64,000 nucleotides of DNA from Streptomyces ruber (GTDB lineage: Bacteria; Actinomycetota; Actinomycetes; Streptomycetales; Streptomycetaceae), in contig NZ_BMQK01000001.1 in NCBI RefSeq assembly GCF_014648075.1, forward strand, positions 62,001 through 126,000, in the 5' to 3' direction. Positions 1-64,000 of this stretch are shown here, one piece after another (the stretch's first letter is position 1; the number at the start of each line of letters is the position of its first letter). The notes under the pieces were generated by a model. That model had not been told where the DNA came from. It made no database searches and saw only the letters and a program-made list of their open reading frames with translations. The position numbers and the translations under genes were made by a program.

Positions 1-38
1 ACCTTCGGTTGAGACTTGTGCGCGAGCTGGGCGGGGAG

Positions 39-869
39 ATGCGGACTGCGAGCGGGAGACACTCTCAAAAGGGCGTGCGGCTGAGGCCCGTCGATCTCGC
101 CCGTGGGCACGGCCTGTCCACGCAGGCGGTCAGGAACTACGAGGAGGCCGGCATCCTCCCGGCCGCCGACCGCACCCCCAGCGGCTACCGCACCTACACC
201 CCGCTGCACGCGCTGGCCCTGGGCACGTTCCTCGCCCTGGTGCCCGGCCACGGCCACCGGACGGCGACGTCGATCATGCGGGCCGTGAACCGGGGCGCGG
301 TCGACGAGGCGTTCCGCGTCATCGACGAGAGCCACGCCCAGCTCCTCGACGACCGGCGGACCCTCCAGGCCGTGGAGAGCGCCCTCCGTGACCTGGAATC
401 CACCGCCACGCCCGAGTCCGTCTCAGCCCCCGGACCCACCGCGGCCCCCGGACCCGGCGACACGTTCATCGGCCCCCTGGCGCGGCAGCTCCACATCCGG
501 CCCGCGACGCTGCGCAAGTGGGAGCGCGCCGGGCTGGTACGCCCGCGCCGCGACCCGCTGACCGGGTACCGCGTGTACGACGAGGCCGACGTACGGGACG
601 CCCGGCTGGCCCACCAGCTCCGGCGGGGCGGTTACCTGCTGGAACAGATCGCCCCGCTGATCGCCCAGGTGCGGGCGGCCGGCGGACTGGAGCCGCTGGG
701 GGACGCGTTGCGTGACTGGCACGGTCGGCTGTCCGCCCGTGGACGGGCGTTGCTGGCCGGGGCGGCGGAGCTGGAGGCGTACCTCCGTGAGCGCGAACGC
801 GAACGCCAGCCGGCGCCCGTGCCGCGCGCAGCAGCCAGCCACCTATCCCAGAGCAGGGGCACGCCGTGA
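39..869 (+). CDS. MerR-family regulator with two HTH domains (TioE-like)
   Basis: This 276-residue DNA-binding regulator carries two MerR-type helix-turn-helix units, at about residues 13-55 (LSTQAVRNYEEAGILP, then PSGYRTYT) and 143-185 (IRPATLRKWERAGLVRP, then TGYRVY). They are joined by a Pro/Ala-rich linker. Tandem MerR domains in one chain are the hallmark of the TioE-type actinobacterial group; its ligand is unknown. The ATG at 39 has only a poor ribosome site, and upstream sequence is cut off by the window, so TTG 9, GTG 18 or GTG 75 are also possible starts. The stop overlaps the next GTG start in a GTGA, so it is translationally coupled to two small membrane proteins. Confidence 0.8.
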   Translation: MRTASGRHSQKGVRLRPVDLARGHGLSTQAVRNYEEAGILPAADRTPSGYRTYTPLHALALGTFLALVPGHGHRTATSIMRAVNRGAVDEAFRVIDESHAQLLDDRRTLQAVESALRDLESTATPESVSAPGPTAAPGPGDTFIGPLARQLHIRPATLRKWERAGLVRPRRDPLTGYRVYDEADVRDARLAHQLRRGGYLLEQIAPLIAQVRAAGGLEPLGDALRDWHGRLSARGRALLAGAAELEAYLRERERERQPAPVPRAAASHLSQSRGTP

Positions 870-1129
870 CCGGGGCGGACGGGGCCACGGCGGTCAACGC
901 CATCCCGGTCGGTGGGCAGGCGGCGTCCGTCGCCATGTTCGCCCTGGCGGCGGCGCAGGCCGTCATGATCATTGACAGGTTCGCCGATCTGGTGAAGGCG
1001 TTCGACGCGACCATGATCGGCATCGCCTTGCTCGGAGCGGCCATGTCCGGAGCGATCGGCGGCTTCTCGGCGGCTGACGGCTTCCCCGAGGCCGACTCCG
1101 CCTCCTACGACAACCGATTGGTCTCCTGA
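866..1129 (+). CDS. Small hydrophobic membrane protein, unknown
   Basis: This 87-residue protein starts at a GTG that overlaps the stop of the MerR gene by four bases, which supports a real coupled gene. It has two hydrophobic Ala/Met/Ile-rich stretches (about residues 17-35 and 49-68), separated by a short charged turn (DRFADLVKAFD), and a polar acidic tail. I recognise no family. The coupling suggests it is a target or partner of the MerR regulator, but that is inference. Confidence 0.6.
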   Translation: MTGADGATAVNAIPVGGQAASVAMFALAAAQAVMIIDRFADLVKAFDATMIGIALLGAAMSGAIGGFSAADGFPEADSASYDNRLVS

Positions 1130-1130
1130 G

Positions 1131-1409
1131 ATGCCCTTCGCTGGTTCGAACGACACCCTGGAGCGGTTCCTCAACAACGCCCGGCTGTTCAGTTTGATGA
1201 TCGTGCCGGTGTACCTGATCTTTCTTTTCAATTTCACGAGGGAGGAGGGCTGGCGCTGGAGCTTCCTGGCGTTCTGCGTCCTGCCGCCCGCCGGCGCGGT
1301 GGCGGGCTTCCTGGGGAAGCGGGACGTCCGGCCGAAGCTGGCTGCGCTGGCACTGGTCCTGGCGATCGCCCCGCTGCCGCTGATCGGGGCGCTGGAGACG
1401 TTGTTCTAG
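1131..1409 (+). CDS. Small membrane protein, unknown
   Basis: This 92-residue protein begins one base after the stop of the previous gene, so the three genes look like one operon. It has about three membrane helices: residues 20-35 (LMIVPVYLIFLFNF), 43-60 and 70-90. The loop between the last two carries GKRDVRPK. No family was recognised. It is followed by a hairpin terminator shared with the convergent mtpA. Confidence 0.6.
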   Translation: MPFAGSNDTLERFLNNARLFSLMIVPVYLIFLFNFTREEGWRWSFLAFCVLPPAGAVAGFLGKRDVRPKLAALALVLAIAPLPLIGALETLF

Positions 1410-1499
1410 GACCTCGACGCGGCGTACGGGTCCCGAGAGGAAGCCGCTGAGCGTGACGCCGCGTCGGCGGGCCAGTCATGTTCGGCGGCTTCCTTGCTG

Positions 1500-1533
1500 G
1501 TGAAGGGTCCTGGAACTTCCCGGGACCCTTCAC
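1500..1533. terminator. Bidirectional hairpin between convergent genes
   Basis: An 11-bp perfect stem (1500-1510 with 1523-1533) around a 12-base loop lies between the rightward membrane gene and the leftward mtpA. There is no U-tract, as is usual for Streptomyces terminators. Confidence 0.6.
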
Positions 1534-1544
1534 GACGTACACCG

Positions 1545-1700
1545 TCAGCCGCACTGACAGGGCCCGCCCGACTGGCAGCCGCAGCCGCAGCCCGAGCCGC
1601 AGCCGCAGGCGCTGACGAGGGGCAGTGTCCTCGCCTCGGCCGGCTGCTGTGTCTCGCGTGATTGGGTGGGGTCGGGGGTGGGGATGGGGAGTTCGGCCAT
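1545..1700 (-). CDS. mtpA: Cys-rich metallothionein-like protein MtpA
   Basis: This 51-residue protein has a polar N-terminal half and a C-terminal tail with seven cysteines (C32, 34, 38, 40, 42, 48, 50), mostly spaced by Gly or Gln in CxC pairs. It fits a small metal-binding metallothionein-like protein. The ATG at 1700 is preceded by a strong GAGGAGG site. It sits on the phoU strand next to phoU/phoRP, which is the arrangement I recall for mtpA in S. lividans and S. coelicolor, where expression is tied to phosphate limitation. The metal is unknown. A longer upstream reading frame exists but has no better ribosome site. Confidence 0.75.
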   Translation of the reverse strand: MAELPIPTPDPTQSRETQQPAEARTLPLVSACGCGSGCGCGCQSGGPCQCG

Positions 1701-1897
1701 GGTTCCTCCTCGGAACGCGGGACGCGGAACGTGGTCCCTACGCCCATGGAATGCCCGTTCGGCCGGGAGCGGGAACGGCGCGTGCGGCGGCGCACGGAGG
1801 CTTCCCCGCATCGCGATCGGCCACCGGCATCCGCCTGCTCGCCCCCGGCCGCTCCCGGCTCGCCCCTGGCCCGCTCCCCTCCCGCTCGCCCTCGGTC

Positions 1898-1941
1898 GGC
1901 TGGATCCCGGCTGGATCCCGGCTGGATCCCGGCTGGATCCC
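1898..1941. repeat. Four tandem 11-bp repeats at the 3' end of phoU
   Basis: Four exact head-to-tail copies of GGCTGGATCCC lie just beyond the phoU stop (1944-1946). Degenerate copies continue rightwards into the last codons of phoU, where they encode the repeated tail IQPDIQPEI. Confidence 0.85.
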
Positions 1942-1943
1942 GG

Positions 1944-2618
1944 CTAGATCTCCGGCTGGATGTCCGGCTGGATCTCGTCCGCGTGCTCACCCGTCACCAG
2001 GTACACCACCCGCTTGGCGACCGACACCGCGTGGTCGGCGAAGCGCTCGTAGTAGCGGCCCAGCAGGGTCACGTCGACCGCCGTCTCGATGCCGTGCCGC
2101 CAGCGGTCGTCCATCAGGTGCTGGAAGAGGGTGCGGTGCAGCAGGTCCATCTCGTCGTCGTCCTGCTCCAGCTGCAGGGCCAGGTCGACGTCCTTGGTGA
2201 CGATGACCTCGGCGGCCTTCGCCATCAGGCGCTGGGCGAGCTGGCCCATCTCCAGGATCGTGGCGTGCAGGTCGTGCGGGACCGCGCGCTGCGGGAAGCG
2301 CAGCCTCGCCAGCTTCGCCACGTGCTGGGCCAGGTCGCCCGAGCGCTCCAGGTCCGCGCTCATCCGCAGCGACGTCACGACGATACGGAGGTCCGTGGCC
2401 ACCGGCTGCTGGCGGGCCAGCAGGGTTATCGCGCGCGCCTCGAGCTCGTGCTGGAGGTCGTCGACCTTCTTGTCGGCCTCGATCACGTTCTCCGCGAGCT
2501 TCAGATCGGTGTCGAGGATCGCCGTCGTGGCGCGCCCGATCGCCGATCCGACCAGCCGGGCCATCTCGACCAGGCTCTCACCGATCGAATCGAGTTCCTC
2601 GTGGTAGGCGTCACGCAT
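1944..2618 (-). CDS. phoU: Phosphate-signalling regulator PhoU
   Basis: This 224-residue all-helical protein has two PhoU repeats. Each carries the acidic metal-binding pattern: residues near VIEADKKVDDLQHELE plus SADLERSGDLAQH in the first, and LEQDDDEMDLLHR plus YYERFADHAVSVAK in the second. PhoU proteins dampen PhoR-PhoP signalling and modulate phosphate uptake at the membrane. The start was set at MRDAYHEELDSIGESL, the usual PhoU N-terminus. It is divergent from phoR across the PHO box, so PhoP probably activates it. The C-terminal IQPDIQPEI comes from the adjacent 11-bp DNA repeats and is probably dispensable. Confidence 0.95.
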   Translation of the reverse strand: MRDAYHEELDSIGESLVEMARLVGSAIGRATTAILDTDLKLAENVIEADKKVDDLQHELEARAITLLARQQPVATDLRIVVTSLRMSADLERSGDLAQHVAKLARLRFPQRAVPHDLHATILEMGQLAQRLMAKAAEVIVTKDVDLALQLEQDDDEMDLLHRTLFQHLMDDRWRHGIETAVDVTLLGRYYERFADHAVSVAKRVVYLVTGEHADEIQPDIQPEI

Positions 2619-2973
2619 GCTGGGGTCCCTCTTCCTCTTGTCCTCGTGCGTCGCTTCCGGGGCTTCCACATTCCCGGCCGACGGTCTTCCTTGTTCCCGG
2701 GCAGGGGGGTCCTGAGTCTGTGGTGCGACCGGCGAACCGCCGCTCCCGCAGGACCGGTCACCGTGTCCGGCGCGCTCCCGGCGCTCCGGGTACGACCGGC
2801 GCCCCCTGGGCCACGACCGGCGCTCCCGCCCCCCGCCGGTACAGTGCCGGTGCCGGGCGCCGACGACAGGTCGGACAACAAGTCGGACGACAGGTCCGAC
2901 GACGTCACGTCCCCTCCGGCCCTCTGGCCCCCACGGTCCCACGTTCGGCCCTGTGCGCGTCCGTTTCCGGCAT

Positions 2974-3006
2974 CCCGAATGAACCACTTCTGGCTGCAAG
3001 GTGAAC
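2974..3006 (-). promoter_or_regulatory. PHO box (three 11-nt direct repeat units) for PhoP
   Basis: Read on the minus strand there are three contiguous 11-nt units: GTTCACCTTGC, AGCCAGAAGTG and GTTCATTCGGG. Units 1 and 3 match the Streptomyces PhoP repeat GTTCACC/GTTCATC; the middle unit is weak. It lies between phoU and phoR, about 75 bp before the phoR start, so it can serve both directions. Confidence 0.8.
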
Positions 3007-3079
3007 TCTGGGCGACGAGTGCTTCAGCTCCCACACGGATGGCTGTGGACGGGCTCGATCTCGTGCCTAACCTGGATGC

Positions 3080-4333
3080 ATGGACGTGAACGCGGCGGTC
3101 GCCGCAGTCGCAGCGATCGCCGGAGTGCTCACCGGTGTGATCGCCGTGCTGGCGTTCCGCTTCAGCGAGCGCGAACAGCGACGTCCGACCCGGTCCTCGC
3201 TGCACACCGACCCGGTGCTGCCGCCCGGCGTCGACACCGTGCTGTCCGTGCTCCGCTCCTCCGCCGTCGTGCTCGACGAGGCCGACTCCGTCGTGAAGGC
3301 CAGCTCCGCCGCCTACGCCCTCGGGCTGGTGCGCGGCGGGCGGCTCTCCGTCGAGCCGATGCTGCAGATGGCCCGGGACACCCGCAGGGACGGGGAGATA
3401 CGGCAGGTCGAGCTGGACCTGCCCCGGCGCGGCACCGGTCGCGGCGAGGCCCTCGCCGTGTCCGCGCGCGTCGCCCCGCTCGGCTCCCGGCTGGTCCTGC
3501 TGCTGGTGGAGGACCTGACCGAGGCCCGCCGCATCGAAGCCGTACGACGCGACTTCGTCGCCAACGTCAGCCACGAGCTCAAGACACCGGTCGGCGCGCT
3601 CTCCCTCCTCTCCGAGGCCGTCATGGACGCCAGCGACGACCCGGAGGCCGTGCAGCGCTTCGCCGGACGCATGCAGATAGAGGCGACCAGGCTGACCAAC
3701 CTGGTGCAGGAGCTCATCGACCTGTCCCGGGTGCAGAACGACGACCCCCTGGAGGACGCCGAGCCGGTGCGCGTCGACGAACTCGTCGCCGAGGCCATCG
3801 ACCGGTGCCGCCACCAGGCCGGTACCAAGCAGATCACCATGGCGGCCGGCGGGACGGCGGACCTGCACGTGTGGGGCAACCGCGGCCAGCTCGCCGCCGC
3901 CCTCGGCAACCTCGTCGAGAACGCCGTCAACTACTCGCCCGCCCGTACCCGCGTCGGCATCGCCGCGCGCCGGGTGGCCGCACCGGGCGGCGAGCTGATC
4001 GAGCTGGCGGTGACCGACCAGGGCATCGGCATCTCGGACAAGGACAAGGAGCGCATCTTCGAGCGCTTCTACCGCGTCGATCCGGCCCGCTCCCGCGCCA
4101 CCGGCGGTACGGGACTGGGGCTCGCGATCGTCAAGCACGTGGCCGCCTCGCACGGCGGGGAGGTCACGGTGTGGAGCTCCGAGGGCCAGGGCTCCACCTT
4201 CACCCTGCGGCTGCCGGAGGCGGGTGCGGCCCGCGACCGAACGCAACAGCAGGCCCGCCTCGACGAAGAGGCCGGGCAGTCCCACGAGTCATCCCCGTAC
4301 GTTTCGCTTCCCGCCCCGGAGGTCCTTCCGTGA
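3080..4333 (+). CDS. phoR: Phosphate sensor histidine kinase PhoR
   Basis: This 417-residue kinase has one N-terminal membrane helix (residues 6-26), a PAS-like region to about residue 145, the HisKA H-box FVANVSHELKTP with phospho-acceptor H165, and an ATPase domain with N-box NLVENAVNYSP, G1 DQGIGIS, F-box ERFYRVD and G2 GGTGLGLAIVKHV. It phosphorylates PhoP when phosphate is scarce. A -10-like TAACCT (3068-3073) ends only six bases before the ATG and there is no ribosome site, which suggests a leaderless transcript. It shares a GTGA overlap with phoP. Confidence 0.96.
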   Translation: MDVNAAVAAVAAIAGVLTGVIAVLAFRFSEREQRRPTRSSLHTDPVLPPGVDTVLSVLRSSAVVLDEADSVVKASSAAYALGLVRGGRLSVEPMLQMARDTRRDGEIRQVELDLPRRGTGRGEALAVSARVAPLGSRLVLLLVEDLTEARRIEAVRRDFVANVSHELKTPVGALSLLSEAVMDASDDPEAVQRFAGRMQIEATRLTNLVQELIDLSRVQNDDPLEDAEPVRVDELVAEAIDRCRHQAGTKQITMAAGGTADLHVWGNRGQLAAALGNLVENAVNYSPARTRVGIAARRVAAPGGELIELAVTDQGIGISDKDKERIFERFYRVDPARSRATGGTGLGLAIVKHVAASHGGEVTVWSSEGQGSTFTLRLPEAGAARDRTQQQARLDEEAGQSHESSPYVSLPAPEVLP

Positions 4334-5010
4334 CCCGAGTGCTCGTCGTCGAGGACGAGGAGTCCTTCTCCGACGCCCTGTCCTACATGCTCCGCAAGGA
4401 GGGCTTCGAGGTCGCCGTCGCGGCCACCGGCCCCGACGGCCTCGACGAGTTCGAGCGCAACGGCGCCGACCTCGTCCTCCTCGACCTGATGCTGCCCGGC
4501 CTGCCGGGCACCGAGGTGTGCCGCCAGCTCCGCGGTCGTTCCAACGTCCCGGTGATCATGGTCACCGCCAAGGACAGCGAGATCGACAAGGTCGTGGGCC
4601 TGGAGATAGGAGCCGATGACTATGTCACCAAGCCGTTCTCCTCACGCGAGCTGGTCGCGCGCATCCGCGCCGTACTGCGCCGCCGCGGCGAGCCCGAGGA
4701 GGTCACCCCGGCCGCGCTGGAGGCCGGTCCGGTCCGTATGGACGTCGACCGGCACGTGGTCACGGTCGCGGGCAGCAAGGTCGACCTGCCCCTCAAGGAG
4801 TTCGACCTGCTGGAGATGCTCCTGCGCAACGCCGGACGTGTCCTGACCCGTATGCAGCTCATCGACCGGGTGTGGGGCGCCGACTACGTGGGCGACACCA
4901 AGACCCTCGACGTCCACGTCAAGCGTCTGCGCGCCAAGATCGAGCCGGACCCGGGCGCGCCCCGCTACCTGGTGACCGTCCGCGGCCTCGGCTACAAGTT
5001 CGAGCCGTAG
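4330..5010 (+). CDS. phoP: Phosphate response regulator PhoP (OmpR family)
   Basis: This 226-residue OmpR/PhoB-type regulator has a receiver domain with phospho-acceptor D52 (LVLLDLMLPG), acidic pocket residues in VVEDEE, the conserved Lys in VTKPFS, and a C-terminal winged helix (about residues 130-226) ending RGLGYKFEP. It binds PHO boxes to activate phosphate scavenging and repress some antibiotic clusters. GTG 4330 overlaps the phoR stop (GTGA), so the two are translationally coupled. Confidence 0.97.
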   Translation: MTRVLVVEDEESFSDALSYMLRKEGFEVAVAATGPDGLDEFERNGADLVLLDLMLPGLPGTEVCRQLRGRSNVPVIMVTAKDSEIDKVVGLEIGADDYVTKPFSSRELVARIRAVLRRRGEPEEVTPAALEAGPVRMDVDRHVVTVAGSKVDLPLKEFDLLEMLLRNAGRVLTRMQLIDRVWGADYVGDTKTLDVHVKRLRAKIEPDPGAPRYLVTVRGLGYKFEP

Positions 5011-5028
5011 ACCGACCCGGGCCACCCG

Positions 5029-5272
5029 GCCACCGGGCCGCCCGGCCACCGGGCCGCCCGGCCACCGGGCCGCCCGGCCACCGGGCCGCCCGGCCGCCCG
5101 GCCACCCGGGCCATCTGGCCGCCCGGCCGCCCGGGCCATCTGGCCGCCCGGCCATCTGGCCACCCGGGCCACCTGGGCCGCCCGGCCATCTGGCCACCCG
5201 GGCCACCCGGGCCACCCGGGCCATCTGGCCACCCGGGCCACCTGGCTATCTGGCCACCCGGACCCGGCCATC
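5029..5272. repeat. GC-rich tandem repeat array after phoP
   Basis: Four perfect 16-bp copies of GCCACCGGGCCGCCCG (5029-5092) are followed by about 180 bp of degenerate copies built from GGCCACCCGG and GGCCATCTGG units. It starts 19 bases after the phoP stop and ends just before a strong terminator. There is no coding signal. Confidence 0.9.
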
Positions 5273-5283
5273 CGGACACGAGA

Positions 5284-5315
5284 AAGGGCGGCACCCCCGG
5301 TGGGGTGCCGCCCTT
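5284..5315. terminator. Strong terminator between phoP and the lipoprotein gene
   Basis: A perfect 14-bp stem (5284-5297 with 5302-5315) with a four-base CGGT loop has A's before and T's after the stem. It can work in both directions for the convergent phoRP and lipoprotein transcripts. Confidence 0.85.
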
Positions 5316-5320
5316 CGTTC

Positions 5321-5446
5321 GTACGACTCGACCGGTACGACTCGACGCCGGCTCGACCCGTACGACTCGACTCCGGCTCGACTCGACTCCGGCTCGACTC
5401 GACTCCGGCTCGACTCGTACGGCTCGACTCGTACGGCTCGCGTGCG
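5321..5446. repeat. Second tandem array (CTCGAC-type units)
   Basis: Three perfect or near-perfect 16-bp units CTCCGGCTCGACTCGA (5371-5418) are flanked by degenerate TACGACTCGAC and TACGGCTCGAC units. The array lies in the 3' flank of the leftward lipoprotein gene. Its unit differs from the array just left of the terminator. Confidence 0.85.
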
Positions 5447-5476
5447 ACGGGACCGGTGCCCGCGCGGACGCCGCCG

Positions 5477-6157
5477 TTACTCGGTGCCGCCGTCGGCGCC
5501 GCCGTCGACCCCGTCGATCTGCGTGTCGGGGTCCGCGTCGCCGGCGCTCTCGCTCGCCGACGGCGAGCTCTCGCCCGAGGGGGACGCGGAGGGCGAGCCG
5601 GACTCGGCGGACCCGGCGGACTCGGAGGGCGAGGCGGACGGCACCTCGCTCGGGCCCCATCCGGTGAAGTAGCTCTCGGCCGGGACAACGAGCGCCGGCA
5701 GGCTCACGTCACCGGTCGTGCTGAAGGTGAACGTGATCTCCTGGGCGTTGCCGTCCTGGACGGCGTCACGGCTGCTCGGCAGCACGGCGGAGGCGTTGCC
5801 CTCGCCGCCGAGGACGACGTGGCCGCCGGCCGGGACGGTCAGCTTGCCGCCGCCCTCCGCGGGGTGCAGCTCGGCGGTCTTGCCGGTGCCGTCCACCGTG
5901 ATGGCGTCGACCGTCTGGTCGCTGCTGCCGTTGTTGAAGAGGGTCGCGGAGACGACGGCCGGACCCGTCGACTCACGGTCCGGCTGCGTGATGACGACCG
6001 CGTTCTGGATCTTGATGTCGCCGACGGACGTCGCCGCCTGGTCCGGCTTGATCTCCAGGGTCTGGGCGTTGTTGCCGGCACCGCACGCGGCGAGCGAGGC
6101 GATCGAGAACGCGATGGCGGCGGCGGCGAGGGCGCCGCGTCGAAGGCTGCTGCTCAC
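5477..6157 (-). CDS. Secreted lipoprotein (DUF461-like)
   Basis: This 226-residue exported lipoprotein has a signal peptide with lipobox SLAAC (lipidated C25), a beta-rich domain to about residue 170 (containing TLFNNGSSDQTVDAITV and VPAGGHVVLGG), and a low-complexity Ser/Pro/Glu/Asp tail. The middle resembles copper-chaperone-like DUF461 lipoproteins conserved next to phoRP in Streptomyces, but I see no clear Met/His metal site. It starts at GTG 6157 and is convergent with phoP. Its role is unknown. Confidence 0.85.
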   Translation of the reverse strand: MSSSLRRGALAAAAIAFSIASLAACGAGNNAQTLEIKPDQAATSVGDIKIQNAVVITQPDRESTGPAVVSATLFNNGSSDQTVDAITVDGTGKTAELHPAEGGGKLTVPAGGHVVLGGEGNASAVLPSSRDAVQDGNAQEITFTFSTTGDVSLPALVVPAESYFTGWGPSEVPSASPSESAGSAESGSPSASPSGESSPSASESAGDADPDTQIDGVDGGADGGTE

Positions 6158-6918
6158 GGCGGCGGCAACTCCTTGAACGTGGGCGATACGGGGACCGGGC
6201 GGCCGTACCGAGGTAAAGCCGCCCTAAGGGTTAGTCAGCGGCCTCAGGTTACCGAGCCGTTCCCCGGCCGCGGCACCCGACCCTCCCCAAGTGCGCGGCT
6301 TCCCCCGCACAGGGGCCCGCCATTCACCGTCCGGGCGCATCCCGGGAACGGCACCGGGATGTCCGTCGTCCGTCACTCGTCGCGCATTCGTATTCGATCC
6401 CCTTCGGTGCCGGTGGCCCCTTGTGCATCCGTCCCGCGCATTTCTTCCGTAAGGAATGCACGGCGCTTCGAGAAATCGATCACACAGAAGACGGCAGGGG
6501 ACCACAGGGGAGATCGGCGTCCGGACGGCAACCGGAAGATCGACGGCACAACGGCGGCCATGTGAGTGGCAGGAACGCTGGTCGCACAACGGCCGGAACG
6601 CCATGTGGCTTGATCAATTCCGGATTCGGCTCGTACCCGACTCCGGTCGCCGAACGGAGTAGCGCGGCTCGCACGCCTGGGGGTGGACAAACCGGGACGT
6701 TCAGGCGTCGCCAGACGGCTCCGGATGTGTGTAACGTACGCGTTTCACCCCGCCCGCAGAGACGCTCCGACCTGCGAATACCCTGTTCCGTTCGCCGTCC
6801 GAAGCACGTTCCTGTTGCTGTTGTCAAGCCCCGAGATATGCCCTGACCTGCGAAAACGCCATTCAGAAGACGCCGTATCCGTGTTACCCTGGATAGCCAC
6901 GGAAGGGGTACCTGTCAC
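6158..6918. other. Long intergenic region upstream of carD
   Basis: This roughly 760-base gap lies between the divergent lipoprotein gene and carD. Reading frames here lack Streptomyces codon bias. The last 150 bases are less GC-rich. They contain two TACCCT -10-like hexamers (6779-6784 and 6885-6890) and a direct repeat GACCTGCGAA near 6770 and 6845, consistent with more than one carD promoter. No RNA gene was recognised. Confidence 0.5.
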
Positions 6919-7401
6919 ATGACGTTCAAGGTTGGCGACACCGTGGTCTATCCCCATCACGGGGCCGCGCTGATCGAGGCCATCGAAACTCGCCAGATCA
7001 AAGGCGTGGACAAGACCTACTTGGTGCTGAAGGTCGCCCAGGGTGACCTGACGGTACGTGTGCCAGCGGACAATGCGGAGTTCGTCGGCGTGCGTGATGT
7101 GGTCGGTCAGGACGGGCTGGACCGGGTCTTCGAGGTGCTGCGCGCGCCGTATGCCGAGGAGCCCACGAACTGGTCGCGTCGCTACAAGGCAAATCTGGAG
7201 AAGCTCGCCTCCGGTGACGTCATCAAGGTCGCGGAGGTCGTGCGTGACCTGTGGCGCCGGGAGCGTGAGCGCGGGCTCTCCGCCGGTGAGAAGCGGATGC
7301 TGGCCAAGGCACGCCAGATCCTGGTGAGCGAGCTTGCCCTCGCGGAGAACACGAACGAAGACAAGGCCGAGACCCTCCTCGACGAGGTCCTCGCGTCCTG
7401 A
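6919..7401 (+). CDS. carD: CarD/CdnL-family RNA polymerase-binding regulator
   Basis: This 160-residue protein starts with the RNA-polymerase-interacting domain ([20 protein letters not shown], about residues 1-60), followed by a helical DNA-contacting domain ([17 protein letters not shown] to [18 protein letters not shown]). CarD/CdnL binds the RNAP beta subunit and stabilises open complexes at rRNA and other promoters. It has the full family length. A GGAAGGGG site sits 10 bases before the ATG, and a TACCCT -10 lies at 6885-6890. Confidence 0.95.
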
Positions 7402-7802
7402 CGCGGACGAGATCCGCTCAGCACACACCGAAATGCCGCGGTGCCCGATGACGCACGAAGCAGTCGCCGGGCGCTGCGGCATGTCCGTACCCGTGCACGT
7501 GACGTCCCGTCCCCCTCGTCCCTGAACAGGGGCGGCGGCGTCGTACAGGACGGCCGACGCAACCCCCGCGTCCGCGCGTCCCGTACCCGACGACCGAAGC
7601 CGTACCGCGGTGTCGGACGCCGACGGAAAAGGGAACCGGTGCCGACGTGCCGGGCCCCGGGCAGCCGACTCGACCAGGTGTCACGGAAGGGTCCGGTCGA
7701 GGCTCGCGCCCGGCGCATCCCCCAGCCCTCGGCAAAGCCCGAGCAGGGGGCACCTCCAGGCCATACCCACGCACACCGAGTACACAAACCTGACAGGAAC
7801 CG
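7402..7802. other. Gap between carD and ispD
   Basis: I see no supportable gene in these 401 bases. They contain one copy of a Streptomyces interspersed hairpin repeat (7717-7758, listed separately). The only open frames lack codon bias and start signals. Confidence 0.5.
7717..7758 (-). repeat. Interspersed imperfect-hairpin repeat, copy 1
   Basis: The element has the pattern TCCCCCA, then CTCGG..CCGAG, then CAGGGGG. It matches the common Streptomyces intergenic element that also occurs at 57491-57533 inside a gene. Its ends can pair as an imperfect hairpin. It lies about 45 bp before ispD. Confidence 0.75.
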
Positions 7803-8573
7803 ATGTCTGACGAAACGCGCCCTTCGCCGTCACAGGCCCGTACGGCAGCCGTCATCCCGGCCGCGGGCCGCGGCGTGCGCCTCGGCCCCGGAACCCCCAA
7901 GGCGCTCCGCGCGCTGAACGGCACCCCCATGCTCATCCACGCGGTACGCGCCATGGCCGCGTCCCGCTCCGTCTCCCTCGTGATCGTGGTGGCCCCGCCC
8001 GACGGCGCCGCCGAGGTCAAGTCCCTGCTCGACGCCCACACGCTGCTGCCCGGAGGCGTCCACGGGAAGAGCGCCGACTTCCTCGTCGTACCCGGCGGCG
8101 AGACCCGCCAGGAGTCCGTGAAACTCGGCCTGGACGCACTGCCCCCCGGTTACGACATCGTCCTGGTGCACGACGCGGCGCGACCGCTGGTGCCCGTGGA
8201 CACCGTGGACGCCGTCATCGAGGCCGTACGGGAAGGAGCGCCCGCGGTCGTCCCCGCGCTGCCCCTCGCCGACACCGTCAAGCAGGTAGAACCGGCGGGC
8301 ACGCCCGGCGAGCCGGAACCCGTGGTCGCCACTCCCGACCGGTCGCGGCTGCGCGCGGTGCAGACCCCGCAGGGCTTCGACCGCGCCACGCTGCTCCGCG
8401 CGCACGAGACGGTCACCGAGGACGTCACGGACGACGCGAGCATGGTGGAGCAGCTCGGGCTGCGGGTCGTCACGGTCCCCGGGCACGAGGAGGCCTTCAA
8501 GGTCACCCGTCCCCTCGACCTGGTCCTCGCCGAGGCGGTCCTGAACCGCAGGAGGCTGAACGATGGCTTCTGA
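7803..8573 (+). CDS. ispD: 2-C-methyl-D-erythritol 4-phosphate cytidylyltransferase
   Basis: This 256-residue MEP-pathway enzyme transfers CMP from CTP to methylerythritol phosphate. The N-terminal nucleotide loop [14 protein letters not shown] (with the following PKAL), the substrate-region HDAARPLVP, and the late [11 protein letters not shown] and [18 protein letters not shown] are all diagnostic. The last 11 bases overlap ispF, so the two consecutive-pathway genes are probably co-translated. Confidence 0.96.
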
Positions 8574-9072
8574 GACCTCCGCCGGGCCGGCCGCCGTGCT
8601 GCCGCAGGTCGGCATCGGCACCGACATCCATGCCTTCGAGGAGGGCCGCGAGCTCTGGTGCGCGGGACTCAGGTGGGAGGGTGAGGGACCCGGGCTGGCC
8701 GGCCACTCCGACGCCGACGTCGTCGCGCACGCCGCGTGCAACGCGCTGTTCTCCGCGGCCGGGCTCGGCGACCTCGGACAGCACTTCGGCACCGGCCGCC
8801 CCGAGTGGTCCGGCGCGTCCGGCGTCACGCTGCTGACCGAGGCCGCGCGCATCGTCCGCGAGGCCGGCTTCACCGTCGGCAACATCGCCGTCCAGGTCGT
8901 CGGCCCGCGCCCCAAGATCGGCAAGCGCCGGGACGAGGCGCAGAAGATCCTGTCGGAGGCGGCGGGCGCGCCCGTGTCGGTGTCCGGCGCCACGACGGAC
9001 GGCCTGGGCTTCCCGGGGCGCGACGAGGGACTGATGGCGGTGGCCACGGCGCTCGTCGTCCGTACGGGCTGA
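8563..9072 (+). CDS. ispF: 2-C-methyl-D-erythritol 2,4-cyclodiphosphate synthase
   Basis: This 169-residue enzyme forms the cyclic diphosphate in the MEP isoprenoid pathway. The metal ligands appear as D21 and H23 in GIGTDIHAF and the His of [24 protein letters not shown] and the C-terminal [16 protein letters not shown] complete the signature. It overlaps ispD by 11 bases. A 15-bp tandem repeat begins in its final codons and continues beyond the stop. Confidence 0.96.
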
Positions 9073-9135
9073 GTCCGTACTGGCTGCGTCCGTACTGGCT
9101 GAGTCCGTACGGGTTGAGTCCGTACGGGCTGAACC
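9061..9135. repeat. Five tandem 15-bp repeats spanning the ispF stop
   Basis: Five near-identical copies of CGTACGGGCTGAGTC start within the last four codons of ispF and run 63 bases past its stop. Every unit carries an in-frame TGA, so the array gives ispF several successive stop codons. Confidence 0.9.
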
Positions 9136-9241
9136 GGGCCGCGGCCGCGGCCCGGAGCCGCCCCGCCGGCGACGTCACGATTACGTGCCCCTTGACGCCA
9201 CTGGTCATGGGGCACTGCCGTCCGCCCACTACCCTGGAGTG

Positions 9242-10642
<1,401 letters not shown>

Positions 10643-10665
10643 GGCTCCCCGGCCGCTCTTGATCG

Positions 10666-10697
10666 AGTGTGCCGTCCGGGACTCCGGACGGCACACT
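10666..10697. terminator. Hairpin between cysS and rlmB
   Basis: A perfect 14-bp stem (10666-10679 with 10684-10697) with a GACT loop begins 23 bases after the cysS stop. It has no U-tract. Confidence 0.65.
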
Positions 10698-10767
10698 GCA
10701 AGGGCGACAGCCAACAGACGTACGTACACAGCGCCCGCACGGGGCGCTCGACACAGACAGGTGGATC

Positions 10768-11709
10768 ATGGCCGCGAACAACCGCCGCATGTCCGGCAAG
10801 AAGGGCGCGCAGGTCGGCAGTGGCGGCCAGCGACGCCGGGGCCTGGAGGGCAAGGGGCCGACCCCGCCCGCCGAGATGCGCAAGGGCCACGCCAAGCAGC
10901 GCGCCGCGCAGGCCAAGGTCCGCCGCTCCCAGGGCCGCCCGCAGGCCAGGGGCCGCGGCGGCAGGTCCGCCGCCGAGCTGGTCGTCGGACGCAACCCCGT
11001 GGTCGAGGCGCTGCGCGAGGGCGTGCCCGCCTCCACGCTCTACGTCCAGCAGTTCATCGACAACGACGAGCGGGTCCGCGAGGCGCTCCAGCTCGCGGCC
11101 GAACGCGGCGGCATCAACCTCATGGAGGCCCCCCGCCCCGAGCTCGACCGCATGACCAACGGTCTCAACCACCAGGGTCTCGTCCTCCAGGTCCCGCCGT
11201 ACGAGTACGCGCACCCCGAGGACCTCGCCGCCGCCGCGTACGACGCGGGCGAGGACCCGCTGATCGTCGCCCTCGACGGCGTCACCGACCCGCGCAACCT
11301 GGGCGCCGTCGTCCGCTCCGTCACCGCCTTCGGCGGTCACGGCGTGGTCGTGCCGGAGCGGCGCGCGGCCGGCATGACCGCCGGCGCCTGGAAGACGTCC
11401 GCCGGCACGGCGGCCCGTACGCCCGTCGCGCGGGCCACCAACCTCACACGCGCCCTGGAGGCGTACCAGAAGGCCGGGATCATGGTCGTCGGCCTCGCCG
11501 CCGACGGGGACGTCGAGATCGGCGAGCTGGAGGCCCTGGAGGGCCCGGTCGTCATCGTCGTCGGCAGCGAGGGCAAGGGCCTGTCCCGCCTCGTGGGCGA
11601 GACCTGCGACTTCCGGGTGCGCATCCCGATGCCCGGTGGCGCGGAGTCCCTGAACGCCGGTGTCGCGGCCGGAGTCGTGCTGTACGAGGCCGCCCGGCGA
11701 CGCGGCTGA
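10768..11709 (+). CDS. rlmB: 23S rRNA 2'-O-ribose methyltransferase (SpoU/TrmH family, RlmB)
   Basis: This 313-residue protein has a very basic disordered N-terminus (about 70 residues of Arg/Lys/Gly), a substrate-binding domain, and the SPOUT methyltransferase knot. The three SpoU motifs are visible: [25 protein letters not shown] and [22 protein letters not shown]. It probably methylates G2251 of 23S rRNA using SAM. ATG 10768 begins [12 protein letters not shown]; the basic extension is typical of actinobacterial members. Confidence 0.92.
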
Positions 11710-11786
11710 GCGTGTGATGATCTTGACGGGGTCCGGACAGATCGGGACGGTCAAGGCAGTGTCCTAACGACTCGTCACTCGGTTAG

Positions 11787-13634
11787 ATGAGTGTGGACAC
11801 CAGAACACCCCGCACACCCACGGGGGACCGTTCGTCGGGATACGACGACGCTCCCGCGCTGAGCATGGTGAAGGTGCCGAGCGATCCGGCCCAGGTCATC
11901 GTGAACCACGCGAGTTTCCGGGTGCACCTGGCCCCCGGCCCCGGGGCCAGGTCCCCGGGCGCCGCACGGCATTCGAGCGTCACCGAGGACACCGCGCGCA
12001 TCCCCGTCGTGGACCCGGCCAGGAGGCCGGTGGAGACCGCCGGGTCCCGCCGCCGGGCGCCCGTCGTCTGGAGCGGGAGGTCCGCACCGGACGACACCGG
12101 CGCCCACCGGCTGCTCCAGGCCGTGCGGAACTCGAGCGTGGGCCATGGTTCCGCGGAGCAGGCCGGCGACGCCAGCACCACGCAGGTCATCCCCCGCGTC
12201 GACGCGGACGGACCCGCCCGGTACGCCACCCAGGGGCAGCGTTACGGCGACGACCAGACGCACCCGTACGGGACCGCGACCGACCCTTACGGCACCGGGG
12301 CCGACGCGTACGGCGACGAGGACTACGACGCCGATCCGACCGTGGAGACGGTGGAGACCCCCGTCCTCGGCGCCCAGCGCACCCACGACGACCACCACCC
12401 CGAAGGCACCCGCCTGCTGCCCGCCATGCGCACCGTGGGCAGCGCGTACGACGAGGAACCGGCCTACGCCGACGACGACGCGTACGCCGGGCACACCGAC
12501 GCCGACGAGGACGTCGACGCCGCCGAGGCGGACGGACCGGACGGCACGGGCGCCCGGCGTCACGCGGGCGAGCCCGTACGGCACGCCTACTATCCCGGCC
12601 GCCGGATGAACCTCGGCGTGGTACTGCTCCCGCTGCGCGTCTTCCTCGGCTTCATCTCCATCTACGCCGGCATGGGCAAACTGTGCGACCCCGTCTACTT
12701 CGACGGCGGCGAGCGCGGCTCCATGGTGAAGTGGCTCAACACCCTGCACCCCTGGGAAGTGGCCGAGCCGCTGCGGCAGTTCGCCCTGGCCCACCCCGTC
12801 GGCGCGGGCCTCGTCATCGCCTTCCTCCAGGTCATCGTCGGCGTGCTGACGGTCCTCGGCCTGTGGCAGCGGCTCGCGGCCGTCATCGGCGCGCTGCTGT
12901 CGGCCGCGCTGATCGTCACCGTCAGCTGGAAGACCGTCCCCGCCTACGACGCCCCCGACATCATCTACCTCGCCGCCTGGTCCCCGCTGATCACCGCCGG
13001 CGCACCCGTGTACTCCGTCGACGGACGCCTCGCCGCCGGTGCCTGGCGCACCCTCGGACCGCGCACCGACATCTGGCGGCTGCGCCGCTACGTCCTGCGC
13101 CGCGGCGCCCTGGTCACCACCGTCGTCGTCGGCCTCACCCTGCTCGTCGGCTCCCTGCTCGGCGGCGCCGTACGGGACGCCGACCGGGTGGTCGTCCCCG
13201 GCCCCGGCGAGGCCCCCCGCAACGAACTGCCCGGCTCCCCGCTCCCCCAGGAGCCCAGCAGGCAGGAGCGGAGGAGCCCCGCGGCGGCCTCCGGCTCGCC
13301 CACCCAGGGCGCCACCGGTTCCGCCAGCCCCTCGCAGGGTGCCTCCAGCCCCGGCGCCGCCGAGGAGACGGGCGCCGCCACCGGCGGGCGGCCCAGCCAG
13401 ACCCAGGGCACCGCGGGCCAGGCCCCGCCGCCCGCGCGGACGGCCCCCGCCCAGCAGGCCCCGAGCACCAGCTCCGGTATGGCGTCCGGCGGCGGCGCGA
13501 CGTCCGGCAGCGGTGCCACCTCCGGCGGCGGCGCGACCGGCGGCGCCACCGGAAGCGCCCCGGGCGGCACCGGCTCCGGCGGCTCGTCCAACGGCGGCGA
13601 GCGGAACAGCCTGGTGGGTGGGCTGCTCGGGTAA
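11787..13634 (+). CDS. DoxX-family membrane protein with long disordered ends
   Basis: In this 615-residue protein the first 270 residues are hydrophilic, rich in Asp/Tyr/Gly/Thr and cytoplasmic. About residues 275-400 form a four-helix DoxX domain (LRVFLGFISIYAGMGKLCDP, then FLQVIVGVLTVLGLW and the next helices). Another helix sits at about 440-460, and the last 150 residues are Ser/Gly/Ala/Pro-rich and probably outside. DoxX proteins are quinone- or redox-linked membrane proteins; the role of this one is unknown. It is followed by an exceptionally long palindromic terminator. Confidence 0.85.
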   Translation: MSVDTRTPRTPTGDRSSGYDDAPALSMVKVPSDPAQVIVNHASFRVHLAPGPGARSPGAARHSSVTEDTARIPVVDPARRPVETAGSRRRAPVVWSGRSAPDDTGAHRLLQAVRNSSVGHGSAEQAGDASTTQVIPRVDADGPARYATQGQRYGDDQTHPYGTATDPYGTGADAYGDEDYDADPTVETVETPVLGAQRTHDDHHPEGTRLLPAMRTVGSAYDEEPAYADDDAYAGHTDADEDVDAAEADGPDGTGARRHAGEPVRHAYYPGRRMNLGVVLLPLRVFLGFISIYAGMGKLCDPVYFDGGERGSMVKWLNTLHPWEVAEPLRQFALAHPVGAGLVIAFLQVIVGVLTVLGLWQRLAAVIGALLSAALIVTVSWKTVPAYDAPDIIYLAAWSPLITAGAPVYSVDGRLAAGAWRTLGPRTDIWRLRRYVLRRGALVTTVVVGLTLLVGSLLGGAVRDADRVVVPGPGEAPRNELPGSPLPQEPSRQERRSPAAASGSPTQGATGSASPSQGASSPGAAEETGAATGGRPSQTQGTAGQAPPPARTAPAQQAPSTSSGMASGGGATSGSGATSGGGATGGATGSAPGGTGSGGSSNGGERNSLVGGLLG

Positions 13635-13637
13635 AGC

Positions 13638-13702
13638 CCGCGTCCGCTACGCAGTCGGGCCCCGCGCATCATGCGCGGGGCCCGACTGCGTAGCGGACGC
13701 GG
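13638..13702. terminator. Perfect 65-bp palindrome, bidirectional terminator
   Basis: Two 32-base arms (13638-13669 and 13671-13702) are perfectly complementary around a single central C at 13670. It separates the convergent DoxX gene and nucleotidyltransferase gene. In RNA it would form a stem of about 30 bp with a tiny loop. Confidence 0.9.
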
Positions 13703-13731
13703 ACCGCCTGCGTACCCGCGATCGCGGGGCC

Positions 13732-14463
13732 TCAACGCCCCAGCGCCGCCAGCTCCTTCGCTGCCTCCGACAGGTCCTTCGCCGTGTCGATGGCGCGCCA
13801 GTACGCGCCCTGCGGGATCGGGAAACCGGCCAGCCGGCGTTCCCGGGCGAGCCGCGGGAAGGTGCTGCGCTCGTGGTCGCCGCGCTCCGGCAGCAGGGGA
13901 GTGAACTCCGGGGAGAAGACGTAGACGCCCGCATTGACCTCGTACGTGGTCGGCGGAGCCTCGATGAAGTCGGTGACGTGCCCGAAACCGTCCGTCTGCA
14001 CCGCGCCCCACGGAATGCGCGGGCGGGCGAGGGCGAGCGTGGCGAGGGCGTCGCGGCCGGTGTGGAAGTCCGCCATGTCGCGCAGCGAGAAACGGGTCCA
14101 GATGTCACCGTTCGTCGCGTACCAGGGCAGGTCGGGGTGGGGCAGATGCGCGGCCGCGTGCCGGAGGCCGCCGCCGCGGCCCAGCGGCTCCGTCTCGACG
14201 ACGGTGGTGACGCGGACGGGAAGGTCGGCCGTCTCCAGCCACTTCTGCAGTACGTCCGCGAGATGGCCGCAGGACACGACCACGTCGGTCACGCCCTCCT
14301 CGGCGAGCCACGCGAGCTGATGGCCGATGATCGGGGTGCCCGTGCCGGGGATCTCGACCATGGGCTTGGGCCGGTCGTCGGTGTACGGGCGCAACCGCGA
14401 CCCCTGGCCACCGGCCAGGACGACGGCTTGAACGGGGCGCGACGCGGCGTTCGGATCGGTCAT
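13732..14463 (-). CDS. Sugar-phosphate nucleotidyltransferase family protein
   Basis: This 243-residue protein has the Rossmann-like nucleotidyltransferase fold. The signature LAGGQGSRLRPYTDDRPKPM at residues 17-36 binds the NTP and sugar phosphate. NGDIWTRF is the metal-binding DxD-like position and EVNAGVYVFSPE is the sugar-binding region. It lacks the C-terminal left-handed helix of GlmU/GlgC, so it is like short GDP-mannose or glucose-1-phosphate nucleotidyltransferases. The exact sugar cannot be told. ATG 14463 was chosen just before the signature. Confidence 0.88.
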   Translation of the reverse strand: MTDPNAASRPVQAVVLAGGQGSRLRPYTDDRPKPMVEIPGTGTPIIGHQLAWLAEEGVTDVVVSCGHLADVLQKWLETADLPVRVTTVVETEPLGRGGGLRHAAAHLPHPDLPWYATNGDIWTRFSLRDMADFHTGRDALATLALARPRIPWGAVQTDGFGHVTDFIEAPPTTYEVNAGVYVFSPEFTPLLPERGDHERSTFPRLARERRLAGFPIPQGAYWRAIDTAKDLSEAAKELAALGR

Positions 14464-14559
14464 GACCGGAACTGTACGTGGCGCCCCGTTCGTAGGAGCA
14501 CGGCCCCGGGGATCGGTGCCTGGACGGCTGCCGGGAGCCCGACGGACGGGTGGCGGGAG

Positions 14560-14604
14560 TGCGGGGTACGGAGGTGCGGGATACGGAGGTGCGGGATACG
14601 GAGG
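14560..14604. repeat. Three tandem 15-bp repeats
   Basis: Three copies of TGCGGGATACGGAGG (the first has one change) lie between the nucleotidyltransferase gene and the secreted-protein gene on the same strand. They form part of a 167-base gap with no gene. Confidence 0.8.
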
Positions 14605-14630
14605 TGCGCCGGTCGATGCGGCCCGGCGGC

Positions 14631-15098
14631 TCAGCCGTGCTGGGCCGCCACACCCGACGCGAACGACGTGTCGCAGACGGGGCGGGCGTAGGACTGGGCA
14701 CGGGACGGGCCGTACACCTTGACGGCCGCGCGGCCCAGGGCACGGGCGATCGACGCGCAGTGCCGTGCCAGCGACGGGCGCCCGTTCACCGCCCGTTGAA
14801 GATGGGTCAGGGCGGCCTCCGGGTCCTGTTCCTGCAGTTCCAGCAGCAGTTCGTCGCGGAGGAGCTCGTGCGGGGCGCGGGGCCCGGCGGAGCCGGTGAC
14901 GTCCTTGCCGGTGACGGGGGCGGCCTCGGCGGCGGTGGTGAGCACCGAGTCCGAGGAGTCTCCCGACCAGTCGACTCGGGTGACCGCCAGCGTGCCGGAC
15001 AGCACCATGACGACGGGCAGGACGAAGGCGAGGGAGCGCCCGATCCGGCGGGCGGGGCCCGGGCCGCGCCGGGTCCGTGGGGTAGTGGTGTGCTTCAC
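14631..15098 (-). CDS. Membrane-anchored or secreted hypothetical protein
   Basis: This 155-residue protein starts at GTG 15098 with a basic N-terminus (RTRRGPGPARRIGRS) and one hydrophobic segment at about residues 23-42, so it is a signal anchor or uncleaved signal. The outside part has a helical region (HELLRDELLLELQEQDPEAALTHL) and two cysteines, in HCASIARALG and VCDTSF, that could form a disulfide. I recognise no named domain. It precedes the nucleotidyltransferase gene on the same strand. Confidence 0.75.
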   Translation of the reverse strand: MKHTTTPRTRRGPGPARRIGRSLAFVLPVVMVLSGTLAVTRVDWSGDSSDSVLTTAAEAAPVTGKDVTGSAGPRAPHELLRDELLLELQEQDPEAALTHLQRAVNGRPSLARHCASIARALGRAAVKVYGPSRAQSYARPVCDTSFASGVAAQHG

Positions 15099-15236
15099 GC
15101 GAGTGAGAGTAGCGCGGGGTAGTGATATGGCGACATTTGGTCACCGGTTCGGGTGATGTCGGAGTGGCCCGATATGGGCGACGAGTTGACGTACAGAGCT
15201 CGAAATACCCCAGTTGGACAGGGAATTGAGGCACAC

Positions 15237-15274
15237 CGAAGAGGGCCCCGCAGCGGTCTGCGGGGCCCTCTTCG
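15237..15274. terminator. Terminator downstream of msiK
   Basis: A perfect 16-bp stem (15237-15252 with 15259-15274) with the loop GCGGTC lies 44 bases beyond the msiK stop. It also sits upstream of the secreted-protein gene on the same strand, which separates the two transcripts. Confidence 0.8.
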
Positions 15275-15317
15275 TCAACCTGGGTGATTTCTCCGGGTCG
15301 CTGCGCCGGTGACCGGA

Positions 15318-16454
<1,137 letters not shown>

Positions 16455-16533
16455 GGTGATGGGCCCCCTTCTACCGGCAGGAACGTGCCGGACGATCCGT
16501 TGTGGAAGGTGGTGCCACTACGGGGAGTTCCGT

Positions 16534-16549
16534 TGTGGTGTAGTCCACA
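16534..16549 (-). promoter_or_regulatory. Possible DasR-like (dre) operator upstream of msiK
   Basis: TGTGGTGTAGTCCACA matches 11 of 16 positions of the dre consensus ACTGGTCTAGACCACT. It is itself a 5-bp inverted repeat, TGTGG with CCACA. MsiK supplies energy for chitobiose uptake, so aminosugar control is plausible. Confidence 0.4.
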
Positions 16550-16766
16550 CGCGTGGATTGGCAGGACCGTACCTGGTGTTCACGTGATCTGTCAGTAGGT
16601 CGGGACGTGTGAACTTGGAACAGCACGTCGGACCGGGCACGGAAACGGGTGCGCGGTCGGTTGCGCCGCGTTGTGGGCGCGGGGTGACTGCGGAACTTCG
16701 TGGTCCTGCGAAACGGTGGCTGTGTAGAGTGGAGCAGCCTTCGCGTGCGGCTTCGTCGTGCGCGGT

Positions 16767-16840
16767 GCCTCCTTAGCTCAGATGGCCAGAGCAGGTCACT
16801 TGTAATGATCAGGTCGTCGGTTCGAATCCGACAGGGGGCT
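16767..16840 (+). tRNA. tRNA-Thr (anticodon TGT)
   Basis: This 74-base cloverleaf has an acceptor GCCTCCT/AGGGGGC, a D-arm from TAGCTCAGATGG, an anticodon stem GGTCA/TGATC with loop CTTGTAA (anticodon TGT), a T-arm GTCGG/CCGAC with TTCGAAT, and discriminator T. CCA is not encoded. A strong terminator follows. Confidence 0.93.
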
Positions 16841-16845
16841 CACGC

Positions 16846-16882
16846 AAGCCCAGGTTAGAACGCCTCTGACCTGGGCTTTTTT
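16846..16882 (+). terminator. Intrinsic terminator after tRNA-Thr
   Basis: A 10-bp stem AAGCCCAGGT/ACCTGGGCTT (16846-16855 with 16869-16878) runs into T's (16877-16882). It is a textbook rho-independent terminator. Confidence 0.88.
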
Positions 16883-16925
16883 CATCCCCCTGGTAATAGT
16901 TCAAATAGACCAGTACGATTCGACT

Positions 16926-17585
16926 ATGCCGCGTCGTACCCTTGACAACCCGATCGTGCTAGCAGTCCTGGGCCTCCTGCTGGAGGGCAGCTCGCACCCG
17001 CACCAGATGCTGGCCGAACTTCGGAAACGCAGCGACAACCATGCGGCGGTGATCACGCGGGGCACGCTCTACAACACGGTCGCCGCGCTGACCGAAGCGG
17101 GATGGATCGCCCCGCAGGGACGGGAGCGTTCGGGGAACCGTCCCGAGCGGACCGTCTACGCCCTCACCCGGGCGGGCCGCGACGAGCTCGTGCGGCGGCT
17201 GGACGCGCGGATCCGCACTCCGCAGCGGGAGTTCTCGCAGTTCCTGGGCGCTGTCACGTACCTCGGCGCGCTGGACCCCCGGAGGGCCGAGGAGGCGTTG
17301 CTCGAGCGTGTCCGGCGCCTTGAGGAGCGCACGGCAGCCGATGAGGCGCGCCTCGTCGCTGCGCTGGCTGCCGGTGTCCCTCGCCTGCATGTCATCGAGG
17401 CCGAGTACGCGCTCGCTCTCGCCCGCGCGGAGACGGAGTGGATCGGCTCCGTCGTCGACGGCATCCGTACCGGGGCGCTGACATGGCCGCCCGGTGCGGT
17501 GGCATCTCCCGTCGCTCCCGCCGCTGCCCCCGAACCGCCCACATCACTGCCCACATCCTCGGCCCGGAAGGAATCGAGCACATGA
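16926..17585 (+). CDS. PadR-family transcriptional regulator
   Basis: This 219-residue protein has an N-terminal winged helix (PIVLAVLGLLLEGSSHPHQM, then RGTLYNTVAALTEAGWI and RPERTVYALTRAGRDEL) and a C-terminal helical dimerisation region with Glu/Arg-rich coiled coil (about residues 115-175). PadR proteins usually repress an adjacent gene. A TACGAT -10 (16914-16919) ends six bases before the ATG, so the mRNA is probably leaderless. The stop overlaps the ATG of the next gene in ATGA, tying it to the glycosidase-like protein. Confidence 0.9.
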   Translation: MPRRTLDNPIVLAVLGLLLEGSSHPHQMLAELRKRSDNHAAVITRGTLYNTVAALTEAGWIAPQGRERSGNRPERTVYALTRAGRDELVRRLDARIRTPQREFSQFLGAVTYLGALDPRRAEEALLERVRRLEERTAADEARLVAALAAGVPRLHVIEAEYALALARAETEWIGSVVDGIRTGALTWPPGAVASPVAPAAAPEPPTSLPTSSARKESST

Positions 17586-18592
17586 CGCCGACTGCACAGG
17601 ACGGCTTACTCTTCGGGATCTACCCCGGCGGAGTCACCGGTGACGATGCCGGAGGACTGGCCGACGGCCCACCCGACGACCCGGCCCGGGTGTCGAGTGC
17701 CCTTGACGACCTCCAGGGCCGACCGGGCCGTCCGTTCCTGGTACGCGCCTATGCGACCTTCGACGACGACACCCGGCCGGGGACACCGCACGCGACCGCG
17801 ACTCCGGCCGACGCGGCGCGGTACGCCGTCCGGGGGCGCCGCCTGGACCTCGTGGCGCAGTACCGGTCCGGTGCCGGGGACGTCGACGGTTACTGCGTCT
17901 TCCTGCGCGAGCTGGTCGAGCAGTACGGCGAGGTCACCGGCACCTTGCAGGTGACGGAGGAACCGAACGTCACCTCGAATCCCGTGCTGGACGGCTTCTA
18001 CCCGAGGGTGGACGAGGCGATCGTCCGTGGGGTGCCGGTGGCCAAGGCGCGGGCGCGTGAACTCGGGTACGGGCACCTGCGGGTCGGGTTCAACACCACT
18101 CCTCTCTTCGGGCCGGCCGCCTCCTTCATCGGTGACCTGGCAGATCGTGGCGGGGAGGGTTTCATCGCCGGCCTGGACTATGTGGGCCTGGATCTCTTCC
18201 CCGACGTCTTCCGGCCCGTCGCTGCTCCCGACCTTGCGCAGGCCGTGGAGGGGCTGCTGCGCCACCACCGCGACGAGGTGCTGACGCCTGCGGGTCTGGG
18301 GCACCTGCCGCTGCACATCACGGAGCACGGCTGGCCCACCGGGCCGGAGCGGCCCGCGCATCGCCAGGCCGAGGTGGTGGAGACCGTGGTGCGCGTCGTC
18401 GCGCGACACGCGGAGCGGCTCGGGCTGAGCGGTTACACGCACTTCGCGCTGCGGGACGCGGACAGCTCCGGCCCGGGGCTGTTCCACCGGTTCGGGCTCA
18501 CGACGGACGACTACACCCCCAAGCCCGCCTTCGAGGTCATGCGGAAGCTCGTTGAGCAGTTCGCGGGGGACGCGGGGTGGAAAACCGGGTGA
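17582..18592 (+). CDS. Glycoside hydrolase-like TIM-barrel protein, uncharacterised
   Basis: This 336-residue protein lacks a signal peptide, so it is probably cytoplasmic. The pattern resembles a clan GH-A TIM barrel: FGIYPGG at strand 1, QVTEEPN (E126/E127, N129) where the acid/base would be, AGLDYVGLDLFPDVF, and HITEHGWPTG with E248 where the nucleophile would be. Pairing with a PadR regulator by an ATGA overlap is unusual. The substrate is unknown, and it could be a non-catalytic relative because the first motif reads EEPN rather than NEP. Confidence 0.75.
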   Translation: MTPTAQDGLLFGIYPGGVTGDDAGGLADGPPDDPARVSSALDDLQGRPGRPFLVRAYATFDDDTRPGTPHATATPADAARYAVRGRRLDLVAQYRSGAGDVDGYCVFLRELVEQYGEVTGTLQVTEEPNVTSNPVLDGFYPRVDEAIVRGVPVAKARARELGYGHLRVGFNTTPLFGPAASFIGDLADRGGEGFIAGLDYVGLDLFPDVFRPVAAPDLAQAVEGLLRHHRDEVLTPAGLGHLPLHITEHGWPTGPERPAHRQAEVVETVVRVVARHAERLGLSGYTHFALRDADSSGPGLFHRFGLTTDDYTPKPAFEVMRKLVEQFAGDAGWKTG

Positions 18593-18624
18593 AGAAGCGC
18601 CCGAGGGCCCGTACGGTCGGTGGG

Positions 18625-19506
18625 GTGATCGACGTCCCGGACGAACTGGCCGCCTCGCAGCACAAGGCCAACGGAGAGGCCGGACGCGCCTTCATCACGG
18701 CCCTGCCCGGGCTGGCGGCCGACTGCCTCGACCGTTGGGACCTGCGGCTCGACGGCCCCTCCATGTACGGCATGTGCGCGCTGGTGCTGCCCGTGGTCAC
18801 CGCCGACGGCACCCCGGCCGTGCTCAAGCTGCAGATCCTCGACGAGGAGAGCGTGGGGGAGCCGGTCGCGTTGCGGGTGTGGGGCGGGGACGGGGCCGTG
18901 CGGCTGCTCGCGTACGACGAGAGCGACGGGGCGCTGCTGCTGGAGCGGCTCGATCCGGGGCGGATGCTCTCGCACCTTCCCGACACCCGGGAGGCGGTGC
19001 TGCACGTCGCGCGGCTGCTGGCCCGGCTGACCGCCGGGCCCGCGCCCGAGGGGCTGCGGCGGCTGGGGGACATCGCCGCGGACATGCTGGAGCGTACGCC
19101 CGCCGTGCTGGGCCGGATCGCGGACGCCGGGGAGCGTGCGCTGGTCGCGGACTGTGCGGCGGCCGTGCGGGAGGTGCTGGGCGAGCCCGGTGACCGGCTG
19201 CTCCACTGGGACCTGCACTTCGAGAACGTGCTCGGCGCGGAGCGGGAGCCGTGGCTCGCCATCGATCCGAAACCGCTGGCCGGTGACCCGGGCTTCGAGC
19301 TGTGGCCGGCGCTGGGCAACCGTTTCGACACGGACGAGGTGCTGTGGCGGTTCGACGCGATGACGGACGTGCTGGGGCTGGACCGGGAGCGGGCGCGGGC
19401 CTGGACGCTGGGCCGGGTGCTGCAGAACGCGGTCTGGGAGGTCGAGGAGGGGCGCCCGCTGGAGCCGGACGACATGGAGATCGCGCGGCGGCTGCGAGGC
19501 CGGTGA
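18625..19506 (+). CDS. Aminoglycoside/hydroxyurea phosphotransferase-family kinase
   Basis: This protein of about 293 residues has the APH kinase fold. GTPAVLKLQILDEES holds the nucleotide Lys, LLLERLDPGRML is the hinge, LHWDLHFENVL is the catalytic loop (H194, D196, N201) and WLAIDPKP holds the metal Asp. It fits the streptomycin-6-/hydroxyurea-phosphotransferase subgroup; the real substrate is unknown. GTG 18625 has a better spaced site than the upstream GTG 18577, which would overlap the previous gene by 16 bases. Confidence 0.85.
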   Translation: MIDVPDELAASQHKANGEAGRAFITALPGLAADCLDRWDLRLDGPSMYGMCALVLPVVTADGTPAVLKLQILDEESVGEPVALRVWGGDGAVRLLAYDESDGALLLERLDPGRMLSHLPDTREAVLHVARLLARLTAGPAPEGLRRLGDIAADMLERTPAVLGRIADAGERALVADCAAAVREVLGEPGDRLLHWDLHFENVLGAEREPWLAIDPKPLAGDPGFELWPALGNRFDTDEVLWRFDAMTDVLGLDRERARAWTLGRVLQNAVWEVEEGRPLEPDDMEIARRLRGR

Positions 19507-19539
19507 CGCGGTCGCGCGGCGTCGCGCCCCGTCGGCCCG

Positions 19540-20514
19540 TCAGGGCTCCAGGACCACCTTGCCCACGGTGCCTCGGGTCTCCAGGGCGCGGTGGGCGGCG
19601 GCCGCCTCGGCGAGGGGGAAGCGGTGGACGGCGGGGGTGAGGCGGCCCGCGGCGGCTTCGGCGAGGGCACGGAGTTCGAGGGTGCGGACGGGGTCGGGGC
19701 CGCCCGCCTTCTCCAGCATCACGGGGCCGAGGACCTGTTCGGTGACGCCTTCGACGACGTACGGGCCGCCGTCGTGGATGCCCTCGGCGGACCAGCCGAA
19801 GACGATGTGCCTGCCGCCGGTCGCCAGGAGGTCGACGGCCGTGCGGGCCACGTCGCCGCCCACGCCGTCGTACACGATCGTCACCCGGCCCCGGTACGCC
19901 TGGATGTCGTCCTGCCATGAGGGGTCTCGGTAGTCGAGGGCGAGGTCGGCGCCGTTGGCCCGGACCCTGGCCGTCTTCTCCGGGCCGCCGGCGAGGCCGA
20001 CGACCGTGGCGCCCGCGTGCTTGGCGTACTGCACGAGAAGGGTGCCGATGCCGCCGGCCGCGGCGGGGACGAGGACCACGTCGCCGGGGCCCGGTTCGGC
20101 GAACTGGAGGATGCCCATGGTCGTACGCCCGGTGCCGATCATGGCCACGGCCTCGGCGAAGTCCAGGACGGCGGGGATCTCGTGGAGGCGGCCGGCGCCG
20201 GTGACGGCGAGTTCGGCGTAGCCTCCGGGGGCGAAGCCGAGGTGGGCGACGACGCGCCTGCCGAGCCAGTGGGTGTCGACGCCGTCACCGAGGGACTCGA
20301 CGACGCCGGCGACCTCGCGGCCGGGGATGGTCGGAAGGGTGGCGGGCGCGGGGCCGGGGCCCTGCTGTCCCTCTCTCAGCGCGGTGTCCAGGAGGTGCAC
20401 GCCGGCGGCGGTGACGGCGATACGGACCTGGCCCGGGCCCGGCTCGGGGTCGTCGGCCTTCTCGTAGGTGAGGTTGTCGGCCGGGCCGAAGGCGTGCAGG
20501 CGGACGGCGTGCAT
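19540..20514 (-). CDS. Zinc-type MDR alcohol dehydrogenase / NADPH:quinone reductase
   Basis: This 324-residue medium-chain dehydrogenase/reductase of the quinone-oxidoreductase type lacks zinc cysteines. It has the GroES-like N-terminus (VRLHAFGPADNLTYE, PGREVAGVVESLGDGV) and the NADPH Rossmann motif VLVPAAAGGIGTLLVQYAKHAG. It is likely an NADPH-dependent quinone or enone reductase. It is convergent with the APH gene. The start is MHAVRLHAFG. A 24-bp inverted repeat with MerR-operator geometry lies upstream (20584-20607). Confidence 0.9.
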   Translation of the reverse strand: MHAVRLHAFGPADNLTYEKADDPEPGPGQVRIAVTAAGVHLLDTALREGQQGPGPAPATLPTIPGREVAGVVESLGDGVDTHWLGRRVVAHLGFAPGGYAELAVTGAGRLHEIPAVLDFAEAVAMIGTGRTTMGILQFAEPGPGDVVLVPAAAGGIGTLLVQYAKHAGATVVGLAGGPEKTARVRANGADLALDYRDPSWQDDIQAYRGRVTIVYDGVGGDVARTAVDLLATGGRHIVFGWSAEGIHDGGPYVVEGVTEQVLGPVMLEKAGGPDPVRTLELRALAEAAAGRLTPAVHRFPLAEAAAAHRALETRGTVGKVVLEP

Positions 20515-20583
20515 GGGTGGCTCCCCGTGGTCGCGTGCGTGCGGAGTGGCGTGGCGCTGCGTTGCGTTGCGTGCAGCAGCCTG

Positions 20584-20607
20584 TGACCTCGACCGGGCTT
20601 GAGGTCA
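20584..20607 (-). promoter_or_regulatory. MerR-type operator/promoter of the quinone reductase gene
   Basis: On the minus strand the dyad TGACCTC-N10-GAGGTCA sits between a TTGACC -35 (20608-20603) and CAGGCT (20583-20578) as a -10. This gives a 19-bp spacer, the over-long spacer typical of MerR-activated promoters. Confidence 0.55.
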
Positions 20608-20746
20608 AGCGCGCCCGGTCACGGGGTGGACTTCGTCGGGCAGGACGCGGCGGGGGCGCCCGCTTCATGGACTGCGCGCTGACCGGGTGCGCGCTGACCG
20701 GGTGTGCGCTGGACGAGACGCGGCTGGGCGGAGTGCGGGAGGGCGG

Positions 20747-21313
20747 TCACCGCACTCGGGGGAACCGGGCCTCCAGGGTCCAGATCGCCGGGTTGTCGCG
20801 GAGCCCCTCGTGCAGGTCCGTCAGGTCGGCGATCAGGTCGTGCAGGAAGTCGCGGGCCTCGCGGCGGAGTTCGGCGTGCGAGAAGGTGAGCGGCGGCTCG
20901 TCGGCCGGCATCCAGTCGGCGTCGATGTCCACCCAGCCGAAGCGTCGCTCGAAGAACATGCGGTCGGTCGACTCGGTGAAGTCGAGTTCCGCGTGCTGCG
21001 GGCGGGCGGCGCGGCTGCCGCGCGGGTCCTTGTCGAGCTGTTCGGCGATGTCGCAGAGCGCCCACGCGAAGTCGAGCACCGGCACCCATCCCCAGGCGGT
21101 GGACAGTTCCCGGTCCGCCTTGGTGTCGGCGAGGTAGACGTCGCCGGCGAACAGGTCGTGCCGCAGCGCGTAGACGTCCGCGCGGCGGTAGTCGGTCTGC
21201 GGGGGGTCGGGGAAGCGGGTGGAGAGGGCGTAGCCGATGTCGAGCACGTAGGTGATGGTGTCATGTCTGTTTAGGATCTCCGCCGTGTCCCGATCCGCAC
21301 CGGTTGTCCGCAC
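20747..21313 (-). CDS. Conserved hypothetical protein
   Basis: This protein of up to 188 residues is acidic and soluble (VLDIGYALSTRFPDPPQ, AWGWVPVLDFAWALCDIAEQLD, ESTDRMFFERRFGWVDIDADW). Good codon bias supports a real gene, but I recognise no family. The only standard upstream start is GTG 21313, which overlaps the divergent M1 peptidase start; a shorter start at the Val of TYVLD is possible. The reading frame and stop are firm; the N-terminus is not. Confidence 0.65.
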   Translation of the reverse strand: MRTTGADRDTAEILNRHDTITYVLDIGYALSTRFPDPPQTDYRRADVYALRHDLFAGDVYLADTKADRELSTAWGWVPVLDFAWALCDIAEQLDKDPRGSRAARPQHAELDFTESTDRMFFERRFGWVDIDADWMPADEPPLTFSHAELRREARDFLHDLIADLTDLHEGLRDNPAIWTLEARFPRVR

Positions 21314-22725
21314 GGTTCCGTACGTCCTCGCTCTGGTCGTCGCCCTCTCCGGGTGTGCGGGGGAGGGGGGGAGTGCGGGGCGCGCCCGGGTCGTCGGGGC
21401 TGCGTGACCCGTACTTCCCGAAGGCGGGCAACGGCGGCTACGACGTCACCCACTACGGGCTGACCCTCGACTACGACCGGGACGGCGGCGGCCGGCTGGA
21501 GGGCACGGCGGTCGTCACCGCCCGTGCCACGCAGGACCTGAGCGCCTTCCAGCTGGATCTGGAGGGTCTGGACGTGCGGCTGGTGGCGGTCGACGGGCGT
21601 GAGGCGCGCTGGGACCGTGCCGGTCAGGAGCTGGTCGTCTGTCCGCCCTCCGCGCTGCGGGAGGGCGCGGAGTTCCGTACGACCGTCCGTTACTCCGGCC
21701 GGCCGCGCGTGATCACCGATCCGGACGGTTCGCGGGAGGGCTGGCTGCCGACGGCCGACGGCGCGCTCGCCCTCGGTGAGCCCGTCGGTTCGATGGCCTG
21801 GTTCCCCGGCAACCACCATCCGTCCGACAAGGCCGCGTACGACGTCTCGGTCACCGTTCCCGAGGGGCTGCGCGCGGTATCGAACGGGGTGCTGGCGGAC
21901 GAGTCGACCGAGGGGGGCCGTACGACGTTCGCCTGGCACACGGCCGAGCCGATGGCGAGCTATCTGGCGACGGTGGCCGTCGGTGAGTTCGAGACGCGGG
22001 CGTACGAGACGCGGGCCACGGCCGCGGAGGACGGTCTGCCGGTGTACGTGGCGGTCGACCCGTCCCAGGCCGGGGCGAGCGGCGAGGTCCTCGGCCGGAT
22101 TCCCGAGGTGGTGGCGTGGGCGGAGGGGATCTTCGGGCCGTATCCGTTCTCCTCGGTGGGAGCGATCGTCGAACGGCCGGGGGACGCCGGGTACGCGCTG
22201 GAGACGCAGAACCGTCCCGTCTTCCCCGGCGCCCCGGACGTCGTGCTGCTCGTCCACGAGCTGGCCCACCAGTGGTATGGCGATTCGGTGACGCCGAGGA
22301 CCTGGCGGGACATGTGGCTGAACGAGGGCTTCGCCACCTACGCCGAGTGGCTGTGGCAGGAGGAGCACGGCGGGGCCACCGCTCAGGAGATCTTCGACGG
22401 GCTCCACGCCGGGAAGGTCTTCCCGGGCGGCATCGGCGGTCCGTCGATCTGGGCCTTCCCGCCCGCCGAGCCGCCGGGCGCCGAGCACATCTCCGACAGC
22501 CCGGTGTACCAGCGGGGCGCGATGGTGCTGCACAGGGTCCGCGAGACGGTGGGCGACGACGGCGCCTTCCGCGCCCTCCTCAGAGGCTGGGCCGCCGAGC
22601 ACCGGCACGGCAACGCGGCCACGGTCGACTTCACGGCGTACGTCGAGAGGTCCGTCCCGGAGAAGGACTTCGGCGCCGTCTGGGAGGACTGGCTGTACGG
22701 GGACGGGAAGCCGGAGCGCCGTTGA
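21285..22725 (+). CDS. M1-family metallopeptidase lipoprotein, apparent frameshift
   Basis: The body (from about 21400) is a full M1 aminopeptidase-like enzyme. It has a beta-rich N-domain, then the zinc motif HELAHQWYGDSV and, 18 residues later, the Glu of WLNEGFATYAEW. The usual GAMEN exopeptidase loop reads GYALETQ. In the preceding frame, GTG 21285 starts a lipoprotein signal peptide (VVRTVPYVLALVVALSGCAG) that hits a stop near 21404. Removing one G from the G7 run at 21365-21371 joins the two frames. So either the sequence carries an extra base or the gene is frameshifted and loses its export signal. It is convergent with terD. Confidence 0.8.
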
Positions 22726-22728
22726 GGC

Positions 22729-22794
22729 CGGGCCCCGCCCGGGCGACCGGGCGGGGCCCGCGGGTGCGTCGCGTACGGCTCAGCCGTACGCGAC
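22729..22794. terminator. Two back-to-back hairpins between convergent genes
   Basis: A perfect 14-bp stem (22729-22742 with 22747-22760, loop GCGA) is followed by a 12-13-bp stem (22768-22780 with 22782-22794). Together they can end both the M1 peptidase and terD transcripts. Confidence 0.8.
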
Positions 22795-22809
22795 CGCGTC
22801 GCTCACGGC

Positions 22810-23385
22810 TCAGACGTTGACGCCGAAGTCCTGGGCGATGCCCGCCAGGCCCGAGGCGTAGCCCTGGCCGACCGCGCGGAACTTCCACTCCGCGCCGTTG
22901 CGGTAGAGCTCGCCGAAGACCATGGCGGTCTCGGTGGCCGCGTCCTCCGAGAGGTCGTAACGGGCGATCTCGGCGCCGCCCGCCTGGTTGATGATGCGGA
23001 TGTAGGCGTTGCGGACCTGGCCGAAGTTCTGCGAGCGCGACTCGGCGTCGTAGATGGAGACCGGGAAGACGATCTTGTCGACGTCGGCGGGGAGGCCCGC
23101 CAGGTTGACGTTGATCGCCTCGTCGTCGCCCTCGCCCTCGCCCGTGCGGTTGTCGCCGGTGTGGACGATGGTCTGGTCCGGGGTCTGCTTGTTGTTGAAG
23201 AAGACGAAGTGGGCGTCCGAGTAGACCCGGCCCTGGTTGTTGACCGCGATGGCGGAGGCGTCCAGGTCGAAGTCGGTGCCCGTGGTGGTGCGGACGTCCC
23301 AGCCGAGGCCCACGGTGACGGCGGTCAGGCCCGGAGCCTCCTTGGTGAGCGAGACGTTGCCACCCTTGGACAGGCTTACAGCCAT
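22810..23385 (-). CDS. terD: TerD-family calcium-binding stress protein
   Basis: This 191-residue single TerD domain starts with the diagnostic [20 protein letters not shown] and includes [32 protein letters not shown] and [19 protein letters not shown], which form the calcium sites. TerD proteins are linked to tellurite and general stress resistance and to development in Streptomyces. No other ter genes are adjacent, so this is an orphan copy. Confidence 0.93.
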
Positions 23386-23664
23386 TGTTGGGAGTCCCTT
23401 CCCTAGTTCGCGTGCCCCGCTGTGGTGCGGTGCGTCGGTGTCGATGGGCTTCGCTTCGTGACCTGTGGGCTCCGTGGCCTACGGGTGCCTGCGGGCTCGT
23501 ACGGCCATGAAGCTACAGCTACCCGTATGAACGCGGCGCGGGGTGCCGAAGGTTCCTGCCGCCTTTACTTTCTTTACCCGGGCCACCCGGACGGGCCTTC
23601 CGGGGCCGGTGTGCCTGCGGAAAAGTGCGTGACGGAGCGGGGCGGACGCGCGACCATGGACGGC

Positions 23665-24093
23665 ATGTCCGGTCCCTATGTCGTCCGCGGCTCCGTCTCG
23701 CTGCCCGAGGCCGAGCTCATGTGGCGTTTCTCGAGGTCCTCCGGACCCGGCGGACAGCATGTCAACACCACCGACACGCAGGTCGAGCTGCGGTTCGACC
23801 TGGCCGCGACCGAGGCCCTGCCCGAGGTCTGGAAGGCGCGCGCCCTGGAGCGGCTCGCGCCGCGTCTCGTCGACGGGGTGGTGACCGTGCGGGCCTCGGG
23901 GCACCGGTCCCAGTGGCGCAACCGCGAGACGGCGGCACTGCGGCTCGCCGGGCTCCTCGCCGAGGCGACGGCGCCCCCGCCGAAGCCGCGCCGGCCGACC
24001 CGGATACCCCGGGGCGTCAACGAGCGCCGGCTCCGGCAGAAGAAGCAGCGTTCCGACACGAAACGGGGCCGCTCGGGGCGCGACTGGGGGTGA
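23665..24093 (+). CDS. arfB: Alternative ribosome-rescue factor ArfB (YaeJ-like)
   Basis: This 142-residue peptidyl-tRNA hydrolase rescues stalled ribosomes. The catalytic GGQ is at residues 29-31 within SRSSGPGGQHVN, the RF-1-like core continues to about residue 100, and the C-terminus is a basic tail (ERRLRQKKQRSDTKRGR) that enters the empty mRNA channel. ATG 23656, three codons earlier, is an alternative start. Confidence 0.92.
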   Translation: MSGPYVVRGSVSLPEAELMWRFSRSSGPGGQHVNTTDTQVELRFDLAATEALPEVWKARALERLAPRLVDGVVTVRASGHRSQWRNRETAALRLAGLLAEATAPPPKPRRPTRIPRGVNERRLRQKKQRSDTKRGRSGRDWG

Positions 24094-24105
24094 GCGCCCG
24101 GGGGG

Positions 24106-24672
24106 TCAGGCCAGCTGGCGGTAGCGGCCCCGGAAGTAGGCGAGGGGGCCGCCCTCCGCGCTCGGGATCGAGGCGGTCAGGACGTGACCGATCACCAGTG
24201 TGTGGTCCCCGGCCGCCACCCGCTGCTCGGTGCGGCACTCCAGGGTCGCCAGGGCGCCGCCCACCAGCGGGGCGCCGGACGCCTCGCCGCGCTCGTACGG
24301 GATGTCCTCGAAGAGGAGGCGGTCGCTGACGCGGCCCTTCATGGCGAACCGGCCCGCGATGTGGCGCTGGCTCTCGGCCAGTACGGAGACGGCCCACAGG
24401 GGCTGTTCGGCCAGCAGGTCGTCCATGCGGGAGCCCTCGCGCAGGCTGACCATGGCCAGGGGCGGGTCCAGGGACACGGACATGAAGGCGGTGGCCGTCA
24501 TCCCGACGTCCTCACCGGGCGGCCCCTCCGGGTCCAGCGGGGGTTCGTGCGCGGTCACCAGGACCACACCGGCCGCCAGCCGGCTCATGGCGGCCCGGAA
24601 CTCGTCGTCGCTCACCCCTTCAGCATGCCCGGCGGTCAGCGAAACGGATGAGGTGGGGAGAGTCTTCAGCAC
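24106..24672 (-). CDS. Flavin reductase-like FMN-binding protein
   Basis: This 188-residue split-barrel flavin reductase has the conserved DEFRAAMSRLAAGVVLVTAH, GMTATAFMSVSLDPPLAMVSL (FMN phosphate region), FAMKGRVSDRL and CRTEQRVAAGDHTLVIGHVL. It supplies reduced FMN to a partner oxygenase or acts on its own; no oxygenase is adjacent. GTG 24672 is used, but GTG 24615 (SDDEFRAAM) is nearly as good. It is convergent with arfB. Confidence 0.88.
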   Translation of the reverse strand: MLKTLPTSSVSLTAGHAEGVSDDEFRAAMSRLAAGVVLVTAHEPPLDPEGPPGEDVGMTATAFMSVSLDPPLAMVSLREGSRMDDLLAEQPLWAVSVLAESQRHIAGRFAMKGRVSDRLLFEDIPYERGEASGAPLVGGALATLECRTEQRVAAGDHTLVIGHVLTASIPSAEGGPLAYFRGRYRQLA

Positions 24673-25235
24673 ACTCCGACGCTACGTGTCGCCCGTCGGC
24701 CGCCGCATCGGACCGCGGTCCGGGACCGGACCTAGGACCTCGGGCGGACACGGCGCCGGGCGCGGCGCCGGGAGCGGGCGTCGTCTCACATGCGGGACGG
24801 CTACCCTCGAAGCGGCCGACCGGGGCCGGTCGGCTGACCGGCCGACCGGCCGGCCCGGCCCACCCGGCCGATCGACCGACCGAGCTGCCGCGGTAACCCC
24901 GCCGACCAGCATGGACGGCCATTGCTGCCCCCGGCCGACCCGGCCGCGAGTCGACCCGGACGACTCGGTCAACCCCACGATCATGGACACTTCCGGTCAC
25001 GGAGCTTTCACAGAACCCTGAATTGTGTTCAGTAATTGGAAGCCGGAAACGCAGAACACCCACCTAAGTGTTCAGCTTTCGCTGTGACTTGAGTCACAGG
25101 CGGCTTTTTTTGTTGACCCTGTGTACCGAGGGGGCAGCGCGCTGTGATTCAGTGGCGGGAACGCTTACGAGTGGTACGCCGATGAGTACGCCGAGACAAC
25201 CCTGGAGTTGCCGCGACACCTCGGGGGGAGGGCGA
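24673..25235. other. Intergenic region upstream of cdgB
   Basis: This 560-base gap separates the divergent flavin reductase and cdgB. Around 24815-24885 it is made of overlapping GGCCGGTCGG/CCGACCGGCC inverted repeats. From 24980 it becomes less GC-rich, with an 18-bp palindrome (25082-25099: CTGTGACT, TG, AGTCACAG), a T7 run (25105-25111) and a BldD-like site (25114-25126). No gene is supportable. Confidence 0.55.
25114..25126 (+). promoter_or_regulatory. BldD-like box upstream of cdgB
   Basis: TGACCCTGTGTAC matches eight of the nine conserved positions of the BldD consensus TnACnC(A/T)GnGTnA; only the final A is C. It lies 56 bp before ATG 25182 and 110 bp before GTG 25236. cdgB is a known BldD target in S. 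coelicolor. Confidence 0.65.
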
Positions 25236-26921
25236 GTGGAGACCGAGCCGTACGTCCAGCTAACGTCCCTGCGGCAGCTGCACCAGGTCATGGCGGACAT
25301 GAACACCGCACGGAGCCTGGCCGACACTCTTCAGACCGTCGCCGACGGCGTGGTCACCGGACTCGGGTACGAGCTGTCCTGCGTCAACCTCGTCCGCCCG
25401 GACGGCGACCTCGTCGTCGCCGCGGTCGCCGGCAACTCCGCGGCCGAGGCGCTGATCATCGGCCGCGTCGGTTCGCGCGCCGCGTGGGAGCGCCGGCTCA
25501 ACATGGGCCAGGCGTGGGGCGATCTGCGGTTCATCCCGCACACCGAGGGCTGGATCCTCGACGACGACGACGTCCCGCAGTGGTTCACCGACGGCCCCGC
25601 GCCCCGCTTCGAGGACGAGTGGCACCCCGCGGACCGGCTCTACGCGCCGATGTACGCGTCGGGCGCGCAGGGCGGTGAGCTCCTCGGGGTGATCTCCGTG
25701 GACCGCCCGAGCAAGGGGCGGCTCCCGGGCGCATGGGGCCGCGAGGCGCTCCAGATGTACGCGTTCCAGGCCGCCATCGCCATCAGCAACGCGCGTCTAC
25801 GCGCGAATATGCAGCGTGCGCTGGTCCGTCTCGAGCGGGAGCAGCAGGCGCTGCGGGCCAGTGAGGAATCCTTCCGGCAGGCCTTCGAGTACGCCCCGTC
25901 CGGCATGGCGATCGCCGAGATGGGCGGCGACCAGCACGGCCGCATCCTGCGGGCCAACGACGCCCTGTGCAGACTGCTGGGCCGCCCGGCCTCCGCGCTG
26001 CGCCGCTTCTCGTTCGCCGACCTCGTCCACCCCGAGGACGTCGGCACGCTGCTGCGGACCTCCGCGGAGGGCGGGCGCGCCGAGCTCAGACTGGCCCGGC
26101 GGGACGGCAGCCACGTCTGGGTCAGCCTGCGCAACTCCGTCGTGGCCGACGCCGCCGACGGCCCGCGCTTCCTGCTCACCCACGTCGAGGACATCGAGGA
26201 GCGCAAGCGGCGCGAGCTCCAGCTCGCGCACCGCGCCTCGCACGACTCGCTCACCGGCCTGCCGAACTCGGCCGAGCTGCGCGCCCGGCTCTCCGCCCGC
26301 CTCTGCGAGCGCCCGTACGCCGCGCCGCCCGGCCCGGTCGACGCGATGGACGCGGCGTTCGAGCGGTACGAGCAGTCCGGGGAGCAGCTCCCGGCGGAGC
26401 AGCATCCCGCGTACGACGTGAACGGCCACGCCTTCGCCTACCCGGCGCACGCCGGGGCCTACGACGCGTACGACCACCATGTGCACTCCGTCGCGCCCGA
26501 GGACGACCAGGAGGACGACGGGACGAAGGGGCTCGCGGTGCTCTTCTGCGACCTGGACGGCTTCAAGTCGATCAACGACCGGTTCGGGCACAACGCGGGC
26601 GACGCCGTGCTGATCGAGGTGGCCCGGCGGCTCAGCCACGGGGTGCGCGACGGCGACACGGTCGCCCGGCTCGGCGGCGACGAGTTCGTGGTCCTGGCCG
26701 ACGGGCTCGGCCGCGCCGACGCCCAGGACCTGGCCGTACGGCTGCGCAACGAGATCATCCAGCCGATCCGGGTGGACGGCCGCGCGATGCGGGTCGGCGC
26801 CAGCTTCGGCATCGGCTGGGCCGCCTGCGGCATGACGGCGGACGAGGTGTTGAAATCGGCCGACGAGCGGATGTACGTCGAGAAACGATCTCGTCCCAAA
26901 CAACACAGACGTGCTGGGTGA
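25236..26921 (+). CDS. cdgB: Diguanylate cyclase CdgB (GAF-PAS-GGDEF)
   Basis: This protein of about 561 residues makes cyclic di-GMP, the ligand of the developmental master regulator BldD. An N-terminal GAF domain (about 10-185) and a coiled segment with a PAS domain (about 205-320, AFEYAPSGMAIAE) precede the GGDEF domain. The catalytic GGDEF is at 480-484, and an inhibitory I-site RDGD lies exactly five residues before it. A Tyr/His/acid-rich insert sits between DSLTGLPN and VLFCDLDGFKSIND. GTG 25236 has a GGGAGG site; ATG 25182 (MSTPRQPW) is the alternative. Confidence 0.92.
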   Translation: METEPYVQLTSLRQLHQVMADMNTARSLADTLQTVADGVVTGLGYELSCVNLVRPDGDLVVAAVAGNSAAEALIIGRVGSRAAWERRLNMGQAWGDLRFIPHTEGWILDDDDVPQWFTDGPAPRFEDEWHPADRLYAPMYASGAQGGELLGVISVDRPSKGRLPGAWGREALQMYAFQAAIAISNARLRANMQRALVRLEREQQALRASEESFRQAFEYAPSGMAIAEMGGDQHGRILRANDALCRLLGRPASALRRFSFADLVHPEDVGTLLRTSAEGGRAELRLARRDGSHVWVSLRNSVVADAADGPRFLLTHVEDIEERKRRELQLAHRASHDSLTGLPNSAELRARLSARLCERPYAAPPGPVDAMDAAFERYEQSGEQLPAEQHPAYDVNGHAFAYPAHAGAYDAYDHHVHSVAPEDDQEDDGTKGLAVLFCDLDGFKSINDRFGHNAGDAVLIEVARRLSHGVRDGDTVARLGGDEFVVLADGLGRADAQDLAVRLRNEIIQPIRVDGRAMRVGASFGIGWAACGMTADEVLKSADERMYVEKRSRPKQHRRAG

Positions 26922-27083
26922 ACGACACGTGAATAACCGCGATTCCGCAGGTCAATGTGGTGATCGGAGCATTGTCCCGCGAGATGATGCGATCCGGGTC
27001 ACTCATTCGGGTCACCCGATGGCTGTAGGCTCGCCATTCGCACACCAGGAACTCATGTACCGCATCGCTGAGGAGACCAAGGG

Positions 27084-28034
27084 ATGACGCCCGGTAACAA
27101 CGGCGCGAGCACGCCCGAGGACGACGACCCGTTCGGCTACCTGTACGCCGACGGTCAGGCCCGGGGAGCACAGCCGCCGTCCGGTGGCTACGGCTACCCG
27201 AATGCGGTCAACCGGGTGCGTACCGTCGGCGAGCGCCGTTACGGCCAGCAGCAGACCACCTACGGCCAGGTCCCGCAGCAGGGGGCGTACGGGCAGCCGA
27301 ACGCGCACTACCAGGCGCCCGAGACCCTGCCCGGCGGCGCGCAGCCGCCCCGCCAGCAGGCGCACGGCTCCGTCGGACACGGCGGCGGAGGCGGCCGGGG
27401 CCGCGGGCCCAACACCAAGGGGCTGCTCATCGGCGCGATCGCCGTGGTCGCCGCCGTGGTGATCGGCATCAGCGTCGCCATGATGAACGACGACACGGAC
27501 GACCAGGCCACCGGCGACACCGGGTCCTCCAGCGCCCCGACGGCCGGGGAGAGCGCCGATCCCAGCCCGTCGGCCGGCGAGTCCGCCGGTGAGGGCGAGG
27601 AGGAGGCGGAGCTGCCGAAGATCGACGCCAAGGCGCTGCTGCTCGGCGGCGATGCCACCACCGCCTCGGACGTCTCCGGCGCGAAGGCGGACGGCGGTGT
27701 CTACGTGGGCGGCTTCAACTCGGTCGGCTCCTCCCTGACGTGGAACGTCAGCGGGATACCGGAGGACGGCAAGTACACGCTGCACGTGGCCTACGGCGTG
27801 CCCGGCAAGGACGCCGACGCCACCCTCTCGATCAACGGCACGGCCCAGACCCGGCCGCTGAACCTCTCGAACTTCGCGCAGGCCCCGGAGGGCGACTACG
27901 AGAAGGGCTGGACGAACACCTGGTCGAACATCCAGCTCAACAAGGGCAGCAACGAGATCAAGGTTTCGTGCGAGCAGGGCAACTCCTGCGACGTGAACTT
28001 CGACCGGATGTATCTGGTCAAGGGCTGGAAGTAG
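27084..28034 (+). CDS. Membrane-anchored protein with CBM35-like domain
   Basis: This 316-residue protein has a cytoplasmic Tyr/Gln/Gly/Pro-rich N-terminus (about 110 residues) and one membrane helix (LLIGAIAVVAAVVIGISVAM, about 113-133). An acidic Ser/Glu linker follows, then an extracellular beta-sandwich (about 175-316) resembling CBM6/35 carbohydrate-binding modules (VGGFNSVGSSLTWNV, KYTLHVAYGVPGKDAD, NEIKVSCEQGNSCDVNFDRMYL). The two Cys in SCEQGNSC could form a disulfide. It is probably a cell-surface glycan binder; the ligand is unknown. Confidence 0.85.
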   Translation: MTPGNNGASTPEDDDPFGYLYADGQARGAQPPSGGYGYPNAVNRVRTVGERRYGQQQTTYGQVPQQGAYGQPNAHYQAPETLPGGAQPPRQQAHGSVGHGGGGGRGRGPNTKGLLIGAIAVVAAVVIGISVAMMNDDTDDQATGDTGSSSAPTAGESADPSPSAGESAGEGEEEAELPKIDAKALLLGGDATTASDVSGAKADGGVYVGGFNSVGSSLTWNVSGIPEDGKYTLHVAYGVPGKDADATLSINGTAQTRPLNLSNFAQAPEGDYEKGWTNTWSNIQLNKGSNEIKVSCEQGNSCDVNFDRMYLVKGWK

Positions 28035-28050
28035 CGGGACGGCGCGCGGC

Positions 28051-28977
28051 TCAGGCCGCGTTCGCCTCCGCCGTCACCGTCACCCGGCCCACCAGGTCCT
28101 CGTACGCAGTCCGGTCGAACTCGCCCGCCACCGGGGCCAGCACCGTCGCCGCCGACAGCGCGACCGCGCGGGCCAGCCGGTCGGGCCACGGCAGCTCCTC
28201 CACGAGCCCGGACAGCAGCCCCGCCACCGCCGAGTCGCCCGCACCCGTCGGGTTGCCGCGCAGCCGCCGCGGCGGCGTCGCCCGCCAGTGACCCTCCGCC
28301 GTCCGGGCCAGCAGGCCGTCCGCGCCGAGCGAGGCCACGACCGCGTGGGCGCCGCGGCGGCGGGCGTCCCGGGTGGCGCGGGACGGCTCGTGGGAGCCGG
28401 TGAGCTCGGCCAGTTCCCCGGCGTTCGGCTTCACCAGGTCGGGGCGGGCGGCCACCCCCCGGCGCAGCGGCTCGCCGCTGGTGTCGAGCAGCACGGGCAC
28501 CCCCGCCGCGTGCGCCGTCCTGATCAGTCCCGCGTACGCGCCGACCGGCACCCCCGGCGGGAGGCTGCCGCACAGGGCCACCGCCGACGCGGCGCCGAGC
28601 AGGTCCCCGTACGCCTCCTGGAAGGCGGTCCACTCCGCGGGCGCTATGACCGGGCCGGGCTCGTTGAGCTGTGTGCTGTCGCCGCCCGCGTCGACCACGG
28701 CAACGGTGCGGCGGGTGGCGCCCTCGACCGGGACCAGGGCGTCCAGGACGCCGGTGGTGTGCGCGAGACGGTCCTGCAGGGCGCGCCCGGTGGCGCCGCC
28801 CGCGAAACCGGTGACCGTCACCTCGTGGCCGAGGGCCGCCAGGACACGGGCCACGTTCAGGCCCTTGCCGCCGGGGCGTTCGGTCACCTCCGTCACCCGG
28901 TGGGTCGCGCGGGGGGTGAGGTCCCGTACGCGGTAGGTGATGTCGAGAGCGGTGTTCAGCGTGACCGTGAGGATCAC
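28051..28977 (-). CDS. PfkB-family sugar kinase (1-phosphofructokinase/LacC-like)
   Basis: This 308-residue ribokinase-fold kinase begins ILTVTLNTALDITYRV and contains the first PfkB signature GGKGLNVARVLAALGHEV, the FruK/LacC mark STQLNEPGP, and the catalytic GAGDSAVAG. It phosphorylates a sugar phosphate, probably fructose-1-phosphate- or tagatose-6-phosphate-like. It follows nagA on the same strand after 183 bases, so a link to aminosugar use is plausible but unproven. GTG 28977 was chosen because the conserved N-terminus starts there. Confidence 0.88.
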   Translation of the reverse strand: MILTVTLNTALDITYRVRDLTPRATHRVTEVTERPGGKGLNVARVLAALGHEVTVTGFAGGATGRALQDRLAHTTGVLDALVPVEGATRRTVAVVDAGGDSTQLNEPGPVIAPAEWTAFQEAYGDLLGAASAVALCGSLPPGVPVGAYAGLIRTAHAAGVPVLLDTSGEPLRRGVAARPDLVKPNAGELAELTGSHEPSRATRDARRRGAHAVVASLGADGLLARTAEGHWRATPPRRLRGNPTGAGDSAVAGLLSGLVEELPWPDRLARAVALSAATVLAPVAGEFDRTAYEDLVGRVTVTAEANAA

Positions 28978-29160
28978 CGGCCGACCTCCCCCAAGGTTCG
29001 TTCGGCGCGTTCCCGGTGTGCGGAGCGCGCTTGTCGTACAAGTGGTGCCCAAGTACCGCCAGTTAGGTCAGGTACCGCGGAGGGTCGATCATGCCAAACC
29101 GAACGTCAGAACGGTGCGCGGTCGGCCCAGCCCGGCAGGCCGCCCGTCACACCCACCATC

Positions 29161-30513
29161 TCAGCCGATGACCGGTTCGACCACCCACTCGCCCCGGCGC
29201 ATCACGCCCTTCAGCGCGAACGAGGCGTCCAGGACGACCAGGTCCGCGTCCTTGCCCGGTTCCAGGGAGCCGACCCGGTCGTGGATGCCCAGCACCTTCG
29301 CCGGGTTGGCGGAGATCGCCGCCACGACGTCCCCGACCGGCAGCCGGTCCACGAGGACCGCACGCTGGAAGGCGCGGTCCAGGGTCAGCGTCGAGCCCGC
29401 GATGGAACCGCCCTCCACCAACCGTGCCACGCCCTCGCTGACCTCGACCTCCAGCGGGCCGAGCTGGTAACGGCCGTCGCCGAAGCCCGCCGCGTCCATC
29501 GCGTCGGTGATGAACGCGACCCGGCCGGCGCCCGCGTGGTGGAAGGCGAGCTCCAGGGAGGCCGGATGCAGATGGGTGCCGTCGTTGATCAGCTCGACGG
29601 TGACGCGTTCGTCCTCCAGCAGCGCCGCGATGGGTCCCGGCGTGCGGTGGCCGAGCGGGGGCATCGCGTTGAACAGGTGCGTCGCCACGGTGGCGCCCGC
29701 GTCGATCGCCTCCACCGTCTGCTCGTACGTGGCGTCCGTGTGCCCGATCGCCGCGATGACGCCGTGCTCGGTGAGGAGCCGTACGGAGTCGACGCCGCCC
29801 GGGAGTTCGGTGGCGAGCGTGACCATGACGGCCCGGCCCCGGGCCGCGTCGATCAGCTTGCGTACCTCGGCCGGGTCCGGGTGGCGCAGCAGCTCCGCGG
29901 AGTGCGCGCCCTTGCGGCACGGCGAGATGAACGGCCCCTCGAAGTGGATGCCCGCGATGTCGCCCTGTTCGGCCAGTTCCGACAGCCGGCCCGCGTGCCG
30001 GGCGAGGGCGTCCATGCGGCCGGTGACGGTCGAGGCGACGAGCGTGGTGGTGCCGTGCAGCCGGTGGGTGCGGATGCTCTGCAGGGCCTCGTCGGCCGTG
30101 CCGGAGAAGGAGGCGCCGCCGCCGCCGTGATTGTGGATGTCGACGAAGCCGGGGACCAGCCAGTGGCCGGTCAGGTCGAGCACGTCGGCGTCCTCGGCGG
30201 CCGCCTCGGCGATGCGGGAGCCCTCGACGACGACCCGGCCGCCGTCCACGGTCCCGGAGGGCAGCACCACCCGCGCGCCGGCGAGGACCAGGCCGCGCGT
30301 CCGGCGGGGAGCGCTCCCGGCGGGCGAACCGGGTGACGCGCCGGGCGACGCGCCGGGCGACGTGACAGGTGAGGTGACGGGTGCGGTGCCGGGGCCCGAC
30401 GGTGGTGCGACGAGCGACGCGACGGGTGGCGCGACGGGTGGGACGACGCTGCGCGACCCCGCCGGGGCCTGCTTCAACACCGGTTCGAACCGGTCCCGCT
30501 CACTGGCCGTCAC
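29161..30513 (-). CDS. nagA: N-acetylglucosamine-6-phosphate deacetylase
   Basis: This 450-residue amidohydrolase removes acetate from GlcNAc-6-P in the cytoplasm. PGFVDIHNHGGGG, GIHFEGPFIS, GHTDATYEQ, THLFNAMPPLGHR and the catalytic Asp in FITDAMDAAG are all present, with a C-terminal AANPAK-like segment (ISANPAKVLGIHDRVGSLEPG). It overlaps nagK by four bases (GTGA). The first 70 residues are an unusual Pro/Ala/Ser/Thr-rich extension, repetitive at DNA level, before the normal start near GLVLAGARVVLP. No standard start is visible at the shorter position. Confidence 0.93.
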   Translation of the reverse strand: MTASERDRFEPVLKQAPAGSRSVVPPVAPPVASLVAPPSGPGTAPVTSPVTSPGASPGASPGSPAGSAPRRTRGLVLAGARVVLPSGTVDGGRVVVEGSRIAEAAAEDADVLDLTGHWLVPGFVDIHNHGGGGASFSGTADEALQSIRTHRLHGTTTLVASTVTGRMDALARHAGRLSELAEQGDIAGIHFEGPFISPCRKGAHSAELLRHPDPAEVRKLIDAARGRAVMVTLATELPGGVDSVRLLTEHGVIAAIGHTDATYEQTVEAIDAGATVATHLFNAMPPLGHRTPGPIAALLEDERVTVELINDGTHLHPASLELAFHHAGAGRVAFITDAMDAAGFGDGRYQLGPLEVEVSEGVARLVEGGSIAGSTLTLDRAFQRAVLVDRLPVGDVVAAISANPAKVLGIHDRVGSLEPGKDADLVVLDASFALKGVMRRGEWVVEPVIG

Positions 30514-31457
30514 GTGGGTACCTCCGAGGTCGTAGGAATGGTGGTCAGCAGGTCCCAGGCCATGAGCCCGGCGCCGAGACAGCCCGCGGTGTCGCCGAGG
30601 GCCGCGGGCACGACGGACGGCAGGGTCTGGAAGGTGACGCGCCGCCCGACGGCGGCCCGCAGGGGTGAGAACAAGGTTTCCCCCGCTTCGGCGAGGCCGC
30701 CACCGATGATCAGGACACGCGGGTCCAGCAGGGTGAGCGCGGTGACCAGCCCGTCGGCCAGCGCGTCCACCGCGTCCGTCCAGACCTGTACGGCCCGCGG
30801 GTCGCCGGACGCCACGGCCTTGGCACAGTCCGCCGCGTCCGCCTCCGGGTCGCCGGTGGCCGCCGCCCAGGCCTCGCTGACGGCGGACGCGGACGCGTAC
30901 CGCTCCAGACAGCCGCGCTGCCCGCACGGGCACGGCACACCGCCGGGCCGTACGACGATGTGGCCGATCTCGCCCGCGAAGCCGTGCGCGCCCGTCTCGA
31001 CCGTGCCGCCGATGCCGATCGCGCCCGCGATCCCGGTGCCCAGCGGCACGAACAGGAACCGGTCGGCGCCCCGGCCCGCGCCGATCCGCCCCTCGGCGAG
31101 CCCGCCGGTGCGCACGTCGTGGCCGAGGGCGACCGGGACACCGTCCAGCCGCTCGGCGAGCAGGGCGCGCAGGGGGACGTCGCGCCAGCCGAGGTTGGCC
31201 GCGTAGACGGCCACGCCGCGGCCGGTGTCGACGATGCCGGGCACGGCGATCCCGGCCGCCGCGGCGGGTTCGCCGAAGCGGCGCTCGCCGTACGCGCGCA
31301 GCTCGGCGGCGAAGTCGAGGACCGACGCGATCACCGCGTCCGGGCCGCGCTCGCGACCGGTGGCCCTGCGGGCCAGGTGCAGCAGCTCGCCGTCGGCCCC
31401 CGCGAGAGCGGCCTTCATCCCGGTGCCGCCCACGTCGAGGGCGATGACATGTCTCAC
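30510..31457 (-). CDS. nagK: ROK-family N-acetylglucosamine kinase
   Basis: This 315-residue ROK kinase has the phosphate loop ALDVGGTGMKAAL, the catalytic Asp region ALGHDVRTGG, the ROK signature around FVPLGTGIAGAIGIGG, and the zinc motif GEIGHIVVRPGGVPCPCGQ continuing RGCLE. With NagA it converts incoming GlcNAc to GlcN-6-P. GTG 31457 was chosen because the phosphate loop follows and a DasR-like operator lies 29 bases upstream. Glucokinase is the alternative, but the nagA overlap favours GlcNAc. Confidence 0.9.
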   Translation of the reverse strand: MRHVIALDVGGTGMKAALAGADGELLHLARRATGRERGPDAVIASVLDFAAELRAYGERRFGEPAAAAGIAVPGIVDTGRGVAVYAANLGWRDVPLRALLAERLDGVPVALGHDVRTGGLAEGRIGAGRGADRFLFVPLGTGIAGAIGIGGTVETGAHGFAGEIGHIVVRPGGVPCPCGQRGCLERYASASAVSEAWAAATGDPEADAADCAKAVASGDPRAVQVWTDAVDALADGLVTALTLLDPRVLIIGGGLAEAGETLFSPLRAAVGRRVTFQTLPSVVPAALGDTAGCLGAGLMAWDLLTTIPTTSEVPT

Positions 31458-31485
31458 GGGGAACAGTGTGGCGCGTACACCCTGA

Positions 31486-31501
31486 AGAGGTCTAGTCCAC
31501 T
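31486..31501. promoter_or_regulatory. DasR-responsive element (dre) of nagKA
   Basis: AGAGGTCTAGTCCACT matches 13 of 16 bases of ACTGGTCTAGACCACT (14 if C/G is allowed at position 2). It lies between divergent nagK and the sugar-binding lipoprotein gene, about 29 bp from nagK and 52 bp from the lipoprotein ATG. DasR (GntR family) is the GlcN-6-P-responsive aminosugar repressor. Confidence 0.8.
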
Positions 31502-31552
31502 CTTGTGCTGTAGACATTGTGTCAACAGCCAACTGAACGACGAGACAGCAAG

Positions 31553-32839
31553 ATGTGGGGCGGAACAGCGGTGCAGCGACGTTGGGCAGGGACGGTCGCG
31601 GTGGTGTCCGCGCTGGGTACGGCGGCGGCCCTCGGCGGCTGCGGCTCGGACTCCGGGTCCGAGGACGTGACCTTGAGGCTGGTCGCCGCCGACTACGGCA
31701 GCTCGAAGGGCGACAGCTCGCAGAAGTACTGGGACGACCTGGTCGGACGGTACGAGAAGGAGCACCCGGGAGTGCGGGTCGACGTCAGCGTGTACTCGTG
31801 GGAGGACGTCGACGCCAAGGTCAGGGAGATGGTGGACGCGGGCGAGGCGCCCGACATGGCCCAGATCGGCGCGTACGCCGACTACGCCGCCAAGGGGCTG
31901 CTGTACCCGGCGTCCGAGGTGCTCTCCATCCCCGTGCAGGCCGACTTCCTGCCGCAGCTCGCGGACGCGGGGACGGTGAACCGGCTGCAGTACGGGCTGC
32001 CGTTCGCCGCGTCCACGCGGGTGCTCGTCTACAACAAGAGCCTGTTCGCCGACGCCGGGATCGACTCCGCGCCGAGCACCTGGAAGGACCTGGCCGAGGA
32101 CGCGGCCGCGCTGAAGGACGCGGGGGTCGAGACCCCGTACGCGCTGCCGCTGGGACCGGAGGAGGCGCAGGCCGAGGCCCTCCAGTGGCTGCTGAGCGGC
32201 GGTTCCGGCTACATCGACGACGTGGGCTCGTACGACCTCGACTCCGAGCAGAACGTGAAGACGCTCACCTGGCTCAAGGACGAGCTCGTGGACAAGGGGC
32301 TGACCGGGCCGACGGCCCCCGCGGAGCTGAACCGCGCCGAGGCCGCCGCCGCGTTCGCGCGCGGTGAGGTCGGCATGACCAGCGCCCACCCCGCCCTGCT
32401 GCGGGCCGCCGCCGAAAAGGGGGTGGAACTCGGCACGGCGACCATGCCGGGCGAAAGCGGGCGGTCCGCCACCACCCTGGGCGTCGCGGACTGGATGATG
32501 GCCTTCAAGGAGAACGGCCACCGGAAGGAGATCGGCTCGTTCCTCGACTTCGTCTACGACGAGGAGAACGTGCTCGCCTTCTCCCGCGCGTACGACGTGC
32601 TGCCGGTGACGACGTCCGCATCCGAGGCCATGGGCGACGACGAGGCGGACGCCGCCCTCGCCCCGTTCCTCCAGAGGCTCCCCGAGAGCCGGTTCTACCC
32701 CGTCGGCAAGGTCTCCTGGGCCGCGGTCAGCGCCGCGGTCAAGCAGCGCATCGGCGAGGCCGTGGCACCGGGCGGCAACCCCGTCAAGGTGCTGCAGCAG
32801 TTGCAGGAAGTGGCGCTGGAGGCGGACAGCGCGGCGTGA
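31553..32839 (+). CDS. ABC transporter sugar-binding lipoprotein (orphan)
   Basis: This 428-residue type 1 extracellular solute-binding lipoprotein has a signal peptide with lipobox LGGC, then the periplasmic-binding fold (RLVAADYGSS, VDVSVYSWEDVDAKV, YGLPFAASTRVLVYNKSLF, typical of sugar binders). No permease or ATPase genes are next to it. It shares the dre region with nagKA and probably needs MsiK as ATPase. Aminosugar specificity is inferred only from position. ATG 31553 is used; GTG 31571 is an alternative with a GGCGGA site. Confidence 0.88.
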   Translation: MWGGTAVQRRWAGTVAVVSALGTAAALGGCGSDSGSEDVTLRLVAADYGSSKGDSSQKYWDDLVGRYEKEHPGVRVDVSVYSWEDVDAKVREMVDAGEAPDMAQIGAYADYAAKGLLYPASEVLSIPVQADFLPQLADAGTVNRLQYGLPFAASTRVLVYNKSLFADAGIDSAPSTWKDLAEDAAALKDAGVETPYALPLGPEEAQAEALQWLLSGGSGYIDDVGSYDLDSEQNVKTLTWLKDELVDKGLTGPTAPAELNRAEAAAAFARGEVGMTSAHPALLRAAAEKGVELGTATMPGESGRSATTLGVADWMMAFKENGHRKEIGSFLDFVYDEENVLAFSRAYDVLPVTTSASEAMGDDEADAALAPFLQRLPESRFYPVGKVSWAAVSAAVKQRIGEAVAPGGNPVKVLQQLQEVALEADSAA

Positions 32840-32912
32840 TGCGCCGGCGGCCGGGGCCGGGCGGACCCTCCGTGAGGGCGCGTTGTCAGTGGCGGGGGCT
32901 ACGGTTCGGTGC

Positions 32913-33167
32913 ATGGACGTGGACGAGCGTGAGCAGGGAGAGGAAGGACTCGGCGCGCGGGAGAGGGCGGTCCTCGCCCTGGAGCGCCGCTCCTTCGCGG
33001 GCCCCGGCGCCAAGGAGCGGGCGATACGCGAGCGGCTGGGCCTGGCGCCGGTGCGCTACTACCAGCTGCTCAACGCCCTGCTCGACGACCGCCGCGCCCT
33101 GGAGCACGACCCGGTGACGGTCAACCGGCTCCGCCGGGTACGGGACGCCCGGCGCGCGGAGCGCTGA
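32913..33167 (+). CDS. DUF3263 small helix-turn-helix-like protein
   Basis: This 84-residue basic/acidic protein has an HTH-like segment (AVLALERRSFAGPGAKERAI, then RLGLAPVRYYQLLNALLDD) shared with the DUF3263 family found in actinobacteria. It is probably a DNA-binding or sigma-like small regulator, but its function is unknown. It starts at ATG 32913 and lies upstream of otsB on the same strand. Confidence 0.8.
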   Translation: MDVDEREQGEEGLGARERAVLALERRSFAGPGAKERAIRERLGLAPVRYYQLLNALLDDRRALEHDPVTVNRLRRVRDARRAER

Positions 33168-33200
33168 GGTCCCGCGGCGGTGCGGGAGCGGCACGGGGAC

Positions 33201-33261
33201 CGGGGGCCGTCCCACGGATACGGGGGGCCGTCCCACGGATACGGGGAGCCGTCCCTGGATA
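33201..33261. repeat. Three tandem 20-21-bp repeats in the otsB leader
   Basis: Three copies of CGGGGGCCGTCCCACGGATA (20, 21 and 20 bp, slightly diverged) run up to 11 bases before the otsB start, placing them in or next to its promoter. Confidence 0.85.
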
Positions 33262-33272
33262 GACGTCACCGT

Positions 33273-34145
33273 ATGGGCATCAACACGGACTCCACGGACT
33301 CCACAGGCCACCAGGACTCGCTGCCGGCGCCCGCGACGCCGGGCGGGCGCGACGGGCTGGACGCGCTGCTCGCCCGGCCGCGCAGGGCGGTCCTCGCGTT
33401 CGACTTCGACGGGACCCTCGCCCCGATCGTCGCCGACCCCGAGCGGGCGCGGGCACACCCCGACGCCGTCCCCGCACTGGCGGCCCTCGCCCCGAAGGTC
33501 GCCTCCGTCGCCGTGATCACGGGCCGCCCCGCCGAGGTCGCGGTCCGCAACGGCGGCTTCGCGGGCGCCGGCGGCCTGGAGCACCTGGTCGTCCTCGGCC
33601 ACTACGGCGCCGAGCGCTGGGAGGCCGCCACCGGCGAGGTCACCGCCCCCGCCCCGCACCCGGGCGTCGCCGCGGTCCGGGCCGAGCTGCCGGGCGTCCT
33701 CGACCGGGCCGGCGCCGGGGAGGGCACGTGGATCGAGGAGAAGGGCCGGGCGGTCGCCGTCCACACCCGTCGCGCCGCCGACCCCCAGGCCGCCTTCGAG
33801 GCCCTGCGGGAGCCCCTCGCCTCGCTCGCCGCCCGGCACGGCCTCGTCGTCGAGCCCGGCCGGCTGGTCCTGGAACTGCGCCCGCCGGGCGTGGACAAGG
33901 GCGTCGCCCTGCGGGAGTACGTACGCGACACCGGTGCCGAGGCGGTGCTGTACGCCGGCGACGACCTCGGCGACCTGCCCGCCTTCGCCGCGGTCGAGGA
34001 GCTGCGCGGCGAGGGTGTCCCCGGCCTGCTGGTGTGCAGCGGCAGCGACGAGGTCCACGAACTGAAGAAGCGCGCCGACCTGGTGGTGGACGGCCCGGCG
34101 GGCGTCGTACGCCTGCTGCGGGCGCTGGCCGGCGCGATGGGGTGA
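33273..34145 (+). CDS. otsB: Trehalose-6-phosphate phosphatase
   Basis: This 290-residue HAD phosphatase converts trehalose-6-P to trehalose. HAD motif I is [10 protein letters not shown], motif II is VAVITGR, the substrate cap spans about residues 110-225, the Lys of [11 protein letters not shown] is motif III and [12 protein letters not shown] is motif IV. It is convergent with otsA, which makes its substrate. The N-terminus is Ser/Thr/Asp-rich. Confidence 0.94.
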
Positions 34146-34158
34146 GGTGCCGGAAGGG

Positions 34159-34195
34159 GGGAGTCCGGGCCCGGCACCGCCGGGCCCGGACTCCC
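34159..34195. terminator. Bidirectional terminator between otsB and otsA
   Basis: A stem of about 16 bp (34159-34174 with 34180-34195) with the loop CACCG sits between the two convergent stop codons. Confidence 0.85.
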
Positions 34196-34200
34196 TACCC

Positions 34201-35637
34201 TCAGCTCTCCAGCGCGTGCAGCTGGTCCAGGAACCACTTCGCCGGGGGCAGCGCGGTCGCCGCGGCGGCCAGCCGCTTGCCGCGTTCGGCGCGCTCGTCC
34301 TCCGGCAGGGTCAGCGCGGTGTGCAGCGCGTCGGCCGTGCCGACGATGTCGTACGGGTTCACCGCGACCGCGTCCTCTCCCAGCTCCTCGAACGCGCCCG
34401 CCTCCCGCGACAGCACCAGCGCGCAGCCCGCGTCGGAGACGACCGGCACCTCCTTGGCGACCAGGTTCATGCCGTCCCGGATGGGGTTGACCAGCGCCAC
34501 GTCCGCCAGCCGGTACGCGGCCAGCGAGCGCGCGAAGTCGTCCTGGACGTGCAGCACGACCGGGGTCCAGCCCGGTGTCCCGTACTGCGAGTTGATCTCG
34601 TCGGCCAGGCGCTGCACCTCGGCCGTGTAGTCGCGGTAGACGGCGAGGTCCTGCCGGGACGGGTACGCGAACGCCACGTGCACCACCCGCTCGCGCCACT
34701 CCGGCCTGTCCTCCAGCAGGTGCCGGTACGCCAGCAGTCCGCGCACGATGTTCTTCGACAGCTCGGTCCGGTCGACCCGGACGATCGTCTTCCGGGTGCT
34801 GCCGTCCGGGGCGGTGCCGATCTGCTCCCGCAGCGCGGCCATCCGCTCGTCCACGTCCGCCTCGTGCGACCGCTTCCGCAGGAAGTCCGCGTCGGCGCCC
34901 AGACCGTGCACGCCGATCCGGGTGCCCGAGGGGATGCCGGGCCCCAGCACGGCGTGGCAGCACTCCGTGAACGCGTCCGCCCACCGCTGGGTGAGGAACG
35001 CCGCCCGGTCCGCGCCCAGGATGCCGCTCAGCACCTGCGCCGCGATGTCGTCGGGCAGCAGCCGGAAGTACTCCGGCGGCGCCCACGGCGTGTGCGAGAA
35101 GTGGCCGATGCGCAGGTCGGGGCGGAGCTCCCGGAGCATACGGGGCACCAGCACCAGGTGGTAGTCCTGCACGAGCACCGCCGCGCCCTCGCCCGCCTCC
35201 TCGGCCAGCGCCTCGGCGAACGCGCGGTTGTACGCCTCGAACGACGCCCACTGCCGCCGGAACTCCGCGTCGAAGGCCGGCTCCAGCGGCGTCTGGTACA
35301 GCATGTGGTGGACGAACCACAGCACCGAGTTGGCGATGCCGTTGTACGCGTCCGCGTGCACGTCGGCGGCGATGTCCAGCATGCGGACACGCTGACCGCC
35401 GGTGTCCTCCGTGGGCAGGGCGCCGTCGGCGCGCCGCGCGGCTTCGCGGTCGCCGTCGCCCAGCGCCGCGCAGACCCATACGGCGTCGGCGTCGGGGCCG
35501 ATCGCGGAGAGACCGGACACCAGCCCGCCACCACCGCGTTTGGAGGTGAGCTCACCGCTGTCGGCCAGCGAGTACGAGACGGGGCCGCGGTTGGACGCGA
35601 CCAGGACACGAGCGCCGGTGGGGGATGGGGAAGCCAT
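34201..35637 (-). CDS. otsA: Trehalose-6-phosphate synthase
   Basis: This 478-residue GT20 glycosyltransferase joins UDP-glucose (or GDP-glucose) and glucose-6-[15 protein letters not shown] at the N-terminus, [69 protein letters not shown] and the C-terminal DGMNLVAKE are diagnostic. It pairs with convergent otsB to make trehalose for osmotic and spore protection. ATG 35637 begins [19 protein letters not shown]. Confidence 0.95.
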
Positions 35638-35767
35638 ACGCCTCAACTAGCCCGAGGTCGGAAAACTCAAACGTCTGTCCCATCCGTATACGAGCCGGAA
35701 AGGGACACGGGCGGGACGGCGGTGCGCGGGCGGAGCGGCGGTGCGCGGCGGGCCGCGCCGGCTGCGC

Positions 35768-36724
35768 CTACGCCGCTCTCCTCGCCGCGTACTCCTCGAT
35801 CTCCACCATCGGCGGCCGCTCCTCCGTGTCCACCGAGTACGTACGCGGCTCGAACCCCTCCTCGCCCCGCTCGAACTGGGTGAGGGCCGGGCGGACCAGG
35901 TGGCCGCGGGCGAGGCGCAGCTGGGCCGTGCGGTAGATCGCGGCGGCCATGCGGCCGAGCGCCTGTCCGTCCTGGTGCCGGTGCTTGCGGACGCCGACGT
36001 CGACCTGGGCGAGGGCGTCGAGGCCCACCAGGTGCAGGGCGTCGACCAGCATGCCCAGCTCGACGCCGTACCCGACCGGGAACGGCAGCCGCTCCAGCAG
36101 GGAGCGCCGGGCCGCGTACTCGCCGCCGAGCGGCTGGACGAAGCCCGCGAGCTGCGGCCAGTGCATGTTGAGCAGCGGCCGGGCCATCAGCTCGGTGACC
36201 CGGCCGCCCTGCCCGGCCGGGACACCCGCGGAGGCGGCGAGCGGCCGGTCGTACATCGCCTTGACCAGGTCGACCCCGGGATCGGTGAGCAGCGGGCCCA
36301 CGATGCCGGTGACGAAGTCGGACGAGAACTCCCGCAGGTCCGCGTCGACGAAACAGACGATGTCCCCGTGGGTGACGAGCAGCGAGCGCCACAGCACCTC
36401 GCCCTTGCCGGGCACGGCCGGCAGGCGCGGGAGGATCTCGTCGCGGTGGACGACTCTGGCGCCCGCGGCGGCGGCCACCTCGGAGGTGCGGTCGGTCGAC
36501 CCCGAGTCGACGACCACGACCTCGTCGACGAGCGGTGTCTGTTCCACCAGGTCGTGACGGATCGCGGCGACGATCTCGCCGACCGTCCGCTCCTCGTCGA
36601 GCGCGGGCAGGACGACGCTGACCGACTGTCCCGTGGCGCGTTTCGCGGCCATGAGCCGGTGCAGTGGACGATCGGTCACGGACCAGGAGCGTGTGCTCAG
36701 CCAGTGTTCGACTTCTTCCAGCAC
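35768..36724 (-). CDS. gpgS: Glucosyl-3-phosphoglycerate synthase
   Basis: This 318-residue GT-A glycosyltransferase of family GT81 makes glucosyl-3-phosphoglycerate, precursor of glucosylglycerate and methylglucose polymers. SVVLPALDEERTVGEI and VVDSGSTDRT bind UDP-glucose, VDADLREF is the metal DxD, and GGEYAARR plus YGVELGMLVDAL complete the family pattern. Its place beside otsA suggests a shared compatible-solute role. A dolichol-phosphate glycosyltransferase is the alternative, but there are no membrane helices. Confidence 0.88.
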   Translation of the reverse strand: MLEEVEHWLSTRSWSVTDRPLHRLMAAKRATGQSVSVVLPALDEERTVGEIVAAIRHDLVEQTPLVDEVVVVDSGSTDRTSEVAAAAGARVVHRDEILPRLPAVPGKGEVLWRSLLVTHGDIVCFVDADLREFSSDFVTGIVGPLLTDPGVDLVKAMYDRPLAASAGVPAGQGGRVTELMARPLLNMHWPQLAGFVQPLGGEYAARRSLLERLPFPVGYGVELGMLVDALHLVGLDALAQVDVGVRKHRHQDGQALGRMAAAIYRTAQLRLARGHLVRPALTQFERGEEGFEPRTYSVDTEERPPMVEIEEYAARRAA

Positions 36725-36883
36725 AGCCTGCGGCTCCTCCCTCTTCGATCACACAGGGGGCACATGTGATCCATCTCGCGGTTCGGACGTCTATCTCAAC
36801 TGTCCTGGCCGTCGGTTACAGTCTTGAACAACGCGGATGACCATCGCATGTCGGGGGTCACCGCTGTTCACAACCGAATACCG

Positions 36884-37052
36884 CTCATCCAGAGGGGCAG
36901 AGGGACACGGCCCGATGAAGCCCCGGCAACCCTCCAGCCGGCTCTCGTAGCGATCAACCGGTCACTGGCGACCGCGATCGACTCCGCGGGGCTCCCGGCT
37001 AGGGAAGGTGCCAAATCCGTCTCACGGCGAAGTGCGTCGTGAGGAAGATGAG
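36884..37052 (+). ncRNA. SAM-I (S-box) riboswitch
   Basis: The P1 stem pairs CTCATC (36884-36889) with GATGAG (37047-37052). Inside lie the conserved S-box blocks AGAGGGGCAGAGGGAC, CCCGATGAAGCCCCGGCAAC and GGTGCCAAATCC. The 3' P1 strand overlaps AGGAGAAAGG, the ribosome site of the next gene, so SAM binding probably hides it and blocks translation. Peripheral sequence differs from SAM-IV. Confidence 0.92.
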
Positions 37053-37071
37053 GAGAAAGGGCCTCGCCTCC

Positions 37072-38403
37072 ATGGCTGCGCAGACAGTTGCCACCCCCGC
37101 CGACCCGGGCACCACGGACTCCGCCACCGCCGAGTCCGCCACCGCGAACCCCGGCTCCGTCGACCTCGGTCCCGCCGCAGCGCTCTCCTGTCGCGAGTGC
37201 GGCCACCGCGTCCCGCTCGGCCCGGTCTTCGCCTGCGAGGAGTGCTTCGGGCCGCTTGAGATCGCCTACGACTTCTCCGCGTACGACACCGAGGAACTGC
37301 GCCGGCGCATCGAGTCCGGCCCCGCCAACATCTGGCGCTACGCGCCCCTGCTGCCCGTCCCCGCCGACGTCGCCGACAAGCCGAACCTCAATCCGGGCTG
37401 GACCAAGCTGGTGCAGGCCGACAACCTGGCCCGCGAGCTCGGTGTGACCGGTGGGCTGTATGTGAAGGACGACTCCGGCAACCCGACGCACTCGTTCAAG
37501 GACCGGGTCGTCGCGCAGGCGCTGGAGGCGGCGCGCGCCTTCGGTTTCACCACCCTCTCGTGCTCCTCCACCGGCAACCTCGCCGGTGCGGTCGGCGCGG
37601 CCGCCGCCCGCGCCGGGTTCCGCTCCTGCGTGTTCATCCCGCACGACCTGGAGCAGGGCAAGGTCGTCATGGCCGCCGTCTACGGCGGTGACCTCGTCGG
37701 CATCGAGGGCAACTACGACGACGTCAACCGCTTCTGCTCGGAGCTCATCGGCGACCCGGCGGGCGAGGGCTGGGGCTTCGTCAACGTCAATCTTCGGCCG
37801 TACTACGCCGAGGGCTCCAAGACCCTCGCGTACGAGATCTGCGAGCAACTCGGCTGGCGGCTCCCCGACCAGATCGTGGTCCCGATCGCCTCCGGCTCCC
37901 AGCTCACGAAGATCGACAAGGGTCTGCAGGAACTGATCGAGCTCGGTCTGGTCGAGGACCGGCCGTACAAGATCTTCGGCGCCCAGGCCCGCGGCTGCTC
38001 CCCGGTGTCCACGGCCTTCAAGGACGGCCACGACGTCGTCCGCCCGCAGAAGCCGGACACCATCGCCAAGTCCCTCGCCATCGGCAACCCCGCCGACGGC
38101 CCGTACGTCCTGGACATCGCGCGCCGCACGGGCGGCGCCGTGGAGGACGTCGACGACGCGGAGATCGTGGACGCGATCCGGCTGCTGGCGCGCACCGAGG
38201 GCATCTTCGCCGAGACGGCGGGCGGTGTGACCGTCGGCGTCACCCGCAAGCTGATCGAGAGCGGCCTGCTCGACCCGGCGAAGACGACCGTCGTCCTCAA
38301 CACCGGCGACGGCCTCAAGACGCTGGACGCGGTGGCCGGCACGGGCCTGACCGCGACCATCCGCCCCAGCCTCGACTCCTTCCACGAGGCCGGCCTCGCG
38401 TAG
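37072..38403 (+). CDS. thrC: Threonine synthase-like PLP enzyme, likely homocysteine-forming
   Basis: This 443-residue fold-type II PLP enzyme has an N-terminal zinc ribbon (SCRECGH and CEECFG), the Schiff-base Lys in PTHSFKDRVV, phosphate-binding SSTGNLAGAVGAAA and IASGSQLTKI. Annotation by similarity is threonine synthase, acting on O-phosphohomoserine. However, it is controlled by a SAM-I riboswitch and followed by a ThiS/MoaD carrier. This fits homocysteine synthesis from O-phosphohomoserine with sulfur from the carrier, a route I recall being reported recently for Streptomyces but cannot verify here. The start is ATG 37072, after the AGGAGAAAGG site. Confidence 0.9.
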   Translation: MAAQTVATPADPGTTDSATAESATANPGSVDLGPAAALSCRECGHRVPLGPVFACEECFGPLEIAYDFSAYDTEELRRRIESGPANIWRYAPLLPVPADVADKPNLNPGWTKLVQADNLARELGVTGGLYVKDDSGNPTHSFKDRVVAQALEAARAFGFTTLSCSSTGNLAGAVGAAAARAGFRSCVFIPHDLEQGKVVMAAVYGGDLVGIEGNYDDVNRFCSELIGDPAGEGWGFVNVNLRPYYAEGSKTLAYEICEQLGWRLPDQIVVPIASGSQLTKIDKGLQELIELGLVEDRPYKIFGAQARGCSPVSTAFKDGHDVVRPQKPDTIAKSLAIGNPADGPYVLDIARRTGGAVEDVDDAEIVDAIRLLARTEGIFAETAGGVTVGVTRKLIESGLLDPAKTTVVLNTGDGLKTLDAVAGTGLTATIRPSLDSFHEAGLA

Positions 38404-38456
38404 CCGTTCCGCACGGCCGTCCCCCCTCGTACAGCCAGCCCCAGGAGGTACCACCC

Positions 38457-38732
38457 ATGAGCGTCACCGTCCGCATCCCGACGATCCTGCGCACCTACAC
38501 CGGCGGCCAGGCGGAGGTCGGCGCCGAGGGCGCGACGCTCGCCGAGGTCCTCGCCGACCTGGAGAAGAACCACCCGGGCATCGGCGCCCGCGTCCTGGAC
38601 GACCAGGGCAAACTGCGCCGGTTCGTGAACGTGTACGTCAACGACGACGACGTCCGTTTCGAGAAGGGTCTGGAGACGGCGACCCCCGACGGCGCGGGCG
38701 TCTCGATCATCCCGGCCGTCGCGGGTGGCTGA
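38457..38732 (+). CDS. ThiS/MoaD-family sulfur-carrier protein
   Basis: This 91-residue ubiquitin-fold protein ends in the functional diglycine (SIIPAVAGG), which is adenylated and thiocarboxylated to carry sulfur. Family marks are RIPTILRTYTGGQ, FVNVYVNDDDVRF and the late hydrophobic strand. A perfect AGGAGGT lies seven bases before the ATG. It is 53 bases after the ThrC-like gene in the same riboswitch operon, so it is probably the sulfur donor for that enzyme rather than a molybdopterin or thiamine subunit. Confidence 0.92.
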   Translation: MSVTVRIPTILRTYTGGQAEVGAEGATLAEVLADLEKNHPGIGARVLDDQGKLRRFVNVYVNDDDVRFEKGLETATPDGAGVSIIPAVAGG

Positions 38733-38772
38733 TTAGCACCTCCGGTGGCTTCCCTTACCGCCAGTCTCTTTG

Positions 38773-38807
38773 ATTGCCCCCTCCGTGAGAGAAACGGAGG
38801 GGGCAAT
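38773..38807 (+). terminator. Terminator of the riboswitch operon
   Basis: A perfect 14-bp stem (38773-38786 with 38794-38807) with the loop GAGAGAA starts 40 bases after the sulfur-carrier stop. Confidence 0.85.
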
Positions 38808-39174
38808 TCAACATGGTTGAGCGCGGTACAGTTGGGGAACCCGGTTCGTTTCTCACATGAGATGCGGAGTCGGCGCATATGAGTTCCCCGGTTCGGGTCC
38901 GACGCGATGTAGCCAAAGTGTGCAGGGCTTTTGCGTCTTTTGTTCCCTTTGTCAGGTCCGACTTGCCCTGAAATCAGGGTAATTCTCCCTACATTACCGA
39001 CCGCCGGTGTCCAGAATTCTCGTCCGATTGACCTGTTGCAGACGGCAGTTGGGCAGATACATTCAGCCGCGGTCGACGCGTTCCGGCGCACACCCCCAAC
39101 CGTTGGGGGGTGAGGTCTGACCCGGATCCGCGAAGTGTGGATCTGCGCAAGGGCCAGTAATAGGGGAGTTAGGC
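38808..39174. other. Promoter and long leader region of the cold-shock gene
   Basis: This 367-base, relatively AT-rich stretch precedes the cold-shock gene. It contains a TTGACC -35-like hexamer (39028-39033), a hairpin of CACCCCCAAC with GTTGGGGGGTG (39091-39112), and a GGGGAG ribosome site close to the ATG. No coding bias is seen. A structured 5' leader, as in many cold-shock mRNAs, is likely. Confidence 0.5.
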
Positions 39175-39378
39175 ATGGCTCAGGGCACCGTCAAGTGGTT
39201 CAACGCGGAGAAGGGGTACGGCTTCATCGCGGTCGACGGTGGTGCGGATGTTTTCGTCCACTACAGCGCGATCCAGATGGACGGCTACCGCACTCTGGAA
39301 GAGGGGCAGCGGGTCGAGTTCGAGATCTCGCAGGGCCAGAAGGGGCCGCAGGCGGACATGGTCCGCGTGGCCGTCTGA
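39175..39378 (+). CDS. csp: Cold-shock protein (CspA family)
   Basis: This 67-residue single cold-shock domain has RNP1 KGYGFIAV and RNP2 VFVHYSAI preceded by GTVKWFNAE. It is an RNA chaperone that melts mRNA structure. Tyr replaces Phe in RNP1, as in other Streptomyces copies. It lies between the riboswitch operon and groEL2, with its own strong terminator. Confidence 0.95.
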
Positions 39379-39433
39379 AGCGCGCCGACCGCATCGTAGC
39401 GACGTCCTCGCCTGGGCGTTCTGCGTTCGTCTT

Positions 39434-39478
39434 CGAAGGGCTCGTGTCCCAGGGTGCCCCTGGGACACGAGCCCTTCG
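39434..39478 (+). terminator. Long hairpin terminator after csp
   Basis: A perfect 21-bp stem (39434-39454 with 39458-39478) with a three-base TGC loop sits 55 bases after the csp stop and isolates it from the heat-shock promoter of groEL2. Confidence 0.88.
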
Positions 39479-39536
39479 CCTTGCCCGGGTGGAGGGCTCC
39501 CGCGGGGGGCGCAGGCCCTCCGCTTCGCGGGCGCGT

Positions 39537-39563
39537 CTTGCACTCTCATGGGTCGAGTGCTAA
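39537..39563 (+). promoter_or_regulatory. CIRCE element 1 (HrcA operator)
   Basis: CTTGCACTC-N9-GAGTGCTAA: the right half is perfect and the left half matches seven of nine bases of TTAGCACTC. HrcA repressor binds CIRCE upstream of groE genes. Confidence 0.8.
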
Positions 39564-39571
39564 TCATTGCG

Positions 39572-39598
39572 TTAGCACTCTGAAGGTGAGAGTGACAA
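39572..39598 (+). promoter_or_regulatory. CIRCE element 2 (HrcA operator)
   Basis: TTAGCACTC-N9-GAGTGACAA: the left half is perfect and the right half matches seven of nine. It follows element 1 by eight bases, so the groEL2 promoter carries two tandem CIRCEs. Confidence 0.85.
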
Positions 39599-39617
39599 CG
39601 AAGGACCGGGTCGGTGA

Positions 39618-41348
<1,731 letters not shown>

Positions 41349-41390
41349 GCCTGATCTTCCGATCCAGGCTCGGACCCGGTCCGTAGGTAC

Positions 41391-41428
41391 CGAGGGCGGC
41401 ATCCCCCGAACGGGGGGTGCCGCCCTCG
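41391..41428 (+). terminator. groEL2 terminator
   Basis: A 17-bp stem (41391-41407 with 41412-41428, one G-T pair) with the loop GAAC lies 42 bases after the groEL2 stop. Confidence 0.85.
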
Positions 41429-41439
41429 GGCGTTCCCGG

Positions 41440-41478
41440 GGCCGGGGGCCGGGGGCCGGGGGCCGGGGGCCGGGGGCC
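41440..41478. repeat. Tandem 7-bp GGCCGGG units
   Basis: Five to six copies of a GGCCGGG heptamer directly follow the groEL2 terminator. Loosely related GGGTTACGGGCTGC repeats follow to about 41515. No gene is present here. Confidence 0.8.
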
Positions 41479-41643
41479 ACGGGTTACGGGCTGCGGGTCA
41501 CGGGCTGCGCGCCGCGCCGGTGTGGCCGGGATCACGTCCGGTCGTGGAGGCGGGCGGAATGGCCGTGCGGTCCGGCGGGTTGACCCGTGCAGTACGTCCC
41601 ATGCATGTGCACATACCTACCGGTATCCCCCGAGGAGCACCAC

Positions 41644-42774
41644 GTGACCGTCACTGCCCCCGACACCGCCTCCCGCGCAGCGGACATCCTCTCCCGGCCC
41701 GCCCGGATCAACGGCCTGACCGTTCCCAACCGCATCGCGATGGCCCCGATGACCCGCATGTTCTCCCCCGGCGGCATCCCCGGCGAGGACGTGGTGTCGT
41801 ACTACTCCCGCCGGGCCGCCGCCGGTGTCGGCCTGATCGTCACCGAGGGCACCTACGTCGGCCACGAGTCGGCCGGGCAGAGCGACAGCGTGCCGCGTTT
41901 CCACGGCGAGGAGCAGCTCGCGGGCTGGGCGAAGGTCGCGGAGGCCGTGCACGCGGCGGGCGGGACGATCGTGCCGCAGCTGTGGCACATCGGCATGGTG
42001 CGGCAGGCGGGCGAGCCGCCGTTCCCGGACGCCCCGGCGATGGGCCCCTCCGGGCTGCGCACCGACGGCACCGAGGGCACCGGCAGGGCCATGACGCAGG
42101 CCGACATCGACGACGTCGTCGCGGCGTTCGCCAAGGCGGCGGCGGACGCCGAGCGCATCGGCTTCGACGGTGTCGAGCTGCACGGCGCGCACGGCTACCT
42201 GATCGACCAGTTCCTGTGGGAGGGCACCAACCGCCGCACCGACGCCTACGGCGGTGACCTGGTGGCCCGTACGAAGTTCGCGGCGGAGATCGTCGCGGCC
42301 GTGCGCGCGGCGGTGTCCCCGTCCTTTCCGATCATCTTCCGCTACTCGCAGTGGAAGCAGGACGCGTACCAGGCCCGGCTCGCCGAGACCCCCGAGGAGC
42401 TGGAGGCCCTGCTCACCCCGCTGGCGGCGGCGGGCGTCGACGCCTTCCACGCCTCCACGCGCCGCTACTGGGTCCCGGAGTTCGACGGCTCGGACCTCAA
42501 CCTCGCGGGCTGGACGAAGAAGCTCACCGGCAGGACCGCCATCACGGTCGGCTCGGTCGGCCTGGACGAGGACTTCATGAAGGCCTTCCAGGGCGAGAGC
42601 GCCGGGGCCCGGAGCATCGACGACCTGCTGGACCGGCTGGAGGCCGACGAGTTCGACCTCGTCGCCGTCGGCCGCGCCGTCCTGCAGGACCCGCAGTGGG
42701 CGGCCAAGGTCCTCTCCGGCCGCTTCGACGAGCTGGAGGCGTACGACGCGGCCTCGCTGCGGAAGCTCACCTGA
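41644..42774 (+). CDS. NADH:flavin oxidoreductase / Old Yellow Enzyme family
   Basis: This 376-residue FMN TIM-barrel reduces activated alkenes. It has VPNRIAMAPMTRMFSPGG at the FMN strand, VTEGTYVGHESAG, PQLWHIGMVRQ, FAKAAADAERIGFDGVELHG followed by AHGYLIDQFL, RTDAYGG, and LVAVGRAVLQDPQW. It starts at GTG 41644. A dyad ATACC-TACC-GGTAT lies at about 41610-41625 in the leader and could be an operator. No regulator gene is adjacent. Confidence 0.92.
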   Translation: MTVTAPDTASRAADILSRPARINGLTVPNRIAMAPMTRMFSPGGIPGEDVVSYYSRRAAAGVGLIVTEGTYVGHESAGQSDSVPRFHGEEQLAGWAKVAEAVHAAGGTIVPQLWHIGMVRQAGEPPFPDAPAMGPSGLRTDGTEGTGRAMTQADIDDVVAAFAKAAADAERIGFDGVELHGAHGYLIDQFLWEGTNRRTDAYGGDLVARTKFAAEIVAAVRAAVSPSFPIIFRYSQWKQDAYQARLAETPEELEALLTPLAAAGVDAFHASTRRYWVPEFDGSDLNLAGWTKKLTGRTAITVGSVGLDEDFMKAFQGESAGARSIDDLLDRLEADEFDLVAVGRAVLQDPQWAAKVLSGRFDELEAYDAASLRKLT

Positions 42775-42804
42775 GCATCCCTCCCGCACCGCCGCCCCCG
42801 CCCG

Positions 42805-43389
42805 CTACGGGTTCCCCAGCGGTTCCGTGTCGCTCCGCAGCGGCTCGCCCCATATCCGCAGCACCTCGTAGTCCGTGAACTCGTGGACCAGGCGGTACGC
42901 CGTGGCCGGACGCGGGCCGCGGCGCTGGGCGGCGAGGTAGAGCTCGGCCTCGCGGCGGTCGCGCCGCGGGGTGCCGCACAGCTCCCACACCTGGCCGTTC
43001 CACGCCTCCGGGAGCCAGCGCTGCTGGGGCTGGGGGCGGTCGCCCCGTACGCCGTAGCGCGACGGGGCGGGCCCGGCGGCGGAGGCCGGGGCGGAGCGCG
43101 GCGGCCCGTACGCGCCGTTGAGCTCCGCCCGGCGGGCGGTGCGGCGGCGGGTCTCGCAGAGCAGGCAGCGGTCCGGGGCGTCCTCGTCCACCGGACCGTT
43201 CGGATGCTCGGCGCAGCGCGTGGCGGGGGCCGCGGTGGTGACCGTCTCGTCCAGCAGGTCGAGGGCGCGCTTCAGATCGGCCTTGTACTCGTGCAGCCGG
43301 GCGTCCGGCGTCTCGGTGGTCAGTTCCTCGCCGTGCTCGCCGAGAAGGCGCAGAGCGCGGCCGAGAGCGGTGAGCTGGGCGTGGTTCAC
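42805..43389 (-). CDS. Hypothetical protein with CxxC and basic middle region
   Basis: This 194-residue protein has a helical N-terminus (LTALGRALRLLGEHGEELT), a zinc-like pair of Cys (CAEHPNG and CLLCETRRR) at about residues 60-85, and a C-terminal region beginning RWLPEAWNGQVWELCGTP. GTG 43389 has a GGAAAGGGA site. I recognise no domain. It is convergent with the OYE gene. Confidence 0.7.
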   Translation of the reverse strand: MNHAQLTALGRALRLLGEHGEELTTETPDARLHEYKADLKRALDLLDETVTTAAPATRCAEHPNGPVDEDAPDRCLLCETRRRTARRAELNGAYGPPRSAPASAAGPAPSRYGVRGDRPQPQQRWLPEAWNGQVWELCGTPRRDRREAELYLAAQRRGPRPATAYRLVHEFTDYEVLRIWGEPLRSDTEPLGNP

Positions 43390-43513
43390 GGCGTGCGGTC
43401 CCTTTCCCTTTCCGTCTTCCTGCCTGTCTCCATGGTCCGTCCTCCTGCGTCCACCGTCGCACACGCCACTGACAGACACCGGGCCCCGGCCCCGCCGCCC
43501 CGGCCCCGCCCCG

Positions 43514-44497
43514 TCAGCCGGTCGCCGTCGCCCGCAGCGCCGCGCGCAGGTGGCCGTCGCTCTCCCGGAGGAGGCGGGTCGCCGTGGGGCCGTCGACCTC
43601 GCCGAGGATCATGAGGATCGCGTTCTTCACCTCGCCATCCGTCGCGGCCAGCGCGTCCTCGATCTCCTTGTCGGCCGCGCCGGTCGCCAGGGACACGATG
43701 CGCCGGGAGCGGGCGCGCAGTTTCTCGTTCGAGGCGCGGACGTCGACCATCAGGTTCCCGTACGTCTTGCCCAGGCGGATCATCGTGATCGTCGAGAGCA
43801 TGTTGAGGACCAGCTTCTGGGCCGTGCCCGCCTTCAGCCGGGTGGAGCCGGTGAGCAGTTCGGGCCCCACGACCACCTCGATGCCGTGGTCGGCGGCGGC
43901 CGCGAGCGCGCTGTCCGCGTTGCAGGCGAGGCCCACCGTCAGGGCGCCCCGCGCGCGGGCGTGCTCCACCGCGCCGATCGCGTACGGGGTGCGCCCGGAG
44001 GCCGAGACGCCGACCACCGTGTCGTCGGCGGTCAGCGCGAGGGCGTCGAGGTCCCCGGCCGCCAGCTCCCTGGAGTCCTCCGCGCCCTCCACCGAGGTGA
44101 TCACCGCGTCCCGCCCGCCCGCGATCACGCCGACGACCTGCTCCGGGTCGGTGTTGAACGTCGGCGGGCACTCGGAGGCGTCCAGCACGCCGAGGCGCCC
44201 CGCGGTGCCCGCACCCGCGTAGATCAGCCGGCCGCCCCGCGACATGCGCGCGGCGATCGCGTCGATCGCGGCGGCGATCCGCGGGAGCTGCGTGGCGACG
44301 GCGGGCGGCACGGTGGCGTCCTCGCCGTTCATGATCTCCGCGATCTCCAGCGTGGGCAGCCGGTCGATCTCGGAGAGCTCGGGGCGGAAGGCTTCGGTGG
44401 TCATGCTCTCCAACTCGGCCTGGAGGGCGCGGTAGTGGGGGCCCGGCCCGGCGGGCTCCGGGGCGGAGGCGTCGGTGGCGTCGGCGCTCGAGGTCAT
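43514..44497 (-). CDS. murQ: N-acetylmuramic acid 6-phosphate etherase
   Basis: This 327-residue SIS-domain enzyme cleaves the lactyl ether of MurNAc-6-P to GlcNAc-6-P during cell-wall recycling. YAGAGTAGRLGVLDASECPP is the sugar-phosphate site, SVEGAEDSR carries the catalytic Glu, and VVGVSASGRTPY, LTGSTRLKAGTAQK and VDVRASNEKL complete the MurQ signature. The product feeds NagA in this window. Its presumed RpiR regulator lies upstream on the same strand. Confidence 0.95.
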   Translation of the reverse strand: MTSSADATDASAPEPAGPGPHYRALQAELESMTTEAFRPELSEIDRLPTLEIAEIMNGEDATVPPAVATQLPRIAAAIDAIAARMSRGGRLIYAGAGTAGRLGVLDASECPPTFNTDPEQVVGVIAGGRDAVITSVEGAEDSRELAAGDLDALALTADDTVVGVSASGRTPYAIGAVEHARARGALTVGLACNADSALAAAADHGIEVVVGPELLTGSTRLKAGTAQKLVLNMLSTITMIRLGKTYGNLMVDVRASNEKLRARSRRIVSLATGAADKEIEDALAATDGEVKNAILMILGEVDGPTATRLLRESDGHLRAALRATATG

Positions 44498-44525
44498 GTG
44501 CGGGTCTTCCTCCGGTGCGGGTGCG

Positions 44526-44582
44526 TGTCGTGCGAGTCGTGCGTGTTGATGTCGTGCGTGTCGCGCGTGTCGTGCGTGTGCG
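44526..44582. repeat. GTCGTGCGT-type tandem repeats upstream of murQ
   Basis: Six imperfect 9-bp copies of GTCGTGCGT run just upstream of the murQ start, between murQ and its regulator. Confidence 0.7.
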
Positions 44583-44709
44583 GGAAGGGGCTGGTGGGGG
44601 AGGAGAGGCGGGTGACACGCGTACGCCGGGGCCGCGGCCGGACACGCGGACCGCACCCGTCCCCGTCCGCCCGGTCACCGTTTCCCGCGCACCCCCACCC
44701 GGCGCCGTC

Positions 44710-45627
44710 CTACCGTGAGGTGCTCCGGTGGCGGTGGGCCAGTGCCTCGTACGACGCCGACAGGGCCGGTGCCGCCGTCTCGTACGTCCGCTGTGCCACC
44801 CCGATGAACAGGCAGTCCACGACGAGCAGCTGACTGGTCCGGGACGACATCGCCGCCGGGCGCAGCTCGCTCTCGCGGGCCGTCGAGGTGGTCAGGATGT
44901 GGTCGGCGTACTGGGCCACGGGGCCGTCCGGACGGCCGGTGACCGCGATCGTCGTCGCGCCGTGGTCGAACGCGACCCGCAGCGGCTCGATGACGTCCCC
45001 GGTGGAGCCGGAGTGCGTGATCGCGACCGCCACGTCCTTGGCGCGCAGCTGCACGGCGTTGGTCACCGCGAGGTGCGGGTCGCTGTGCGCGTGGGCTATG
45101 AGCCCTATGCGCAGCAGCTTCTGCGTGAGGTCCTGGGCGACGAGTCCGGACGCCCCGACGCCGTACACGTCGACGCGCCGGGCCGCCGCCAGCGAGGCGA
45201 CCGCCGCGCCGAGCTGCACGGTGTCGAGTCCGGCCGCGGTGTCGGCGAGGGTCTGCTGCTCGTCGTACGCGAGCTTCGCCACCACGTCGGCCAGGGGGTC
45301 GTCGACGGCTATGTCGGCGGTGACGGCGGGCGCCCGGCCCGACTGCTGCTGGGCGGCGAGCCCGGCGAGCGCGAGGCGCAGGTCCCGGTAACCGGGGTAG
45401 CCGAGGAGGCGGGCGGTGCGCACGACCGTCGCCTCGCTGGTGCCGGTGAGCTCGGCGAGCCCGGTGACGGTGAGCGCCGCACAGCCCGCCGGGTCCGCGG
45501 CGACGGCCTCGGCGACCCGCTGCATGGATCTGGTCATCGAGGGGGCCAGGGTGCGTACCTTGGCCGCGAGGGCGGCGGGAGCGGGCGGCGTCCCCTTGGC
45601 GAAAGTTTCCTTCACCTCGTTGCTCAC
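44710..45627 (-). CDS. RpiR/MurR-family transcriptional regulator
   Basis: This 305-residue protein has an N-terminal HTH_6 domain (LTVTGLAELTGTSEATVVRT, then ARLLGYPGYRDLRLALA) and a C-terminal SIS sugar-phosphate-binding domain (VYGVGASGLVAQDLTQKL, AITHSGSTGDVIEPLR, AVTGRPDGPVAQYAD). It is most likely the MurNAc-6-P-responsive regulator of murQ, located 212 bases upstream on the same strand. It starts at GTG 45627. Confidence 0.92.
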   Translation of the reverse strand: MSNEVKETFAKGTPPAPAALAAKVRTLAPSMTRSMQRVAEAVAADPAGCAALTVTGLAELTGTSEATVVRTARLLGYPGYRDLRLALAGLAAQQQSGRAPAVTADIAVDDPLADVVAKLAYDEQQTLADTAAGLDTVQLGAAVASLAAARRVDVYGVGASGLVAQDLTQKLLRIGLIAHAHSDPHLAVTNAVQLRAKDVAVAITHSGSTGDVIEPLRVAFDHGATTIAVTGRPDGPVAQYADHILTTSTARESELRPAAMSSRTSQLLVVDCLFIGVAQRTYETAAPALSASYEALAHRHRSTSR

Positions 45628-45684
45628 ACGGTGGAAGGTATTTTCGGTTCCGCCGTGGGGTCAAGGGTCGCGCACAATGGATGC

Positions 45685-46068
45685 ATGAACACCATCAGTC
45701 CCCTGGAGCAGGCGCTGCACGCGGCTCGTGCGCTGGTCCTCGCCGATCTCGTGGCGGGCGATGTCGCCGAGGCGGACGTGGTCTCGCTCGTGGAGGACTC
45801 GATCGTCCAGCGCCGCTGGTGGGTCGAGCAGTGGCCGGACGGCGCGGACTACGTGGCCGGGCTCGTCGCCCAGGACGTCCAGGACGCCCTGCTGGAGCGG
45901 TACGGGCGGTGGCCCCTGTGCCCGGCCTGCGGCTCCGGCGACCCGCACGCCCTCGACATCGAGCCGGAACTGGGCCCCGACCCGCACTGGGTCTGCCACA
46001 AGGCGGGCGTGAAGGTCGCCGCGGTGGGGGACCTGGCGTCGGCGACGGGCGGGGCGCCCTCTTCGTGA
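45685..46068 (+). CDS. Conserved hypothetical protein with zinc-ribbon-like motif
   Basis: This 127-residue protein has a helical N-terminus (EQALHAARALVLADLVAGDV, QRRWWVEQWPDGADYVAGLV) and a C-terminal CPACGSGDPHALDIE...WVC segment that could bind a metal. No named family was recognised. It overlaps the DUF4031 gene by four bases (GTGA), indicating coupling, and is divergent from the RpiR gene. Confidence 0.75.
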   Translation: MNTISPLEQALHAARALVLADLVAGDVAEADVVSLVEDSIVQRRWWVEQWPDGADYVAGLVAQDVQDALLERYGRWPLCPACGSGDPHALDIEPELGPDPHWVCHKAGVKVAAVGDLASATGGAPSS

Positions 46069-46358
46069 CCGTCTACATCGACCCGCCCACCTGGCCCGGA
46101 CACGGCCGCATGTGGTCCCACCTCGTCAGCGACGTCTCGTACGACGAACTGCACGCCTTCGCCCGGACGTTGGGCATTCCCGAGCGCGGTTTCGAGCGGG
46201 ACCACTACGACCTCCCGGCCCACCGGTACGCGGACGCCGTGCGCGCGGGGGCCGTCGAGGTGGGCTGCAAGGAGCTGCTGCGCAGGCTCACCGCGGCGGG
46301 GCTGCGCCGTCCCAAGCACCGCGGTCGCCGCGGGCACCGCGAGGTCGGCGCCGGCTAG
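46065..46358 (+). CDS. DUF4031 domain protein
   Basis: This 97-residue protein starts TVYIDPPTWPGHGRMWSHLV and includes ERDHYDLPAHRYADAV, which match the small DUF4031 family of unknown function. It has a basic C-terminal tail (RPKHRGRRGHREVG). GTG 46065 overlaps the previous stop. Its own stop overlaps the stop of the convergent GNAT fusion gene. Confidence 0.85.
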   Translation: MTVYIDPPTWPGHGRMWSHLVSDVSYDELHAFARTLGIPERGFERDHYDLPAHRYADAVRAGAVEVGCKELLRRLTAAGLRRPKHRGRRGHREVGAG

Positions 46359-47467
46359 TCCGCCTCCGCCGCTGCCTCCGCGCCCTGCGGCAGTCGCAGT
46401 TCGTACGCGAACTGCTCGCCCTCCTCGTCGACCCGCCGGAAGCCGGACCGCTCCACCACGCGCTGGCTGGCCGTGTTGGAGGTGTCGACGACCGCCCACA
46501 GGCGCCGCACGTCCCCGGTCTCGCGGGCCCGCCGTCCCGCCCAGTCCGCCAGCGCGCGCACCGCCTCGGTCGCGTAGCCGTGCCCGCGGGCCGCCTCGAC
46601 GAGGTCGTAGCCGATCTCGACGTGGCCGTCCTCGTCGGGCGCGGAGTGGAAGCCGAGGGCGCCGAGCGCGCGGCCGTCCTCGGTGCGGACCAGCGCGAAC
46701 GTGCCCCACTCCGGGTGCAGCGCCCCGGCCTGGTACGCGGTGAAGACCAGGCCCGCGCCCACGCGCGTGCCCTCGGCCGGTCCGCCCCCGAGCCACTCGA
46801 AGCCGCCCGTGCCGCCCGCGGCGAGGTCGGCGGCGGCCGCGGGGGTGACGGCGTGCAGCTCAAGCCGCTCGGCCGGGATGACCAGCGGGTTGAACCAGCG
46901 CCACTCGGTGAGGGGCGTACGGTCCGGCAGGTCGCCGCGGCCGGTGGCCCACAGCAGCGTCGGCCAGGGCTCCTCGTCGGGCCGGACGTGCGGGAAGAGC
47001 CGGGCGAGGACGTCCACGCACAGCTCTGCGGGCGGCTCGTACGGCAGGCCGAGGCCCTGGGCGATGTCGTGTGTGTGCAGCAGCACCTCCGTGACGCCCA
47101 TCGCGGCGAAGCCCTCGCGGCCGGCGGAGCGGAAGGGGGCCGGATGGAAGGCGCGGACGCCGGCCGGTGTCGTGCGCAGGACCGCCGTGAGCAGGGCGCC
47201 GGTCGTCTCGACCACGTCCACGAGGCCCGCGTTGTCGGCGTCGTCGTCCAGGGCCAGGTCGAACGGGACGTACCCCTCGGTCGCGCGTCCCGCGAGCTGG
47301 CTCGCGTACGCGAGGAGGCAGCCGGCGACGTGCTCCGCGGTCTCCCGGCAGCTCCACGTGAGGCCGCCCGCCTTGGTCCCCGCCCAGTCCCGGCCGACGG
47401 CCGTCCGCAGGAACGCGCTCGCGTGCCCGACGGCTTCCCGTACCTGATCCCCGCCCATTGGTCGCAT
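46355..47467 (-). CDS. DinB/MDMPI-like domain fused to GNAT acetyltransferase
   Basis: This 370-residue two-domain protein has an N-terminal mycothiol-dependent-maleylpyruvate-isomerase/DinB-like helical domain in residues 1-200 (WSCRETAEHVAGCLLAYASQ, then GVTEVLLHTHDIAQGLGL with the metal His pattern). Residues 205-360 are a GNAT fold with the acetyl-CoA loop YDLVEAARGHGYATEAVRAL and VDTSNTASQRVVERSGFRRV. Each half is complete. The substrate is unknown; a mycothiol-linked or small-molecule acetylation is possible. The ATG is at 47467; MGGDQ three codons later is an alternative. Confidence 0.85.
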   Translation of the reverse strand: MRPMGGDQVREAVGHASAFLRTAVGRDWAGTKAGGLTWSCRETAEHVAGCLLAYASQLAGRATEGYVPFDLALDDDADNAGLVDVVETTGALLTAVLRTTPAGVRAFHPAPFRSAGREGFAAMGVTEVLLHTHDIAQGLGLPYEPPAELCVDVLARLFPHVRPDEEPWPTLLWATGRGDLPDRTPLTEWRWFNPLVIPAERLELHAVTPAAAADLAAGGTGGFEWLGGGPAEGTRVGAGLVFTAYQAGALHPEWGTFALVRTEDGRALGALGFHSAPDEDGHVEIGYDLVEAARGHGYATEAVRALADWAGRRARETGDVRRLWAVVDTSNTASQRVVERSGFRRVDEEGEQFAYELRLPQGAEAAAEAD

Positions 47468-47509
47468 GACGGCGAGGGTAGGGGGTTTCGGATGTCCGTA
47501 CGTACCGGA

Positions 47510-48211
47510 TTACCCGAGCGCCGCCAGCTCGGCCTCCAGGTTGCGGCGCGCGGCCGCCTCCCACTCCCGCTCCCCGTACGGCGTCCGGAACAGCCGCGGC
47601 AGGCCGAGGAGCTGCCGCAGCACGGTAGCGCGGCCCGAGCGGAACGCGTCGTCGGGCACGAAGGCGTACTCCTCGCGGACGGCGCTCGCGTAACGGCCGT
47701 ACGCCTCCGGGGCCGCCGCCAGGATCGCGAGGTCGGCGTCGCAGAGCACGGCGCCGTTCCCGTCGCCCGGGGCCGGGTCGTGCGTGACGGTGAGCCGGAC
47801 GAGGCGGGCCACCTCGGCCGTGCCCGCCCGTGGCACACCGGCCTCGGGCAGGGCGCGTTCGGCGAGACGGGCCGACCGCTCCTCGTTCGTGGACCGCTCC
47901 GGCAGGTACACCGCGTCGTGGAACCAGGCCGCCAGCCGGACGAGGTCGGGGTCGTCCGCGTACTCGGCCAGGACGTCGAGGTGGTCGAGGACCGCCGTGA
48001 GGTGGTCGAGCGTGTGGTACCGGCGCTGCGGCTCCGACCAGCGCCTGATCAGGTTCTCGGCGTAGGGGTACGGATCGGGGTGGCAGGCGCCGTCGCGGGC
48101 CGCGAGCAGGGTGCGCAGCCAGCGGCCGCGGAGGGCGTCGAGGTCCGGTGCGGGCGCGGGCGTGGGCGTGGGCGTGGGCGCGGGGCTGGGCGTCGGCCTG
48201 GACGTGGGCAT
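47510..48211 (-). CDS. HD-domain phosphohydrolase-like protein
   Basis: This 233-residue protein has an N-terminal Pro/Thr/Ala repeat (alternating TP and AP, residues 3-23) and then a predicted metal-dependent HD superfamily domain: RRYHTLDHLTAVLDHL, LAAWFHDAVYLPERSTNEERS (the HD pair) and VTHDPAPGDGNGAVLCDADLAIL. It probably acts on nucleotides or phosphate esters; the substrate is unknown. It is divergent from cutC, with a DasR-like site between them. Confidence 0.85.
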   Translation of the reverse strand: MPTSRPTPSPAPTPTPTPAPAPDLDALRGRWLRTLLAARDGACHPDPYPYAENLIRRWSEPQRRYHTLDHLTAVLDHLDVLAEYADDPDLVRLAAWFHDAVYLPERSTNEERSARLAERALPEAGVPRAGTAEVARLVRLTVTHDPAPGDGNGAVLCDADLAILAAAPEAYGRYASAVREEYAFVPDDAFRSGRATVLRQLLGLPRLFRTPYGEREWEAAARRNLEAELAALG

Positions 48212-48378
48212 GGGGTCATTGTGCGGGGAGGGGCGTGGGGCGGGGCGCAGCACGGGGCGTGAGCCGCTCGGCACGCGGGGCGGGGTACGAACCGGCCGGA
48301 GCGGAGGAGGGCGGTCCGAACACCTTCGGACGAGGCGGTGCCCGCGGGGCGTACCGGGCGTACCCTTTCGGTCGGACA

Positions 48379-48394
48379 ACTGGACTAGACCTGT
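48379..48394 (+). promoter_or_regulatory. DasR-like (dre) operator upstream of cutC
   Basis: ACTGGACTAGACCTGT matches 13 of 16 bases of ACTGGTCTAGACCACT (14 with the allowed C/G). It ends 41 bases before the cutC start and contains the core TGGACTAGACC. Confidence 0.65.
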
Positions 48395-48435
48395 AGACCT
48401 GCAGGTCGACGGACGGAACGACCGGAAGGGGTCCC

Positions 48436-49134
48436 ATGCAGACGCGTGCAGTCCTGGAGGTGATCGCCCTCGACGCCGAGGACGCGCTCGCGGCGCGGGC
48501 CGGAGGCGCGGACCGGCTGGAGGTGGTCGCCGACATGGCCGCGGACGGACTGACCCCGCCGGCGGCCGTGGTCGCCGCGATCCGGGACGCCGTGGACCTC
48601 CCGGCCCGGGTGATGCTGCGGCCGGGCGCCGGCTTCGCGGCCGGGACCGCCGAGGACGTCGCCGCGCTCGTACGGCAGGCGCGGGAGCTGCGCGCGGCCG
48701 GGGCCGAGGAGTTCGTGTTCGGGTTCCTCGCGGAGGACGGCGGACCCGACCTGGCGGTGCTGGAGCGGGTGGCCGCGGAGCTGGACGGCCGGCCGTGGAC
48801 CTTCCACCGCGCCATCGACCGCGCCGCCGACCGTGAGGCCCTGCGCAAGCAGCTCGACGGCCTGCCCGGTCTCGACGCCTACCTCACCGCGGGGTCGGCC
48901 CGGGGCGTGGACGACGGGCTGGACGTCCTCGTCGCCGAGGCCGCCCGCCGCGGCGAACCGGGCCACACCCAGCGGCTCGTCGTCGGCGGCGGACTGCGGC
49001 TCGGCCACCTGGCCCGGCTGCGGGCCGCCGGCGTGGACGCCTTCCACGTGGGGAGCGCGGTCCGGCCGGCCGGGTGGCGCGGGCCGGTGTCGGCGGACGC
49101 GGTACGGGAGTGGCGGGCCGCGCTCGACGGGTGA
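48436..49134 (+). CDS. cutC: CutC-family protein
   Basis: This 232-residue TIM-barrel protein has the CutC marks LEVIALDAEDALAARAGGAD, RLEVVADMAADGLTPP, VMLRPGAGF, WTFHRAIDRAADREAL and RLVVGGGLRLGHLARLRAAG. The family name refers to copper homeostasis, but direct evidence for copper handling is weak and CutC genes often keep aminosugar-gene company. A DasR-like operator lies just upstream. Confidence 0.9.
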   Translation: MQTRAVLEVIALDAEDALAARAGGADRLEVVADMAADGLTPPAAVVAAIRDAVDLPARVMLRPGAGFAAGTAEDVAALVRQARELRAAGAEEFVFGFLAEDGGPDLAVLERVAAELDGRPWTFHRAIDRAADREALRKQLDGLPGLDAYLTAGSARGVDDGLDVLVAEAARRGEPGHTQRLVVGGGLRLGHLARLRAAGVDAFHVGSAVRPAGWRGPVSADAVREWRAALDG

Positions 49135-49176
49135 GCGCTCCGCCGGGCCGGGGTCCGGTGCGCCGGCCCGGTGTGT

Positions 49177-49233
49177 CGGCTGCGGGTCCGTCGTGGCTGG
49201 TCGCGCAGTTCCCCGCGCCCCTTGCCGGGCGCG
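49177..49233. repeat. Interspersed repeat, family B copy 1
   Basis: This copy begins CGGCTGCGGGTCCGT and continues GTGGCTGGTCGCGC, then CAGTTCCCCGCGCCCC and a short hairpin. The first 30 bases recur at 59629-59658 with one change. It lies in the gap between cutC and the convergent helicase gene. Confidence 0.8.
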
Positions 49234-49238
49234 TGCCC

Positions 49239-51326
49239 TCAGCCCAGCTGCGGCGGCAGCTCCGCCGTGTGCGTCACGATCAGGCCCGACACCGCGCGGG
49301 TCAGCGCGACGTACAGGCGGCGCAGGCCCGTGCGTTCGTCCGGCTCGCCCGCGACGACGGCGCCCGGTTCGTCCAGGACCACGTAGTCGTACTCCAGACC
49401 CTTGGCGAGCGAGGCCGGGACGAGGGTGAGGCGGGTCTCCCGCGTCGTCTCCTCGCCGGGGCCGAGATGACCGATCCCGGCCGCGGCGAGGGCCTCGGCC
49501 AGGGCGGGTACGCGGGCGTCCGCCGCGATCAGGCCCACCGAGCCCTCGCGCCCCAGCAACTCCTCGCAGGCACCGGCCACTTCCGCGTCATCGGTGTGCG
49601 TACGGATCTCGAAGAAGCCCGGGTTCTCCCGGACCGACGCCACCGGGGCGAGACCGGGCGCGATGTGGGGCAGCAGCCGGGAGGCGTAGGCGATGACGTC
49701 CGTGGGCACGCGGAAACCGGCCGTCAGCTCCTCGATCACCGCCTCGTCCTTGCCGAGGTGCGCCAGCGCCTCCTCCCAGCTCCGCGTCGCCCACGGAGTG
49801 GTGCCCTGCGCCAGGTCGCCGAGCACGGTCGCCGAACCGGTGGTGCAGCGGCGGCCGACCGCCCGGTACTGCATGGGGGACAGGTCCTGCGCCTCGTCGA
49901 GCACCACGTGGCCCAGCGACGGGGTGCGCTGCACCAGGTCGGTGGCCTCGTCGATCAGTACGGCGTCCGCGGCGGACCACTTGGCCGACCGGACGCTCCG
50001 CGCGGGCTTCGCCCACAGGATCGCCCTCTGCTCGTCCTCGCTCAGCACACCGTCCGCGTGCGCGGCGAGGAACTCCGCGTCGCCCAGCAGCCGCAGCACC
50101 AGCTTCGCCGGGTCCACCGGCGGCCAGATCTCCTTCACCGCCGCCTTCACCGCCGGATTGCGGGCCACCGCGTCCTGCACCCGGTCGTCCGGCGCCTCGC
50201 CCGCGCGCTCCATCTGCACCAGCACCGCGTGCGCGATCCGCTGCGGCAGCGCCTCACGGGCCGCCCCGTACCGGATGCCGCGGGCCTGCAACTCGCGGAC
50301 GATCTCCTCCAGTTCGTACGCCGGTACGCGCCACCGGCGGGACCCGCGCACCACGACGACCGGCTCGGTGGGCAGGGTGACGTGCGACCGCACGGCCCGC
50401 CGCAGCACCTCGGCCATCCGGGCGTCGCCCTTGACCACGGCGGCCGCCGCGTCGTCGGCGCCCCGCACCTCGACGTGCGCCACGAGGTCGTCGACGGTCG
50501 CCTGCTTCACCTCCAGCTCGCCGAGGGCGGGCAGCACCTGCTCGATGTAGTGCAGGAAGGAACGGTTCGGCCCGATGACGAGAGTGCCGGTGCGGGCGAG
50601 CCGGTCGCGATAGGCGTACAGCAGGTACGCGACCCGGTGCAGGCCCACGGCCGTCTTCCCGGTGCCGGGTCCTCCCTGGACGCAGACCGTGCCGGACAGG
50701 CCGGACCGGACGATCTCGTCCTGCTCGGGCTGGATGGTCGCCACGATGTCGCGCATCGGGCCGACGCGCGGGCGCTCGATCTCCTGCTGGAGCAGCTTGC
50801 TGGTGGTGTCGGCCTCGGCGGGGTCGGTGAGGTGCTCGTCCTCGTACGCGGTGAGGTCGCCGGCCGTGTAGCCGAAGCGGCGGCGCAGCGCCACGTCCAT
50901 CGGGTCCCGCCGGGAGGCCCGGTAGAACGGCTGCGACACGGGCGCGCGCCAGTCGACGACCATGGGGTCGCCGCCGGTGTCGTGCACGTGGCGGCGGCCG
51001 ATGTAGAAGCGGTGCGCCTCGTCCGTCTCCTCCGTCCCCTCGGTGCCGTCGGTGCCCGGGGCGTTCAGGTAGTCGAGACGGCCGAAGAAGAGGGGGGTGT
51101 CGCTCAGATCGGCCAGGGCCCTGATGCGCTGGTCGATGTCGTGCCGGAGCGCCTCGGCGCTGACCCAGGTCGCGGCGACGTTGCTGGTGTCGAGCGACTC
51201 CGCCTCCTCGCGCATGGCGCGCAGCGCGGCCCGGGAGGCGGCGAGGTGGGCGCGCTCCCGGGTGAGGGGGTTGTCCGGGTCCGTTTCGGGGGCGCGGTGG
51301 GTGAGCTCGTCGGTTCGGGTCGACAC
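49239..51326 (-). CDS. HelD/HelR-type SF1 helicase-like ATPase
   Basis: This 695-residue UvrD-like ATPase of the class II HelD group binds RNA polymerase. Walker A GGPGTGKTAVGLHR is near residue 215, followed by TLVIGPNRSFLHYIEQVLP, VVLDEAQDLSPMQYRAV (Walker B), VLGDLAQGT and C-terminal KGLEYDYVVLDEP with RRLYVALTRA. The N-terminal coiled coil (ERAHLAASRAALRAMREEAE) would enter the RNAP secondary channel. HelR homologues confer rifamycin tolerance; no rifamycin-associated element is visible upstream. GTG 51326 has a GGAGG site. Confidence 0.9.
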   Translation of the reverse strand: MSTRTDELTHRAPETDPDNPLTRERAHLAASRAALRAMREEAESLDTSNVAATWVSAEALRHDIDQRIRALADLSDTPLFFGRLDYLNAPGTDGTEGTEETDEAHRFYIGRRHVHDTGGDPMVVDWRAPVSQPFYRASRRDPMDVALRRRFGYTAGDLTAYEDEHLTDPAEADTTSKLLQQEIERPRVGPMRDIVATIQPEQDEIVRSGLSGTVCVQGGPGTGKTAVGLHRVAYLLYAYRDRLARTGTLVIGPNRSFLHYIEQVLPALGELEVKQATVDDLVAHVEVRGADDAAAAVVKGDARMAEVLRRAVRSHVTLPTEPVVVVRGSRRWRVPAYELEEIVRELQARGIRYGAAREALPQRIAHAVLVQMERAGEAPDDRVQDAVARNPAVKAAVKEIWPPVDPAKLVLRLLGDAEFLAAHADGVLSEDEQRAILWAKPARSVRSAKWSAADAVLIDEATDLVQRTPSLGHVVLDEAQDLSPMQYRAVGRRCTTGSATVLGDLAQGTTPWATRSWEEALAHLGKDEAVIEELTAGFRVPTDVIAYASRLLPHIAPGLAPVASVRENPGFFEIRTHTDDAEVAGACEELLGREGSVGLIAADARVPALAEALAAAGIGHLGPGEETTRETRLTLVPASLAKGLEYDYVVLDEPGAVVAGEPDERTGLRRLYVALTRAVSGLIVTHTAELPPQLG

Positions 51327-51690
51327 GGTTCTGCCTCCGGGCGTGACGGTGCGCCGGCCCGGGACGCGGGGCGTGTGCCGGCCGGCTGCCGTTTGTGGGA
51401 GCGCGGGTGCGCGCAGTACACGGTGCCGGCCGGTTTCCGTCCGGGCGGCGGCGCTCCACTCCGAGAACTGCTTCGAGAACTTCGAGAGGGAGGCGGGCAA
51501 GAGCGGAGATTCTAGGGGAGTGGGGAGCGCGGGTGCCAACCCGTTTCTCGGGGTCCCTCCCCTCCCGCCCCTAGGGGAGGGTCTCGGTCCCGAGTCGTAC
51601 GGGGGCCCGGACCTGAGGGTGAGGAAGCGGCGCCCCGGGTTCCCTCCCTGGACCGACGCCGTCCGCGGACCGGAACACCACCATGGAGAC
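51327..51690. other. Gap between the helicase gene and a small ORF
   Basis: This 364-base region is the likely promoter of the leftward helicase gene. It includes a 9-bp hairpin (51555-51563 with 51573-51581, nine-base loop) and a CTTCGAGAACTTCGAGA direct repeat near 51470-51490. No gene is supportable. Confidence 0.45.
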
Positions 51691-51891
51691 ATGAGTGCAG
51701 CGACCTTCACCCCGGCCCCCGTCGCCCGGCACGCTGTGCCGTCCGGTGCGATCCCCTTCGACTCCGCCCGCCGCCGTCCCGGTCCGGGCGGTGCCCTGCG
51801 CGCCGTAGGCGTGTTCGCGGGCGCGGCGTTCGACGTGATCCTGCTCGGCGACTACGCGGAGGGCGAGGAGGCGGGTGTACGGCGCCGCTGA
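51691..51891 (+). CDS. Small hypothetical protein
   Basis: This 66-residue protein starts at an ATG with GGAG five bases upstream. It has a basic Pro/Arg/Gly centre and a hydrophobic stretch (ALRAVGVFAGAAFDVILLGDY) followed by an acidic/basic end. Codon use is consistent with coding. No family was recognised. It is divergent from the helicase gene and convergent with the XPB gene. Confidence 0.5.
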   Translation: MSAATFTPAPVARHAVPSGAIPFDSARRRPGPGGALRAVGVFAGAAFDVILLGDYAEGEEAGVRRR

Positions 51892-51952
51892 GGCACCGTA
51901 CCGGTCCGCCCCCGCGCCCGGCGGGAACCAGCCCTCCGCTCAGCCCTCCGCC

Positions 51953-53596
51953 TCAGCCCTCCGCGAGGATCTCGTCCGCGTCCAGGATGCGGTACGCGTA
52001 GCCCTGCTCGGCCAGGAAGCGCTGGCGGTGGGCCGCGAAGTCCTGGTCGAGGGTGTCGCGGGCGACCACCGAGTAGAAGTGCGCCTGGTGGCCGTCGGCC
52101 TTGGGGCGCAGCACGCGCCCGAGCCGCTGGGCCTCCTCCTGGCGCGAGCCGAACGTGCCGGACACCTGGATGGCGACCGTCGCCTCCGGCAGGTCGATCG
52201 AGAAGTTCGCGACCTTGGACACCACCAGCACGTTGAGCTCGCCGTTGCGGAACGCGTCGAACAGCTTCTCCCGCTGGGCGTTCGAGGTCTCGCCCTTGAT
52301 CACCGGCGCGCCGAGGTGCTCGCCCAGCTCGTCGAGCTGGTCGATGTACTGCCCGATGACGAGGATCTGCTGCCCGGCGAAGCGGCGCACCAGCGCCTCC
52401 GTCACCTTCCGCTTGGTCTCGGTCGTGGAGCAGAAGCGGTACTTCTCCTCCGCCTCGGCCGTCGCGTAGGCGAGCCGCTCGCTGTCCGTGAGGTTGACCC
52501 GGACCTCGACGCAGTCGGCGGGTGCGATGTAGCCCTGCGCCTCGATCTCCTTCCAGGGCGCGTCGAACCGTTTGGGCCCGATGAGCGAGAAGACGTCGGA
52601 CTCCCGGCCGTCCTCGCGCACGAGCGTCGCGGTGAGCCCGAGCCGCCGTCGCGCCTGGAGGTCGGCGGTGAACTTGAAGACCGGCGCGGGCAGCAGGTGC
52701 ACCTCGTCGTAGACGATGAGCCCCCAGTCCCGGGAGTCGAACAGCTCCAGGTGCGGATAGACGCCCTTCCGCTTGGTCGTCAGCACCTGGTAGGTGGCGA
52801 TGGTGACCGGGCGGATCTCCTTCTTCGTCCCGCTGTACTCGCCGATCTCGTCCTCGGTGAGCGAGGTCCGCTTCACCAGTTCGTGCTTCCACTGGCGGGC
52901 GGAGACGGTGTTCGTGACGAGGATCAGCGTGGTCGCCTCGGCCTGCGCCATCGCCCCGGCGCCGACGAGCGTCTTGCCCGCGCCGCAGGGCAGCACCACG
53001 ACCCCGCTGCCGCCGTGCCAGAAGTTCTCCACGGCCTGCTTCTGGTACGGGCGCAGCGCCCAGCCGTCCTCGTGCAGCTCGATCGGGTGCGCCTCGCCGT
53101 CCACGTACCCGGCGAGGTCCTCGGCCGGCCAGCCCAGCTTGAGCAGCGTCTGCTTGATCTGCCCGCGCTCGGAGGGGTGCACGGCGACGGTGTCCGGGTC
53201 GATCCGGGCGCCGACCAGCGGGATGATCCGCTTCGACCGCAGGATCTCCTCCAGCACCGGCCGGTCGGTGGTCGTCAGGACCAGCCCGTGCGCCGGGTGC
53301 TTGGTCAGCGTCAGCCGGCCGTAGCGGTCCATCGTCTCCGCGATGTCGACGAGCAGCGCGTGCGGCACCGGGTACCGGCTGTACTGCACCAGCGCGTCCA
53401 CGACCTGCTCGGCGTCGTGCCCGGCGGCGCGCGCGTTCCACAGGCCGAGCGGGGTCACCCGGTAGGTGTGGATGTGCTCCGGCGCGCGCTCCAGCTCCGC
53501 GAACGGGGCGATCGCCCGACGGCAGTCGTCGGCCTGCTCGTGGTCGACCTCGAGCAGGAGGGTCTTGTCGCTCTGGACGATGAGTGGACCATTCAC
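51953..53596 (-). CDS. XPB/ERCC3-type DNA repair helicase
   Basis: This 547-residue SF2 helicase has an N-terminal damage-recognition-like domain (1-170) and helicase motifs LRPYQKQAVENF, Walker A PCGAGKT (203-209), TNTVSARQWKHEL, DEVH (297-300), GLTATLVREDGRE, VIGQYIDQLDELGEHL and SGTFGSRQEEAQRLGRVLRP. A thumb/RED-like insert is present. Actinobacterial XPB unwinds DNA 3' to 5' in repair. It has its full bacterial length, and there is no Bax1 nuclease nearby. Confidence 0.93.
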   Translation of the reverse strand: MNGPLIVQSDKTLLLEVDHEQADDCRRAIAPFAELERAPEHIHTYRVTPLGLWNARAAGHDAEQVVDALVQYSRYPVPHALLVDIAETMDRYGRLTLTKHPAHGLVLTTTDRPVLEEILRSKRIIPLVGARIDPDTVAVHPSERGQIKQTLLKLGWPAEDLAGYVDGEAHPIELHEDGWALRPYQKQAVENFWHGGSGVVVLPCGAGKTLVGAGAMAQAEATTLILVTNTVSARQWKHELVKRTSLTEDEIGEYSGTKKEIRPVTIATYQVLTTKRKGVYPHLELFDSRDWGLIVYDEVHLLPAPVFKFTADLQARRRLGLTATLVREDGRESDVFSLIGPKRFDAPWKEIEAQGYIAPADCVEVRVNLTDSERLAYATAEAEEKYRFCSTTETKRKVTEALVRRFAGQQILVIGQYIDQLDELGEHLGAPVIKGETSNAQREKLFDAFRNGELNVLVVSKVANFSIDLPEATVAIQVSGTFGSRQEEAQRLGRVLRPKADGHQAHFYSVVARDTLDQDFAAHRQRFLAEQGYAYRILDADEILAEG

Positions 53597-53754
53597 GCGC
53601 GGCTGCCTTTCGGGATGGCTCCGTGGCTCTGCACGGCCAAACGTCCAGTGTGCCTGATCGCGGCGGCGGAGCGGGGGCGTCGCGGTGACGGCCGGTGCCG
53701 TCCCGTGCCGTCCCGTGCCGGAGGCGGACCGCGTCCCCTCCTATTGAATGTCTA

Positions 53755-53772
53755 ACCACCCCAATGGGTGGT
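53755..53772 (+). promoter_or_regulatory. Inverted repeat upstream of the fusion gene
   Basis: ACCACCC-CAAT-GGGTGGT is a perfect 7-bp dyad in an AT-richer patch (CTATTGAATGTCTAACC) 85 bases before the UPF0114-IstB gene. It could be an operator or a promoter-proximal hairpin. Confidence 0.4.
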
Positions 53773-53856
53773 CGGAATTCTGATATGCGGTGCTGTTTCC
53801 GAAGAATGGCGGACCGTGCGGGTCACCGCCCACGCCACCGTCCCCGGAGTGAGCCC

Positions 53857-55086
53857 ATGCACGGTCACAGCCCGCCCCTGCCGTCCGCCGCCGCATCGCC
53901 GACGACCGCGACGCTCGGGTACGTCCTGTTCGCCACCCGCTGGTTGCAGGCGCCGCTCTACTTCGGTCTGGTGGCCGCCCAGGGCGTGTACGTCTACAAG
54001 TTCTTCAACGAGCTGTGGACGTTAGTGCACCGCTGCGTGACCGGTGCGGCGACCGAGACCTACGTCATGCTGGCCGTGCTCAAACTGGTCGACGTCGTCA
54101 TGATCGCCAATCTGCTGATCATGGTGATCGTCGGCGGTTACGAGACCTTCGTGTCCCGGATCGGCCTCCAGGGCCACCGTGACCAGCCCGAATGGCTCTC
54201 GCACGTCAATTCCAACGTGCTGAAGGTGAAGCTCGCCACCGCGATCGTGGGCATCTCCTCGGTCCACCTGCTGCAGATGTTCGTGGACGTGCACCACACC
54301 ACACGGCACGCGCTGCTGTGGGGCACCGTGATCCACATGGCGTTCATCGTCTCGGCGGCGATCCTCGCGTACATGTCCGGCCCGATGGTGCGCCCGCACC
54401 GCTCGCCCAGGGAGCTCGGCGAGCCCGGCGGCCACGGGGTCGCGCCGGCCGCGGCGGTGCTCCCCGCGCAGCCGGCGGCCCCCCGCCCGTCCCCGTACGA
54501 CGCCGGTGCCGAGAGCCGGCTCCGTGCCGCGCGCTTCCCCGTCCGCAAGCTGCTGGAGGAGTTCGACGAGAGCCACCCGCAGTCCTTCGACCGGGAGACC
54601 GTGACACGGCTGGGCAAGCTCGACTTCGTCACCGCCCGGCGGAACGCGGTGTTCGTCGGCGCCCCCGGCACGGGCAAGACGCACCTCGCCATCGGTCTCG
54701 GCGTACGCGCCTGCCAGGCCGGCCACCAGGTGCTGTTCGCGACCGCCGCGGACTGGGCGGCCCGGCTGTCCGGCGCCCACGCCGCGGGCAGGCTGGCGGA
54801 GGAGCTGGCCGCGCTCGACGCCTACCCGGTGCTGATCCTCGACGAGGTCGGCTACGCGCCCTTCGACGCGGACACCGCCCACCTGTTCTTCCAGCTGGTC
54901 GCGCACCGCTACGAACGGGCCTCGCTGCTCGTGACCACCGACCGCCCGCTGGACCGCTGGGACGAGATCTTCGGCGGCGGCCCCGCACCGGCGATGGTCG
55001 ACCGCCTCGCCCACCACGCCGAGATCGTCCACCTGGTGGGCGAGAGCTACCGGCTGCGGTGCGCTACCTCAGCGTGGGCAGAGTGA
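53857..55086 (+). CDS. Fusion of UPF0114 (YqhA/TIGR00645) membrane protein and IstB-like ATPase
   Basis: This 409-residue protein has two parts. Residues 20-190 are a UPF0114/YqhA-type membrane protein with about four helices (FATRWLQAPLYFGLVAAQGV, VLKLVDVVMIANLLIMVIVG, FVDVHHTTRHALLWGTVIHM). A Pro/Ala linker follows (191-215). Residues 225-405 match the transposon-helper ATPase IstB: RKLLEEFDESHPQSFDRETV, Walker A GAPGTGKTH (268-276), ATAADW, Walker B LILDE, FFQLVAHRYERASLLVTTDR and the end GESYRLR. No stop or start interrupts the joint. No IstA or IS ends are near, so this is not an intact IS21. Its function is unknown. Confidence 0.85.
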   Translation: MHGHSPPLPSAAASPTTATLGYVLFATRWLQAPLYFGLVAAQGVYVYKFFNELWTLVHRCVTGAATETYVMLAVLKLVDVVMIANLLIMVIVGGYETFVSRIGLQGHRDQPEWLSHVNSNVLKVKLATAIVGISSVHLLQMFVDVHHTTRHALLWGTVIHMAFIVSAAILAYMSGPMVRPHRSPRELGEPGGHGVAPAAAVLPAQPAAPRPSPYDAGAESRLRAARFPVRKLLEEFDESHPQSFDRETVTRLGKLDFVTARRNAVFVGAPGTGKTHLAIGLGVRACQAGHQVLFATAADWAARLSGAHAAGRLAEELAALDAYPVLILDEVGYAPFDADTAHLFFQLVAHRYERASLLVTTDRPLDRWDEIFGGGPAPAMVDRLAHHAEIVHLVGESYRLRCATSAWAE

Positions 55087-55267
55087 TGTTGTTGATCAAC
55101 GGGCCCTCCACGGTGACACCCTCGCCGACCAGGGTCTCGACGTAGGTCCCGGAGACGGGCAGCGGCAGCGGGTTTCGGGCCGCCGCCGGGGGAGCGCCGA
55201 GGACGGCGGTCACGGCGAGCAGTGCGGCGCCGGTCAGCGCGGTGGTGACACGACGGGTGGTGCGCAT
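55064..55267 (-). CDS. Small secreted peptide, 67 aa
   Basis: It starts MRTTRRVTTALTGAALLAVT and has a signal peptide ending in APPAAA, leaving a mature peptide of about 37 residues (Leu/Pro/Val/Gly-rich, no Cys). A perfect AGGAGGGG site precedes the ATG. It is a paralogue of the 42-residue peptide gene 92 bases upstream. Its 3' end overlaps the end of the convergent fusion gene by 23 bases. Its function is unknown. Confidence 0.75.
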   Translation of the reverse strand: MRTTRRVTTALTGAALLAVTAVLGAPPAAARNPLPLPVSGTYVETLVGEGVTVEGPLINNITLPTLR

Positions 55268-55358
55268 GGGGTTCCCCTCCTGTCGGGCCGGTCCCCGGGC
55301 GCCGGGGCCGGCCCGAGGCGATGGCGGGCCCGGTGCTGCGAACGGGCCCGCACAACGG

Positions 55359-55487
55359 TCAGAGCTGCGGCGTCTCCAGCACGAGACCGGCGATGTCGAT
55401 GGAGACCGCCGCCGCCTGGGCGGCGAACGAGGTGACCATCGCGGCGGCCGCGGTCAGCACGGTGGCGATTCGGCGAGCAGTACGCAT
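55359..55487 (-). CDS. Very small secreted peptide, 42 aa
   Basis: This 42-residue peptide starts MRTARRIATVLTAAAAMVTS, nearly the same leader as the 67-residue neighbour. After cleavage near FAAQA it would release a hydrophobic peptide of about 17-19 residues (VSIDIAGLVLETPQL region). GAGAGGAAG lies just before the ATG. It is too short for usual ORF cut-offs but is supported by the ribosome site, signal peptide and paralogy. Confidence 0.65.
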   Translation of the reverse strand: MRTARRIATVLTAAAAMVTSFAAQAAAVSIDIAGLVLETPQL

Positions 55488-55645
55488 GGGGCTTCCTCTC
55501 TGCCGCGCTCGGGTGAGCGCTGTCGGACACCGGGTGGCTGCCCTTGCGCCGACCGGCCGACGCGGCGCGCCCGGGAAGCTCGCCCGAGCGTGGGAAACCC
55601 ACGGCGTGGCGTGCATGAAGCCGTGCGTACGCCCGTACGGGTGAG

Positions 55646-58264
55646 TCAGATCGCGTCGTCGGCGAGCTCCGCGACGCCCGTGATGCGGTGCAGCGGGAAG
55701 GTGCGGACCTCGTCCGCGGTGTGGTCGTACGCCGTGACGAAGCCCCCCTCGACGCGCACGGGCGCGATGACGCGCTGGCTGGCGCCGCCCTCGGCGTTGA
55801 CGTAGCCGATCCACACGGCCTCGCCGGTCAGGACGGCGGCCTGCAGGGTGGCGAGGGTCTCCGCGGAGCCGGTGCGCGGCAGGGCGCCCTCGGGCGCGGG
55901 CGGACCGTCCTTGCGGGGCGCCGTGGTGGCGAGGTCGCCCGCGCGGACGGCGCGCAGGGCCGCGCCGAGCAGGACGTCGTCCGGCACCGGCGGCCCCTCG
56001 GGGACGGGTTCCGGCGCGGTGCGCGGCGGGGTGCGGTGGGCGTGGGCGCGGGTGATCAGCACGTCGCCCTCGGCGGACTCCGCGGCCGGGGCGTACCCCA
56101 TGGCGCGCAGGCCCTCCAGGAGCGTCGCCGGGTCCACGCGGGCGGCCAGCACGGTCGGCGCGAGGCGGCGCAGGCCCAGCGCCTGGGACCGCCGGTCGGC
56201 GAGGATCTCGGCGAGCACGGCGTCGTCGTCGCAGCGCACGTACGCCGAGGCCGCGCCGATGCGCAGATGGCCGTGGCGGCGTGCCACGTCGTCGATCAGG
56301 TACGCGAGCGGCTGCGGGACCGGGGTGCGGGAGTGGGCCGCGAGGAAGGCGTGCAGGTCGGCGGCGGTGCGCCCGGCGTCCAGGGCGCGACGGACCGAAC
56401 CGGGGGTGAAGCGGTAGACGGTCGCGCCGCCCTTCGACTCCACGTCCGCCAGCACGTCCAGCGTGTCGGCCAGCGGGCGGCGCAGCGGGCCGGGGGCCAC
56501 GGCGGTCAGGTCCGCCTGGAGGAGGACGTGGTCGAGGGGTTCCGGCAGCAGCGGGGCGAGCAGCCGGGCGGCCCGCAGACCGGCCGCGGAGCGCTCGGCA
56601 GGGGTGGCGGGAACGGCGGGCGGGGGCTCCTCGCGGTGCCGGTGGTGGGCGGGGAGCCGGTCGCCGGGCTCCTCGGGCAGGTCGTCCCGCGCGGCGGTGC
56701 CCTCCGGCAGCCCCAGCAGCGCCCGGCCGTGCGCGGACAGCGCCCCGCGCCCCGTCACGCCCAGCTCCTCGGCCTCCGCCAGGGTCCAGCGGGCGAGCCG
56801 TGACCGCAGATCGTCCTCCTGCCGCGGTTCACCCGCCGGGCCCTGCCGGGGGCCGCGCAGGGGGCGCTCCCAGCGCAGGCGGGCGAGGACCGACTCGTGC
56901 GTGGGCGCCGCGCCCCGGGGCAGCCCGGCGAGCAGGGTGAGCACCCGGTGCCGTACCTCCGGCGCGGCCGAGCGGTCCAGGTTCGGGCCGAGCGCCGACA
57001 GCGTGCGGTCCTTCGCGTCCCGCCCGCCGACCAGGCCCGCCGTACGGGTCGCCGCGAGCCACGCGGTGGCCAGCCGGGCCCAGCGCTCGGCGGGCGGCAG
57101 CTCCAGCCACTCGTCGTACGCCGGGGTCGCCGCGTACCGCTCGTCGGCCTCGCCGTCGGACGCCAGCAGGCCCGCCGCGTAGGCGAGTTCGAGCCAGAAA
57201 GCGGCCATCGGCTCGGGCACGTCGAGGGCGACGGCGGTCCGCTTGAGGTCCCGCACGCTCAGGCCCCCGGCCCGCAGCACGGCGGGACCGCCCTCGTCCC
57301 AGTCCTTCAGCAGCTCCTCGACGGTCGAGAGCGCGGTGTACGCCTGCCCGGCCGCCGCCGCGTCCACAGCCTGTGGACTGTGCGAGGCGGCGGTCCCGAC
57401 GCGCGGGGGCACCGGCTCCGGCATCCGGTGGGCGCGCCCGGCCCGCAGGTGGAGGGCGGCCTCGCGAGGCAGTACGACGGTGCCGGGCGGTGGGGGTCCC
57501 CCCTGCCCGAGCGCAGTCGAGAGCTTGGGGGAGGGCAGCAGCAGACCGCGGTCCAGCAGCCAGCGCAGGTGGGCGGCCGGGTCGGCGGTGACCTGCCCGT
57601 ACGGCGGGCCCCACACCAGGCGGTCCAGGACGGCCGTCGCGTCCGCCGGCGCGTCGTCGAGGAGCGCGGCCATCCGGGCGCGGTCGCCGAACAGGGCGGT
57701 CAGGGAGGTCACCGCCGACACCGAGTCGTGCGTGCCGGGCAGCCCGGCCGCGACGACGATCTCCTGCACACGGCCCGGGGACATCCCCGCCATCGCCTCC
57801 GCCACGGTCGGCCCGAGCCCGGTCGGGGACGGGTGCTGCGGGGAGGGCGCGAGCAGCTCACGGGCCGTGCGGACGAGCCGCAGCCGGTCGTCCGGGCCCC
57901 AGACGAGGGCCTGTTCGCGCAGCGTGGCGAGGGCGTGGGGGAGCGCGGCGGCGACCGCGGGATCGGTCTCGTCGCCCGCCATCAGGCCGAGCAGTTCGTC
58001 GTACGGGGCGGGGTCCGCCGCCACGGCCAGCGCCTGGGCGGTCTGCAGCGCGAACCGGTCCAGGCGCTCCAGCGCCCGGACGACCGAGGCGCGGGTGCCG
58101 GCGCGGGTGGCGAGCTGGGTGAGGTCGGTGGGGACGGGGGTGATGAGGTCGGGACGGGCCCGGAGGAGCGCGGACAGGGAGTGGTCGTCCCGCGCGCGCA
58201 GCGCTTCCGCCAGCGAGCGGGGGGCACTGTCGGGGGTGCGTTCCGGTTGCTCCTCGGTGCTCAT
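55646..58264 (-). CDS. Large XPB/Ssl2-N-like (Helicase_C_3) protein without helicase motifs
   Basis: This 872-residue soluble actinobacterial protein has winged-helix-like repeats at the N-terminus (DLTQLATRAGTRASVVRALERL) and, at about residues 610-730, the Helicase_C_3 region shared with XPB N-termini (VLADVESKGGATVYRFTPGS, HLRIGAASAYVRCDDDAVLAE). The end resembles a WYL-like beta module (AVWIGYVNAEGGASQRVIAP, VTAYDHTADEVRTFPLHRI). No Walker motifs are seen. An interspersed hairpin repeat (57491-57533) is read through in frame as LPSPKLSTALGQGG. The start is ATG 58264. Confidence 0.85.
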   Translation of the reverse strand: MSTEEQPERTPDSAPRSLAEALRARDDHSLSALLRARPDLITPVPTDLTQLATRAGTRASVVRALERLDRFALQTAQALAVAADPAPYDELLGLMAGDETDPAVAAALPHALATLREQALVWGPDDRLRLVRTARELLAPSPQHPSPTGLGPTVAEAMAGMSPGRVQEIVVAAGLPGTHDSVSAVTSLTALFGDRARMAALLDDAPADATAVLDRLVWGPPYGQVTADPAAHLRWLLDRGLLLPSPKLSTALGQGGPPPPGTVVLPREAALHLRAGRAHRMPEPVPPRVGTAASHSPQAVDAAAAGQAYTALSTVEELLKDWDEGGPAVLRAGGLSVRDLKRTAVALDVPEPMAAFWLELAYAAGLLASDGEADERYAATPAYDEWLELPPAERWARLATAWLAATRTAGLVGGRDAKDRTLSALGPNLDRSAAPEVRHRVLTLLAGLPRGAAPTHESVLARLRWERPLRGPRQGPAGEPRQEDDLRSRLARWTLAEAEELGVTGRGALSAHGRALLGLPEGTAARDDLPEEPGDRLPAHHRHREEPPPAVPATPAERSAAGLRAARLLAPLLPEPLDHVLLQADLTAVAPGPLRRPLADTLDVLADVESKGGATVYRFTPGSVRRALDAGRTAADLHAFLAAHSRTPVPQPLAYLIDDVARRHGHLRIGAASAYVRCDDDAVLAEILADRRSQALGLRRLAPTVLAARVDPATLLEGLRAMGYAPAAESAEGDVLITRAHAHRTPPRTAPEPVPEGPPVPDDVLLGAALRAVRAGDLATTAPRKDGPPAPEGALPRTGSAETLATLQAAVLTGEAVWIGYVNAEGGASQRVIAPVRVEGGFVTAYDHTADEVRTFPLHRITGVAELADDAI
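57491..57533 (+). repeat. Interspersed imperfect-hairpin repeat, copy 2 (inside a CDS)
   Basis: This copy, read TGGGGGTCCCCCC...GAGAGCTTGGGGGAG, belongs to the same family as 7717-7758. It lies within the large Helicase_C_3 gene and keeps its frame open, adding about 14 residues. Confidence 0.8.
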
Positions 58265-58447
58265 CCGCTCAACGTTAGCGGGTGGCAGGGGCACCGACCT
58301 CCGTCACGGGCCACTCGGCGCGCGTCCGCGCGCCCCGTCGCGTACGCCTGGGCGCCCGGTCGGCGGGCGCGCGGTAACGTCTGACGGCGCAGGGTAGGGC
58401 ACGGTACGGCACAGGCTTGACAACGGACCCGTCCCGGAGGGGACTTC

Positions 58448-59605
58448 GTGGGGATTGAGAGCGACCAGGTCGTCTACGAGTACTTGAGCCGGGTCGGTGA
58501 CCTGGCCCAGCAACGGCAGCTGCCGTCCGCCACGAGAGCGCGGCTGGTCACGGAACTGCGCAACGAGATCGACCGGCGCCGGTCGAAGAACCCGGTGGAC
58601 AGCCCGGCCTCGGTGCGCCGCATCATCGCGCGGCTCGGCACGCCCGACGAGGTCGTGGCCTCCGCGGGTGCCCCCGACGCCGTGGCGGAACAGCCGCCGG
58701 CCGCCGTGCCCGCCCCGCGTCCGGCGGAGCCGCGGGAGCGGCCCGCGGAAGCGCGGGAACGGCCCGGTGCGCCGCGGGAGCGGGCGAAGAGGCTGCGCCG
58801 CATCGTGCCCCGGCCACGGCCGGCGGAGCCCGGGCCGGCGCCCGCGGCGGCTCCCGCGGCGGCTCCCGGGAACGGAACCGTCCCGTCCGGCCAGGACAAG
58901 GGCGAGAAGAGCGACGCCCCCGTCGAGTGGTGGCGCGACGACAGCCCCGCCGCGGGCACCGCCGCCCTCCGCAACGGCAACGGCGACGGCGACGGCCCGC
59001 ACGGCGACCTGGGGCTGAGCGACGTCGTACCCGGCTTCGTCGGCGGTGTGGAGATCCCCGAACTGCTGGGGCCCTCGCTGCGGAAGGGAGCTCCCGACGG
59101 CGGCGCGGACGGCGCGGACGGCGCGGGCAAGGCGGTGCCGCAGCAGAAGGGCGCCGCGGTCGCCGTCGAAGGAGCCGCACCCGAGAAGGCCACCGCGTCC
59201 GAGAAGGCCGGACCCGGGTCCGCCCTCGGGCGTGGCCGCCGCGTCCTGACCCGGCTGCGCCCCGCCGACGGCTACACGAACCCGCTGCTCCTGCTCGCCG
59301 CCGCCCTCCTCGTCGCGGGCGCCTTCGTCGGCAGCCTCGTGCCGCTGATCCTCGGCTGGCTCATCGCCTACCTGTCGCGCCGGCTGACGCCCGTCGAGTC
59401 CAAGTGGGCCGTGCTCGGCGTGCCCGGGGTGGTCGCCGCCGCGGGGATCGTCTGGCTGTGGGGGCGGATGGACGGGAGGTGGGGCGAACCCATCGCCGAG
59501 GGGCAGATGAGCGGCGCGATCGACGAGACCTGGCCATGGGTCCTGCGCGGCGCGGCGGTCGCGTCGGCGGTGTTCCTGGTGTGGCGGTCCCAGCGGGCGC
59601 GTTAG
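58448..59605 (+). CDS. Membrane protein with long disordered N-terminal half
   Basis: In this 385-residue protein, residues 1-70 are a helical domain (YEYLSRVGDLAQQRQLPSAT, RLVTELRNEIDRRR, VRRIIARLGTPDEVV) like the small HAAS-type/DUF1700 helical region of membrane proteins. About 200 Pro/Ala/Arg/Gly-rich disordered residues follow, then four hydrophobic helices (LLLLAAALLVAGAFVGSL; LILGWLIAYL; AVLGVPGVVAAAGIVWLWG; VLRGAAVASAVFLVW). Its function is unknown. It starts at GTG 58448. Confidence 0.82.
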   Translation: MGIESDQVVYEYLSRVGDLAQQRQLPSATRARLVTELRNEIDRRRSKNPVDSPASVRRIIARLGTPDEVVASAGAPDAVAEQPPAAVPAPRPAEPRERPAEARERPGAPRERAKRLRRIVPRPRPAEPGPAPAAAPAAAPGNGTVPSGQDKGEKSDAPVEWWRDDSPAAGTAALRNGNGDGDGPHGDLGLSDVVPGFVGGVEIPELLGPSLRKGAPDGGADGADGAGKAVPQQKGAAVAVEGAAPEKATASEKAGPGSALGRGRRVLTRLRPADGYTNPLLLLAAALLVAGAFVGSLVPLILGWLIAYLSRRLTPVESKWAVLGVPGVVAAAGIVWLWGRMDGRWGEPIAEGQMSGAIDETWPWVLRGAAVASAVFLVWRSQRAR

Positions 59606-59628
59606 TGCGGTCGACTCCGGCCAGTTTC

Positions 59629-59712
59629 CGGCTGCGGGTCCGTTGTGGCTGGTCGCGCCCACGCGGCGGAGCCGCACATCGACACGGTCCCGCGCCCCTG
59701 TTCGGGGCGCGG
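59629..59712. repeat. Interspersed repeat, family B copy 2
   Basis: It starts with the same 30 bases as 49177 (one change). It then has a different middle (CCACGCGGCGGAGCCGCACA) and a terminal hairpin GCGCCCC-TGTTC-GGGGCGC (59692-59710) that ends a few bases before the HAD gene start. Confidence 0.8.
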
Positions 59713-59716
59713 CACA

Positions 59717-60364
59717 ATGGCCGATATGGCCTCCACGACCTCCTCCGTGCCCGCAGCCGCGCCCACCGTCGGTTTCGACCTCGACATGACGCTGATCGAC
59801 TCCCGGCCCGGCATCCACGCCAACTACCTGGCGCTCTCCGCGCGCACGGGCACGTACATCGACGCCGATCTGGCCGTCACCCGGCTCGGTCCGCCGCTGG
59901 AGCAGGAGCTGGCCCACTGGTTCCCCGCGGAGCGGATCGCGGCCGTGGCCGGTCTCTACCGTGAGATGTACCCCACACACGCCATCGCCGCGACGCCCGC
60001 CCTGCCCGGCGCCCGGGAGGCGATCGCGGCCGTGCGGGCGGCGGGCGGCCGGGCGGTCGTCGTCACCGCCAAGTACGAGCCGAACGCCAAGCTGCACCTG
60101 GCGCACCTCGGCATCGAGCCGGACGCGGTGGTCGGCGATCTGTGGGCCGAGCAGAAGGCCGACGCGCTGATCGAGCACGGCGCGGGTGTGTACGTCGGCG
60201 ACCACCTCGGTGACATACGCGGGGCGCGCACGGCCGGCGCGTACTCCGTGGCCGTGGCCACCGGGCCGTACGGCATGGAGGAGCTGCGCGCGGCGGGCGC
60301 GGACGCCGTCCTGCCGGACCTGACGGCGTTCCCCGCCTGGCTCACGGAGTACCGCGCGGCCTGA
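59717..60364 (+). CDS. HAD-superfamily phosphatase
   Basis: This 215-residue HAD hydrolase has motif I FDLDMTLIDSRPG (nucleophile Asp plus the second Asp), an alpha-helical cap (residues 25-85), motif II VVVTAKYEP, the Lys of EQKADAL as motif III and motif IV GDHLGDIRGARTAG. It resembles phosphoglycolate-phosphatase-type enzymes; the substrate is unknown. Motif I has Met where Gly is usual (DxDMT rather than DxDGT). ATG 59726 is an alternative start. Confidence 0.88.
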   Translation: MADMASTTSSVPAAAPTVGFDLDMTLIDSRPGIHANYLALSARTGTYIDADLAVTRLGPPLEQELAHWFPAERIAAVAGLYREMYPTHAIAATPALPGAREAIAAVRAAGGRAVVVTAKYEPNAKLHLAHLGIEPDAVVGDLWAEQKADALIEHGAGVYVGDHLGDIRGARTAGAYSVAVATGPYGMEELRAAGADAVLPDLTAFPAWLTEYRAA

Positions 60365-60409
60365 CGGTCCCGTACGCGGACGAGTGGGGGAGTGCGGTGC
60401 GCGCCGGGA

Positions 60410-60673
60410 TCACCGTGAGGCGCGCGCCAACACCTCACGAGCCCGGCGGCGCCCCGCCGCGATCGACTGGAACACACCCGCTCCGGCGATCAGGAAGCCG
60501 ACGCCCATGAGCATGCTCAAGCCGAACATGAAGGTGGGGAACGGCGTCGTTCCGAGGAAGAGCGGGGCCAGGGTGACGAGAGTGGCCACGGCACCGACGA
60601 CGAAGACGACGGCACCGGCACGGATCAGCCGGTCACCCGGTCCGCTGGAATTCGGTTGGGTTTTGTCACGCAC
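60410..60673 (-). CDS. Small two-helix membrane protein
   Basis: This 87-residue protein starting at GTG 60673 has two hydrophobic helices (AGAVVFVVGAVATLVTLAPL and MFGLSMLMGVGFLIAGAGVF) and a basic C-terminus (AAGRRRAREVLARASR), so both ends face the cytoplasm. It is conserved in Streptomyces near the cold-shock gene as far as I recall. Its function is unknown. Confidence 0.75.
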   Translation of the reverse strand: MRDKTQPNSSGPGDRLIRAGAVVFVVGAVATLVTLAPLFLGTTPFPTFMFGLSMLMGVGFLIAGAGVFQSIAAGRRRAREVLARASR

Positions 60674-60867
60674 CCGACCAGGGTAGTTCCCAGCGCGGAG
60701 GAACAACCGGGGGACGTCTTGTCACCGGCCCCCGGACCATTAGCCTTGGAACCGGCGGGTCCCGACGGCCCGCTCTACTGCTATACGGAGCCGTTTCCGC
60801 ATGCGCGGACGGCTTTCGGCGCAGTTTTCAGACGCAGTTTCCGACGAGTACGAGGACGAGGACAGAC

Positions 60868-61251
60868 GTGCCTACCGGCAAGGTCAAGTGGTTCAACAGC
60901 GAGAAGGGCTTCGGCTTTCTCTCCCGCGACGACGGCGGTGACGTCTTCGTCCACTCCTCTGTCCTGCCGGCCGGAGTCGACTCCCTGAAGCCGGGCCAGC
61001 GCGTGGAGTTCGGCGTCGTCGCGGGCCAACGCGGCGACCAGGCGCTGTCGGTGACGATCCTGGACCCGACCCCCTCGGTGGCGGCCGCGCAGCGCCGCAA
61101 GCCCGACGAGCTGGCGTCCATCGTCCAGGACCTCACGACCCTGCTGGAGAACATCACCCCGATGCTGGAGAAGGGCCGCTACCCCGACAAGGCCTCCGGC
61201 GCCAAGATCGCGGGCCTGCTGCGCGCGGTCGCCGACCAGCTGGACGTCTGA
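60868..61251 (+). CDS. Cold-shock domain protein with C-terminal helical extension
   Basis: This 127-residue protein has a cold-shock domain at 1-67 (GKVKWFNSEKGFGFLSRDDG with RNP1, VFVHSSVL as RNP2), followed by a 60-residue helical tail (KPDELASIVQDLTTLLENIT, GAKIAGLLRAVADQLDV) absent from classic CspA. The tail may mediate dimerisation or RNAP/ribosome contact. It starts at GTG 60868. Confidence 0.92.
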   Translation: MPTGKVKWFNSEKGFGFLSRDDGGDVFVHSSVLPAGVDSLKPGQRVEFGVVAGQRGDQALSVTILDPTPSVAAAQRRKPDELASIVQDLTTLLENITPMLEKGRYPDKASGAKIAGLLRAVADQLDV

Positions 61252-61280
61252 CCCGAAGGGCCCCGACCTGCCTGTGGGGC

Positions 61281-62180
61281 CTACGGGAAGTCGAGCGCCT
61301 GCGGGCCGAGGGGCGGAACGAGTCCCTCGGCCGCCGCGCGGGTGAGCAGCCCGCGGACCGCCGCGTAGCCGTCCTCGCCGAGGTCGGCCGTGAACTCGTT
61401 GACGTACAGCCCGATGTGCTGGTCGGCGACGGACGCGTCCATCTCCTGCGCGTGCGCGAGCACGTAGGGGCGGGAGGCCTCGGGGTCGTCCCAGGCGGCG
61501 CGGACGGAGGCGCGGGCCGACTCGGCGAGCAGCTCCAGCGTCTGCTCGCCCAGCGAGCGCTTGGCGATGATCGCGCCCAGCGGGATCGGCAGCCCGGTGG
61601 TGCGCTCCCAGTGCTCGCCCATGTCGGCGAGCTTGTGCAGGCCGTAGTTCTGGTACGTGAAGCGCGCCTCGTGGATGACGAGACCCGCGTCGATCTTCCC
61701 GTCCCGTACGGCGGGCATGATCTCGTGGAACGGCATGACCACGATCTCGCCCACCCCGCCGGGCACCACGTCGGCCGCCCACAGCCGGAACAGCAGGTAG
61801 GCGGTGGACCTCTCGCTGGGCACGGCGACCGTACGGCCGGTGAGGTCGGCGTCCGGCTCCCGGGTCAGCACCAGCGGCCCGCAGCCCCGGCCCAGCGCGC
61901 CCCCGCAGGGCAGCAGCGCGTACTCGTCCAGGACGTACGGCAGCACGGCGTACGACACCTTCAGCACGTCGAACTCGCCGCGCTCGGCCATGCCGTTGGT
62001 GATGTCGATGTCCGCGAACGTCACGTCGAGCGCGGGCGCGCCCGGCACCCGGCCGTGGGCCCAGGCGTCGAAGACGAAGGTGTCGTTGGGGCAGGGCGAG
62101 TACGCGATCCTCAGCGGCTCGGTCGTCAGGGACTCGGCCGGCTGCGGTTCGGCCGGCTGCGGTTCAGTCTGTTCGGTCAT
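61281..62180 (-). CDS. mqnD: 1,4-dihydroxy-6-naphthoate synthase (futalosine pathway)
   Basis: This 299-residue enzyme converts cyclic dehypoxanthinyl futalosine to dihydroxynaphthoate for menaquinone. It has the periplasmic-binding-like fold with LRIAYSPCPNDTFVFDAWAH, DIDITNGMAERGEFDVLKVS, PSERSTAYLLFRLW, GLVIHEARFTYQNYGL and catalytic-site His residues. Its start overlaps the mqnB end by 17 bases, so two steps of the same pathway are co-translated. An N-terminal Pro-Ala-Glu repeat (QPAEPQPAES) is unusual. Confidence 0.94.
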   Translation of the reverse strand: MTEQTEPQPAEPQPAESLTTEPLRIAYSPCPNDTFVFDAWAHGRVPGAPALDVTFADIDITNGMAERGEFDVLKVSYAVLPYVLDEYALLPCGGALGRGCGPLVLTREPDADLTGRTVAVPSERSTAYLLFRLWAADVVPGGVGEIVVMPFHEIMPAVRDGKIDAGLVIHEARFTYQNYGLHKLADMGEHWERTTGLPIPLGAIIAKRSLGEQTLELLAESARASVRAAWDDPEASRPYVLAHAQEMDASVADQHIGLYVNEFTADLGEDGYAAVRGLLTRAAAEGLVPPLGPQALDFP

Positions 62181-62985
62181 GTGAGGTCCAACGTTCCAGT
62201 ACGGGCGTGAGCTTCCCGAAGGCTCCGGTGAGCGCGGCCAGCGCGTCCCCGATGCGCCAGGCGTCCCGGTCGCGGGGGCCGATGGTGTTCGAGACGGCCC
62301 GCAGCTCCAGGACGGGCGTGCCGTGCGCGGTGGCGGCCTCGGCGACCCCGAAGCCCTCCATGCCCTCGGCGAGGGCGCGCGGATGGCGGGCGCGCAGCTC
62401 GGCGGCGCGCCCGGCGCTGCCGGTCACGGTCGACACGGTCAGTACGGTGCCGATCCGTGCCCCCGTGACCGCCGCGACCTCCCGTACGAGTGAACCCGGC
62501 GGACGGTGGTGGACGACGCCGAAGCCCAGCTCGGTGACCGGCAGGAAGCCGCCGGGGGCGTCCGGTGCCTCGGCGCCCAGGTCGGCGACGGTGATCGTGT
62601 CGGCGGCGACCAGGGAGCCGAGGGGCGCGTCCGGCTGGAACCCGCCGCCGATCCCGGCGGAGACGACCAGGTCGTACGGTGTCCCGGCCAGGGCCGCGGC
62701 GGTCAGCGCGGCGGCCGTGTTCGCGGCGGCGAGGGCGGGGCCGACGCCGGCCGCGAGGAGGTCGTAGCGGACGTACGGGACGCCGTGCGGCTCCTGTGCG
62801 CCGCCCGGGCCGGACCGGTCGTCGTCGTACCGGTGCAGGATCGCCGCGGGCAGGGGCACCTCGCGCGCGGGCGCGGGAAACGCCCCTGCCACCGCGTCCC
62901 GTTCGACGGGGACGGCGGTGGCGACGAGTACGTGTACGGCGGACGCGGACGTGATCAGGCGTCCTTCTTGAGCTTGAAGGACCAC
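62164..62985 (-). CDS. mqnB: Futalosine hydrolase
   Basis: This nucleoside-phosphorylase-fold hydrolase removes hypoxanthine from futalosine. VHVLVATAVPVERDAV, VVSAGIGGGF, GSLVAADTITVADLGAEAP and EGMEGFGVAEAA are diagnostic. The conserved N-terminus VHVLVATAVP begins with GTA, not a legal start. The nearest standard start is GTG 62985 (used here), overlapping the lipoprotein gene by 31 bases. A CTG at 62958 that overlaps the lipoprotein TGA, with AAGGA upstream, is attractive but non-canonical. Confidence 0.88.
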   Translation of the reverse strand: MVLQAQEGRLITSASAVHVLVATAVPVERDAVAGAFPAPAREVPLPAAILHRYDDDRSGPGGAQEPHGVPYVRYDLLAAGVGPALAAANTAAALTAAALAGTPYDLVVSAGIGGGFQPDAPLGSLVAADTITVADLGAEAPDAPGGFLPVTELGFGVVHHRPPGSLVREVAAVTGARIGTVLTVSTVTGSAGRAAELRARHPRALAEGMEGFGVAEAATAHGTPVLELRAVSNTIGPRDRDAWRIGDALAALTGAFGKLTPVLERWTSHDRTD

Positions 62986-63428
62986 AGTCCGGTGACCTTG
63001 TCCTCGCCCTCGCGGACCGAGACGACCGTCGTGTTGCCCTGCGCACCGTACTGGGCGTTGAAGAAGACACTGCCCGGGATGGTGCGGTACGTCTTGGTGC
63101 TGGAGTCGGTCAGCGGCTGACCGTTCATCAGGATCGTCCAGCCCTCGTCCGCGATCTTCGGGTCCACGCCGAAGCGGACGGTCTCGTCCGGGTCCACGGT
63201 GATCGACTTCATGTTCGAACCCTGGAGGCACTTCGAGAGCTGGGCGGTGGCGACCGTCTTGCCGTGGCCGTAGCAGTCGGTCTCGGAGCTCACCGAGTCC
63301 GAGCCGACCGTGAGCGTGGCCAGCGGGGTCGGCTTCTCACAGGCCGACAGGGCGAGAAGACCGGCGGAAACGGCGCCGAGAGTGGCGACGGCGCGACGTC
63401 GGCGCGCTTCGGGACGCAGGAAGGTCAT
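62955..63428 (-). CDS. DUF2771-like lipoprotein
   Basis: This 157-residue exported lipoprotein has a Tat/Sec-like basic start (RPEARRRR), the lipobox ALSAC (C30), and a beta-sandwich-like domain with two Cys (TDCYGHGK and SKCLQGSN) probably disulfide-bonded. It matches actinobacterial DUF2771 lipoproteins. It lies directly upstream of mqnB on the same strand and overlaps it, so it is likely co-transcribed. Its function is unknown. Confidence 0.85.
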   Translation of the reverse strand: MTFLRPEARRRRAVATLGAVSAGLLALSACEKPTPLATLTVGSDSVSSETDCYGHGKTVATAQLSKCLQGSNMKSITVDPDETVRFGVDPKIADEGWTILMNGQPLTDSSTKTYRTIPGSVFFNAQYGAQGNTTVVSVREGEDKVTGLWSFKLKKDA

Positions 63429-63489
63429 GGCCGAAGGCTATCTGGCGGCCCCTGGGCCGTGACCATGCGGGTACGCGGCGTGCCGCGGA

Positions 63490-64000
63490 TCACGCCACGC
63501 GGTGCCGGACCGTGCCCCCGTGCCGGGCGGAGGCGAGCAGCCCGCGGACGGTGGTGAGCCAGCCGACGGCGACGATCGCGGCGGCCACCGCGAGGCCGAG
63601 GACGCCGTTCAGCGGCAGCGCGATGCCGATGGCGCCGCCCAGCACCCAGGACATCTGCAGCAGGGTCTCGGAGCGGGCGAAGGCGGAGGTGCGGACCCGC
63701 TCGGGGACGTCCCGCTGGATCAGCGCGTCCAGGGACAGTTTCCCGAGGGCCTGCGCGAAGCCGGCGACCGCCCCGAGGCAGGCCACGAGGACGGTGCCGA
63801 AGAAGACGGCGGCCGTGACGGCGACGCCCAGCTCGATCGCGACGACGGTCACGATGATCAGCTCGGGCGCCCGGGAGCGCAGCCACGCCCCGACGGCCGT
63901 GCCCAGCGCGTTGCCCGCGCCCGCGGCGACGCCCACGATGCCGAGGGAGACCGCCGCGCTCTGTCCGGCGATGGGGTGCACGCGCAGCAGGAACGCCAGG
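63490..64000 (-). CDS. MFS transporter, C-terminal part (cut by window end)
   Basis: At least 170 residues are visible, forming five or six membrane helices (VSLGIVGVAAGAGNALGTAV, IIVTVVAIELGVAVTAAVFF, TVLVACLGAVAGFAQALGKL, GLAVAAAIVAVGWLTTVRGL). The interhelix motif ALIQRDVPERVRTSAFARSE is typical of drug/efflux-type MFS proteins. The gene continues beyond position 64000, so start and substrate are unknown. Confidence 0.85.
   Translation of the reverse strand, partial: LAFLLRVHPIAGQSAAVSLGIVGVAAGAGNALGTAVGAWLRSRAPELIIVTVVAIELGVAVTAAVFFGTVLVACLGAVAGFAQALGKLSLDALIQRDVPERVRTSAFARSETLLQMSWVLGGAIGIALPLNGVLGLAVAAAIVAVGWLTTVRGLLASARHGGTVRHRVA

Follow-up and report, generated by a model that had tools for sequence, protein, structure and literature searches.

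A SAM-I riboswitch, a threonine-synthase-like enzyme and a ThiS-family carrier as a likely MetM-MetO homocysteine unit in Streptomyces ruber

Why should a gene that resembles threonine synthase be placed behind a SAM-I riboswitch and be followed by the gene of a sulfur carrier? The question is raised by a locus in a stretch of 64,000 nucleotides of Streptomyces ruber DNA, which is referred to here as the window. In the initial annotation, a SAM-I riboswitch was placed ahead of a ThrC-like PLP enzyme, a diglycine-ended ThiS-type carrier was assigned to the same operon with no thiamine or molybdopterin genes nearby, and the whole was read as a methionine module. A Streptomyces report of such a route was mentioned there without a citation, the lack of a second, canonical thrC in the genome was named as a refuting test, and a search for metX, metY and metB was proposed. 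The features of the locus are collected in Table 1. Elsewhere in the window, an msiK RNA motif (RF01747, 60.1 bits) was found at 16459-16517 on the minus strand, close to a tRNA-Thr gene. The region 33180-36724, upstream of the riboswitch, was found to contain genes for a trehalose-phosphatase and a family 20 glycosyltransferase (OtsB and OtsA type) and for a family 2 glycosyltransferase.

Table 1. Coordinates of the features at the metM-metO locus (positions of the window).
Feature	Position	Strand	Basis or remark
SAM-I riboswitch aptamer	36882..37054	+	Rfam RF00162, 74.9 bits, model covered in full (1-108)
Candidate ribosome-binding site of metM, AGAAAGG	37054..37060	+	abuts 3' strand of P1
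metM-like gene, 443-aa PLP enzyme resembling threonine synthase	37072..38403	+	PF00291, TIGR00260; start by leader comparison
metO-like gene, 91-aa sulfur carrier of the ThiS family with GG at the C-terminus	38457..38732	+	PF02597, 62.8 bits
17-pair hairpin after metO	38770..38811	+	fold of 38740-38830: -41.2 kcal/mol, z -3.88

The RF00162 match was found to exceed the gathering score of 44.4, with an E value of 1e-15 when the whole window was searched, which confirms the riboswitch of the initial annotation. The P3 arm of the aptamer was found to be long, with 64 bases in place of the 6 of the model, and the P1 pairing was formed by 36884-36889 (CUCAUC) and 37047-37052 (GAUGAG). The whole genome contained a single SAM-I match, at metM (150 of 453 first-look candidates scored).

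The linkage of metM to the riboswitch was found to be conserved in the genus. A metM orthologue was present in all 101 sampled genomes, the genome under study included, at 78-100% identity, followed in the matches listed by a next class at 33-39% identity to the window enzyme; the metM of one genome (G001) was a fragment at a contig end. SAM-I was found in 99 of the 101 genomes (up to 33 first-look candidates scored per genome), and in these 99 it was located directly upstream of metM on the same strand, the distance from the riboswitch to the beginning of the protein match being -7 to 135 nt (median 17). The two genomes without SAM-I contained a metM that started at contig positions 15 and 1, respectively, and both loci are cut by contig ends. 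Under strict filters, a single SAM-I match was found in 98 of the 99 genomes. The remaining genome (G098) contained a second one away from metM (L178:7389-7530, minus strand, 68.5 bits), and the next downstream open reading frame was judged by eye to encode an IclR-type regulator.

The leader was found to define both the translation start and the probable mode of control. The listed open reading frame of the enzyme starts at 37039, within the aptamer. An ATG at the position of 37072 was conserved in all of 80 named loci, which were the best of 581 matching and comprised 79 loci of Streptomyces and one of 'Actinobacteria bacterium OV320'. The phase of this ATG relative to the conserved upstream GATGAGG was found to divide the loci into two groups, of 34 and 46, which indicates that 37039-37071 is not coding in all of them. 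From this comparison of leaders, the translation start of metM is most likely the ATG at 37072, and the protein most likely contains 443 residues. The GTG at 37039 and the ATG at 37048 were rejected as starts, the reading frame there not being conserved in the 80 named loci. The AGAAAGG element, a likely ribosome-binding site by its match to the 3' end of 16S rRNA, was exact in 74 of the 80 named leaders and was present in a shorter purine-rich form in the remaining 6. No terminator-like site was found on the plus strand in 36700-39200, for which reason a transcription-terminating expression platform was rejected and translational control is considered the likelier mode of the metM riboswitch. 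In the fold, the mean unpaired probability of the candidate ribosome site was approximately 0.65 with P1 enforced versus approximately 0.81 with the 5' strand of P1 blocked. This drop in access was confined mostly to the last two bases of AGAAAGG, and it was in the expected direction, modest, and too small to settle the mode.

The carrier was found to terminate in VAGG. Both metM and metO were located on the plus strand with 53 nt between them, and AGGAGGT was present ahead of the carrier ATG; a diglycine-ended ThiS-type carrier in what is likely the same operon is thus supported, and the hairpin behind metO is likely the end of the transcription unit. No other match to the ThiS or ThiF family was found in the window, so the statement that thiamine and molybdopterin genes are lacking nearby holds for these two families. 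The best solved relatives of MetO were 3dwg_C (entry name: 9.5 kDa culture filtrate antigen cfp10A) and 4n6e_B, of which 3dwg_C is presumably M. tuberculosis CysO. The metO gene was adjacent to metM in all of the 80 named loci, where the carrier tails were GG in 73, GGC in 6 and GGA in 1. Among the best 22 loci outside the genus (L144-L165), 20 contained an adjacent metO, whose product ended in GG in 12 and had one or two extra residues in 8.

The variation of the tail deserves a separate record. MetO with a GGC tail was found at L046, L050, L110, L115, L117, L118, L127, L128 and L142, and with a GGA tail at L092 and L144. Encoded residues past GG were also present at L150, L152, L153, L156, L157, L159 and L164, with longer extensions at L184 and L191. 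The GGC tail resembles a carrier-cysteine adduct. Adducts of carrier and cysteine are cleaved by Mec.

Four ThiS-family genes were found in the genome, the metO of the window included. One of them, a CysO-like gene with a GGMA tail, was flanked by the genes of a JAB peptidase and a cysteine synthase (L029:749-2734), another was close to ThiG (PF05690, 365.7 bits), and the fourth was judged by eye to be MoaD-like, with an AGG-type end. The CysO-like gene was seen to overlap the start of the cysteine synthase gene, and its GGMA end would need trimming, unlike that of the window MetO. Two ThiF-family E1 proteins passed the cut-off. The first was MoeZ, which has a rhodanese domain at its C-terminus (759.7 bits against a cut-off of 647). 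The second (L034:1351-2808, minus strand) contained 485 residues with the domain near the end (80.1 bits) and without rhodanese, and had no NCBIfam match at E 1e-15. Both are candidates for the E1 of MetO, and of the two MoeZ would be favoured.

The presence of several carriers bears on the question of whether MetM needs its own. MetM might use free sulfide, with MetO being dispensable or serving cysteine synthesis together with CysM; MetO was found to be 61.5% identical to the CysO-like protein of the genome, by which cross-talk is possible, and a recognisable metO neighbour is lacking at a few metM-like genes elsewhere. Such genes were observed at L181, L183 and L192 (genomes G298, G209 and G136). 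We nevertheless regard the use of free sulfide as unlikely, since a separate CysO-like gene is present at the cysteine synthase and since the adjacency of metO to metM was conserved throughout the named loci and in nearly all of the best loci outside the genus. The reading in which MetO is the sulfur donor of MetM is therefore preferred.

The ThrC-like PLP enzyme that was announced behind the riboswitch was recovered by both family models, PF00291 and NCBIfam TIGR00260 thrC (271.5 bits, over the cut-off of 167.1). When the window enzyme was aligned with solved threonine synthases (2zsj, 6cgq, 2d1f and 1uim), the catalytic lysine motif (FK) and STGN were found to be retained. The positions T88, S155 and R160 (numbering of T. 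thermophilus ThrC), which we take to be the residues binding the substrate phosphate, were occupied by L, N and Y (L170, N240 and Y245 of the 443-residue protein), respectively, and N157 was occupied by R (R242). L, N and Y, together with R at N157, were conserved in 30 of 30 aligned MetM sequences (the window enzyme, 7 sequences from the 80 named loci and 22 from the phylum), whereas T, S, R and N were conserved in 15 of 15 ThrC sequences of the genus. The MetM sequences thus lack the phosphate-site T, S and R of a canonical ThrC, yet the curated thrC cut-off was passed by the window enzyme. The motifs STGNLA and NxRxxYxEGSK were present in 103 of 103 MetM and in 0 of 15 ThrC, and the same counts were obtained for an N-terminal CxxC...CxxC, which contained a G after the first pair in 98 of the 103 MetM. 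The pair STGNLA and NxRxxYxEGSK could help annotators to tell MetM from ThrC, a use that is directly testable.

The search of the genome with PF00291 gave 13 matches. The paralogue nearest to the window enzyme (35.6% identity) contained 352 residues and was located 6 nt behind homoserine dehydrogenase (L024), followed by homoserine kinase (thrB) 937 nt further downstream on the same strand, which completes a canonical hom-thrC...thrB set. The refuting test of the initial annotation therefore went in favour of the methionine module, a second, canonical thrC being present. A third ThrC-like PLP protein (L025:5796-6914, minus strand) was observed to fall under every threonine synthase cut-off shown. 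On these grounds it is very unlikely that the window enzyme is just another threonine synthase and that the carrier of its operon functions in a different process. The thrC score, the retained FK and STGN motifs and a Microcystis homologue that makes threonine in vitro (PMC12172450) would agree with that role, but a canonical thrC already stands beside hom, metM is under the only SAM-I match of the genome, as it is directly behind SAM-I in 99 of 101 genus genomes, and the three ThrC phosphate-site positions are replaced consistently.

The supply of homocysteine by other enzymes was searched through MetX and the PF01053 proteins. MetX was not credibly matched in the genome, the best match reaching 25.5 bits and spanning 49 of the 351 positions. 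PF01053 gave 11 matches, of which two were full length and a third was partial and barely passed the Pfam cut-off (27.8 bits). The full-length pair passed only PRK07811 cystathionine gamma-synthase (679 bits, cut-off 513) and PRK07582 gamma-lyase, and no MetY/MetZ-type enzyme was over the cut-off among the 25 best of 43 families for each of the two. That this PRK07811-type gene, as a plant-like cystathionine gamma-synthase acting on O-phosphohomoserine and cysteine, supplies the homocysteine and leaves metM-metO accessory is suggested by its score and by the absence of MetX, but is scarcely probable, as the gene has no SAM-I, the sole match of the genome being at metM, and as MetM of S. albulus is described as preventing methionine auxotrophy (PMC12172450).

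In the genus, MetX was matched at E 1e-30 or lower in 31 of the 101 genomes (with a score of at least 300 bits in 30 of these; up to 18 first-look candidates scored per genome), so that MetM is not always the sole possible route. The usual first methionine enzyme was thus not found at this threshold in 70 of the 101 genomes. The metM of the window, for its part, is scored as threonine synthase by a curated set of models.

Across the Actinomycetota, metM was found in 95 of 246 genomes (96 at E 1e-60, minus G133 at 34% identity). The gene of G133 (L187:1315-2421, minus strand) has no adjacent carrier and was seen to be neither clearly MetM nor clearly ThrC. SAM-I was located just upstream of at least 50 of 88 metM genes outside the genus sample, a figure drawn from 68 SAM-I rows of metM genomes, with one non-adjacent row of G209 left out. 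MetX was found in 85 of the 246 genomes; up to 8 first-look candidates per genome were scored for MetX and up to 14 for SAM-I. Both metM and metX were present in 22 genomes, metM only in 73, metX only in 63 and neither in 88, which gives a weak anticorrelation (odds ratio 0.42, p 0.0037) in which kinship is ignored. SAM-I was found 147-243 nt before metX in 21 genomes, which belong to one family and lack metM (600-nt limit; 43 of 85 metX rows and 47 SAM-I rows taken in). Two metM genomes, G302 and G209 (L208 and L209), were found to contain another SAM-I approximately 1.5 kb ahead of metX, and the intervening gene was MetY-type (TIGR01326, 630.7 and 651.5 bits, respectively; cut-off 495.1). 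That SAM-I serves strictly either metM or metX, never both, was ruled out by these two genomes. The presence of SAM-I before metM and before metY-metX in them indicates that both routes can share control in one genome.

The methionine-module reading is supported by this genome context, namely by the separate hom-thrC, the missing MetX and the riboswitch linkage. The riboswitch, metM and metO very probably form one operon, a MetM-MetO unit in which O-phosphohomoserine and the carrier thiocarboxylate would give homocysteine. In the proposed order of steps, MetO would be adenylated by MoeZ, followed by the loading of sulfur through the rhodanese domain of MoeZ. MetM, with K143 as its PLP lysine, would eliminate phosphate from O-phosphohomoserine and would accept sulfur at C-gamma instead of water at C-beta, followed by the release of homocysteine and its methylation to methionine. 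At high SAM, P1 would fold with its 3' strand against the candidate ribosome-binding site, and the translation of metM would be reduced.

A broader scenario is put forward only tentatively. MetM may have arisen from threonine synthase through an exchange of the phosphate clamp (T88L, S155N, R160Y and a new Arg at N157), which would block the phosphate-assisted attack of water and open C-gamma to the thiocarboxylate; SAM-I of the Actinomycetota may mark homocysteine-forming steps (metM, metX, or both metM and a metY-metX unit); and the GGC, GGA and GGR carriers may have to be trimmed by a Mec-type peptidase in order to function.

Streptomyces are major antibiotic producers and heavy users of SAM. 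The correct naming of metM would fix metabolic models and would mark the branch point between threonine and methionine.

Hasebe and co-workers reportedly found in 2024 that MetM converts O-phosphohomoserine to homocysteine with thiocarboxylated MetO. The Streptomyces report mentioned in the initial annotation was traced to this work. The homocysteine synthase MetM of Streptomyces, its cyanobacterial homologues and the metO carrier gene are described (Hasebe et al. 2024, Appl Environ Microbiol 90:e01247-24, cited in the mSystems paper PMC12172450). The MetM-MetO route itself was thus already known, having been published in 2024. New in the present analysis are the linkage of metM to the riboswitch in 99 of 101 genomes of the genus, usually with a single SAM-I, the extent in the Actinomycetota, the signature that tells MetM from ThrC within the compared sets, the carrier tails and the corrected start. 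A Microcystis protein that is 51.6% identical to MetM was described as having threonine synthase and threonine deaminase activity; methionine did not rise in vivo, and an assay of the MetM type gave no more than an unidentified peak (PMC12172450). These results call for caution against naming every homologue MetM. The tandem riboswitches at thrC of the Bacillota are described as T-box and not SAM (PMC12452182).

Among known systems, canonical ThrC was found to share with the window enzyme the PLP family, the catalytic lysine, STGN and presumably the substrate O-phosphohomoserine, whereas the window enzyme is 35.6-38% identical to the thrC product of its own genome and differs by the N-terminal CxxC, the L/N/Y residues with the new R, and the control by SAM-I. 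The CysM-CysO-Mec system likewise contains a PLP enzyme beside a ThiS-family carrier, and its presumed carrier structure is the best solved relative of MetO. In contrast, the window enzyme is ThrC-like, and MetO ends in GG instead of the GGMA of the CysO-like protein near the JAB peptidase; a carrier beside a CysM-type enzyme and a JAB peptidase was found at L029 and not at metM. In Wolinella succinogenes, the work of Krishnamoorthy and Begley from 2011 is said to have assigned the sulfur of homocysteine to a carrier thiocarboxylate, with MetY acting on O-acetylhomoserine. The HcyS/MetY system of that species thus has in common with MetM-MetO the carrier thiocarboxylate as a source of homocysteine sulfur, which for MetM-MetO is proposed, but here MetX is lacking and MetY is not over the cut-off among the families shown. 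No difference was apparent from MetM-MetO of S. albulus as described in PMC12172450. In that description, a SAM riboswitch is located upstream of metM, and the window locus resembles it in the ThrC-like enzyme, the neighbouring carrier gene and the upstream SAM riboswitch (PMC12172450).
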